Origin: Bacteroidales bacterium
Lineage (GTDB): Bacteria > Bacteroidota > Bacteroidia > Bacteroidales > WCHB1-69
Direction: 5' to 3'
Assembly (NCBI GenBank): GCA_024400775.1
Contig: JAKSMF010000004.1
Coordinates: 1 to 39,705, forward strand
DNA: 39,705 bases
Part shown: positions 1 through 39,705 of the stretch, piece after piece
How the letters are laid out: each line of letters starts with the position of its first letter
How positions within the stretch are numbered: the first letter of the stretch is position 1
The notes under the pieces: model-generated
What the model was told of the DNA's origin: nothing
Database searches by the model: none
What the model saw: the letters and a program-made list of their open reading frames with translations, nothing else
Program-made: the position numbers and the translations under genes

Positions 1-224
1 TGAAAGACGACCTCTCGAACTTTCTTAACACGGACTTTATTTTGTAGTTATCAAATGAAATTATTCCCTCTAATCCAAGTTCCGTAAATTCTGACTTTTC
101 CTGATTTTGGTTGACACTTTTTGATTAGTTTATACTAATTTTGTTGACATGTTTCCTAAAGGTTGAAACAAGAAATGCGTAGGAAATTTTCAATTTTCAA
201 TTTTCAATTTTCAACTTCCTTGCA

Positions 225-255
225 ATTTCCTCTATCACGCCGAAAGGCGGAATTT
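225..255. repeat. Dispersed hairpin repeat, copy 1
   Basis: An ATTTCCTCTATC core is followed by a small GC hairpin (CGCC-GAAA-GGCG) and then GGAA. A near-identical copy lies at 15146-15173, far away in another intergenic region. The two copies share the flanking order as well as the hairpin, so chance resemblance is unlikely. Confidence 0.5.
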
Positions 256-256
256 C

Positions 257-314
257 ATTATCCCTTGGTTTAATTGTGCTTATCAAAAGGCATTACAAGA
301 CGAAAAGGGATAAT
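257..314 (-). terminator. Long-loop inverted repeat after the lipoprotein/GH16 cluster
   Basis: ATTATCCCTT (257-266) is exactly complementary to AAGGGATAAT (305-314), separated by 38 bases. It sits directly downstream of the last lipoprotein gene on the minus strand, so it could end the leftward transcript. There is no clear U-tract, which makes intrinsic termination uncertain. Confidence 0.3.
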
Positions 315-318
315 TCTG

Positions 319-693
319 TTATTCTTTGATTTTTTTGCATTTGTAAATGTAATTGTCTTCAGGATAGTAGTACAAATAGTATGGTAATTCCAAGTAGTTC
401 CGATTCTTGAAAGAACCACCTATCCTGTAATCCCAGTCCAATTTGCATAATTCGATATCTCCGTTTTTATGTACTTGAGAATTCAGGAGGACCCCATTCC
501 CAATAGTGATAAGAATACTGTCTTGGCCATATTTATTGACGGATAGGGTTCCCGTGCCGTGCAAGTACGGTCCGTGCCAGTGCTCATATTCATATTCTCC
601 CACCCACTTATCACGGTAGTCGTAGTCTTTCCCGCAACTGTTAAAAATAATCAACATGCTGATTGTCAGTAAAAATAAGATTGATTTTTTCAT
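319..693 (-). CDS. Small lipoprotein, paralog 1 of 5
   Basis: This 124-residue protein has a lipoprotein signal peptide with lipobox FNSC and lipidation Cys20, so it is expected to be anchored in a membrane facing the periplasm or the cell surface. After the Cys comes the family block KDYDYRDKWVGEYE. The rest is a Tyr/Trp-rich, beta-strand-like body ending in a KCKKIKE tail. It is very close to paralog 2 (1006-1380) over its full length and shares only the first ~35 residues closely with the 140-residue paralogs. It is the last gene of the leftward cluster and starts 12 bases after the severed T9SS tail, just as paralog 5 starts behind the intact S74/T9SS gene. Function is unknown; a small beta-barrel or glycan-binding role is only a guess. 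Confidence 0.8.
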   Translation of the reverse strand: MKKSILFLLTISMLIIFNSCGKDYDYRDKWVGEYEYEHWHGPYLHGTGTLSVNKYGQDSILITIGNGVLLNSQVHKNGDIELCKLDWDYRIGGSFKNRNYLELPYYLYYYPEDNYIYKCKKIKE

Positions 694-705
694 GATTAAA
701 GAAGA

Positions 706-851
706 TTATTTGGTTAATACCATTTGTTTGGTTTCGCTGGTCTGGCCATCACCGGTAAGCAGGTAGGCGTAAATGCCGGCAGATAAAGAAGGGCGTTCTT
801 CTCTCCAACCATGGCCTGTTCGGAGCGTATGTTTGGAGGATGAGCCGTCAG
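706..851 (-). pseudogene. Remnant of a T9SS C-terminal sorting domain
   Basis: Reading leftward to the stop at 706-708, the frame encodes SLSAGIYAYLLTGDGQ and ends QMVLTK. This is identical to the end of the S74/T9SS protein at 3796-4677. Upstream of the shared part the residues differ, and the frame has no start codon or signal peptide of its own. It abuts the stop codon of the truncated GH16 stub at 852. It is therefore a severed 3' end left by deletion or recombination. The downstream spacing to paralog 1 matches that between the intact T9SS gene and paralog 5. Confidence 0.75.
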
Positions 852-1001
852 TTATTTATCCCACAAATTTGAATTGAAAACCGACATGTCATCCTCAAAC
901 AAGATGTTCCATCCGCGCAAGTCTTGGTTGGGAAGTCTCTGGCTAAACATACACAATGGGATAGCCCCCAATATTATAAATGTAATGATTTTCGTTTTCA
1001 T
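852..1001 (-). pseudogene. N-terminal stub of a second GH16 enzyme
   Basis: The frame begins at ATG 1001 with a signal peptide and runs 49 codons to TAA at 852-854. Residues 20-42 (RLPNQDLRGWNILFEDDMSV) match the intact GH16 at 1870-2913 except for Thr replaced by Leu. It then ends at ...NLWDK, before any catalytic residue, and runs straight into the T9SS tail remnant. It starts 4 bases after paralog 2 ends, matching the lipoprotein-GH16 order of the intact copy. It could still be translated as a short secreted peptide but cannot be an enzyme. Confidence 0.8.
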
Positions 1002-1005
1002 AACG

Positions 1006-1380
1006 TTATTCTTTGATTTTTTTGCATTTGTAAAAGTAAATGCTTCTAGGATCGACAGACCAGTAGTATGTTAATTCCAAGTAGTTCCGATTTTTGAAAC
1101 ATCCCGACATTCTGTAATCCCAGTCAAATTTGCATGGTTCGATATCTCCGTTTTTATGTACTTGAGAATTCACGAGTACACTATTCCCAATAGTGATAAG
1201 AATACTGTCTTGGCCATATTTATTGACGGATAGGGTTCCCGTGCCGTGCAAGTACGATTTGTGCCAGTGCTCATATTCATATTTCCCCACCCACTTATCA
1301 CGGTAGTCGTAGTCTTTCCCGCAACTGTCGAAAATAATTAACGTGCTGATTGTCAGTAAAAATAGGATTGATTTTTTCAT
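1006..1380 (-). CDS. Small lipoprotein, paralog 2 of 5
   Basis: This 124-residue predicted lipoprotein has lipobox FDSC (Cys20) followed by the family block KDYDYRDKWVG. Its body, including HGTGTLSVNKYGQDSILITI, is nearly identical to paralog 1 (319-693). Divergence is concentrated in the last third, around YWSVDPRS versus YLYYYPED. It lies 39 bases downstream of paralog 3 and directly upstream of the GH16 stub, so it occupies the second slot of a duplicated lipoprotein-lipoprotein-GH16 cassette. In the other cassette copy this slot holds a clearly different protein (paralog 4), which suggests replacement or conversion between paralogs. Function is unknown. Confidence 0.8.
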   Translation of the reverse strand: MKKSILFLLTISTLIIFDSCGKDYDYRDKWVGKYEYEHWHKSYLHGTGTLSVNKYGQDSILITIGNSVLVNSQVHKNGDIEPCKFDWDYRMSGCFKNRNYLELTYYWSVDPRSIYFYKCKKIKE

Positions 1381-1419
1381 GATATGGCATTTTTTTTCAA
1401 TAGATATTGACTTATCGCA
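1381..1419 (-). repeat. Duplicated intergenic spacer, copy B
   Basis: The spacer between paralogs 3 and 2 is almost identical to 3324-3361, between paralogs 5 and 4, and the similarity continues into the 3' ends of the adjoining genes. It is the non-coding signature of the tandem cassette duplication. The offset between copies is about 1942 bases. Confidence 0.8.
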
Positions 1420-1842
1420 TTATTTTTTGATTCTTTTGAATACATAAGTAGATGAGTATTCGCCACCTGAATCTATATCATAGGCCGTTAACGTAAAGCT
1501 GTTCCGGCTTTCGAAACGTCCTGACCAACAGTTGTTGTTCCAGATGTACGATTCAGGCACTCTAATAGTTCCGTCTTTCAGCACTTGAAAAAAGTAATAA
1601 TAAACTTTAGTTTCTAATGGGTCGTAGTCGGTCACACGTGTAATACCAATCAGGACGCTGTCTTGGCCGTGTTTGGCCACGCCAGCTGGCAAGATCATTT
1701 TAAAGTATGAGCCTCTCCATTCATCTTCAAATACCCTTTCATATTCCCCCACCCACTTATCACGGTAGTCGTAGTCTTTCCCGCAACTGTTGAAAATAAT
1801 CAACGTGCTGATTGTCAGTAAAAATAAGATTGATTTTTTCAT
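1420..1842 (-). CDS. Small lipoprotein, paralog 3 of 5 (140-aa type)
   Basis: This 140-residue predicted lipoprotein has lipidation Cys20 and is nearly identical to paralog 5 (3362-3784). Both carry FEDEWRGSYFKMILPA, KHGQDSVLIGITRVTDY and QVLKDGTIR in the same positions and end in KRIKK. Differences cluster at residues 54-56, 73-83 and in the last 25 residues. It starts 27 bases after the GH16 gene ends and is first in cassette copy B. The N-terminal 35 residues are shared with the 124-aa paralogs, the rest is not. Function is unknown; co-transcription with a secreted glycan hydrolase suggests an envelope role. Confidence 0.8.
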   Translation of the reverse strand: MKKSILFLLTISTLIIFNSCGKDYDYRDKWVGEYERVFEDEWRGSYFKMILPAGVAKHGQDSVLIGITRVTDYDPLETKVYYYFFQVLKDGTIRVPESYIWNNNCWSGRFESRNSFTLTAYDIDSGGEYSSTYVFKRIKK

Positions 1843-1869
1843 GATTAGAGATTTTTATAAAACAAAATG

Positions 1870-2913
1870 CTATCGACACTCATTGTGGATATCAATGTAC
1901 AGTTCGGCGCCAAGCGGCACGTTGAAACCTGCTTCCAACTTTACGAAATCGGTGGCATAGAGCACAATGTTGCTGTTTTGCGGAATGGTTGTGTTCCCAT
2001 TCAATGTGATGGATTTTTTCGTTTTCCAATTGTATGTGCTAAAGTCTATGGGGTGGTCCGAATCAATCACCACGTTTTTGTCGGTGCAGTCCAGCTGATA
2101 ACCATTGACCTGATCCACATACATCGTGTTGACGTCGTTAGCGGGAGGAAAATTATTATCTTCTTCCTTAGAATTTGGCTTCAGGGCGAGGTTGATAAGC
2201 AACCACATGGGATGATGAATCCCAATTCTGCCATAGGTGTTGCTCTCCTCACGTATGACACTTCGGTCCAAATACCAAATAATTTTATTTCGGGTCCATT
2301 TTACGCCGTACCAGTGGAAGGCGGAAGAGTATTGGCACGCAAAATCCTGCTTTTCGTCATGCCGATTACCACTACTATCGATAGGATATACGAAGCCATA
2401 ATGTCGGTTACAAGTCAACGAATTTGTTATTTTCCCGTCACCTTCAAACACGTCAATTTCATTGTACCAAGGATTGTTTGGGGAGTCGTTGGCATCCCAA
2501 AACCAAAAGGCGGGCCAGCATCCCCTGCCGACGGGAAGCTTTGCATAGATTTCGTAGTAGCCGTACTGATATTTCACTTTTGAGGAAATTTCCCCAGACG
2601 TATATTCGTGCTGTCCTAAATAGTAACAGCCTTGGTGATTATGAATGACGGGAGGTACCTCTTTGTGTGTGCGCAACACCAATTTCCCGTTTTCTATTGT
2701 GCAATTGCTTGGCATATAGATTTCAGGTTCTTCTCCCGTGCCCGTTCCACGCGTCACCAAGCTGTCTTTTTGCCAAACATTATCGTCGAAAACCGACATG
2801 TCATCCTCAAATAGGATATTCCATCCGCGTGTGTCTTGGTTGGGAAGTCTCTGAGCGGACAGGTACAACGGGAAACTTGTTATAACAATAACTATGATTA
2901 TTCTGACTCTCAT
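1870..2913 (-). CDS. Secreted glycoside hydrolase family 16 protein
   Basis: GH16 enzymes cleave beta-1,3, beta-1,3-1,4 or related glucans and galactans with retention of configuration. The chosen start at 2913 gives a 347-residue protein with signal peptide (MRVRIIIVIVITSFPLYLSAQ). The active-site strand reads NEIDVFEG, with nucleophile Glu152, Asp154 and acid/base Glu157: the E-x-D-x-x-E form with a bulge that laminarinases use. WPAFWFWDAND and the later FHWYGVKWT and WLLINLAL segments also fit GH16. The C-terminal ~60 residues (NGNTTIPQNSNIVLYATDF and on) resemble the coat-hanger-type domain found at the end of many Bacteroidota secreted proteins, not a T9SS tail. Its ATG overlaps the stop of paralog 4 (ATGA), implying translational coupling. 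A longer frame starts at 2934 but lacks a better signal peptide. The exact glucan cannot be read from sequence. Confidence 0.9.
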   Translation of the reverse strand: MRVRIIIVIVITSFPLYLSAQRLPNQDTRGWNILFEDDMSVFDDNVWQKDSLVTRGTGTGEEPEIYMPSNCTIENGKLVLRTHKEVPPVIHNHQGCYYLGQHEYTSGEISSKVKYQYGYYEIYAKLPVGRGCWPAFWFWDANDSPNNPWYNEIDVFEGDGKITNSLTCNRHYGFVYPIDSSGNRHDEKQDFACQYSSAFHWYGVKWTRNKIIWYLDRSVIREESNTYGRIGIHHPMWLLINLALKPNSKEEDNNFPPANDVNTMYVDQVNGYQLDCTDKNVVIDSDHPIDFSTYNWKTKKSITLNGNTTIPQNSNIVLYATDFVKLEAGFNVPLGAELYIDIHNECR

Positions 2914-3323
2914 TTCTGTTTTGATTTTATACAATAATAATATTTTTTAATGGTCTGTGCAGAAGCTTGGTATTGGTATGTCATATAAAGACTATCTCGC
3001 TTAATGAATGTTCCGGAAAATCCCTTTCTATTACCATTGTAAAGAGTTCCATCTTTCTGTACTTGAGCATGAATTTCTATAGGGAACGGATTTTCAGCCC
3101 ACCAGCCATCGGGATCATGATAAACGAGGTTGATACCATCTTTGTCCAACTTTTCAATATACCACGTCTCTTGATTTTCATCTGTATAATTGCGCGGATA
3201 TTCTTGTATAACTCTGCACTGATATTCTCCCAGCCATTTATTTCTGTAGTCGTAACCTTTCCCGCAACTGTTGAAAATAATCAACGTGCTGATTGTCAGT
3301 AAAAATAGGATTGGTTTTTTCAT
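2910..3323 (-). CDS. Small lipoprotein, paralog 4 of 5 (divergent body)
   Basis: This 137-residue predicted lipoprotein has lipobox FNSC (Cys20). The first ~35 residues follow the family pattern, with substitutions (KGYDYRNKWLGEYQ). The body is unrelated in detail to the other four: it has an acidic/aromatic stretch with DPDGWWAENPFP, then QVQKDGTLYNG, GTFIKRDSLYM and a YYYCIKSKQK tail. The tail and the QV.KDG element sit where the other paralogs carry equivalent pieces, so the fold is probably shared. It occupies the second slot of cassette copy A, and its TGA stop overlaps the GH16 ATG by four bases. Function is unknown. Confidence 0.8.
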   Translation of the reverse strand: MKKPILFLLTISTLIIFNSCGKGYDYRNKWLGEYQCRVIQEYPRNYTDENQETWYIEKLDKDGINLVYHDPDGWWAENPFPIEIHAQVQKDGTLYNGNRKGFSGTFIKRDSLYMTYQYQASAQTIKKYYYCIKSKQK

Positions 3324-3361
3324 GATATGGCATTTTTTTCAATAGATATTGACTTATCGCA
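3324..3361 (-). repeat. Duplicated intergenic spacer, copy A
   Basis: This is a near-identical counterpart of 1381-1419, lying between paralogs 5 and 4. It contains the same GATATGGCATTTTTT start and TAGATATTGACTTATCGCAT core, with one fewer T in the T-run. Confidence 0.8.
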
Positions 3362-3784
3362 TTATTTTTTGATTCTTTTGCATACATAAGTATATGAGGA
3401 GTCATGACCTGAAAGCATACCATAGGCCGTTAACGTAAAGCTGTCCCGGCTTTCAAAACGTCCCGCCCAGCAGGTCTGATATCCGATGTACGATTCGGGC
3501 ATTCTAATAGTTCCGTCTTTCAGCACTTGAAAATAGTTATAAAATACTATAGTTTTTAATGGTTCGTAATCGGTCACACGTGTAATACCAATCAGGACGC
3601 TGTCTTGGCCGTGTTTTTCCACGGTAGCTGGCAAGATCATTTTAAAGTATGAGCCTCTCCATTCATCTTCAAATACCCATTCATATTCTCCCACCCACTT
3701 ATCACGGTAGTCGTAGTCTTTCCCGCAACTGTTGAAAATAATCAACGTGCTGATTGTCAGTAAAAATAAGATTGATTTTTTCAT
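3362..3784 (-). CDS. Small lipoprotein, paralog 5 of 5 (140-aa type)
   Basis: This 140-residue predicted lipoprotein is the close twin of paralog 3. The open frame extends upstream to 4000, but only inside the neighbouring gene. The ATG at 3784 starts the family signal peptide MKKSILFLLTIS and is the proper start. Lipidation Cys20, the KDYDYRDKWVGEYE block, KHGQDSVLIGITRVTDY and the KRIKK end are all present. It starts 11 bases after the S74/T9SS gene, so the two are probably one transcript. It heads cassette copy A. Function is unknown. Confidence 0.8.
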   Translation of the reverse strand: MKKSILFLLTISTLIIFNSCGKDYDYRDKWVGEYEWVFEDEWRGSYFKMILPATVEKHGQDSVLIGITRVTDYEPLKTIVFYNYFQVLKDGTIRMPESYIGYQTCWAGRFESRDSFTLTAYGMLSGHDSSYTYVCKRIKK

Positions 3785-3795
3785 AATTAAAGAGG

Positions 3796-4677
3796 TTATT
3801 TGGTTAATACCATTTGTTTGGTTTCGCTGGTTTGTCCGTCCCCGGTAAGCAGGTAGGCGTAAATGCCAGCAGATAATGAAGACGCTTGTATCTGAATGTT
3901 CACGTTTCCACGCTCGTTTATGGCTATGCTCTTTACCATATTGCCGCCCATATCGTAAATTCTTAACTGAACGGAACGAATGCTTTCTGGAATGAAGCAC
4001 TGAATTGTAGTAACTTCATTGAACGGATTTGGGGCGTTCTGCCAAACGGATAATTGATAGCTACTCATATCCGTATAAGCGTTCTTGTCCAATATACCAT
4101 CAAAATCTTGATTCTGCAACAACATAGCCAGCTCTTTTTGCAAGTTTTCTATTTGTGCTTGCTGCTCTTTCACTGCGCAAATCAAAAATGGAATGAGCTG
4201 GTCATAGTCCACCACTCGAATCCCCTTCACTGTATCTACAATTTCAGGTATGATTCTCTCTACTTCCTGTGCCAAAACACCATACTCTTTTATTCCTTGC
4301 TGTGCTTGCTCTTCTTTATAGCAGTATGAATAGGCACCAATTTTATTCAAAACCTCAAACGGATTGTTGATGGGAAGGACATCGGATTTCAGTATGCTGT
4401 CGGAAGTCCTGGAAAATTGTCTGGCTACCAATTCGTTGTAGCCGGCATTCGTGTGCCAAAACACGATTGCGGAATTGCTGTTCCCGTCATATCCTCCAAT
4501 TTCCAGTTCCGCAATTTTGGGTTTGAAGGTGAAATTGTGTGTGCCTTGGGTGATTTGGAAGCGGCAGGTTGGTGCGGCTGGACCTATTCCTACACAGCCG
4601 TCACTCGTCACCTGAATTTGAGCCATGGCTATTCCGCTCATTATTAGCAATATTGTTATCAATAAAATTTTTTTCAT
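3796..4677 (-). CDS. Secreted S74-chaperone-domain protein with T9SS sorting tail
   Basis: This 293-residue protein has a signal peptide ending ...GIAMAQ. Residues ~90-185 match the S74 intramolecular chaperone/peptidase domain known from phage tail spikes and some bacterial surface proteins. SDSILKSDV carries Ser92 and Lys97 with the family's five-residue Ser-to-Lys spacing; YGVLAQEVERIIPEIV and VVDYDQLIPFLICAVKEQ follow, leading into a short coiled coil (QQAQIENLQKEL). The usual Arg of the SDxRLK motif is Ile here. Residues ~207-293 form a type A T9SS domain (NAPNPFNEVTTI ... GIYAYLLTGDGQ). In phage the S74 domain assists trimerisation and is then cleaved off; here it sits before the sorting tail, so cleavage would separate the N-terminal ~90 residues from the tail. 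It is the first gene of the leftward cluster. Confidence 0.8.
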   Translation of the reverse strand: MKKILLITILLIMSGIAMAQIQVTSDGCVGIGPAAPTCRFQITQGTHNFTFKPKIAELEIGGYDGNSNSAIVFWHTNAGYNELVARQFSRTSDSILKSDVLPINNPFEVLNKIGAYSYCYKEEQAQQGIKEYGVLAQEVERIIPEIVDTVKGIRVVDYDQLIPFLICAVKEQQAQIENLQKELAMLLQNQDFDGILDKNAYTDMSSYQLSVWQNAPNPFNEVTTIQCFIPESIRSVQLRIYDMGGNMVKSIAINERGNVNIQIQASSLSAGIYAYLLTGDGQTSETKQMVLTK

Positions 4678-4910
4678 TATTTTGAGATTTCGTTAAACAT
4701 TAAAAAAACGCTCGTTCCGCAATGAAAAAGGGCATCTATTTGTGAATAGAGATACGCCTTTTATTCAACTTTTGCATGCCAATTTTTCTGTTATGATTTG
4801 GACATGGAACTTTCACTATTAGATCTTCTTACATGGGGAGTGGGTCAATCAAAATCAATTGCGAACTTACAAAACTTGAATTATTTATTATTCGTTATTC
4901 ATTACTCTTT
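4678..4910. other. Upstream region of the S74/lipoprotein/GH16 cluster
   Basis: I see no convincing gene. A plus-strand open frame covers 4798-5163 but has low-complexity, non-protein-like composition. No TAnnTTTG element lies within 45 bases of the 4677 start, so the cluster may be transcribed from further right. An A/T-flanked imperfect hairpin lies at 4725-4762. Confidence 0.5.
4725..4762 (-). terminator. Imperfect A/T-flanked hairpin
   Basis: AAAAAGGGCATCTATT pairs imperfectly with AATAGAGATACGCCTTTT around a four-base loop. On the minus strand it is followed by CCCTTTTTC, so it could end an RNA transcribed leftward from about 5046, or act as an attenuator before the S74 gene. The stem has bulges. 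Confidence 0.35.
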
Positions 4911-5046
4911 GCTCCGTCACCGGTCATGCGCATCGCGGCGGAGCACTACACAAGGAAGTTGTTCTTCCCCAAGCGCTGAAGGCTGTAAGTGTAGCTTTGT
5001 ATTAAAACGGAAAGCTGATCCATGGGGCTCCTTTCATTTTCAAACA
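4911..5046 (-). ncRNA. Candidate structured RNA (unrecognised)
   Basis: Downstream of a minus-strand TAATTTTG element (5053-5060), the predicted transcript can fold into a three-helix junction. A closing helix pairs GCTCC 5027-5031 with GGAGC 4940-4944. One arm pairs 4994-4998 with 5011-5015. A second arm pairs 4946-4951 with 4989-4994 (sharing a base with the first arm) and carries an inner perfect hairpin, GGAAG/CTTCC at 4954-4968. A competing helix pairs 4911-4916 with 4939-4944 and would break the closing stem, as in a switch or attenuator. It does not match tmRNA, RNase P or SRP signatures that I know. It could be an sRNA or the leader of the S74/GH16 cluster. Covariation is untested. 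Confidence 0.35.
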
Positions 5047-5052
5047 GCGAGG

Positions 5053-5060
5053 CAAAATTA
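5053..5060 (-). promoter_or_regulatory. Bacteroidota -7 promoter element (leftward)
   Basis: The minus strand reads TAATTTTG, matching TAnnTTTG. It would start a leftward RNA near 5046, covering the structured-RNA candidate and possibly reading into the S74 gene about 370 bases away. Confidence 0.45.
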
Positions 5061-5309
5061 CAATTTTATCTTGTTGTTTTGTCACTCAGAAGAAAATTTT
5101 TTTCATTGCCAATTCGCCGTTTCCACTATATCCCACGGTGGAGGGCATCGCTTGTCTTTTTAGGTGAAATTTCGTGATCCCCGAGTCCGGAACTTGGCGA
5201 AGAAAGTCACAAGTCTTCTAACAAGCAGATAAAACGGATGTTTCCGTTGTTAAAACGGACTGTTGATACTATTTAAAAGGAAAAACTCGCTCCGTTTTAC
5301 TTTTTTTAT

Positions 5310-5317
5310 TACTTTTG
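5310..5317 (+). promoter_or_regulatory. -7 promoter element of the bcd-etfBA operon
   Basis: TACTTTTG matches the Bacteroidota TAnnTTTG consensus and lies 90 bases upstream of the acyl-CoA dehydrogenase ATG. The T-rich sequence around it is typical of these promoters. Confidence 0.65.
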
Positions 5318-5406
5318 CAACCGATTTTTAAATTGAAGGGAAACTGCAATCTCTCTTCAGTTTATTGTTCATTTTGTCACTAAATTAAAATCATAATAAA
5401 AACAAC

Positions 5407-6546
5407 ATGGATTTCAGTTTATCAAAAAAAGAAGAACTGTTCTTGCAGATGATCAGAGAATTTGCACAGAACGAAGTCAAACCGCTTGCAGCGGAAGTTG
5501 ACGAGGAAGAGAAATTTCCTATTGAAAACGTGAAGAAGTTGGGTAAATTAGGTGTCATGGGCATCCCGGTTCCCGTAGAATACGGCGGCCAGGGTGGTAC
5601 GAACCAGATGTACTCGATGGCAGTGGAAGAGCTTTCACGCGTTTGCGCCACCACCGGCGTCATCGTTTCCGCTCACACTTCACTCTGTATCGCCCCCATC
5701 ATGGAACACGGTACCGAAGAACAAAAGAAAAAATATGTGCCGAAACTCGCTTCCGGCGAATGGATTGGCGCTTTCGGCCTCACCGAACCCAACGCCGGTA
5801 CCGACGCCGCCATGCAGCAGACCACCGCTGTTGACGCCGGCGACAAATGGATCCTCAACGGCTCCAAGATTTTCATCACCAACGCCAGCGAAGCCAATGT
5901 TTTCGTGGTAATGGCCATGACCGACAAGTCAAAAGGCACGAAGGGCATTTCCGCTTTCATCGTTGAAAAGGGTTTCAAAGGTTTCAGCATCGGTAAGAAA
6001 GAAATGAAGATGGGTATCCGCGGCAGCGCTACCTGCGAATTGATTTTCGAAAACTGCGAAGTTCCGAAGGAAAACCTCCTCGGCGAACTCGGCAAGGGGT
6101 TCAAAATCGCTATGATGACGTTGGACGGCGGCCGTATCGGTATCGCTTCACAGGCTCTCGGTATTGCACAAGGTGCTATGGATGAGACTGTTAAATACAC
6201 CAAAGAACGTAAACAGTTCGGCAAGGCCATCGCTAAATTCCAGAACACCCAGTTCCAAATGGCCGACCTCGAAACCAAAGTCCAGGCCGCTCGTTTGCTG
6301 GTTCGTTCCGCCTCTTACAAGAAAGATATGCACCTTCCTTACTCAGCAGATGCCGCCATGGCAAAATTGTTCGCTGCTGAAACCGCAATGGAAGTAACCA
6401 CCAAGGCCGTCCAATTCCACGGCGGTTACGGTTACACCCGCGAATATCCGGTGGAAAGAATGATGCGCGACGCCAAGATTACCGAAATCTACGAAGGCAC
6501 CAGCGAAGTCCAGAGAATGGTTATCGCAGGCAAATTGTTCGCTTAA
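5407..6546 (+). CDS. bcd: Acyl-CoA dehydrogenase, butyryl-CoA dehydrogenase type
   Basis: This 379-residue FAD enzyme interconverts short-chain acyl-CoA and enoyl-CoA; in anaerobes it usually reduces crotonyl-CoA to butyryl-CoA together with EtfAB. The FAD/substrate signatures GAFGLTEPNAGTDA and ILNGSKIFITNA are present, as are the arginine-containing ERKQFGKAIAKFQ helix and the C-terminal EIYEGTSEVQR, whose Glu363 aligns with the catalytic base of clostridial butyryl-CoA dehydrogenase. Length is normal for the family. It heads an operon with etfB 36 bases downstream and etfA next, the classic Bcd-EtfBA arrangement. Codon use is GC-rich compared with the left cluster, consistent with a highly expressed core gene. 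Exact chain-length preference cannot be read. Confidence 0.9.
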   Translation: MDFSLSKKEELFLQMIREFAQNEVKPLAAEVDEEEKFPIENVKKLGKLGVMGIPVPVEYGGQGGTNQMYSMAVEELSRVCATTGVIVSAHTSLCIAPIMEHGTEEQKKKYVPKLASGEWIGAFGLTEPNAGTDAAMQQTTAVDAGDKWILNGSKIFITNASEANVFVVMAMTDKSKGTKGISAFIVEKGFKGFSIGKKEMKMGIRGSATCELIFENCEVPKENLLGELGKGFKIAMMTLDGGRIGIASQALGIAQGAMDETVKYTKERKQFGKAIAKFQNTQFQMADLETKVQAARLLVRSASYKKDMHLPYSADAAMAKLFAAETAMEVTTKAVQFHGGYGYTREYPVERMMRDAKITEIYEGTSEVQRMVIAGKLFA

Positions 6547-6582
6547 TTAATGATATTGATAATTGAAAATTAAAAAACAGAT

Positions 6583-7368
6583 ATGAAAATTGTAGTTTGT
6601 ATCAAACAGGTTCCGGATACGACCGAAATCAAAATCAACCCCGCGACCGGTACGTTGATTCGCGACGGTGTTCCGAGCATTATGAACCCCGACGATAAGG
6701 GCGGCCTCGAAGTAGCCCTCCAACTGAAAGACAAATTTGGCGCACATGTCACCGTAATCACCATGGGACCTCCGCAGGCGGAAGCCATTTTGCGCGAAGC
6801 CATGGCTATGGGCGCTGACCGTGCCATCCTCCTCACCGACCGCAAGTTCGCAGGTGCCGACACTTTGGCCACTTCCAACGCTTTGGCCGGCGCGCTCCGC
6901 AACATCGAGCACGACCTCATCATCACCGGCCGTCAGGCCATCGATGGCGATACCGCCCAGGTGGGCCCGCAAATCGCTGAGCACCTCCACACTCCGATGA
7001 TTTCCTACGTTGCCGGAGTTGACTTCGACGGTAAGAACCTGCTCACTGTCAAGAAGGAAGACGAAGACGGCTACCAGATGCTGGAAGTTCACACGCCCGC
7101 CGTCCTCACCGTGTTGGCATCCGCTTTCACACCGCGTTACATGACCGTCAAAGGCATCATTGAAGCTTACGACCAGAGAGAAATCGAAATCTGGACCGCT
7201 GAAAAGATTGATGTTGACGAAGCAAAACTCGGTCTCAACGGCTCGCCCACCCGCGTGAAGAGATCCTTCACCAAACCGCAAAAGGTTGCCGGCGAAGTAT
7301 TCGACGTCACTCCGGAAGAAGCCGTCGATCTCATCGTTTCCAAATTGAAAGAAAAATTCATCATCTAA
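6583..7368 (+). CDS. etfB: Electron transfer flavoprotein subunit beta
   Basis: This 261-residue ETF beta subunit pairs with EtfA to carry electrons between acyl-CoA dehydrogenase and other carriers. The N-terminus (MKIVVCIKQVPDTTEIKINP) and the TLIRDGVPSIMNPDDKGG, VITMGPPQAEAILREA and ITGRQAIDGDTAQVGPQ segments closely follow the EtfB of clostridial Bcd-Etf complexes, the bifurcating kind that uses NADH to reduce crotonyl-CoA and ferredoxin. The length also matches that group. It is co-transcribed with bcd. Bifurcation is inferred from family resemblance; the flavin environment would need structural comparison. Confidence 0.95.
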   Translation: MKIVVCIKQVPDTTEIKINPATGTLIRDGVPSIMNPDDKGGLEVALQLKDKFGAHVTVITMGPPQAEAILREAMAMGADRAILLTDRKFAGADTLATSNALAGALRNIEHDLIITGRQAIDGDTAQVGPQIAEHLHTPMISYVAGVDFDGKNLLTVKKEDEDGYQMLEVHTPAVLTVLASAFTPRYMTVKGIIEAYDQREIEIWTAEKIDVDEAKLGLNGSPTRVKRSFTKPQKVAGEVFDVTPEEAVDLIVSKLKEKFII

Positions 7369-7373
7369 GGAGG
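7367..7373 (+). promoter_or_regulatory. Strong Shine-Dalgarno of etfA
   Basis: AAGGAGG overlaps the etfB stop codon and sits seven bases before the etfA ATG at 7381. Canonical ribosome binding sites are uncommon in Bacteroidota, where A-rich leaders are usual, so this one stands out and fixes the etfA start. Confidence 0.7.
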
Positions 7374-7380
7374 TTCAACA

Positions 7381-8388
7381 ATGGATAAATCAAGTTACAA
7401 AAATATATTCGTATTCGTTGAGCAGCGCGACGGCGTCATCCAGCCCGTCGGTCTCGAACTGCTCGGCAAGGCCCACGAACTCGCACAGATCCTGGGCGAA
7501 AAGGTTGTCGCCATCTTCCTCGGCCACAACATCAAGAACCAATGTCAAACCCTTATCGAGTACGGCGCCGACGAAGTCATCGTTTCCGACTGCCCCGAAC
7601 TGAAGGACTATTTGACCGAACAATATTCACAGGCCATCTCACAGATTGTTGCCAAATATTTACCGAGCATCATTCTGTTTGGCGCCACCACCATCGGCCG
7701 CGATCTCGGTCCGACCCTTTCCGCACGTTTGGCCACCGGTTTGACCGCCGACTGCACCAAATTGGAAATTTCCGAAGAGAAGGAACTGATGATGACGCGT
7801 CCCGCTTTCGGTGGCAACCTGATGGCTACCATTATGTGTACCGAACGCCGTCCGCAGATGTCAACCGTCCGTCCGGGCGTGATGCAGAAGATGACGCGCG
7901 GCGCTTCCCGCAGGGCTGAGGTCGTTGAGTTCACTCCCGCATTCGAGGCCAGCAAGTTCGCTGTCAAGCTCGTGAAGAAGGTGAAAGCCGACAAGGGCAA
8001 AATGGACATCACCGAGGCCAAGGTTTTGGTTTCCGGCGGTCGTGGCGTTGGCTGCAAGGAAGGTTTCGAAAAACTCGGCGCTCTCGCACAGACCTTGAAC
8101 GGACAGGTTTCATCCTCCCGCGCCATGGTTGATGCCGGCGTGATGCCGCACGATGTACAGGTTGGCCAGACCGGTAAGACCGTCCGCCCGAACCTTTATA
8201 TGGCCATCGGTATTTCAGGTGCCATCCAGCACTTGGCCGGTATGGAAGAATCCGACCTCATCATCGCCATCAACCGCGACAAGGATGCTCCCATCTTTGG
8301 CGTTGCCGACCTCGGCGTTGTGGGCGACTTCAACAAGATCGTTCCGCTGTTGAACGAACGCTTGCAGAAGGAAATCAGCGAGAAATAA
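7381..8388 (+). CDS. etfA: Electron transfer flavoprotein subunit alpha
   Basis: This 335-residue ETF alpha subunit binds FAD through its C-terminal domain. VSGGRGVG, SSSRAMVDAGVMPHDVQVGQ and TGKTVRPNLYMAIGISGAIQ form the FAD-binding half, and ESDLIIAINRDKDAPIFGVA closes it. The N-terminal domain (VFVEQRDGVIQPVGLELLGK, GATTIGRDLGPTLSARL) is typical. It begins 12 bases after etfB behind a strong Shine-Dalgarno and is followed by a terminator, so it closes a three-gene operon with bcd. Length and order match clostridial-type Bcd-EtfBA. Confidence 0.95.
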   Translation: MDKSSYKNIFVFVEQRDGVIQPVGLELLGKAHELAQILGEKVVAIFLGHNIKNQCQTLIEYGADEVIVSDCPELKDYLTEQYSQAISQIVAKYLPSIILFGATTIGRDLGPTLSARLATGLTADCTKLEISEEKELMMTRPAFGGNLMATIMCTERRPQMSTVRPGVMQKMTRGASRRAEVVEFTPAFEASKFAVKLVKKVKADKGKMDITEAKVLVSGGRGVGCKEGFEKLGALAQTLNGQVSSSRAMVDAGVMPHDVQVGQTGKTVRPNLYMAIGISGAIQHLAGMEESDLIIAINRDKDAPIFGVADLGVVGDFNKIVPLLNERLQKEISEK

Positions 8389-8414
8389 AGAGATTTTTCT
8401 CCACAATTTAGTAA

Positions 8415-8444
8415 AACAAAGGCCGCCGAAAGGTGGCCTTTGTT
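8415..8444 (+). terminator. Strong intrinsic terminator after etfA
   Basis: AACAAAGGCCGCC and GGTGGCCTTTGTT form a 13-bp stem with a single G-U pair around a GAAA tetraloop, ending in TTTGTTTG. It lies 26 bases after etfA. Confidence 0.9.
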
Positions 8445-8482
8445 TGTGTTGCAGGGGGCATTATATTTCCTGAAATTATGTG

Positions 8483-8490
8483 TATTTTCG
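8483..8490 (+). promoter_or_regulatory. Weak -7 promoter element
   Basis: TATTTTCG differs from TAnnTTTG at one base and precedes the DUF3791 remnant by 37 bases. Confidence 0.35.
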
Positions 8491-8527
8491 CACGCTTGAA
8501 AATGGAAAAAGAAGAAAATAAACTTTT

Positions 8528-8611
8528 ATGGATAAAAACACCTTGGAATTTGTAACCTACTGCATTGGCATGGCGCAATTTACAGTTTCCCCACGACGAC
8601 AGGAAAACTAA
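8528..8611 (+). pseudogene. DUF3791 N-terminal remnant
   Basis: An ATG frame of 27 codons begins MDKNTLEFVTYCIG, which is the opening of the small DUF3791 family as I know it (usually ~65-75 residues, often beside toxin-like DUF3990 genes). After CIG the resemblance is lost and the frame stops at 8609-8611. I read it as a truncated or frameshifted remnant. The next gene begins 20 bases later. Confidence 0.5.
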
Positions 8612-8631
8612 ATCCGTTGGAAAAGGAAACT

Positions 8632-8955
8632 ATGGCTATTCAGCGCACACCAAAAGAAATTTTTCGGTTACAGTGCAATGGCCGAATACCAGCAACTCTT
8701 GATAGTTATTTCATGGTAACCCGTGGCGACATTACACAAGGGATGGTATTGCCTGAAATTTCCTCTATTCGCAATTTTTTAGTAAATGGTTTCTCAGCAA
8801 AACGGGAAACTATCACGAGTGATTTTGCGGCTGCCACTCATATCGTTTTTGATTTTGAAGACGGCCATTACACCTGCCTCGCCTTTATGTATGAGAAATG
8901 TAAAGAGCCCGAATATAATTCGCTTATTAACAAGATTTTAAGTTCAATCATGTAG
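8632..8955 (+). CDS. Hypothetical protein, 107 aa
   Basis: I do not recognise this protein. From the ATG at 8632 it is 107 residues; a TTG at 8617 would add five. It has no signal peptide or membrane segment, so it is probably cytoplasmic. Visible features are a Cys/aromatic mix, the segment THIVFDFEDGHYTCLAFMYE, and a short C-terminal helix (NSLINKILSSIM). It follows a DUF3791 remnant and is followed by a hairpin, so the pair may be the residue of a small accessory module, such as a toxin-antitoxin-type locus; that is only context-based. Confidence 0.6.
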   Translation: MAIQRTPKEIFRLQCNGRIPATLDSYFMVTRGDITQGMVLPEISSIRNFLVNGFSAKRETITSDFAAATHIVFDFEDGHYTCLAFMYEKCKEPEYNSLINKILSSIM

Positions 8956-8975
8956 AGACGGTGTACACACCGTCT
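8956..8975 (+). terminator. GC hairpin between convergent genes
   Basis: AGACGGTG and CACCGTCT form a perfect 8-bp stem with a four-base loop, followed by TTACATTC. A second half-copy of the CACACCGTCTTTA arm lies at 8989-9001. It separates the hypothetical gene from the convergent TetR gene. Confidence 0.5.
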
Positions 8976-9014
8976 TTACATTCTTTTCACACCGTCTTTA
9001 TACGAATCGGAGCA

Positions 9015-9638
9015 TTATTTTGATTTCAAACCATTTATAATCAACGTCTTGATTTCGGATTTCCGCCGTTGCAGATAATCCTTGATTTCATCTTCGTTTT
9101 GATTGAACAAGTCACTGTAAAGAGGAAGTGAGATGAAGGTGAAAATAATCAGCGACATGACATCCAGGGTGAGGTCCATGGTTTCAATCGGACGGATGGC
9201 GCCTTTCTCGATTTCCGCCTTCACCATTTGGTCCCATGCGGCGTAATATTTCAGACTACCCACATCGGTAATCATCTTTTTTCGCATCATCTGCCTTCTT
9301 TCTTCATTGATTATCAATTCTTTAATTAAAAAGAAAGGTAATTTCCGATTTTGGGAGAGCATTTCGAAATAACTATCGATGAAGATGGGAAGCGCTTCTG
9401 AAAGCGTTTGGTTTTCATGACTTTCCGCTTGAATATAAGATAGGATGAGTTGGAATTTTTCGGTAAAAATCTGATGAAACAGGTTCTCCTTGGTGCGATA
9501 GTAGTAGTGTACCAGCGCCTGGTTGCAGCCCGCACGTTTGGCAATGTCGGTGGTGGAGGTGGCGTCAAAACCGTTCGTCATAAACAGCTCTTCCGCAGCC
9601 AGCAAAATGCGTTCTTCAAGTTGTGAATTTTTTGCCAT
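9015..9638 (-). CDS. TetR/AcrR-family transcriptional regulator
   Basis: This protein is 207 residues from the ATG at 9638; a longer frame from 9671 would overlap the upstream gene. The N-terminal ~55 residues hold a TetR helix-turn-helix: ILLAAEELFMTNGFDATSTT, then DIAKRAGCNQALVHYYYRTK with the recognition helix ending in the typical YYYRTKENLF. The remaining helical domain should bind a small ligand and dimerise. It is the last gene of the leftward operon, 10 bases after the dehydratase-like gene, so it probably controls that operon; the ligand may be an acyl-CoA or related acid, by analogy only. No palindrome was identified with confidence at the operon promoter. Confidence 0.9.
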   Translation of the reverse strand: MAKNSQLEERILLAAEELFMTNGFDATSTTDIAKRAGCNQALVHYYYRTKENLFHQIFTEKFQLILSYIQAESHENQTLSEALPIFIDSYFEMLSQNRKLPFFLIKELIINEERRQMMRKKMITDVGSLKYYAAWDQMVKAEIEKGAIRPIETMDLTLDVMSLIIFTFISLPLYSDLFNQNEDEIKDYLQRRKSEIKTLIINGLKSK

Positions 9639-9648
9639 AAGAATAGTT

Positions 9649-12174
9649 TTAGGGTTGTTTTGGGGTGGCATCAGAATTGTGTTTCAGGGCCTTTTTACAA
9701 TTTTCAACCATAAAATGAAGTCGGTTGAAGACGTTGGCTTCGGAGGTTCCGCTGTCGAAATCAAGGAACAGCAGGTTGAGTTGCGGATAAACCTGCTTCA
9801 GCTTTTTCTCCACGCCTTTCGAAATGATGTGGTTGGCGATGCAGCCGAAAGGTTGCAGACTGACGACATTGTGGATGCCATTTTCCGCCAAATGGCAGAT
9901 TTCACCGGGCAGAAACCAGCCTTCACCGAAGTCGCCCGCCATGTTGACCACCTGTTTCGCCAATGCCGCATCTTCAAAAACACTCGTCAATGGCCGATAG
10001 AACGGGAACGGCGCACAAATCGTGTTGAATTGACGGATTTTCTTGAATAAAAGCTTGTAAACCACATCGTTAAGCCAACCGGAAAATTTCACCTCCTTGA
10101 TGTTGAGTTCGCGGTTGAGGTGGTTGTTGACGAATCCCGTGGTTAAAAAGCCAATCAGCGCGGGCGGAACCACTTCCACGCCGTGTTCTTCTAACCAGTT
10201 GATAACGAATTTGTTGCTGAATCCGTTGTATTTGACGTAGATTTCTCCCACCACGCCGATAACGGGCACTTGCTTTTTCGTATCCACCGCCGCCGCAAAC
10301 TCCCGCACCGCTTCGCCCATAAGTCGTTGCAAACCATTGCTGTCGTTCGCCTCAATGATGGGGCACGCCAACTCCGTGTATTTTGTCTTTAACTTCTTCG
10401 CCATCCCCGGCTCCTTCTCCCGCACCACCGACGCATGGTACAATTTGGCAAGACAGTCGGCGTAAATTACTGTGGTGAAAGCGATGTTGAGAACCTTCCG
10501 CCACGGAATGGTAAAACCGGGCTGCGTGGCCGATACCGATGCGCTTAACGCTAACGAAATGACGGGAATATCTTGCAGTCCAGCTGTCACTAACGCATTC
10601 TTTATCAGTGAGTAATAACTGGAGGCGCGGCACTGTCCGCCCGTTTGCGACATGATGACGGCCACCTCGTCGGGATTGTACTCGCCGCTGAGCAACGCTT
10701 TCATGACGGAACCGACAACGATGGTGGCAGGATAACAAACTTCGTTGTTGGCGTATTTCAAGCCGATTTCGGCGGCTTCTTGACTGCCGGTGGGCAATGT
10801 GATGAGATTGTAGCCGGCGACTTTGAAAATCGAAGGAAAGAACTCGGAATAACCTTCCGCAAAATAGGGCGCCAGCAGCGTCCGACGGCGTTCGGCTTTG
10901 GTGTAGGTGCGCGTGGTCACGTACGGCAACGGCACGTTCTTGCCGTTCTCGTCCGTCAGGTTGGCGTTGGCAGTGTCGCCGCTGACCGATTCCACCAGCG
11001 AGCGCACACGCAACCGCAACGAGCCAATGTTGTTGACATCATCGATTTTCAGAATCGTGTGATTCTTGTGAAAACGCTTGAGAATCGCATTGACTTCGTC
11101 CAAAATGAAGGCGTCGGGGCCACAGCCGAAAGAGGTGAGCTGCACCAAATGAAGGTTGCGGTAGTTGTGCTGGCCGACGAAGTATGCGGCCTTGAAAATG
11201 CGGTTGGGATAACTCCACTGCGTCATCGCATTGAGTTCCCGATAGACATTTGCACCCAGCTCCGAGGCAGTGTTTTCGGTGATAACGTCAATGCCCATGT
11301 CGGCGATGGCGTGCGAAATTTTATGCTCGATAAGTGGATCGATGTGGTAGGGACGCCCCGCCAGCAAAATCACCATCCGGTTTTCGCTGACGGCCTGCTC
11401 CAAAATCTCGTTTCCGCGACGCGTCAGCGTATTCAGGTAGTCGTCCTGCGCCCGCACCGCCGCTTTAACGGCATGGTCGGCAGTCGTCCGTTCAACTCCT
11501 AATGACTCCAGATACCCCATGCACGATTTGTAAAGTAACTTACTGTTGTTGAATGCGATAACCGGCGCATCAAAGGGAATCCCCGCCTTTGTCGCCGGCT
11601 CCATCGAACTCTTGATGACGTCGGAGTAGCCCGCCACAATCGGACAGTTGTAACTGTTTCGTGATTGTTCGTCCTCCTTTCTTTCATAAACCACGTACGG
11701 ATAGAAAATACGATCGACTTTTTTGGCGATGAGGTCGTTGATGTGGCCATGCATCAATTTGGCTGGAAAGCAGATATTGTCGGCCATAATGGAACGTAAT
11801 CCGCTCTCATACAATTTGTTGCCAGATGCGTTGGAGAGAACGGGCCTGATTCCGCATTCGCTGAACAGCGTGCGCCAAAAGGGGTAGTTTTCGTAAATGC
11901 CCAGTCCGCGCGGAATGCCGATGGTCATCGCATCGGTCGGTATCACCTTGTCGGGTTTCTGGAAAAGCAGTCTGTATTTTTCTGCAAACATATTGGTGCC
12001 TTTTCGCTGACTTGCGGAGGTGTTGGAATAGACCTTTTCGCAGTTGTTGCCAGAGAAAAAAGTGTTGCCGTTTTGAAAATGAAACAGTTTGACTGTGCAG
12101 TGATTTTCACAGCCCGGGCAAATTTCAAATTCTGATTTGTAGCTGTTGGCGGAGATGAGTTCGGTAAGATTCAT
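9649..12174 (-). CDS. DUF2229 / 2-hydroxyacyl-CoA dehydratase-like iron-sulfur protein
   Basis: This 841-residue protein corresponds to the C-terminal part of large 'acyl-CoA dehydratase activase-related' proteins of anaerobes. The N-terminus has a Cys cluster, CPGCENHC (Cys19, 22, 26) plus Cys45, suited to an iron-sulfur cluster. DUF2229-like segments follow (IGIPRGLGIYENYPFW, NICFPAKLMHGH, VVILLAGRPYHIDP-like region, SFGCGPDAFILDE), then a dehydratase-like half with NEVCYPATIVVG, SQTGGQCRASSYYSLIKNAL and SLQPFGCIANHI. Members of the wider family reduce or dehydrate CoA thioesters or carry unusual double-cubane clusters; the substrate of this subgroup is not established. It follows its presumed ATP-driven activase by 14 bases. 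Confidence 0.85.
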   Translation of the reverse strand: MNLTELISANSYKSEFEICPGCENHCTVKLFHFQNGNTFFSGNNCEKVYSNTSASQRKGTNMFAEKYRLLFQKPDKVIPTDAMTIGIPRGLGIYENYPFWRTLFSECGIRPVLSNASGNKLYESGLRSIMADNICFPAKLMHGHINDLIAKKVDRIFYPYVVYERKEDEQSRNSYNCPIVAGYSDVIKSSMEPATKAGIPFDAPVIAFNNSKLLYKSCMGYLESLGVERTTADHAVKAAVRAQDDYLNTLTRRGNEILEQAVSENRMVILLAGRPYHIDPLIEHKISHAIADMGIDVITENTASELGANVYRELNAMTQWSYPNRIFKAAYFVGQHNYRNLHLVQLTSFGCGPDAFILDEVNAILKRFHKNHTILKIDDVNNIGSLRLRVRSLVESVSGDTANANLTDENGKNVPLPYVTTRTYTKAERRRTLLAPYFAEGYSEFFPSIFKVAGYNLITLPTGSQEAAEIGLKYANNEVCYPATIVVGSVMKALLSGEYNPDEVAVIMSQTGGQCRASSYYSLIKNALVTAGLQDIPVISLALSASVSATQPGFTIPWRKVLNIAFTTVIYADCLAKLYHASVVREKEPGMAKKLKTKYTELACPIIEANDSNGLQRLMGEAVREFAAAVDTKKQVPVIGVVGEIYVKYNGFSNKFVINWLEEHGVEVVPPALIGFLTTGFVNNHLNRELNIKEVKFSGWLNDVVYKLLFKKIRQFNTICAPFPFYRPLTSVFEDAALAKQVVNMAGDFGEGWFLPGEICHLAENGIHNVVSLQPFGCIANHIISKGVEKKLKQVYPQLNLLFLDFDSGTSEANVFNRLHFMVENCKKALKHNSDATPKQP

Positions 12175-12188
12175 GCCTTGTGTAAGTG

Positions 12189-13967
12189 TTATTTTTGGTG
12201 ATGGCGCATTGCGTAGAGTGCGGCGCCGTAAGCACCCATCAGTTCGGGAATGTCGGAGAAGGAGACCTGGCAGCCCGTCATTTTTTCAAGTGCGCGCACG
12301 ATGCTGTGGTTGCGGAAAGTGCCGCCTTGCACGACGATGTGTTTGCCGAGTTCTTCTATATTTTTGATTTTTAATACTTTAAAAAGACAATTTTTAACGA
12401 CGGAGTAGCTGAAACCGGCGGCGATGTCATTCACTTCGGCACCTTCCTGCATGGCCTGTTTCACCTTGGAATTCATAAAAACGGTGCATCGCGTGCCGAG
12501 GTCGCAGGGATGCGGCGCAAAACAGGAAAGTTTGGCGAACTCAGCAACCGGATAACCCATCATATTGGCGAAGGTTTCGATAAAAGAACCGCATCCGGAA
12601 GAACAGGCTTCGTTGATTTCCATACGGCGGATGGAGCCGTTTTCCACAAAAATCGCCTTCATATCCTGCCCGCCGATGTCGAGCACGAAGCTGACGTTGG
12701 GCTCTACCTGTTTTGCGGCAGAAAAATGCGCCATGGTTTCTACGATGCCGAAGTCGAAGTTGAAGGCGGTTTTGATGAGGTTTTCACCATAGCCGGTCAC
12801 GGCACTGGCAGCGATGACGATGTTTTGCGGTTGTGTCACCGACCGATACAGTGTTTGCAGCATTCCGCAAAACGCTTTGAAGCTGTCGCCTTCATTGCGC
12901 TGATAATCAGTATAAACGATGTCGCCGTGCGCATTCAGCAGAACCAGTTTGGTGGTGGTGCTTCCCGAATCAACGCCCAAGAAATAAGGGGTGGGGGAGT
13001 CGCTTTGAAGTTCGGCGCGGGGGACGTAATATATGTTTTCGGCTTTGAGCCAGAGGTCGTAATCTTCTTGCGAAACGAATAGGCGTGGCAGGCGGTTTTC
13101 GAAGTGTTGTTCTTCGGTATGGCCAGCTTCAATCGTGCGGATAAGTTCGTCCAGTGTGAGAATGCCGGTGCTTTGTTCGTCGGCCAGAAGCGCACAGCCG
13201 GATGCCGGGATGATTTGCGCGTTTTCGGGCAGCAGGCACTGCTCTTCCGTCAGCCCGAGCACGCGGCGGAAGTGTTTTTGCAGTTCGGGAAGAAAGGCGA
13301 ACGGACCACCACAGAAGAATACGGTCGGGGTGATGTCCATGCCGCGGGCAAGGGACGCAACCACCTGCATCGCTACCGCGTTGAAGACGGAGGCGGCGAT
13401 GTCGGCACGACTGATGTTGCGGCTCATCAGGTTTTGGATGTCGGTTTTGGAAAACACGCCGCAGCGCGAAGCAATGGGATGAATGTTCTCGGCTTGCGCA
13501 GCCAATGCGTTAAGTTCCTTTGTCTCAACGTGAAACAGCATGGCGGTTTGGTCGATGAAGGCGCCGGTGCCGCCCGCGCAACTGCCGTTCATGCGGATGT
13601 CGGGCACCTTCCCCTTTTCAAAAAATATCATCTTGCTGTCCTCACCGCCCATGTCAATGAAGGTGCTGACTTCGGGATAACGCTGTTTGACCATTTCGGC
13701 GGCAGCGACGACCTCTTGTACGAAGCCGATGCCGAGGCGATGCGCATAGCCCATGCCGACGGAGCCGGTGATGACCAGTTTGAGGCGACAGTTGCCTAAC
13801 GTATTGTAAAACTGCTTGGCGATGTCGGCGGCGGTGCCGCGAATGTCGGCCTGATGGCGTTGATAAGCGGAAAAAACGAGCGCGCCGGTGTCGTCCATCG
13901 CCGCCACTTTCATAGTGGTTGACCCGATGTCAACGCCTACTCGGTATAGCTTTTCAGAGTTTTCCAT
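12189..13967 (-). CDS. BcrA/BadF/BzdN/HgdC-type activase with two ATPase domains
   Basis: This 592-residue protein contains two consecutive ASKHA-fold activase domains. Such activases couple ATP hydrolysis to injecting an electron into a partner iron-sulfur dehydratase or reductase. Domain 1 has the phosphate loop GVDIGSTTMK (11-20), DMGGEDSKMIFF, GSCAGGTGAF (Cys130) and SRCGVFSKTDIQ. Domain 2 repeats the plan with GVDSGSTTTK, DIGGQDMKAIFV, EACSSGCGSF and TRCTVFMNSKV. The two Cys per domain are where HgdC dimers bind their bridging [4Fe-4S] cluster, so this protein may form an internal pseudo-dimer. It heads the operon and its partner is the next gene. In many anaerobes both parts form one ~1,400-residue polypeptide; here they are separate. 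Confidence 0.9.
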   Translation of the reverse strand: MENSEKLYRVGVDIGSTTMKVAAMDDTGALVFSAYQRHQADIRGTAADIAKQFYNTLGNCRLKLVITGSVGMGYAHRLGIGFVQEVVAAAEMVKQRYPEVSTFIDMGGEDSKMIFFEKGKVPDIRMNGSCAGGTGAFIDQTAMLFHVETKELNALAAQAENIHPIASRCGVFSKTDIQNLMSRNISRADIAASVFNAVAMQVVASLARGMDITPTVFFCGGPFAFLPELQKHFRRVLGLTEEQCLLPENAQIIPASGCALLADEQSTGILTLDELIRTIEAGHTEEQHFENRLPRLFVSQEDYDLWLKAENIYYVPRAELQSDSPTPYFLGVDSGSTTTKLVLLNAHGDIVYTDYQRNEGDSFKAFCGMLQTLYRSVTQPQNIVIAASAVTGYGENLIKTAFNFDFGIVETMAHFSAAKQVEPNVSFVLDIGGQDMKAIFVENGSIRRMEINEACSSGCGSFIETFANMMGYPVAEFAKLSCFAPHPCDLGTRCTVFMNSKVKQAMQEGAEVNDIAAGFSYSVVKNCLFKVLKIKNIEELGKHIVVQGGTFRNHSIVRALEKMTGCQVSFSDIPELMGAYGAALYAMRHHQK

Positions 13968-14010
13968 TCTTTTTAATAATATTGTTTAATAGGTCTATTA
14001 AAACGGGTGG

Positions 14011-14018
14011 CAAAAGTA
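14011..14018 (-). promoter_or_regulatory. -7 promoter element of the activase operon
   Basis: The minus strand reads TACTTTTG, an exact TAnnTTTG match, 44 bases upstream of the activase ATG. Confidence 0.65.
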
Positions 14019-14091
14019 CGAAATAGTTAGGCGTGAAGTTAAAGGAAAAACAAATAATTTTGAATAAAGTTTTGATGGGAACTGGGCATAA

Positions 14092-14122
14092 AAAAAAGGG
14101 TGACGAAAAATCACCCTTTTTT
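14092..14122 (-). terminator. Intrinsic terminator of rpsP
   Basis: AAAAAAGGGTGA pairs perfectly with TCACCCTTTTTT around a seven-base loop. On the minus strand it ends in a long U-tract, 19 bases past the rpsP stop. Confidence 0.9.
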
Positions 14123-14140
14123 GAATATGTTGAATAAAGA

Positions 14141-14722
14141 TTATTCAGCAGGAGTTTCGGTGGCTTCAGTAGCTTCGGCCTGGATTTCAGCGGCAGCAGC
14201 TTCAGCAGCAGCGGCGGCAGCTTCTTCAGCTTCGCGTTGTGCAGCGGCAGCGGCTTCGGCTTCGGCGGCGCGTTTTTCAGCAACCTTAGCAGCCATAGCT
14301 TCTTTCACTTTAGTTTCAGCTTCCAAACGTTTTTTCAGTTCGTTGCGTGCGTTGTCAGCATCTTCGCGTTTGATGTTGTTCATCTTGGATTCGCGATCTT
14401 GCTTCCAAGCATCGAAACGACGTTGAGCTTCGTTTTCGCTGAAAGCGCCTTTAGCGACACCACCACGGAGGTGTTTCATCAAATAAACGCCTTCATGTTT
14501 GAGGATGTTGCGAGCGGTATCTGACGGAGCAGCGCCGGTCTCGACCCAGTACAAAGCTCTGTCGAAATCAAGGTTAACCTGTGCAGGATTGGTCAGCGGG
14601 TTGTACGTGCCGAGTCTTTCAATATAACGACCATCACGAGGTGCACGACCATCTGCAACAACAATGTGGTAGAAAGGTTGGTTTTTCTTACCGTGTCTTT
14701 GCAATCTAATTCTTGTTGCCAT
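14141..14722 (-). CDS. rpsP: Ribosomal protein bS16 with long Ala/Glu-rich tail
   Basis: bS16 is a small-subunit assembly protein binding 16S rRNA. Residues 1-80 are canonical: [40 protein letters not shown] and the [20 protein letters not shown] region. The protein continues to 193 residues against about 80-90 in E. coli. The tail has a charged helical stretch (residues ~95-145) and then an almost pure Ala/Glu run. Extended bS16 is usual in Bacteroidota; the tail is probably a flexible or helical extension on the ribosome surface. It lies 35 bases downstream of tRNA-Arg, with which it is likely co-transcribed. Confidence 0.95.
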
Positions 14723-14757
14723 TTCGTTACGTTTTGTTTAAAATAAAAATAAGGTTG

Positions 14758-14831
14758 TGACCCCGACAGGATTCAAACCTGTAACCTTTTGATCCGTAGT
14801 CAAATGCTCTATTCAGTTGAGCTACGGGGCC
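14758..14831 (-). tRNA. tRNA-Arg (ACG)
   Basis: This 74-base tRNA folds with acceptor stem GGCCCCG/CGGGGTC (one G-U) and discriminator A. The D-arm contains AGCTCAACTGAATAGAGC, the anticodon stem TTTGA/TCAAA encloses loop CTACGGA (anticodon ACG), and the T-arm is ACAGG-TTTGAAT-CCTGT. A34 is normally deaminated to inosine to read CGU/CGC/CGA. CCA is not encoded. A promoter lies 19 bases upstream. Confidence 0.95.
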
Positions 14832-14849
14832 ATTTCCTTTTTGGAGCTG

Positions 14850-14857
14850 CAAAAATA
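14850..14857 (-). promoter_or_regulatory. -7 promoter element of tRNA-Arg/rpsP
   Basis: The minus strand reads TATTTTTG, an exact TAnnTTTG match just upstream of the tRNA 5' end. Confidence 0.65.
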
Positions 14858-15122
14858 CTACTTTTTTCAAATATGACACCCTCTTCCGATTTTTTTTTGA
14901 AAAATTCTTTTATTAAAACTTCATTTGTTGATTAGTAATATTTTATATATAAAAAATAACATTTTATCCTAATAAATTACAGGTTAAATTCTTAGAAGAA
15001 TATCGGAATTGGATGAGGGAAATGGAATTTTTAAAGAAAGAATCGCACACTTGCGGCTCTTTTGTTGAAGGCGTTTTGTCCTTTTTTGTGAAAACTGTTA
15101 TTACTGTCCGGTAAAAGTTGAA

Positions 15123-15158
15123 GGATAGAGGAGAATTTCCTTTTAATTTCCTCTATCC
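15123..15158. repeat. Perfect inverted repeat
   Basis: GGATAGAGGA (15123-15132) is exactly complementary to TCCTCTATCC (15149-15158), with a 16-base loop. Its right arm is part of the dispersed repeat at 15146-15173. Confidence 0.5.
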
Positions 15159-15173
15159 CGCCAAAGGCGGAAA
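15146..15173. repeat. Dispersed hairpin repeat, copy 2
   Basis: ATTTCCTCTATC, then a CCGCC-AAA-GGCGG hairpin and GAAA. It matches copy 1 at 225-255 apart from two or three positions. Confidence 0.5.
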
Positions 15174-15268
15174 ATAATTTCCGAATTTCAATTAAAAGAA
15201 TCCACTTTTTTACAAAAAACGAAATCTTTAAGGGGAAAAATATTGGATGAAAATCTGCATTTTTTATG

Positions 15269-15276
15269 TATTTTTG
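15269..15276 (+). promoter_or_regulatory. -7 promoter element of the C25 peptidase gene
   Basis: TATTTTTG lies 25 bases before the ATG at 15301. Its position rules out translation from the in-frame ATG at 15247. Confidence 0.65.
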
Positions 15277-15300
15277 CAAGTTGTATTAAAATATAGTGGA

Positions 15301-18300
15301 ATGAAAAGATTCTTTTTGACGATTGTTTTGACAATCAGTGCGTTATGCGTGTTTTCGCAAGGGTTTACGAAACAACGCGGCACACAGCCTTACACGGTTT
15401 CGTTTGCTCAGCCGCAGCCGGGTGTTTATCAACTCACTTTTGAAATCTTAAATGTTTCTACCGGCGAGGTGACTAAAAACGGATTGACTTACACCAAAAT
15501 TCTCTTTGCCAGCAGCACGACTACTGATCGTGAAGGCTGGGCGGAACTGCCGTTTGTGAGCGGCTCCATTCAACTGCCTGCCGACAAGGATGTGGAAATC
15601 AGCGATGTCGCTTTGGAAAGCGAATCCTCTTTCACGGTTAACTACCCGCTGCTTCCGTCGCGCGGCGTCATCTATCGTCATCAGGATCCATCTGCGATTC
15701 CCTATCGCATAGCTCCCGAATCACAGCAAGACGCACTCTATCCGTCGGAATTTGTGACGATGGAAAGTCCCTACATCGTACGCGATGTGCGTGGCACGAC
15801 CGTTCATTTCTATCCTTTCCAATATAATGCCGCCACCAATACGGTGACTTTCCATCGCAAGGTGACGGTGACTTTGCGTGAAAACAACCATGCGGCCACC
15901 AATCCGCTTACGCACGTCAATCCGACTCCGGTTAGAGAAGCTATCGGATTGTATCAGAGTATGTTCCTGAATTACGAGCCCTCTCGTCAGGCTTTGGCGC
16001 AGGGCGAAAAGGGCGACATTTTCGTTTTCACCACGGCTGCATACGAAGATGCCGCCGATGCCTACGTACAGTGGAAAAAAGAGATGGGCTACAACGTTAC
16101 CAAGGAGGTGGTCAGCAACAATGCGACGCTTGCCACTTCAATTCAAAGTGCTTACAACGACAATAATAATTTGATGTATGTCCAGCTGTTCGGCGATTGG
16201 GACAACATCAAAACCACGACTATTACAGCGGATTATTCTACGGCTCCCGCCGATCCGAAAACGGGTTGCGTTGCTGGCAACGACAACCGTCCCGATATCG
16301 CCATCGGTCGTTTCTCCTGCAGTTCCAACGCACAGGCGCTTGTGCAGGTGAACAAAGCCATCAACTACGAAAAGAACCCGAACATGGATGCCGGTTGGCG
16401 CGAAACCTTCATCGGCATCGGTTCGTCGGAAGGTAGCGGCAACGGCGATGACGGCGAAATCGACTATGTTCACGTGCAACGCATCTACAGCGAACGCCTG
16501 GATCCTTTCACCTACGATACGGAAAACGGCTGTTACGGCGACAACTCAACGGCTTCTACGCTTGCCAACTACGTCAATGCGGGTGCCTCCACCATCGCTT
16601 ATTGCGGTCATGGTGCAGAAACCTATTTTGTGACAACGAATTACAATAATAATAATGTTAATGCTTCCACCAACGGCGACCGTCTGCCCTTCGTTGTGGC
16701 TGTGGCTTGCGTCAACGGTAAGTTCAACCAGTCGGGCGACTGCTTTGCGGAAGCGTGGCTCAAGAAGGAAAACGGCGGCGCGGTGGTAACGCTGATGTCC
16801 ACCATCAACCAGCCCTGGACTCCCCCGCAGCGCGGTCAGGACTATTTCTACGACATCCTCACCGGCGGCTTCGACTATAGCGCACACAGCGGTCAGAGCG
16901 GTATCAATAATGAGGAACAACGCACCCATTGGGGCTCTATCGTGGTGAATGCCTTCAACTTGGCATTGGCAGAAAGTAGCACCTCCAGCGATTTGGAGAC
17001 CTTCCAAACCTGGACTACCTTTGGGGATGCTTCGCTGCAGCTCCGTACCAAACAGCCCGAAGCGATTGCTTCCTCTATGAATACGCTTATGTCGGGAATC
17101 CCGTTCAGCACTACCATTACGAAAAATGGCGTTCCCGTCGCTGACGCGTTAGTTTGTATTTCCCAAAACGACGTCTATTACAGTGCCTATACTGATGCCA
17201 ACGGTCAGGTTTCCATCATGCACGATTTCATCGCTGGCGACGTCTTGTTGGTAGTGACGGCATTCAACACCACTACTATTTACCAGACGATTCCGTGTAC
17301 GGCAGGCAATGTTCCGTATCTTGTTTTGGAAAGCTATACCCCCGACATCGTTGAATTTGGCCAGCAGCCCTACCTCACCTTCACCATGAAGAATATGGGC
17401 GGCGTAGCAACTACGGGTAATACCACCGTCACCATCACCTGCGATGATCCGATGCTGACAATTTTGGATAATACCGCCACCTTTGGTGTGATGGCTGCCA
17501 GCGGTGGCACTGCTACCGACAACAACGGCTTCCAACTCTCTGTGGCAAATGATGTTGCCACTGGTCACATCTTTACCGTGAACTACACTGCCACTTGCGG
17601 TAGCGACAGTTGGACCGGCTCCGTCAACCTGATGGCTCTTGGCAGCGACTGCGCTGCACCGACGGGGATGACGGCCACGGCTACAGGTAACAGCATCACT
17701 TTAACCTGGGACGATAATTCCACTATTGAGCAGGTTACGATTACCGAAGATGTGGAGGAACATACTTACGGCACCATCAATTCCGCCGGCACCATCGGCT
17801 GGAACTACATCGACGGTGACAACGGAAACACTGGCACTTTTAACGGTCTTAGTTATACCAACGCTGGCGAGCCGATGGCGTTTGTCGTATTGGATGACAG
17901 TCAGATGAGCGGCTCCTCCGTGGTTGCAGCCCACTCTGGCCACAAATATTTTGGTGACGCTTATTCCTATTCCGGCAGCGGCTGGTATCAGACCGCAGTT
18001 CAAAACGACGACTGGATAATCAGTCCTGAACTCAACTTTATGAGTCCGTTCACTTTCTCTTTCTATGCTCGTTCCTATTCAAGCAGTTATTCCAGTGAGA
18101 AATTCTATGCGGCATACTCTACCACTGGCACCAACGCCAGCGACTTCACCAATTTGAGCAGTGAAGTGACGACTACGACCACTTGGACACAATACACCTA
18201 CACCGTTCCGGCCAACGCCAAATATGTGGCTGTTCATTGCGTTTCCAACGACCAGTACATTTTCTGCCTTGACGACATCGTCATCAGCGGCGAAGCGGGC

Positions 18301-18981
18301 AACGGCAACCACTACAACCTCTACCGCGATGGCGAACTGATTGCGGCTAACATCACTGGCGGCACCTATACCGACAACAACCTGTCTGACGGCACCTATT
18401 GTTACACGCTGCGTGTGGCTTGTATGGAAGACTTCGAATCCGCGGGGGCCACGGAGTGCGCCACAGTGGGTACGCCGGTACAAGAAACCTGCGATGCGCC
18501 TACTGGACTTCAGACGACTAACAGCGCCAGCCAAATCGGCTTGAACTGGAATGCCGTTGAAAATGCCATCGCATACAGAATTTACAGAAACGGCAGCGCC
18601 ATAGCTACTACGCCGAACAACAACTACATTGATGCCAATGTCCAGCCCAATGTCACTTACTCCTATGCTGTTCAGACCATCTGCACTTCCGGTGAATCCG
18701 GTATTTCCAATACGGTGAACGGTCAAACTACTGATATTGCCGGCTATACTGCTGAAAATGTGCGCATTTATCCGAATCCCGCCACGCAGGTGCTGAATGT
18801 CGCCGGCAACGCCATCGCAGAGATTTCCATCTATTCCGCTATCGGCAAGCTGGTGCGCCAGATTCGTCCGACAACGGAAAACACCGAAATCAATGTCTCC
18901 GCATTCGGTCGCGGCATCTACATGGTGAAAATCGTGACTGCCGACGGGCAGATGACCACCAGAAAAGTGGTACTGAAGTAA
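15301..18981 (+). CDS. Secreted gingipain-like C25 cysteine peptidase with T9SS tail
   Basis: From ATG 15301 this is a 1226-residue protein with signal peptide MKRFFLTIVLTISALCVFSQ; the in-frame ATG at 15247 lies before the promoter. A C25-type propeptide region comes first. The catalytic domain (~240-590) carries His437 in YCGHGAET and Cys470 in VAVACVNGKFNQ, 33 residues apart, the same spacing as the RgpB His/Cys pair. STINQPWTPPQRGQD and WTTFGDASLQLRTKQP also match gingipains. Downstream are an Ig-like region, a cleaved-adhesin-type domain (~810-1010, with NDDWIISPELNF), fibronectin III-like segments and a type A T9SS domain (~1150-1226, VRIYPNPATQVLNV to KVVLK). It is probably a surface or secreted protease for peptide acquisition. 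Arg or Lys specificity cannot be read with confidence. Confidence 0.9.
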   Translation: MKRFFLTIVLTISALCVFSQGFTKQRGTQPYTVSFAQPQPGVYQLTFEILNVSTGEVTKNGLTYTKILFASSTTTDREGWAELPFVSGSIQLPADKDVEISDVALESESSFTVNYPLLPSRGVIYRHQDPSAIPYRIAPESQQDALYPSEFVTMESPYIVRDVRGTTVHFYPFQYNAATNTVTFHRKVTVTLRENNHAATNPLTHVNPTPVREAIGLYQSMFLNYEPSRQALAQGEKGDIFVFTTAAYEDAADAYVQWKKEMGYNVTKEVVSNNATLATSIQSAYNDNNNLMYVQLFGDWDNIKTTTITADYSTAPADPKTGCVAGNDNRPDIAIGRFSCSSNAQALVQVNKAINYEKNPNMDAGWRETFIGIGSSEGSGNGDDGEIDYVHVQRIYSERLDPFTYDTENGCYGDNSTASTLANYVNAGASTIAYCGHGAETYFVTTNYNNNNVNASTNGDRLPFVVAVACVNGKFNQSGDCFAEAWLKKENGGAVVTLMSTINQPWTPPQRGQDYFYDILTGGFDYSAHSGQSGINNEEQRTHWGSIVVNAFNLALAESSTSSDLETFQTWTTFGDASLQLRTKQPEAIASSMNTLMSGIPFSTTITKNGVPVADALVCISQNDVYYSAYTDANGQVSIMHDFIAGDVLLVVTAFNTTTIYQTIPCTAGNVPYLVLESYTPDIVEFGQQPYLTFTMKNMGGVATTGNTTVTITCDDPMLTILDNTATFGVMAASGGTATDNNGFQLSVANDVATGHIFTVNYTATCGSDSWTGSVNLMALGSDCAAPTGMTATATGNSITLTWDDNSTIEQVTITEDVEEHTYGTINSAGTIGWNYIDGDNGNTGTFNGLSYTNAGEPMAFVVLDDSQMSGSSVVAAHSGHKYFGDAYSYSGSGWYQTAVQNDDWIISPELNFMSPFTFSFYARSYSSSYSSEKFYAAYSTTGTNASDFTNLSSEVTTTTTWTQYTYTVPANAKYVAVHCVSNDQYIFCLDDIVISGEAGNGNHYNLYRDGELIAANITGGTYTDNNLSDGTYCYTLRVACMEDFESAGATECATVGTPVQETCDAPTGLQTTNSASQIGLNWNAVENAIAYRIYRNGSAIATTPNNNYIDANVQPNVTYSYAVQTICTSGESGISNTVNGQTTDIAGYTAENVRIYPNPATQVLNVAGNAIAEISIYSAIGKLVRQIRPTTENTEINVSAFGRGIYMVKIVTADGQMTTRKVVLK

Positions 18982-19006
18982 AAAATGAGAGAACGGAAAA
19001 TTTGTG

Positions 19007-19014
19007 TAATTTTG
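19007..19014 (+). promoter_or_regulatory. -7 promoter element of the nusB operon
   Basis: TAATTTTG, an exact TAnnTTTG match, lies 23 bases before the nusB ATG and right after the C25 peptidase gene. Confidence 0.65.
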
Positions 19015-19036
19015 CACCCCTAAACCGAAAACGACA

Positions 19037-19996
19037 ATGATTAGTAGAAGATATCTGAGAATCAAGGTGATGCAGGCCCTTTACGCTAAACAGGCCAATC
19101 CTGAAGAAGACATGTTGCTGGGAGAAAAGAACCTTGATAAATCGATTATGCAGTGCCAGACACTGTCTTACTATTTTTACTCCATTCTTCCTGAGATAAA
19201 AAGATATCTGGAAGCCAAATTCGAAGACCGCAAAAATAAAAACTTCCCCACACTGGAAGATTTGAATCCGAACACCCGCTTTATCGACAACAAGGTGATT
19301 TTGCAGATGGAGGAAAGTGCGGAATTGAACCGGAATTGGCGACGCCTTGGTGTGGACTGGACGCAGCACAAAGAACTGTTGGTCTCACTTTTAGGCCAGA
19401 TTGAGGAACTTCCCGAATATCGCTCTTATATGGCTTCATCTATCGATAGCTACAAAACCGACAAAGAGTTGGTGCTGACGATTATCGAAAAGGTTTTTGC
19501 CACCAGCGAACTGCTGCACTGGTTTTTTGAAGAAAAATTCGCGCATTGGTTCGACGACTACAACGACGCGTTGCTTCAGGTATATCAAGGCGTAACGTTC
19601 TGGAAGGCTGCCAGCGAACAGGTAAAGGCATCACCGTTGTTCAAAGATGAGGCGGAGGATACCGTTTTCTACAAAAATCTGTATCGCAAAACCATCAACA
19701 ACGACCGCGAATACCAGGCCATGATTGAAGAAAAGTTGAGAAACTGGGAAAGCGACCGTATCATCGCTACCGATATGCTGCTGATGAAGATGGCCATTTG
19801 CGAATTGATGGAATTTCCGAGCATCCCGACCAAGGTGACCATCAACGAGTACATTGAAATCGCCAAGGTATATGGCTCCGAAAAGAGCGGCCTGTTCATC
19901 AATGGTCTGGTTGATAGAATCGCACAAGAACTGAAAGAGAGCGGCCGTCTGAATAAGCAGGGCCGTGGCTTATTGGATAAAAGTTTGAATTGCTAA
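19037..19996 (+). CDS. nusB: Transcription antitermination factor NusB
   Basis: NusB binds boxA RNA with NusE (S10) for rRNA antitermination. The protein is 319 residues, about twice the E. coli protein, as usual for Bacteroidota. The start ISRRYLRIKVMQALYA is the classic NusB opening helix, and the C-terminal domain contains ATDMLLMKMAICELMEFP, KVTINEYIEIAKVYGSEK and FINGLVDRIAQEL. The middle section is a lineage-specific helical insertion. It begins a short operon with the DUF1573 lipoprotein one base downstream and then yajC. Confidence 0.95.
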   Translation: MISRRYLRIKVMQALYAKQANPEEDMLLGEKNLDKSIMQCQTLSYYFYSILPEIKRYLEAKFEDRKNKNFPTLEDLNPNTRFIDNKVILQMEESAELNRNWRRLGVDWTQHKELLVSLLGQIEELPEYRSYMASSIDSYKTDKELVLTIIEKVFATSELLHWFFEEKFAHWFDDYNDALLQVYQGVTFWKAASEQVKASPLFKDEAEDTVFYKNLYRKTINNDREYQAMIEEKLRNWESDRIIATDMLLMKMAICELMEFPSIPTKVTINEYIEIAKVYGSEKSGLFINGLVDRIAQELKESGRLNKQGRGLLDKSLNC

Positions 19997-19997
19997 T

Positions 19998-20462
19998 ATG
20001 AAAAAAAATCAGTGTTTTACATTTTGTGGACTTCTTGTGGTCTTGCTGCTTTTTGCGGGCTGCGGAAGCCGTGAAAACAAGTCCGTGGTCAATATTCCGG
20101 CTACGGCTGACACCAAAGATGGTTCGACTTCCAAAGACACAAAAAACGGACCGAAAATCGAATTCGACCATACGACCTTCAATTTCGGCACGGTGATGCA
20201 GGGCGAAAAACTCACTCACACGTTTACCTTCACCAATAAAGGAAATTCACCGTTGGTGATCTCCTCTACCAGTGCTTCTTGTGGATGCACCACCTCCACT
20301 CCGCCTCGTGCCCCCATTAAACCCGGCGAAAAAGGCAAAATCGATGTCACTTTCGACTCCAAAACCAAGATGGGCGACGTTGAAAACAAGGTGCGCGTGG
20401 CTTCCAATGCCTATCCGTCACCCGCTGTGCTGACCATCAAGGCAACTGTTAAGAAACCATAA
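19998..20462 (+). CDS. DUF1573-domain lipoprotein
   Basis: This 154-residue protein has a lipoprotein signal (lipobox LFAGC, Cys22), then a Ser/Lys linker and one DUF1573 domain. DUF1573 hallmarks visible are FDHTTFNFGTVMQGEKLTHT, TFTNKGNSPLVISSTSASCG with CGCTTSTPPRAPIKPGEKG, and FDSKTKMGDVENKV. The domain is an immunoglobulin-like beta sandwich common in Bacteroidota; its molecular role is unknown. It starts one base after nusB and is followed by yajC, a gene order frequent in Bacteroidales. Confidence 0.9.
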   Translation: MKKNQCFTFCGLLVVLLLFAGCGSRENKSVVNIPATADTKDGSTSKDTKNGPKIEFDHTTFNFGTVMQGEKLTHTFTFTNKGNSPLVISSTSASCGCTTSTPPRAPIKPGEKGKIDVTFDSKTKMGDVENKVRVASNAYPSPAVLTIKATVKKP

Positions 20463-20490
20463 CTTATTTATTCACAATTAATATCAAATT

Positions 20491-20817
20491 ATGAACAACA
20501 TTTTTTTATTGATGTCCGGTGGCGCTAACGCCCAGGGTGGCAATCCTGGCGGCAGCGGAATGGGAATGCTTATCTTTTTCGTTGCCATCATCCTCGTTTT
20601 CTGGCTTTTCATGATTCGTCCGCAACAGAAAAAACAGAAAAAGATTCAGGAAGCCCGCGAAGCCCTTACGAAAGGCGATCAGATTGTAACCATTGGTGGT
20701 ATCCATGGCAAAATCGTTGACGTGCGTGAAAAAACCTTCGTCATCGCAGTGGAAGACAACAGCCATATCGAAATCGAAAAGGCAGCCGTCGCCATCGACG
20801 AAAACAGCGTTAAATAA
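20491..20817 (+). CDS. yajC: Preprotein translocase accessory subunit YajC
   Basis: This 108-residue single-span inner-membrane protein is associated with SecDF and the Sec translocon. A Gly-rich N-terminal leader is followed by one membrane helix (MLIFFVAIILVFWLFMIRPQ), the diagnostic RPQQKKQKK stretch and a cytoplasmic domain with GDQIVTIGGIHGKIVDV. Length is typical. It is co-transcribed with nusB and the DUF1573 gene; its partner secDF lies far away at 36328-39294. Confidence 0.95.
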   Translation: MNNIFLLMSGGANAQGGNPGGSGMGMLIFFVAIILVFWLFMIRPQQKKQKKIQEAREALTKGDQIVTIGGIHGKIVDVREKTFVIAVEDNSHIEIEKAAVAIDENSVK

Positions 20818-20822
20818 TTCGC

Positions 20823-21275
20823 ATGAAGACGCCGACACGAATTACGAAAGGAATAACCGACCAGCAGGGGCATATCAAAATGCCTCCGCTGGCTTTCGTC
20901 GTTTGTTTGGCTTGCAGCGCGCTGCTGTGGCTTTTCGTCACATTATCACGCGAATATACAGTTACTTACGACTATAAGGTCCAATGCAAGGACCTTCCCT
21001 CCGGAAAAACGAAGGCCAACGTTTCTTCCGATGCGACCGTACGACTGACGTTCACCGCCCGCGGATTCGCCTTCCTTAGCCCCTCCTACCGCGACAAAAA
21101 CCGTGTTCTCGATTTGTCTGTCAAACAGTTGGTGAGACACAAAGGCGACAACCTCAACAGCTACCAGTTCACGCAGTCCGAACTGACGGAATATCTTCGT
21201 GAAAGCAACGACTGGGGCGAAGAGTTTGAGGGCGTGGAGTCACCGCACACCTTGGCCATCTATTTATCAAAATAG
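20823..21275 (+). CDS. YbbR/CdaR-like membrane-anchored protein, short form
   Basis: This 150-residue protein has one N-terminal membrane helix (PLAFVVCLACSALLWLFVTL) followed by a single beta-rich extracytoplasmic domain beginning SREYTVTYDYKVQCKDLP. The helix, the WLFVTLSREYT junction and the place directly after yajC match the YbbR-like protein of Bacteroidales, where coaE usually follows. Family members elsewhere commonly have several YbbR repeats and about 300 residues, so this one is shortened to one. The frame is intact with a clean stop. coaE is absent here; metF follows instead. Confidence 0.65.
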   Translation: MKTPTRITKGITDQQGHIKMPPLAFVVCLACSALLWLFVTLSREYTVTYDYKVQCKDLPSGKTKANVSSDATVRLTFTARGFAFLSPSYRDKNRVLDLSVKQLVRHKGDNLNSYQFTQSELTEYLRESNDWGEEFEGVESPHTLAIYLSK

Positions 21276-21337
21276 GAATTCTGCCGTTCTGCGGCACCGC
21301 TATTTTACGAATTTTTTATACCATATTTTTTTGAATC

Positions 21338-22216
21338 ATGCGCATTAGCGAAATCTTAAAACAAAAGAAAACTTTTTCTTTCGAGGTTTTCCCTCCTAAT
21401 CCAAACATCAGCAACATTACTGATGTCTTCGGTACGATTGATTCCTTGCAGGAGTATCGCCCCGATTTTATTAGCGTAACTTTCAAATCTTCAGGAGATT
21501 ATAGCCAAAACACCATCGACCTGGCGAGTTATGTGAAGAATCACACGCAGGCGGAGCCGTTGGTGCATCTGACGTGTGGCGCTCTTGACAAGCCTGAAGT
21601 GGACCGGCTGGCGCAACAGTTGAAGGATGAGAAATTGGAAAATGTGTTGGCTCTGCGTGGCGACCCGCCGATGGGTTTTGAGGGTGAATACCTTAAATAT
21701 TTCAAGCACGCCTCCGAACTGATGGCGCACCTGCGTCAGAACAACGATTTCTGCCTCGCGGGGGCCTGCTATCCCGAAGGCCACATCGAGTGCCAGAGTC
21801 TTTACGAAGACCTCGTCAATTTGAAAATAAAGCAGGATAACGGCGCACAGTTTTTCATCACACAGGTTTTTTACGATAATAACTACTATTATCGTTTGGT
21901 GCGTGCGGCGCGCAAAATGGGTATCACCGTCCCGATTATTCCGGGCATTATGCCGTTGGTCAATGCCAACCTATTCGGGAAAATCATGAATATGGCGGGC
22001 GCGACGATCCCGTTCGAACTTCGTATCCTGTTCGACCGTTTTCGTGAAGACAAAAAGGCCATGTTCGAAATCGGCATCGCATACAGCGTCAACCAGATTT
22101 TGGAGTTGCTGGCCAACGATGCCGACGGCATTCACATCTATACTATGAACAACGCCCGCGTCGCCGGCGAAATCTATTCCCGTATCAACAACGTGATTGA
22201 GAAAGAGTTGCGATAG
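21338..22216 (+). CDS. metF: Methylenetetrahydrofolate reductase
   Basis: This 292-residue FAD-dependent TIM-barrel enzyme reduces 5,10-methylene-THF to 5-methyl-THF for methionine synthesis. Recognisable signatures are FSFEVFPPNPNISNITDVF (the catalytic Glu lies in FEVFPP), PDFISVTFKSSGD, VHLTCGALDKPEVDRLAQQL, VLALRGDPP, CLAGACYPEGHIE, DNGAQFFITQVFYDNNYYY and VPIIPGIMPL. Length matches bacterial MetF. No riboswitch-like leader is visible in the 62 bases upstream, and it may be co-transcribed with yajC and ybbR. Confidence 0.95.
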   Translation: MRISEILKQKKTFSFEVFPPNPNISNITDVFGTIDSLQEYRPDFISVTFKSSGDYSQNTIDLASYVKNHTQAEPLVHLTCGALDKPEVDRLAQQLKDEKLENVLALRGDPPMGFEGEYLKYFKHASELMAHLRQNNDFCLAGACYPEGHIECQSLYEDLVNLKIKQDNGAQFFITQVFYDNNYYYRLVRAARKMGITVPIIPGIMPLVNANLFGKIMNMAGATIPFELRILFDRFREDKKAMFEIGIAYSVNQILELLANDADGIHIYTMNNARVAGEIYSRINNVIEKELR

Positions 22217-22264
22217 GACGGACCAGGTTCTAAGTTTCGTAAGCTCGCAATTGATGTCAATTGA

Positions 22265-22304
22265 CTTGGCATCTCCGACCTAAGTGAGAAGGGGAGGTGC
22301 CAAG
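22265..22304. terminator. Hairpin between convergent metF and the membrane-protein gene
   Basis: CTTGGCATCTCC pairs with GGAGGTGCCAAG (12 bp, one wobble) around a 16-base loop. There is no U-tract on the plus strand. A shorter perfect dyad, CAATTGA-TG-TCAATTG, lies just before it at 22248-22263. Confidence 0.45.
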
Positions 22305-22317
22305 TTCCTCATCCTCA

Positions 22318-22734
22318 CTACTTTTCTATCGTGATTTCTATACCGCTGTTTTCACGAAAATGGGTGAAGATAAAAGCGCCCCAAAACATCAGGGGTGCCA
22401 GTAGCCATAGCATTGGTATCACCCAGAAGCGTGCCGTGCTGTAAATGCGCCCTTTTTCGGGTTTGTCGGGCCGGTAGCGAACCGACAGCTCCTTGTACGC
22501 TAACTTTGTATCTTCGCGCATCGCCACTTTGTACTCTTTCCCGTTCACATAATAGCACAATTGCATGTCGGCTTCGTAAAATTTGAGGTCAAGCACGTCG
22601 TCGCACACAAGCATACCATGCGTAAACGCGCTCCGTTGGTAAACGAAAGCGCGTTCAGCAAAGTAGATTCCCAACATCAGCGCAAAGCCGAGTAGGAAGA
22701 TGGATAACCTATTGAATCTCAATTTATTTTGCAA
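22318..22734 (-). CDS. Two-span membrane protein, DUF3592-like
   Basis: This protein is 138 residues from the TTG at 22734, which overlaps the upstream gene by 11 bases; a TTG at 22722 would avoid the overlap. Two membrane helices (~9-25 and ~105-124) flank an extracytoplasmic domain rich in beta strands, with MQLCYYVNGKEYKV and YKELSVRYRPDKPEKGRIY. The helix-domain-helix plan and the 'VRY.P..P' motif resemble DUF3592-type proteins. No function is known. It is probably translated from the same transcript as the carboxynorspermidine dehydrogenase. Confidence 0.65.
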   Translation of the reverse strand: MQNKLRFNRLSIFLLGFALMLGIYFAERAFVYQRSAFTHGMLVCDDVLDLKFYEADMQLCYYVNGKEYKVAMREDTKLAYKELSVRYRPDKPEKGRIYSTARFWVIPMLWLLAPLMFWGAFIFTHFRENSGIEITIEK

Positions 22735-23929
22735 TTTCTATAGGAAGTTCTTCATCAATACGTTCGTTCCACGGCAGACCGTATTTGCCGATTTCTGCCA
22801 AGAACGGATCCGGATCGAACTGTTCGATGTTGAACACGCCGGTGCCTTTCCATTTGCCGGTCAGAATCATCTTGGCGCCGAGCATACAGGGAACGCCGGT
22901 GGTGTAGGAAACCGCCTGCGCACCGATTTCTTTGAAGCATTGTGCGTGGTCGCAGTTGTTCCAAATGTAGTAGGTGCGTTCTTTCCCGTCCTTGATACCG
23001 CGCATCTGACAGCCGATAGAGGTCTGGCCCTTGTAGCCTTCGCCCAGTGATGACGGTTCGGGCAGCACGGCCTTCAAGAACTGCAACGGAACGATTTCCT
23101 TGCCTTCGTAGTTGATGGGCTTGATGCTGGTCATCCCGACTTCCTGAAGAACATTCAGCACGGTGAGGTATTTCTGACCGAAAGTCATCCAGAAGCGAGC
23201 GCGCTTGATGGTCGGATAACTCTTGACCAGAGATTCGAGTTCTTCATGATAAAGCAGATAGGAATCTTTGGGTCCGATGTTCGGATATTCGACAGATTTG
23301 TGGATGCTCATCGGGTCGATTTCAACCCACTGGCCGTCTTGCCAGTATTTGCCACGCTGGGTGATTTCGCGGATGTTGATTTCGGGGTTGAAGTTGGTGG
23401 CGAAAGCTTTGCCGTGGTCGCCGGCGTTGCAGTCAACGATGTCCAAATAGTGGATTTCATCGAAGTAGTGTTTTGCTGCGTATGCGGTATAGACGCTGGT
23501 GACACCGGGGTCGAAGCCGCAGCCGAGCAATGCCATAATGCCGGCTTCTTTGAAGCGGTCTTGGTAGGCCCATTGCCATTTGTATTCGAATTTGGCAACA
23601 TCTTTCGGCTCGTAATTGGCGGTATCCATGTAGTTGGTCTTGGTGGCCAGACAGGCGTCCATCAGCGGAAGATCCTGATAGGGGAGAGCGACGTTGATGA
23701 GCAAATCCGGTTTTTCTTTTTCCAGCAGGGCGATGGTTTCCGGCACGTTGTCGGCATCTACCTGAGCGGTGCGGATGTTGGGTTTGCCGATGGCGGCGGC
23801 CAACTTGTCGCATTTGGCTTTGGTACGACTGGCGATAACGATTTCACTGAAAACTTCGGGTACGGAAGCACGCTTGTGTGCGACTACTGCGCCAACTCCA
23901 CCGGCGCCAATGATTAAGACTTTTGCCAT
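22724..23929 (-). CDS. Carboxynorspermidine dehydrogenase (saccharopine dehydrogenase family)
   Basis: This 401-residue NAD(P)-dependent enzyme is expected to condense a diamine with aspartate semialdehyde into carboxy(nor)spermidine, the first step of the alternative spermidine pathway. Its N-terminal Rossmann motif VLIIGAGGVGAVVAHK leads into the family segments VDADNVPETIALLEKEKPDL and LINVALPYQDLPLMDACL, with YMDTANYEP following. The central GCGFDPGVTSVYTAYAAKHY and DIVDCNAGDHGKAFATNFNP and the C-terminal GAQAVSYTTGVPCMLGAKM match carboxynorspermidine synthases as I know them. The decarboxylase partner is not in the window. Two palindromic operator-like sites lie in its promoter region. 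Confidence 0.85.
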   Translation of the reverse strand: MAKVLIIGAGGVGAVVAHKRASVPEVFSEIVIASRTKAKCDKLAAAIGKPNIRTAQVDADNVPETIALLEKEKPDLLINVALPYQDLPLMDACLATKTNYMDTANYEPKDVAKFEYKWQWAYQDRFKEAGIMALLGCGFDPGVTSVYTAYAAKHYFDEIHYLDIVDCNAGDHGKAFATNFNPEINIREITQRGKYWQDGQWVEIDPMSIHKSVEYPNIGPKDSYLLYHEELESLVKSYPTIKRARFWMTFGQKYLTVLNVLQEVGMTSIKPINYEGKEIVPLQFLKAVLPEPSSLGEGYKGQTSIGCQMRGIKDGKERTYYIWNNCDHAQCFKEIGAQAVSYTTGVPCMLGAKMILTGKWKGTGVFNIEQFDPDPFLAEIGKYGLPWNERIDEELPIEIAK

Positions 23930-23954
23930 TTTTTTCTGTTTTTGATTTGAGGCG

Positions 23955-23962
23955 CAAAAGTA
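23955..23962 (-). promoter_or_regulatory. -7 promoter element of the carboxynorspermidine dehydrogenase gene
   Basis: The minus strand reads TACTTTTG, with a TTG 16 bases further upstream as a possible -33 element. The gene starts 25 bases downstream. Confidence 0.65.
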
Positions 23963-23963
23963 C

Positions 23964-24025
23964 GATTATTTTCGGTTGCAACCGAAAATAATCACAATTA
24001 TTTTCGGTTACGACTGAAAATAGGA
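23964..24025. promoter_or_regulatory. Two palindromic operator-like sites
   Basis: A perfect 30-base palindrome, half-site GATTATTTTCGGTTG, spans 23964-23993 between and across the -7 and -33 positions. A second, imperfect dyad with the same ATTATTTTCGGTT half-site follows at 23999-24023. The arrangement suits a dimeric repressor binding two sites. The regulator is unknown. Confidence 0.6.
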
Positions 24026-24110
24026 TGTTTTCGATAACCAGAAAGCTGGTGATATAGCTCTCTGACGACCTTCGCGCCGTACGGATAACTTCTCCTAACT
24101 AACTCCTCCG

Positions 24111-26684
24111 TTATCTCTTCACGAATTTCTGTACCATCGTCTGACCGTTGGTGGCGACTTTTACAAAGTAAATGCCAGCTTCAAGCGTTGAGACGTTAAT
24201 GGCAGTTTGTTCGCCTTGTGCGGTCGTGCTAATGACTTTCTGTCCGGTGACATTGAAGATTTCCACCATCTCCATTACCTGACCGCAACGCACATTCAAA
24301 ACGTCGTTGGCAGGATTCGGGAAGATGATAATCTGGCTCTTTGAATATTCGTTGATGGCGTCGGGATTATCTCCGCCACCATTGTTGTAAGTCCCCGTCT
24401 GGCTTGCCGACCAGTGGCTGTCGTTGTTGGCGCTGCAGATGGCCTGTACGCGGAATGTGACCACATCACCGTTGTTCAAACCCGGAACCTGGAAGCAGCT
24501 GCTGGCTACGGTTACAACTTGTTCTGCACTACCGTTAACGCTGTAGGCCACATTCCAACTGGTGGCAGTGCTCACCCAGCAGATGTTGCCGGTTTCGTCC
24601 ATCGAAATGTTGGTGGGTACTTCGCACGGATCTTCTTGTGTGCCGCTACCCGTATAGGTGAAATCTTGTGAATTGGTCCAGGCACTTGTATTGGTGCTGC
24701 TGCAAACCGCCTGCACCCGGAAGGTGACGATATCGTTGTTGTTCAAACCGGGCACTTGGAAACAGCTGTTGTTGACGGTCACGATTTGTTCGGCGCCTCC
24801 GTTGATACTGTAACCCACATTCCAACTTGAGGCATCGCTGTTCCAACAGACGTTTCCGTTGTCGTCCATTGTCACGTTCGTCGGAACGTCGCACGGCTCT
24901 TCTGTTGAAACGTGGAAAGCAACGTAAATGTCGTGGTTGTTGGCGATGTTGGTCAACGTGTAAAGGTTGTTGCTGACGTTGGCGGTAACGTCCATCGTGT
25001 TGTCGGTGACGTAGTCGATGGCATAGCCGGCATTCGGTGTGATGGTGAAGGTTTGTGAAGCGCCGCCAACCACGGTGGTATTGGTCGGGCTGATAGTGCC
25101 GTGACCATCGGTGCTGCCTGTCAGCGTGTAGGTCTGACTAGCATCCTGCGTGAAGGCGACAAACACATCGTGATTCTGCTGGATGTTGTTGATAGTGTAG
25201 GTGTTATTCACTACCGAAGCAGTAACATCGACAGTGTTGTCGGTCACATAATCAACAATATATCCTGGATTTGGTGTGAAGGAGAAACTGCGATTGCTGC
25301 CGCATTGTGCGGTGGTGTTGGTCGGTGAAATATTACCGTTGCCACCGGTGCTTCCCGTCAAAGTAAATGATTGCGTATTGTAAGTCACCTGGAAGGTGTG
25401 GTCGCTGGTGACATTATAGAAAGTGTAAGTGTTGTTCACCACCTGACTGAGGACGCTGACGCCATCGGCCAGCACGTCGTTGATGGTCGCGCATGCGGAG
25501 GGTGTGATGGTGAAAGTCTGTGAGTTGCCGTCGATTACGGTTACATTGCCGCTTGGCGTAATGGTGCCGTCGGTATTCAGTACCGTAATCACGTGGTTGC
25601 TGGTGGTCGGCCCTTCGAAGGTTACGGTCAGGCAACCCGTGTTGTCGCTCGGGTCGTTTTCGTACCAGCCTGGTCCAGGCATTACCTGCATGCAGAAGGT
25701 GTGTGTGCCGTAAAGGTTGTAGGTCGCAATATCAGATGCGGTTAAGGCGATGAAATCATCCCAATAGACACCGCCGCCGGTGGCGATGTAGGTGGTGCTT
25801 GCACCGGTGCTGCCCATTGGCGTGCCGTCGATTGTCATTTCGAAATGCAATGTGTCGTTAAAGTCATTGACAGCAGCACCGTACTCGAAGTTCCAAACCA
25901 CGGGGACAGGCATGAAATCGTTACCATAGGGAACGTTCATACTTGTGATGAAATTCTGGTTGTCGCCGTCGTCAATGTACTCCAGACCAAGGTCGATAAT
26001 AGGATCGTTGCCGTTCGGATCGTAAACGTAACCCTTAATGCCCCAGTTGCCCACGGTAAAGCTGAGCCCGATGCTGTTGATGTCATACCAGGCCATATCT
26101 TCTGAATCATAATAAAGAGTGCCTTTGCCCGTGGTAACATTGTATTCGTCGTACGACATCAGCAGGCCGGCGCCGTTGTGAATATAAACGCCGAACCAAA
26201 GTTCTTGCGATGAGTTAATGGTCACTGGCGTGTTAAGAGTGACTTCGGTCCAGTCGTCCAACATGACGGAGTAGGAGGGAACGGTTTGTGAAGCCACCAG
26301 CGTGCCGGGAGACATCGAAGTGCCAGAACTGTACATACCGCCTTGATAGACGCGTACTTCGTACGTTCCGTAAATAGGATATTCGTAGCTGTCCCACAAA
26401 TAGAAGGCCACTTTTGTTAACGAAAGTCCGTTGTACGGTGCAAGGTCGGAGGTGGAAAAACGCTGCATGCAGGCCAAATCAAACGGGTCACTTGGATCGT
26501 CGTTGATGATACCGCTGGTGAGCGAAGTCTCATCGGCCCAAGTTATCCAGCTGGAGTTGCGCTCCTGTTGCAAAGCAGGTGCATTTGCCGGACGTGTTGC
26601 CGACTGCAGATTGTGTTGCGCAAAAACCGGCATTGCCGCTACTAAAAATGCGCAAAATACAAAAAGGGATAACAGTCTTTTCAT
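24111..26684 (-). CDS. Large T9SS-secreted protein with repeat domains
   Basis: This 857-residue protein has a signal peptide (ending ...AAMPVFAQ). The N-terminal ~230 residues form a lectin- or jelly-roll-like region (WITWADETSL, ELWFGVYIHNGAGLLMSYDE). Three ~75-residue repeats follow, of the kind 'G.G.ISPTNTT...FTPNPGY.VDYVTDN...VNNTYT..NI...HDV.VAF' (about residues 365-590), similar to InlB/Listeria-Bacteroides-type repeats. Two fibronectin III-like repeats of ~84 residues then share SWNV.YS.NG.AEQ and SCFQVPGLNN. A type A T9SS domain ends the protein (IIIFPNPANDVLNV to QKFVKR). It is probably a surface adhesin or secreted scaffold. No catalytic motif was seen. Confidence 0.8.
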   Translation of the reverse strand: MKRLLSLFVFCAFLVAAMPVFAQHNLQSATRPANAPALQQERNSSWITWADETSLTSGIINDDPSDPFDLACMQRFSTSDLAPYNGLSLTKVAFYLWDSYEYPIYGTYEVRVYQGGMYSSGTSMSPGTLVASQTVPSYSVMLDDWTEVTLNTPVTINSSQELWFGVYIHNGAGLLMSYDEYNVTTGKGTLYYDSEDMAWYDINSIGLSFTVGNWGIKGYVYDPNGNDPIIDLGLEYIDDGDNQNFITSMNVPYGNDFMPVPVVWNFEYGAAVNDFNDTLHFEMTIDGTPMGSTGASTTYIATGGGVYWDDFIALTASDIATYNLYGTHTFCMQVMPGPGWYENDPSDNTGCLTVTFEGPTTSNHVITVLNTDGTITPSGNVTVIDGNSQTFTITPSACATINDVLADGVSVLSQVVNNTYTFYNVTSDHTFQVTYNTQSFTLTGSTGGNGNISPTNTTAQCGSNRSFSFTPNPGYIVDYVTDNTVDVTASVVNNTYTINNIQQNHDVFVAFTQDASQTYTLTGSTDGHGTISPTNTTVVGGASQTFTITPNAGYAIDYVTDNTMDVTANVSNNLYTLTNIANNHDIYVAFHVSTEEPCDVPTNVTMDDNGNVCWNSDASSWNVGYSINGGAEQIVTVNNSCFQVPGLNNNDIVTFRVQAVCSSTNTSAWTNSQDFTYTGSGTQEDPCEVPTNISMDETGNICWVSTATSWNVAYSVNGSAEQVVTVASSCFQVPGLNNGDVVTFRVQAICSANNDSHWSASQTGTYNNGGGDNPDAINEYSKSQIIIFPNPANDVLNVRCGQVMEMVEIFNVTGQKVISTTAQGEQTAINVSTLEAGIYFVKVATNGQTMVQKFVKR

Positions 26685-26741
26685 GTTAAAGGATTTTGTT
26701 GTTATTAAGAAAAACGTTTTTTAGTTTTAAAAATCACCCCG

Positions 26742-26749
26742 CAAATATA
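26742..26749 (-). promoter_or_regulatory. -7 promoter element of the T9SS repeat protein
   Basis: The minus strand reads TATATTTG, an exact TAnnTTTG match, 58 bases before the start codon. Confidence 0.6.
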
Positions 26750-26801
26750 CAAAAAATTCTAAAATCCTCAACCTCCCCACTCAGAAAAACGGAATAGTGT
26801 T

Positions 26802-27725
26802 TTACAAGGATTGAACTTCGGACAAATCCAGTCCTGTGGCTTCTGACACTTCTGTCAACGAAACGCCCATTCTCAAAAGTTTTTTAGCCGTTTCGCACAA
26901 AGCAGAATGCCGCCCTGTTTCTATTCCCTTCTCTATTCCTTTCTCTATCCCTTGCTGATAGTATGACTCTCTGACGCATTGTAGGGCCTCTTGCACGTCA
27001 TCATATTCTAAAACACTCTTGTCGTATTCACTTTTTTCCATGGTATTGAGTATTGATATTCTACAATTATCCATCACATCACGGAAAATCCCAGTCTGTT
27101 TAGAGTAGTCATTTTCATCCATATTGGGCAGTTCTTTCAGTATTTTAACCCAATTGCGCATCGCCTCGGTCATTTCCGGTTGATTCGCGGCAAAATTACA
27201 CAAATTTATATAAAAGAAGCCGACCTTATACGTAAGAATTTTATTATTTTGATCTTTGAGCATAACAACACGGAAACATTCGTCATCACCGCGATATTCC
27301 GGCAATTCGAAGTCAAGAATGTTAACTGAATAGGTCGGTACAAGCGAATATTTTCGATTTCCGCGCCTGGGATTCGAACTGACGGAACGAGCCCAATAGA
27401 TGAAAGTTCGATCTACATAATCGATTTGGGGCGCGCGTTGCATTTCAATAATGAAGTTTCTTCCTTGAACGTCTGTGCAATAGATGTCAAATATCACCTT
27501 CTTCTGTTCTTCAATGGCACCATATATTTCCGTGGGTAAATATTCCACATCGACAATTATACCTATGTACTTAGCAACAAAACAATTAAGAAAATGTATC
27601 AGGAATCGTTTGTTCTCCTCCTTTCCGAAAATTCGCTTAAAAGAGAAATCGGTAGTCGGAACTTGGAAAATTCCCTTGCGCTGTTCCTTTATCATGGGTA
27701 GAGTTAAAACATCATGCATGGTCAT
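26802..27725 (-). CDS. PD-(D/E)XK nuclease family transposase-like (Rpn-type) protein
   Basis: This 307-residue protein belongs to the widespread family annotated as PD-(D/E)XK nuclease family transposase, or Rpn-like. The start TTDFSFKRIFGKEENKRFLI is typical. The nuclease core is visible as Asp80 (VIFDIYCTD) followed by IIEMQ with Glu94 and Gln96, the D...ExQ version of the motif. YVDRTFIYWARSV and LPNMDENDYSKQTGIF fit the family. The C-terminus carries the GIEKGIEKGIETG repeat and a final helix (MGVSLTEVSEATGLDLSEVQ). These genes are often multicopy, but no terminal inverted repeats or target duplications are seen around this one. A promoter lies 21 bases upstream. Confidence 0.9.
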   Translation of the reverse strand: MTMHDVLTLPMIKEQRKGIFQVPTTDFSFKRIFGKEENKRFLIHFLNCFVAKYIGIIVDVEYLPTEIYGAIEEQKKVIFDIYCTDVQGRNFIIEMQRAPQIDYVDRTFIYWARSVSSNPRRGNRKYSLVPTYSVNILDFELPEYRGDDECFRVVMLKDQNNKILTYKVGFFYINLCNFAANQPEMTEAMRNWVKILKELPNMDENDYSKQTGIFRDVMDNCRISILNTMEKSEYDKSVLEYDDVQEALQCVRESYYQQGIEKGIEKGIETGRHSALCETAKKLLRMGVSLTEVSEATGLDLSEVQSL

Positions 27726-27745
27726 CTGAGTTGAATTTTAGGCTG

Positions 27746-27753
27746 CAAAGATA
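27746..27753 (-). promoter_or_regulatory. -7 promoter element of the PD-(D/E)XK gene
   Basis: The minus strand reads TATCTTTG, an exact TAnnTTTG match. Confidence 0.55.
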
Positions 27754-27990
27754 CATCAATGGTCACTTAAAAAACAAATATGCTAATTTTCAGCACCATG
27801 TAAGCGAAAAAAGTGCTGTTTTTGAGGAAAAATAGTCGCTTTTATACTAAAAAACGACAAAAAAGCATTCACACGCAGGTGTTGGTGTTTTGTTGGTATC
27901 TTTTTCAAACCGCCTTTCATCCAATCACATCCCATGCGTCAATGTCGGGGGATTTTTGAAAAATAATTTCCTTCATTTATAATTAAATCG

Positions 27991-27998
27991 TATATTTG
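27991..27998 (+). promoter_or_regulatory. -7 promoter element of pepD
   Basis: TATATTTG is an exact match and gives a leader of roughly 105-110 bases before the pepD ATG. Confidence 0.6.
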
Positions 27999-28113
27999 CC
28001 GCCTCAATCTTTATAAAAAACGACTCACACTGCTATTGGATGAACTTTGTTGCCATCGCTTTGTAATTATTTATAAACCAATAAATCAACATTTTCATTA
28101 AAAAAATTAAAAA

Positions 28114-29574
28114 ATGGGAGAATTAGCAAAATTGTACCCCACCGCTTTGTGGGAAAACTTTGAAAACATTTGCGCCATCCCTCATCCGTCAAAACACGAA
28201 GAGAAACTCGTGGCTTGGATGATGGACTGGGCGAAAAAGAACAATATTGAATGCAAAAAGGATGCTATCGGCAACCTGATTTTCCGCAAACCCGCCACCA
28301 AGGGCATGGAAAACCGAGTTCCCGTTATCCTGCAGGCACACGTTGACATGGTTCCGCAGGCCAACGCCAGCACCAAGCACGACTTTACCAAAGACCCGAT
28401 CAAACCGCGCGTTTGTGAAGACGGTTGGGTTCGTGCTACCGGCACTACCCTCGGCGCCGACAACGGTATTGGTGGCTCTGCCGCCCTTGCCGTTCTTGCC
28501 TCCAAAGACATCGCTCACGGTCCGCTGGAAGTTCTCCTCACCATCGATGAAGAAACTGGTATGACCGGCGCTTTCGGCCTCAAAAAAGGCGCACTGAAGG
28601 GCGAAATCCTCATCAACCTCGACTCCGAAACCGAAGGCGAACTCTATGTGGGTTGCGCTGGCGGTCTCGACGGCGTGCTGACCATGAACTATCGCAATGT
28701 GGCTACCCCCGCCGGCATGAAGGGCTACCAGCTCACCATCACCGGCCTCAACGGCGGTCACTCCGGTATGGACATCATCCTCGGTCGTGCTAATGCTAAC
28801 AAACTTATGACCAGAGTGTTGAGCGCAGCAGCAGAAAAATGCGGCATCCGTCTCAACTCCTTCGTCGGCGGTAACCTCCGCAATGCCATCCCGCGCGAAG
28901 CCGTCGCCATCCTCGCCGTTTCTGAAGAAAACGAAAAGGCTTTCACCAAATTAGTCAACGCTTTCGCAAAAACTGCAAAAGCCGAATTTGCAGCAGTTGA
29001 GCCCGGTTTGACCATCAAGGCCAAGGCAATTGAAATGCCCACCAAGGTGATGCCCGAAACCATCCAGAACAAGTTGTTAGACATGGTATTCGCTTTGCCG
29101 AACGGTGTGCTCCGCATGAGCGACAGCATGCCCGGCCTCGTTGAAACCTCCAACAACCTCGCCATCGTGAAGGCAGAAAACGGTCACATCGAAATCGCAT
29201 CCCTCATGCGTAGTTCCGTTGATTCCGCCAAGACCGCAGTAGGCCAGAAGATGACCGCTGTGGCTCGCCTTGCCGGTGCCGAAATCTCATTGGAAGGCGC
29301 TTATCCGGGTTGGAAACCGAATATGGAATCCCCGATTCTGCAGACCGCCAAGAAGGTTTACAAAGCCAAATTCAAGAAAGAACCCGCTTTCATGGCCATC
29401 CACGCCGGTTTGGAATGTGCACTCTTCAGCGTCAATTACCCGAATTGGGATATGATTTCCTTCGGACCGACCATCATGCACCCGCATTCACCCGACGAAC
29501 GCGTCAACATTGAAAGTGTTGGCAAATTCTGGGATTTCATCGTCGAACTGTTGAAGAACATTCCCAAGAAATAA
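28114..29574 (+). CDS. pepD: Aminoacyl-histidine dipeptidase (peptidase D)
   Basis: This 486-residue cytosolic metallopeptidase of family M20 hydrolyses dipeptides such as Xaa-His. Metal-site landmarks are QAHVDMVPQ (His76, Asp78), TLGADNGIG (bridging Asp116), TIDEETGM (catalytic Glu146, ligand Glu147) and LINLDSETEG (Asp170), plus a late His in IMHPHSPDERVNI. SLMRSSVDSAK and VGCAGGLDG are PepD-specific segments. The start WENFENICAIPHPSKHEEKL is characteristic, and length matches the family. It is a single-gene unit with its own promoter and terminator, and fits a peptide-fermenting lifestyle alongside the secreted C25 peptidase. Confidence 0.95.
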   Translation: MGELAKLYPTALWENFENICAIPHPSKHEEKLVAWMMDWAKKNNIECKKDAIGNLIFRKPATKGMENRVPVILQAHVDMVPQANASTKHDFTKDPIKPRVCEDGWVRATGTTLGADNGIGGSAALAVLASKDIAHGPLEVLLTIDEETGMTGAFGLKKGALKGEILINLDSETEGELYVGCAGGLDGVLTMNYRNVATPAGMKGYQLTITGLNGGHSGMDIILGRANANKLMTRVLSAAAEKCGIRLNSFVGGNLRNAIPREAVAILAVSEENEKAFTKLVNAFAKTAKAEFAAVEPGLTIKAKAIEMPTKVMPETIQNKLLDMVFALPNGVLRMSDSMPGLVETSNNLAIVKAENGHIEIASLMRSSVDSAKTAVGQKMTAVARLAGAEISLEGAYPGWKPNMESPILQTAKKVYKAKFKKEPAFMAIHAGLECALFSVNYPNWDMISFGPTIMHPHSPDERVNIESVGKFWDFIVELLKNIPKK

Positions 29575-29591
29575 TTTCTAACAGCATGAAT

Positions 29592-29626
29592 AAAAAAAGT
29601 TCTCTTAAAAAGAGAACTTTTTTTTT
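29592..29626 (+). terminator. Intrinsic terminator of pepD
   Basis: A-run plus GTTCTCT pairs with AGAGAAC plus T-run around a TAAAA loop. Nine T residues follow the GC part. Its U-tract runs directly into the promoter of the next gene. Confidence 0.9.
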
Positions 29627-29633
29627 ATTTTTG
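29626..29633 (+). promoter_or_regulatory. -7 promoter element of the YD-repeat-like lipoprotein
   Basis: TATTTTTG begins at the last base of the pepD terminator U-tract, leaving a leader of about 45 bases. Confidence 0.6.
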
Positions 29634-29683
29634 CACCTCATTAATCAGCAATAAAATATTATTATTAACCTAAAACTTTAAAT

Positions 29684-30556
29684 ATGAAAAACTTATGTAA
29701 GTTGTTCGTCATCGCAGCGGTTTTGATTTTCGTAGTTGCGTCCTGCGAAAAAGAAGGTGTTTACAATCCGAAAAAGAAAATCGACCGCGTGTATTACTCT
29801 TTTAACAACAATGGTTACACGTATTACATTTCAAACACTGACAAATATGTAAAAGAGGTGTGGAATTGGGACAAAAACGTGTTGAAAGGCATCTCCTTTT
29901 ATGATTTGGACGGAATGCTCGAATACGTTGAAAATTACAGTTACGACAACAAAAACCGATTGAGCGAAATCTCTTGGGGCGGCAACGGAAAATATACGTT
30001 GACCTACGATGGGAAACACCTTTCCCGCATTGAATACATTAAAGGTTCTTCTGTGGAAGAAGTAATGGAAGTTTCATACGACGGGAAGCATCTGGCAGAA
30101 ATCAAAATCACTGATTTTGACAGCGATAGCAAAGCTGCTCCCATGTCTCCCGCTATCTTCCGATTCTTCCTCCCGAACCTTGATGAACAGTCAACAGCAC
30201 GCCTGCTTGACAAAATCAATACGGCAAAAGCTGCCAAAGCCGCAGAATCTTATATTATAAAATTCGAATGGGATGGCAAAAATATCAAGAAAATCACTGA
30301 AGAAATGGGCCCTTACAGATATACGATGGAATACACATACGACAATATGTCGAATCCGTTTAAAGGTCTGTTCGACTTTGATGAATTTACTATGCTCGAA
30401 AACTTCTCCGACAACAACGTCGTAAAGGAAACTGCAATCTATGACAATGAAATTTCCGAGTACACATACTGTTATACTTATGACGGAAAATATCCGACCA
30501 CCAAGACCTATAACGCGAATGAGTATTCGTACACCTACTATTACGAATACAAATAA
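29684..30556 (+). CDS. Lipoprotein with YD/RHS-like strand repeats
   Basis: This 290-residue predicted lipoprotein has lipobox VVASC (Cys21). The body consists of short repeating beta units of the type 'YSYDNKNRLSEI', 'LTYDGKHLSRIEY', 'VSYDGKHLAEIKI', 'EYTYDNMSNPFKG' and 'YTYDGKYPTTKTY', resembling the 'Y.YD..G.L..I' pattern of YD repeats and of DUF4595-type surface lipoproteins in Bacteroidota. A helical Ala/Lys-rich insertion (KINTAKAAKAAE) interrupts the repeats near residue 185. It has its own promoter and terminator. Function is unknown; an envelope-exposed binding protein is plausible. Confidence 0.75.
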   Translation: MKNLCKLFVIAAVLIFVVASCEKEGVYNPKKKIDRVYYSFNNNGYTYYISNTDKYVKEVWNWDKNVLKGISFYDLDGMLEYVENYSYDNKNRLSEISWGGNGKYTLTYDGKHLSRIEYIKGSSVEEVMEVSYDGKHLAEIKITDFDSDSKAAPMSPAIFRFFLPNLDEQSTARLLDKINTAKAAKAAESYIIKFEWDGKNIKKITEEMGPYRYTMEYTYDNMSNPFKGLFDFDEFTMLENFSDNNVVKETAIYDNEISEYTYCYTYDGKYPTTKTYNANEYSYTYYYEYK

Positions 30557-30575
30557 ACATCCTGTTCTGACATAA

Positions 30576-30617
30576 AAAAGGGGCGGCCAAAAATGATTTT
30601 TTTGAGCTGCCCCTTTT
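30576..30617 (+). terminator. Intrinsic terminator of the lipoprotein gene
   Basis: AAAAGGGGCGGC pairs with GCTGCCCCTTTT (12 bp, one G-U) around an 18-base A/T loop, followed by CTT. Confidence 0.85.
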
Positions 30618-30681
30618 CTTGTATGTTTAAATTGGAAAAAAGTCAAAGGATAGTAATATTCTTATTTTCACTTTATACAAA

Positions 30682-30712
30682 AAAGAGGGCAACCTTATCG
30701 GCTACCCTCTTT
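30682..30712 (-). terminator. Intrinsic terminator of dnaN
   Basis: On the minus strand AAAGAGGGTAGCC pairs with GGTTGCCCTCTTT (13 bp, two G-U) around a GATAA loop, followed by TTTG. It lies 21 bases after the dnaN stop. Confidence 0.85.
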
Positions 30713-30732
30713 CGTTATGAAATGAAATTGAA

Positions 30733-31872
30733 TTAGTTGTTCAACATAACAGGCATAATCAGCATGAGGAGATGTTCTGCATCATCTTCTTTCTGGTCAA
30801 CCGGATAGATGATGGCCGCGCGGTTCGGCTGCGACATGTCCATCTGCACTTCTGCGGAATCAACGTTGTTGAAGATTTCACGGAGGAATTTTGCGTTGAA
30901 GCCGATGTCCATCGGTTCACCGGTATATGTGCCGTTGATGCTTTCGTGTGCCTTGTTCGAGAAGTCGATATCTTCTGCGTTGATGTTGGTGGAATCAGCG
31001 TTGAGCGAAACTCTAATCTGATAGGTCGATTGGTTGGCATAGATGCCTACACGACTGATGCAGGAAAGGAATGCTTCGCGGGAAACAATGAAACTCTTGT
31101 CGTTGTTGGTCGGAATTACCGACTGGTATTTCGGATAACTGCCTTCCAACAAGGATGAATACAGTACGATGTTTCCGAAGCTGAAACGGATGTGGTTGTT
31201 TTCAGAGGAATAGTCCACGCGAACTTTTTCGGTGCTTCCGGTGATGGCTTTCTGCAACTGCTGGAGAGGTTTCTTCGGCAGGATGAATGAAGTGGGATCC
31301 ACTGTCTTGATAGCAGAATTTCTATATTTAACCAATTTGTGGGCATCCGTTGCGACGAAAGTGATGTTTTCTTCGTTCAATTCGCAGAAAACGCCCATCA
31401 TTGTAGGACGCAGGTCGTCGGTGCCGGTGGCAAACAGAGTTTTGGAAATGGCTTTGTGCAAAATAGGTGCGTCGATTTCAAAGCCCTGGCTGTTGCCCAA
31501 GGTGGGAGCTGCCGGATATTCGTTGCCCTGGTAGCAGTGACCGTTGTATTCACCGCCTTGTACGGAAAATTTCAAACTTACTTTGTCGCCGTCTTCTTCC
31601 GTAACGAAGTTGATCGGAGTCTCCGGCATCAATTTCAGAGTCTCCAATAAGTTCTTGGAAGGAACAGCCACCTCGCCTTCGCCTTCTACGGTGCTTAACT
31701 TAATCACCGCGCTCATAGTGCAGTCGAGGTCGGATGCCGTAACCGTCAAAGTGTCATCTTTGATGACAAACAAGAAGTTGTCCAAAATCGGCATCGTGTT
31801 GTTCGTACTCAAAACTCCGCTGATAGTGCTGAGGTTTTTGTACAGTTCATTGCGTGATACAATAAATTTCAT
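30733..31872 (-). CDS. dnaN: DNA polymerase III sliding clamp, beta subunit
   Basis: The 379-residue beta clamp forms a dimeric ring on DNA and tethers the replicative polymerase. The start MKFIVSRNELYKNLSTISGV and the PILDNFLF segment are diagnostic, as are LTVTASDLDCTM, GEVAVPSKNLLETLKLMPE, FVATDAHKLVKYR and LEGSYPKYQSVIP. The C-terminal GFNAKFLREIFNNVDSAEVQ region and the ending EHLLMLIMPVMLN carry the client-binding pocket residues. Length is as expected. dnaA is not next to it, which is usual in Bacteroidota. Confidence 0.97.
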   Translation of the reverse strand: MKFIVSRNELYKNLSTISGVLSTNNTMPILDNFLFVIKDDTLTVTASDLDCTMSAVIKLSTVEGEGEVAVPSKNLLETLKLMPETPINFVTEEDGDKVSLKFSVQGGEYNGHCYQGNEYPAAPTLGNSQGFEIDAPILHKAISKTLFATGTDDLRPTMMGVFCELNEENITFVATDAHKLVKYRNSAIKTVDPTSFILPKKPLQQLQKAITGSTEKVRVDYSSENNHIRFSFGNIVLYSSLLEGSYPKYQSVIPTNNDKSFIVSREAFLSCISRVGIYANQSTYQIRVSLNADSTNINAEDIDFSNKAHESINGTYTGEPMDIGFNAKFLREIFNNVDSAEVQMDMSQPNRAAIIYPVDQKEDDAEHLLMLIMPVMLNN

Positions 31873-31906
31873 AATCGTTATGATTGGTTTTCCTAAATTA
31901 AAGTAA

Positions 31907-31914
31907 CGAATATA
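31907..31914 (-). promoter_or_regulatory. Weak -7 promoter element of dnaN
   Basis: The minus strand reads TATATTCG, one base from consensus, 34 bases before the start codon. Confidence 0.35.
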
Positions 31915-31935
31915 ATTCGCTCTTATTGCAACGTT

Positions 31936-32529
31936 CTACGGCGTGACTTTGTTTTTGTTACAAAAATTTTTTAAAATTCTCTTTCCTCCCCAAAATACTA
32001 TCGAACACCAGGTCAGTCCGATGCACCATCCGCATAAAATGTCTATCGGATAATGCACGCCCACGTACAGACGGCTGTACGACAGCAGCAGGCTCCAGAA
32101 AATAGCAGTCGGCATCACCCAGCGTCGCTGTTCTTTAAAACATAGTATCAAAAAAAGTGCGAAGGCTGCTGTATTGGCGGCATGCGCTGATGGAAAGCCG
32201 TATTTTCCTCCGTAATATAGATCTCCGTCGTTATCGGCCACAAGGTGTATTTCATCGGCAATCTGCTCCGTATGCGACGGCCGTGGCCGCTGCACCGTAC
32301 GCTTGATAAGATTGCAGGTTTGGTCGGTAAACAAGATTACCAGAATCGCCGCCGCCAACACCAAAAATCCTTTTTTTTTGAATTTTTTGAAAAAGAAAAA
32401 TATGGCTGTCAGATAGAGCGGGAGCCATGTCCAGGTATTGGTGACGACCCAAAAGAAACGGTCCGCCCAGGCGGCATGAAATCCGTTGAAAAAAAGGAAA
32501 ATGTCGGTGTCTGCCTGTGGAAACGCCAT
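31936..32529 (-). CDS. PAP2-family phosphatase (undecaprenyl-diphosphatase type)
   Basis: This 197-residue integral membrane protein has about five helices. The three PAP2 motifs are complete: KRTVQRPRP (76-84), PSAHA (113-117, His116) and SRLYVGVHYPID (152-163, nucleophile His159 and Asp163). Such enzymes remove a phosphate from undecaprenyl diphosphate or lipid phosphates on the outer face of the inner membrane. It starts two bases after the NamZ-like gene and is co-transcribed with it, which fits a cell-wall role. Confidence 0.9.
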   Translation of the reverse strand: MAFPQADTDIFLFFNGFHAAWADRFFWVVTNTWTWLPLYLTAIFFFFKKFKKKGFLVLAAAILVILFTDQTCNLIKRTVQRPRPSHTEQIADEIHLVADNDGDLYYGGKYGFPSAHAANTAAFALFLILCFKEQRRWVMPTAIFWSLLLSYSRLYVGVHYPIDILCGWCIGLTWCSIVFWGGKRILKNFCNKNKVTP

Positions 32530-32531
32530 CG

Positions 32532-33719
32532 CTATTCAAAATCAGGATAAAGAAGGTACTGTTTGCGAATCGTTTTGAATCGGTCAAGGTCGCGTTGCCA
32601 GGTGGCACGGATTTCCTCTTCACTCTTGCCGGCCTCAATCTGTTTTCTCAACTTGTTGTTTCCCGCCAACTTGTTGAAGAATCCGTTTTTCAAGAAAAAT
32701 TGGTCCTTCTGTGGAAAGTTTTGATATGCGGCAATAATGTATCTCAACGAAAAGCTGTTTTGCGAGCCCAACATAGCAAGTGCGTAGTCGGTCATTTCAA
32801 AACCGCGGCATTCACGACCATTCATCGGCGGATTTTCGGAAACGCCTTTGATAGGGTGGGGGGTGAATCTGTAGTCGCCCGCCTTCAAGTCGGGATGTCC
32901 GAAGACTTCAAACGGGCGGTCGGTGCCGCGCCCTACGCTGATGACTGTTCCTTCGAAAAGACAAAGCGATGGGTAGAGATATATCGCCACGCTGTTTTGC
33001 AGGTTGGGAGATGGAGCTATCGGCAGTTCGTAGCGCATGGTGTGATCGTAATTCTGCATTTTCACCACGTTCAGCGCACATTGTGTGCCGTTGGCCAACC
33101 ATCCTTCGCCATTCAGCATACTGCCGTATTCGCCAATGGTCATGCCGTGCACTACCGGTATGGGATGCATGCCGACAAACGAGCGATAGTTCGTGTCAAG
33201 CACCGGGCCGTCAACGAAGTAGCCATTCGGGTTGGGCCGATCCAAAATGATGACGGCTACATCGTTTTCGGCAGCCGCTTCCATTACGTAATGTAAGGTG
33301 GAAATATAGGTGTAAAAACGACATCCCACATCTTGAATATCGAAGATGAGAACGTCGATGTCCGCCATCTGTTCTGCTGTCGGTTTCTTGTTTTTGCCGT
33401 AAAGTGAGATGATCGGGAGTCCCGTTTTGGTGTCTGTGCTCGACTGGATGGTGGCGCCGGCTTCGGCATCGCCGCGGAAGCCGTGTTCCGGACAGAAGAT
33501 TGTGGTTACGTTAACGCCGCTGGCGAGAAGTGTGTCCACCAAATGCGTATTGCCTACCATGGAGGTGTGGTTTCCGCAGACCGCCACTCGTTGCTCTTTC
33601 AGTAGCGGAAGGTACTCGTCCATTAAAGCGGCTCCCACAACGGGCTGTGCCATTGTGGGAGTTGCTATGGTAATGAAAAGGATGAGTACAAAAACTAAAT
33701 TTTTGATACTATTTTTCAA
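32532..33719 (-). CDS. namZ: Exo-beta-N-acetylmuramidase NamZ-like (DUF1343)
   Basis: DUF1343 proteins such as NamZ release MurNAc from the non-reducing end of peptidoglycan fragments. I choose the TTG at 33719 (395 residues) because it gives a clean signal peptide (KNSIKNLVFVLILFITIATP, then TMAQ). An in-frame TTG at 33746 is possible but adds a charged leader and overlaps the upstream gene more. Family landmarks are VCGNHTSMVG, FCPEHGFRGDAEAGA, LIFDIQDVGCRFYTYISTL, VIILDRPNPNG, IPVVHGMTIGEYG and VGRGTDRPFEVFGHP. Cys and His/Glu of the EHGF and GCRFYTY motifs are in place. It sits between the PorE-like gene and the PAP2 gene in one leftward unit. Confidence 0.9.
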   Translation of the reverse strand: MKNSIKNLVFVLILFITIATPTMAQPVVGAALMDEYLPLLKEQRVAVCGNHTSMVGNTHLVDTLLASGVNVTTIFCPEHGFRGDAEAGATIQSSTDTKTGLPIISLYGKNKKPTAEQMADIDVLIFDIQDVGCRFYTYISTLHYVMEAAAENDVAVIILDRPNPNGYFVDGPVLDTNYRSFVGMHPIPVVHGMTIGEYGSMLNGEGWLANGTQCALNVVKMQNYDHTMRYELPIAPSPNLQNSVAIYLYPSLCLFEGTVISVGRGTDRPFEVFGHPDLKAGDYRFTPHPIKGVSENPPMNGRECRGFEMTDYALAMLGSQNSFSLRYIIAAYQNFPQKDQFFLKNGFFNKLAGNNKLRKQIEAGKSEEEIRATWQRDLDRFKTIRKQYLLYPDFE

Positions 33720-36234
33720 AGATAATTGCTTTATTGGCTTTGTCAACCGTGAATTTACCGAATTGTTTGGTCAAGAAGTTTTCGCCAACGAGGAACGGGG
33801 AGGTGAGGCCTTTCTTAACCACAACCTTTACGTTTTCTGCTTCGTTGTCACCCATGTTGAAGTTCTTAAGGTTCAAGATGGCGTTTTCGTTAATCTGACC
33901 GTCTTCTTCGTTGATGGCAGCGGCCTTGGCGGTGAAGTCATCAATTGAAATGATATGGTCTTTCAGGAAACGCATTGCGTCAGCATGATTCATATAGACG
34001 GTGTCGCCCGGAACCATTTCGAAGTTGAAGGTCTTGTTGTTTGCATAGCAAGCACCCTTAACCACACCTTTGGAGATGGTAACGGGGATGGACTTATGAC
34101 TGTAAACATTGATTTGGCCAGCTTCTGCAACCGGAGCGATGCTGTCGCCACCAGGTACGTAGTCGTCACGCAAAATGTAAAGTTCGGTACGACGGTTGAG
34201 CTGGTGAGCAGCCTCTTTTTCATTCTTAGAAGAAAGGCCGTTAATGTATTCTTCCGTAAGTTTCGTGCCTTTGGTGAAGGTGAATTTCTTACCACCATAA
34301 GTAACGGTGTAGTCTTTATCCAATACGCGCGGCATGTATTCGCCGTAACCCTTAGGAACGATACGAGCCGGATCAATGCCTTTTTCCTTTACGAGAAAGT
34401 TAACACAGCTTTGGGCACGTCTTTGTGACAAATCTTCGTTGTATTTGTCATCGGCACGGAAGTCGGTATGAGATCTTAATTCAACTACCAAAGTCGGATT
34501 TTCGGTCATAATGTTGTAAACGAACATCAATGAATCCTTGTATTGCGGTTTCAGCTTATCGTCATCCAAATCGTAGAGGATTTCGGGAAGTACGATAGGT
34601 TCTTTCGGCAGCGGAGTCAAACGGAAATCCTGCTTGAGGTCTGTGTTTTCGGTCAGCCCAACGGTAGTCTGGCTGGCGGTGTTGTTTTCTTTGTAATAAC
34701 CTGATTTGGTGGTGACCATGCTGTAGGTGGTGTTGGCCAAAACCTTGTCTTTTTCGAATTTGTAGTAACCTTTGACATCGGTCTTGGTTTGGTAGGTGGT
34801 ACCGTCGGAACCGATGATTTCAACTAAAGCGCCGTCGATGGGCTGGAGGTTAGAGGCATCTTTTACGAAACCGGCGATGGTATAGACCAACGGACGGAGG
34901 AGGAAGTAGTAGATGTCGTCGCCGCCTTTGCCGCCTGCACGGTTGGAGGAGAAGTAACCTTTTTCAACGTATGGGGATTTGGATTTCGGATCCAAAGCCG
35001 GAGCGTCATCAAACATAATACCGATTTCATCAGCTTCGGAGTTGATGGGGGCGAGGAGGTTTTCGGGAGTTTGGTATTTGCCGTTTACGAATTCTGAGTA
35101 GTAAATATCCAGACCACCGAATCCAAAGTGTCCGTCCGATGAGAAATAGAGCAAGCTGTCGCCGCGGAGAGCGGGGAACACTTCGTTGCCTGCGGTGTTA
35201 ACCACGTTGCCGAGGTTTTGTACGTCTGAGGCGGAGAAGGGTTTGGTTTTCTTGCTACGAGTAACTTTGTAAAGATCGTATCCACCATATCCACCCGGTT
35301 TGTCGGATGCGAAGAAAAGGGTCAGTTCATCGCCCGTTACAAACGGATGAACGTAGTTGAAGGAGTCGAGGCCGAGGTTCACCATTTCGGGTTCTGTCCA
35401 GTCTTTACCTTTCTTTGTGGTGACATAAATATAACAGCCCTTTACTTCTTTCTTATCTTGCGGACAGAAGGTGTAGTACATGGCCGTTGCCTTTTGGTTC
35501 GGGCAGGCTTCGCCTTCGTTTACGCCGGTGTTGATGACTTCGTTTTCATCGTATGAGGCCACGGGCGACCATTCGCCAGGCCATTCGGTGTTGCGGCTCT
35601 TCGGCAGTTCGGAAACGTAGATGTCGGAAAATGCCTGGCCGGTCCATTGGTCTGTTCCTTTGCCGTTGGAACCGTCACGGTTGGAGGTGAAGATGATCTG
35701 GGTCTTACGATCCGGATTGCCCCAACGCGGTGCCCATTCATCGTAACGGGTGTTGAGTTTCTTCATCGGATAGACTTCGTAACGAGTGGGGGTCTCTTTC
35801 CACGTTTTAGCGCGAGCGCAAGACTCAATCATCACGTCTGCGCGGGTGTCTTCCGGAGATTTTTTCTTAAATTCCTGATAGTATTTCAACGCTGCATCAT
35901 AATCGCCTTCGTTGATGTAGATATTACCCAAATGATAGAGAATCAACGGGTTATCTTTCTGATAATTTTTCTTGTACAAGGATTCGTACTGCTTTTTGGC
36001 ATGTTTCACATCGCCCATGATACGATAGCACTCAGCAATCTGGTATGCCACGCGGCGTGATTCCACCTTGTTCTTTTTAATTTTGCTTGTAACTTTCTTA
36101 TATTCTTGCAAAGCCTTCTCATATTTGCAAGTTCTGAATGCGTTGTCAGCATCTTTCACCACTGGGGCCTGTGCGTTACAAACGCCTAAGAATAAAAGAG
36201 TTAGGATAAAAATCGACAGCTTTTTTATGCTCAT
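33709..36234 (-). CDS. PorE-like TPR/PD40/OmpA protein with a C-terminal retropepsin-like domain
   Basis: ATG 36234 gives 841 residues with a signal peptide (MSIKKLSIFILTLLFLGVCN, then AQ); a longer frame to 36291 lacks one. N-terminal TPR units (CKYEKALQEYKKV, ILYHLGNIYINEGDYDAALK) come first. A PD40 beta-propeller follows (IIFTSNRDGSNGKG, LTLFFASDKPGGYGGYDLYK, LLYFSSDGHFGFGGLDIYYS), then a carboxypeptidase regulatory-like domain and an OmpA-type peptidoglycan-binding domain (VVELRSHTDFRADDKYNEDL, SQRRAQSCVNFL). This order matches PorE, the P. gingivalis T9SS component, or its paralogs. The last ~136 residues (706-841) look like a retropepsin fold with the catalytic DTG replaced by VPG. It should sit in the periplasm, tethered to peptidoglycan. 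Confidence 0.85.
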   Translation of the reverse strand: MSIKKLSIFILTLLFLGVCNAQAPVVKDADNAFRTCKYEKALQEYKKVTSKIKKNKVESRRVAYQIAECYRIMGDVKHAKKQYESLYKKNYQKDNPLILYHLGNIYINEGDYDAALKYYQEFKKKSPEDTRADVMIESCARAKTWKETPTRYEVYPMKKLNTRYDEWAPRWGNPDRKTQIIFTSNRDGSNGKGTDQWTGQAFSDIYVSELPKSRNTEWPGEWSPVASYDENEVINTGVNEGEACPNQKATAMYYTFCPQDKKEVKGCYIYVTTKKGKDWTEPEMVNLGLDSFNYVHPFVTGDELTLFFASDKPGGYGGYDLYKVTRSKKTKPFSASDVQNLGNVVNTAGNEVFPALRGDSLLYFSSDGHFGFGGLDIYYSEFVNGKYQTPENLLAPINSEADEIGIMFDDAPALDPKSKSPYVEKGYFSSNRAGGKGGDDIYYFLLRPLVYTIAGFVKDASNLQPIDGALVEIIGSDGTTYQTKTDVKGYYKFEKDKVLANTTYSMVTTKSGYYKENNTASQTTVGLTENTDLKQDFRLTPLPKEPIVLPEILYDLDDDKLKPQYKDSLMFVYNIMTENPTLVVELRSHTDFRADDKYNEDLSQRRAQSCVNFLVKEKGIDPARIVPKGYGEYMPRVLDKDYTVTYGGKKFTFTKGTKLTEEYINGLSSKNEKEAAHQLNRRTELYILRDDYVPGGDSIAPVAEAGQINVYSHKSIPVTISKGVVKGACYANNKTFNFEMVPGDTVYMNHADAMRFLKDHIISIDDFTAKAAAINEEDGQINENAILNLKNFNMGDNEAENVKVVVKKGLTSPFLVGENFLTKQFGKFTVDKANKAIIFEK

Positions 36235-36257
36235 AGTAATAAAATTTTTCCTATAAA

Positions 36258-36308
36258 AAATCAGGTTGCTAAAATAGGAAAAATTTCCCAATTATAGCAA
36301 CCTGATTT
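36258..36308 (-). terminator. Intrinsic terminator of secDF
   Basis: AAATCAGGTTGCTA (36258-36271) is exactly complementary to TAGCAACCTGATTT (36295-36308). On the minus strand the 14-bp stem is followed by six U. It lies between secDF and the PorE-like gene, only 24 bases before the latter's ATG. Confidence 0.85.
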
Positions 36309-36327
36309 GAAAATTTATTTTAACAGC

Positions 36328-39294
36328 TTATTTCATCAGCTGAATCTTAGCAACGTTGGCTTTTTTCTTGGAGTTGCTCAAAAGGTCGAAAGCAATGCCA
36401 GGAGCGATGAAGATACCTGAATAAGTACCGCAGATGATACCCATGAGCATTGCGAAGACGAAGCCCTGGATGTTTTCACCACCGAAGAAGCCCATGATGA
36501 AGATAACCAACAATACCATGATGGTGGTACCGCAAGTGTTCACGTTACGGCCGAGGGTGCTGTTGATAGCGTTGTTGAAGTTCGTTTCGTAGGTGGCCTT
36601 CGGAGAAATCGTCAAGTTTTCACGTACACGGTCGTAGATAATCACGATGTTGTTGATGGAGTAACCGATAACCGTCAAAACAGCTGCGATGAACTGTTGG
36701 TCAACTTCCATTGAGAACGGAGCAATCTTCCAGAACAATGAGAACATACCGATGGTGATGATGGTATCGTGGAACAGGGTGATGATGGAACCCAGACCGA
36801 ACTGCCAGTTGCGGAAACGGATGGCGATGTAGATGAAGATAAGGATGAGGGAGATCAAAACGGCGAGGACGGCTTTGCCAATCAATTCGCTGGCCATGGC
36901 TGCCTGTACGCGAGATGCACTCTGAATACCGTTTTCATTGGCTTTTACATCTTCAAATTCTTCCTGAGTAATATCATAGGTGTAGAAACCCTTCAATGCT
37001 TTGTAAAGTTTGTCTTTGCATTCCTGTTCAACTTTTTCTGACGGATTGTCAACATCGTAGTTGATGGTGACGCGCAACTGGTCGCTTGCACCGTAGTTCT
37101 TTACCTGAGGAGCACCACCGAATTCAGCGGTAACTGCGTCAGCGGCTTTGGCACCGTCAACATCCTGGTCGAACAAGACGACGTAAGTACGACCACCGGC
37201 GAAGTCGATACCCATCTGCAGACGAAGCGTGCAGAAGGAGATGATCATAATGGCGATCAAAGTGCTGGAGATGATGTAACAGGTTTTCTTGGTGCCCAAG
37301 AAGTTGAAATGAGCATTGGTGAATGCGTTCATGGTAACGCTGTTACCGAGCTTGATGTTCTGACCTTTGGTAAGTCTTCTTTCGAATACCAAACGAGAGA
37401 TGAAGATAGCGGTGAACAAGGATGAAAGGATACCGATGATCAAAGTGATAGCGAAACCCTTGACCGGGCCGGAACCGACGATGTAAAGAACGATACCGGT
37501 GATAAGGGTGGTGACGTTACCGTCGATGATAGCGGAGTATGCGTTTTTGTAACCATCAGCAACAGCGAGGCGCATACCTTTACCGTTGCGGACTTCTTCG
37601 CGGATACGTTCGTAAATCAACACGTTTGCGTCAACTGCCATACCGAGCGTAAGGACGATACCAGCCATACCCGGCAATGAGAGAACGGCGTTGAGGGAGG
37701 CAAGGACACCGACCATAAAGAATACGTTGCACAAAAGTGCGAGGTCGGCAACCAAACCGGCGCGGTTGTAGTACAAGAACATGTAAATCAATACGAGGAT
37801 GAACGCGAGGAGGAAGGAGAGCAAACCTGATTTGATGGATTTTTCACCGAGTGAAGGTCCAACGAGGTCGGAAGAGATGATGTCCAAGCTTACATCCAAA
37901 CCACCAGAGTTCAAAACGATAGCCAGCTCTTTAGCTTCTTGAACGTCGAAGTTACCGCTGATCTGTGAACGACCGTTGGCGATTTCGTCGTTGATACGCG
38001 GATAAGAGTAAACCAACTGGTCAAGAACGATAGCGATGCATTCGCCTTTGTACTGTTTGGTGATGCGCTGCCATTGGTCGGCGGCTTCTTCTTCCATCGT
38101 CATGTTAACGATAACGCGCTGGTATTCGTCAACATTCTGTTCTGCGTTGCGGATGATACGTGCGCCCTTGCTGATGGTCTTGTTGCAAAGTACCGGACCA
38201 CAGTCTTTGGAATATTTCTGCAACGGAACGAGGGGACACATTTTGTCTTTCTTGTCGGCTTTGCCCCAATAATAAACGTAGTCGTATGAGGCACCGAGTT
38301 TTTTCTGGATAGCGGGGAGGTATTTGCCCATCTTGGCGGTGTCGCCGAGGGAGAACTGAGCTACTGCATAAGGATCCAAAGCGCAGTGCTGAGCGATTTC
38401 GGTGAGTTCTTTCTTAGCGACTTCGTCTTTTTCAGCTTCGGCTTCTTGAGCCAATTCGATAACGGCGTTTTTGAAGACGGTCGGGAAGCCGTTGTTTGAG
38501 GAAACCACCTGCCAGAATTCGAGCTGAGCGGTGCTCTTCAAGAGGTCTTCTACGCGTTTTTTGTCTTTCACACCAGGAAGTTCAACGATGATACGGCCGG
38601 CGGCATCGGTCTGGATGTTCGGCTGTGCGACACCGTAACGGTCGATACGGGTACGAAGGATTTCGTAGGTGTCGTCCATGGTTTCAGAACGTTTCTGCTT
38701 CAAGGTAGCGATGATTTCGGCATTGTCGGCGTTGGGTTTGCCGAGGTTTTCACCGAAGAAGGTAGCGAGTTTAATGTTGGAAGCTTCCTTGGCATAGATG
38801 TCGAGGAAGTCGCTACCGTTAGCGCCATGATTGTATTTTTTAACGGCGGTGTTGAAGGTTTCGGTGAAGAGGGGATCTTCAACGTAGGTTTCGCCGCAAA
38901 GCTGTTGTACGAGCTGGGGAGAGGATACCGCGAGGGTAACGCTCATACCGCCCTGAAGGTCAAGGCCGAGGTTGATTTCCTTATCTTTGCTGGCTCCATA
39001 GGTGAAACCCAACCAGATGGAGGAGTCTTTCATTCTGTCGAGGTATTCGCGTTCCAGAGAGTTCTCGACATCTTCGGTGATACGTTTTTTATCGCGGGCA
39101 GTGGCCTTGTTGCCGCTGACGGATTCGAAGGTGGCGATGGCTTCCTTCACGGCTTTGTCGTGTGCCGTACCTGCAGTGGCATACTCCGTTGCTTTCTTCT
39201 CAATGTTCTTCGTTGCCACGGTAAATGAGAGGCAGTACAGACATGCGAGTGCGATAAGAATCGTAAAAAATAAAATTAAACCTTTGTTTCGCAT
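36328..39294 (-). CDS. secDF: Fused protein translocase SecD-SecF
   Basis: This 988-residue fusion of SecD and SecF is the proton-driven motor that helps pull secreted proteins through SecYEG. The SecD half has an N-terminal helix (GLILFFTILIALACLYCLSF), the conserved GLDLQGGMSVTLAV, a large P1 periplasmic domain with VELPGVKDKKRVEDLLKSTA, and a six-helix bundle (GLVADLALLCNVFFMVGVLA, LTLGMAVDANVLIYERIREE). The SecF half starts near MNAFTNAHFNFLGTKKT, with MGIDFAGGRTYVV and GYSINNIVIIYDRVREN. Fusion is normal in Bacteroidota. The P1 domain contains long family-typical insertions. It has its own promoter and terminator. Confidence 0.97.
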   Translation of the reverse strand: MRNKGLILFFTILIALACLYCLSFTVATKNIEKKATEYATAGTAHDKAVKEAIATFESVSGNKATARDKKRITEDVENSLEREYLDRMKDSSIWLGFTYGASKDKEINLGLDLQGGMSVTLAVSSPQLVQQLCGETYVEDPLFTETFNTAVKKYNHGANGSDFLDIYAKEASNIKLATFFGENLGKPNADNAEIIATLKQKRSETMDDTYEILRTRIDRYGVAQPNIQTDAAGRIIVELPGVKDKKRVEDLLKSTAQLEFWQVVSSNNGFPTVFKNAVIELAQEAEAEKDEVAKKELTEIAQHCALDPYAVAQFSLGDTAKMGKYLPAIQKKLGASYDYVYYWGKADKKDKMCPLVPLQKYSKDCGPVLCNKTISKGARIIRNAEQNVDEYQRVIVNMTMEEEAADQWQRITKQYKGECIAIVLDQLVYSYPRINDEIANGRSQISGNFDVQEAKELAIVLNSGGLDVSLDIISSDLVGPSLGEKSIKSGLLSFLLAFILVLIYMFLYYNRAGLVADLALLCNVFFMVGVLASLNAVLSLPGMAGIVLTLGMAVDANVLIYERIREEVRNGKGMRLAVADGYKNAYSAIIDGNVTTLITGIVLYIVGSGPVKGFAITLIIGILSSLFTAIFISRLVFERRLTKGQNIKLGNSVTMNAFTNAHFNFLGTKKTCYIISSTLIAIMIISFCTLRLQMGIDFAGGRTYVVLFDQDVDGAKAADAVTAEFGGAPQVKNYGASDQLRVTINYDVDNPSEKVEQECKDKLYKALKGFYTYDITQEEFEDVKANENGIQSASRVQAAMASELIGKAVLAVLISLILIFIYIAIRFRNWQFGLGSIITLFHDTIITIGMFSLFWKIAPFSMEVDQQFIAAVLTVIGYSINNIVIIYDRVRENLTISPKATYETNFNNAINSTLGRNVNTCGTTIMVLLVIFIMGFFGGENIQGFVFAMLMGIICGTYSGIFIAPGIAFDLLSNSKKKANVAKIQLMK

Positions 39295-39355
39295 ACAGCT
39301 TATTTATTTGATTTTTAAATATTTATGATTTTTTTTCAGATTATTTTTGAGCTTG

Positions 39356-39363
39356 CAAATATA
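39356..39363 (-). promoter_or_regulatory. -7 promoter element of secDF
   Basis: The minus strand reads TATATTTG, an exact TAnnTTTG match, about 62 bases before the ATG. Confidence 0.6.
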
Positions 39364-39467
39364 CAAAAAAAATTAAAAGTGCAACATGCTGAAAATCTTT
39401 ACTTTTTTTGCAACTTGTAAACATTTGTTTGGCGGTAAAAAAAATATTGTCATAAGTGAAAAAATCG

Positions 39468-39475
39468 TATTTTTG
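39468..39475 (+). promoter_or_regulatory. -7 promoter element of the MFS gene
   Basis: TATTTTTG is an exact match, 45 bases before the ATG at 39521. Confidence 0.6.
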
Positions 39476-39520
39476 CCAGCCTTATTTTTGTCATCAATTA
39501 TTAACCAAAATAAATTTATT

Positions 39521-39705
39521 ATGACTGAAAAACTTGCAACTTTGAGAGACAAAGCCGCAGTTCGTTGGTTGGCTCTGCTTCTCTTGGCACTGGCAATGTT
39601 CTGTGCCTACATTTTCATGGACATCCTCTCTCCGATCAAGGAGTTGATGGAATCTACCCGCGGATGGGATTCCAAGGCCTTCGGTACGATGGAAGGTGCT
39701 GAGAC
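39521..39705 (+). CDS. MFS transporter, N-terminal fragment (runs off the window)
   Basis: The ATG at 39521 opens a frame that remains open to the right edge, giving 61 complete codons. After a short charged leader (MTEKLATLRDKAAVRW) comes a membrane helix (LALLLLALAMFCAYIFMDIL), then SPIKELMESTRGWDSKAFGT. This opening, including the S/D-rich loop after the first helix, resembles Bacteroidales MFS transporters of unknown substrate. With only the first helix visible the assignment is tentative. It is transcribed divergently from secDF. Confidence 0.6.
   Translation, partial: MTEKLATLRDKAAVRWLALLLLALAMFCAYIFMDILSPIKELMESTRGWDSKAFGTMEGAE

Follow-up and report, generated by a model that had tools for sequence, protein, structure and literature searches.

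Introduction

In the Erp genes of Borrelia, recombination has joined one promoter, leader and localization sequence to many bodies (PMC10016077), and the tandem lipoprotein paralogs of the Staphylococcus aureus lpl type are thought to shuffle via a conserved segment (PMC4470592). The literature that we searched held nothing relevant on leader/body lipoprotein arrays in Bacteroidales. Here we analyse five small lipoprotein genes near one end of the window, the whole 39,705-nucleotide stretch of Bacteroidales DNA under study (contig JAKSMF010000004.1), whose nearest parallel among known systems is the Erp family of Borrelia burgdorferi (OspE/OspF/Elp, also called the 'upstream homology box' family). 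We consider it probable that the locus is an expanded module of secreted-protein genes, in which recombination has produced leader/body chimeras encoding predicted barrel lipoproteins with a putative binding role.

Results

Five complete lipoprotein genes surround a GH16 gene

The five lipoprotein open reading frames (A to E) lie on the minus strand at 319-3784, and each is complete, with an ATG start, a signal peptide, a lipobox with Cys20 behind the signal peptide, and a stop codon. A GH16 glycoside hydrolase gene sits between C and D, and upstream of E lies the gene for a protein that combines Peptidase_S74 with a type IX sorting tail (S74/T9SS). The features of the array are as follows.

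319-693, minus: lipoprotein A, 124 aa
319-588, minus: A body (124-aa type), 80% identical to the B body (71/89) and about 30% to the C and E bodies
589-693, minus: A constant leader (signal peptide, lipobox Cys20, DYDYRDKWVGEYE), 1 synonymous change relative to the E leader, breakpoint at +105
686-791, minus: relic of an S74/T9SS gene 3' end (LSAGIYAYLLTGDGQTSETKQMVLTK, then stop), matching 3776-3881
852-1001, minus: relic of a GH16 5' end (49 codons, then stop)
1006-1380, minus: lipoprotein B, 124 aa
1006-1275, minus: B body (124-aa type), from self-comparison and body alignment
1276-1380, minus: B constant leader, with upstream DNA as in D and body as in A
1420-1842, minus: lipoprotein C, 140 aa
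1420-1737, minus: C body (140-aa type), 78% identical to the E body (81/104)
1738-1842, minus: C constant leader, in the block 1279-1851
1870-2934, minus: GH16 glycoside hydrolase (Pfam PF00722, E 8e-20), probable ATG start at 2913
2910-3323, minus: lipoprotein D, 137 aa
2910-3218, minus: D body (137-aa type), the most diverged body
3219-3323, minus: D leader, close to the other leaders only over about 22 codons
3362-3784, minus: lipoprotein E, 140 aa
3362-3679, minus: E body (140-aa type), predicted eight-stranded barrel
3680-3784, minus: E constant leader, from identity bins
3796-4677, minus: protein with Peptidase_S74 and Por_Secre_tail (type IX sorting) matches, encoded by the opening gene of the module (Pfam PF13884, E 7e-11; PF18962, E 2e-9)

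None of the lipoproteins A to E scored above a curated cut-off in Pfam or NCBIfam, and the best hit of a PDB profile search had an E-value of 0.33; the C-terminus of the GH16 protein gave a weak GCX_COOH match, below cut-off. No RNA families were found in the array region, and scans of the region for Bacteroidetes-type and sigma-70 promoter patterns returned matches at chance numbers only. The source genome is a 2.1 Mb draft of 164 contigs with a listed completeness of 80% and a listed contamination of 0.1%, and the array, which begins 318 bp from the contig end, may extend past the assembly.

Some further observations concern the window at large. Its first part (1-5400) has a G+C content of 36-42%, compared with 48-57% in the adjoining genes (5400 to 8400); we take these neighbours (5407-8388) to encode an acyl-CoA dehydrogenase and an electron-transfer flavoprotein. 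A 213-nt direct repeat (24424-24636 / 24691-24903, 74% identity) lies within a large open reading frame, and self-complementary, palindromic stretches occur at 36258-36308, 23964-24022 and 29592-29624.

The bodies belong to one predicted barrel family

The bodies of the 124-aa and 140-aa types were about 30% identical, well above shuffled sequences, while the D body was marginal in direct comparison and its alignment with the A body was not significant. With a profile built solely from outside relatives, each of the five bodies was detected (E-values from 2e-11 to 4e-6 at a search-space size of one), which ruled out that the bodies are unrelated. Judged from these comparisons, the three body types have diverged from one another within a single domain family.

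AlphaFold2 modelled both mature E (pLDDT 87, pTM 0.80) and mature D (pLDDT 78, pTM 0.71) as eight-stranded antiparallel barrels, in agreement with the common fold that the initial annotation had proposed to look for, and the bodies, of about 100 residues each, are all predicted to form calycin-like barrels of this kind. Both models gave weak structural matches to lipocalins, avidins and designed barrels, and matched Bacteroides lipoproteins such as BT2261 (5fq6_E), on which 102 residues of D align at 2.5 A (Z 10.5) and 109 residues of E at 4.1 A (Z 8.7); since de novo beta barrels score equally high, these matches speak for fold and not for function. The array bodies represent an unnamed family of barrel lipoproteins tied to GH16 and to the S74/T9SS protein.

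Elsewhere, the barrel domain was found doubled in one polypeptide (L107:3406-4113, L108:3257-3979 and L056:4951-5661) and, in L109:603-1223, fused behind an immunoglobulin-like Big_2 domain; because of this latter fusion we regard the domain as modular. A sixth, solitary lipoprotein of the family is present in the window's own genome (L104:1585-2001, G000:C95).

A three-gene module recurs in related genomes

The order S74/T9SS gene, single lipoprotein, GH16 was found within the same genus in G001 (L055) and G012 (L058), and within the same family in G041 (L057), G042 (L064) and G053 (L059, L069). All GH16 matches in other genomes of the family (13/13) adjoin a lipoprotein of the profile, often together with an S74 gene, and beside the single GH16 match outside this bacterial family no adjoining profile lipoprotein was seen. 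The module lipoprotein of G001 had D as its best match, with E close behind. These gene orders suggest that the ancestral module had one lipoprotein. A scan of genome contigs for relatives returned a sole one, a Bacteroidales MAG (L118) with an S74 gene adjoining one lipoprotein, and another such scan found none. A phage or plasmid origin was rejected, as C was unmatched in phage records and E in plasmid records; in viral contigs, no exact match to the leader was found.

The constant company of GH16 bears on what the lipoproteins do. They might be self-protection or regulatory partners of the GH16 and S74 proteins (inhibitors or docking proteins, for example), whose copies diverge as their partners change, and both the adjacency in 13/13 cases and the replacement, in G061, of the second protein by other secreted proteins agree with such a role. 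Family members without a nearby GH16 or S74 gene (L104:1585-2001, L110, L112 and L115) speak against it, however, and we consider it unlikely. As a statement about function, this alternative does not conflict with the recombination history set out below.

Identity between body types ends at codon 35

Identity was scored pairwise between the genes in 15-nt bins from the ATG. Up to +105 (35 codons), pairs among A, B, C and E had 13-15 of 15 positions identical per bin; beyond +105, identity dropped sharply to chance level between body types (1-7 of 15), whereas it stayed at 12-15 of 15 within A/B and C/E. Over the first ~22 codons, 62 of 66 sites were identical in D, E and A, but the next 39 nt carried 9 changes private to D, which past about codon 22 matched the other leaders at 10-13 of 15 per bin and retains its own GYDYRNKWLGEYQ. 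The nearly invariant N-terminus of ~35 residues that the initial annotation had attributed to all five genes is therefore a property of A, B, C and E (about 105 nt), with D close only over ~22 codons; the three body types that it had distinguished (124, 140 and 137 aa) hold, and the breakpoint that it had proposed to look for near codon 35 is borne out by the drop at +105, downstream of which alone synonymous divergence is saturated.

Between A and E, synonymous differences amounted to 1 in 18.5 sites in the leader versus 34.5 in 53.8 sites in the body (p = 7e-6), and the A-C, B-C and B-E pairs gave a similar contrast (Fisher p 7e-6 to 1e-3). Within types, in contrast, leader and body had diverged equally (A-B, p = 0.72; C-E, p = 0.44). 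Because even synonymous sites vary little in the leader, yet are saturated with changes in the body, protein constraint or selection does not account for the constancy of the leader. As a control, the GH16 relic was compared with the intact GH16 gene: the mature part was identical at 58/66 nt and the signal peptide at only 34/63, so that signal peptides at this locus have no intrinsic conservation; likewise, signal peptides are unconserved among the module orthologs of G001 and G041. The dN/dS ratio of the bodies was about 0.7-0.8 (about 0.75), indistinguishable from neutral, which ruled against positive selection on the bodies.

Upstream DNA and bodies pair differently

Comparison of the window with itself resolved four blocks in the array. 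The first (1279-1851 ~ 3222-3793, 90.6%) aligns C and the B leader with E and the D leader; the second (318-696 ~ 1005-1383, 90.3%) aligns A with B and ends at the stop codon; the third (588-791 ~ 3679-3881, 94.6%) aligns the A leader and the S74 tail upstream of it with their E counterparts; and the fourth (876-941 ~ 2788-2853) aligns the GH16 5' relic with GH16. Upstream DNA pairs A with E and B with D, in conflict with the bodies, which pair A with B and C with E; C and E are alike upstream over only about 9 nt before the ATG, and no leader sites unite A with B. Since upstream DNA tracks the leader and not the body, several of the genes are chimeras joined inside the leader or at its end. 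The relics between B and A, a GH16 start followed by an S74 tail, are remnants of further copies of the module. The joining of leaders to bodies by recombination is well supported by the synonymous-site contrast and the conflicting pairings, and the recombination in the constant part that the initial annotation had suggested is upheld.

Other leaders show the same pattern

In G050 (L102), a run of five adjacent genes begins with the leader MKTLFKTIVLLLLSLLF-HCKPEPIEP, or with a variant form, and has bodies of two unrelated classes. At this locus the related genome G032 has one gene in place of five, with flanks that are identical on the left (300/300) and 97% identical over 2.5 kb on the right; the gene common to both genomes has a body that is 83% identical, and most pairs of G050/G032 leaders are 85-96% identical. 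G032 also carries the leader at two further loci with different bodies, as dispersed copies. In G057 and G061, an S74 end and the signal peptide that follows are about 90% identical, and behind this conserved stretch stand unrelated proteins (GH16a, GH16b or a 317-aa T9SS protein). Separately, L092:501-1082 and L092:1959-3161 encode proteins of 193 and 400 aa with a common signal peptide (MKHN-FFKALVLALLV) that are otherwise different.

Alternatives to chimeric duplication

Continuing gene conversion could homogenise the leaders, with silent or expressed cassettes giving antigenic variants within a population. Such a process would fit the sharp breakpoint at codon 35, the apparent receipt by D of the first ~22 codons only, and the differing cassette content of G050 and G032 at a comparable array. 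Against it, leader and body diverge alike within types, and for this reason a small number of chimeric duplications seems to us a better account than leaders that are converted continually; furthermore, the five genes are complete and lack an expression-site/silent-donor layout, there are no inverted repeats of at least 25 nt in 1-5400, and body dN/dS does not exceed 1. We judge this process improbable; the antigenic or specificity cassettes that the initial annotation suggested find no direct support in the intact copies, the lack of such repeats and the dN/dS ratio, and remain conjectural.

The fragmentation of the draft (164 contigs) and the closeness of the array to a contig end (318 bp) might raise the suspicion that, in a metagenome-derived genome, a mixed population was misassembled into an artefact. 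The copies, however, are at least about 10% divergent from one another, listed contamination is 0.1%, the relics and the gene order of the module are biologically sensible, and the pattern recurs in independent genomes, which leaves this explanation very improbable. Hardly credible at all is that A to E are old paralogs whose leaders were held by purifying selection on export: the leaders do carry a signal peptide, a lipobox and an export-like acidic block, but selection alone is ruled out by synonymous-site divergence, and the conflict of upstream and body pairings, the unconserved signal peptides of the G001/G041 orthologs and the less conserved signal peptide of the GH16 relic point the same way.

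Discussion

In the history of chimeric duplication that we prefer, the locus would derive from a family-wide module (S74/T9SS protein, small lipoprotein, GH16), of which it is a copy that expanded and was rearranged locally. Tandem duplication would have created repeated 5' segments, made of upstream DNA and ~105 bp encoding the signal peptide, the lipobox and the first mature residues, and homologous recombination between these repeats, presumably of the RecA type, would have placed one leader on different bodies, yielding chimeras of three body types. The barrels would presumably be held by their lipid on the outer membrane, probably exposed at the surface. The residues from the lipidated cysteine onwards (C-G-K-D-Y-D, with K at +3, D at +4 and +6, and Y at +5) fit in part the lipoprotein export signal (LES) of Capnocytophaga, C-X-K-(D/E)2-X after the cysteine (PMC5080379). 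Beside GH16, the barrels may bind ligands or glycans, and their diversity may broaden or change what is bound.

More tentatively, the 3' end of the S74/T9SS gene and the leader of the next gene could serve as a fixed joint or site of expression, with whole bodies of secreted proteins swapped behind it by homologous recombination, as a surface cassette system free of a recombinase. The bodies swapped behind this joint would be barrel lipoproteins, GH16 and other T9SS proteins, possibly diversified under selection by phage, host or glycan supply.

Among known systems, silent-cassette antigenic variation (vlsE/pilS) relies on one expressed gene and silent, incomplete donors, in contrast to five complete genes here, and shufflon-type inversion has inverted repeats bounding the variable segments, of which none of at least 25 nt occurs in 1-5400. 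The S. aureus lpl genes are likewise tandem lipoprotein paralogs, but what is conserved in them is a core inside the gene, flanked by variable 5' and 3' parts (PMC4470592), whereas in the array it is a 5' leader. BT2261, from a Bacteroides SusCD complex (5fq6_E), resembles the array proteins as a calycin-like barrel lipoprotein beside glycan-related proteins in Bacteroidales; sequence identity is about 10%, however, and no SusC or SusD genes were seen in the array module.

The likeness to Erp is one of organisation. As in Erp, a near-identical leader with the first mature residues stands on diverse, divergent mature bodies, the lipoprotein genes are intact, and there are several body classes. 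Erp genes, however, occupy a single allelic place on cp32 prophages behind a conserved promoter, whereas the array is a tandem, chromosomal-type module with GH16 and S74/T9SS genes, and C and E have no match in phage and plasmid records, respectively. The conserved promoter/operator upstream of each Erp gene is absent from the array, where upstream DNA varies between copies and is shared only pairwise (A/E, B/D), and the array bodies, unlike those of Erp, share one predicted fold. Leader-anchored body swapping, known from Borrelia Erp, thereby extends to uncultured gut-type Bacteroidales. If the barrels are surface-exposed, arrays of this sort might account for a fast turnover of binding proteins on the cell surface in gut communities.
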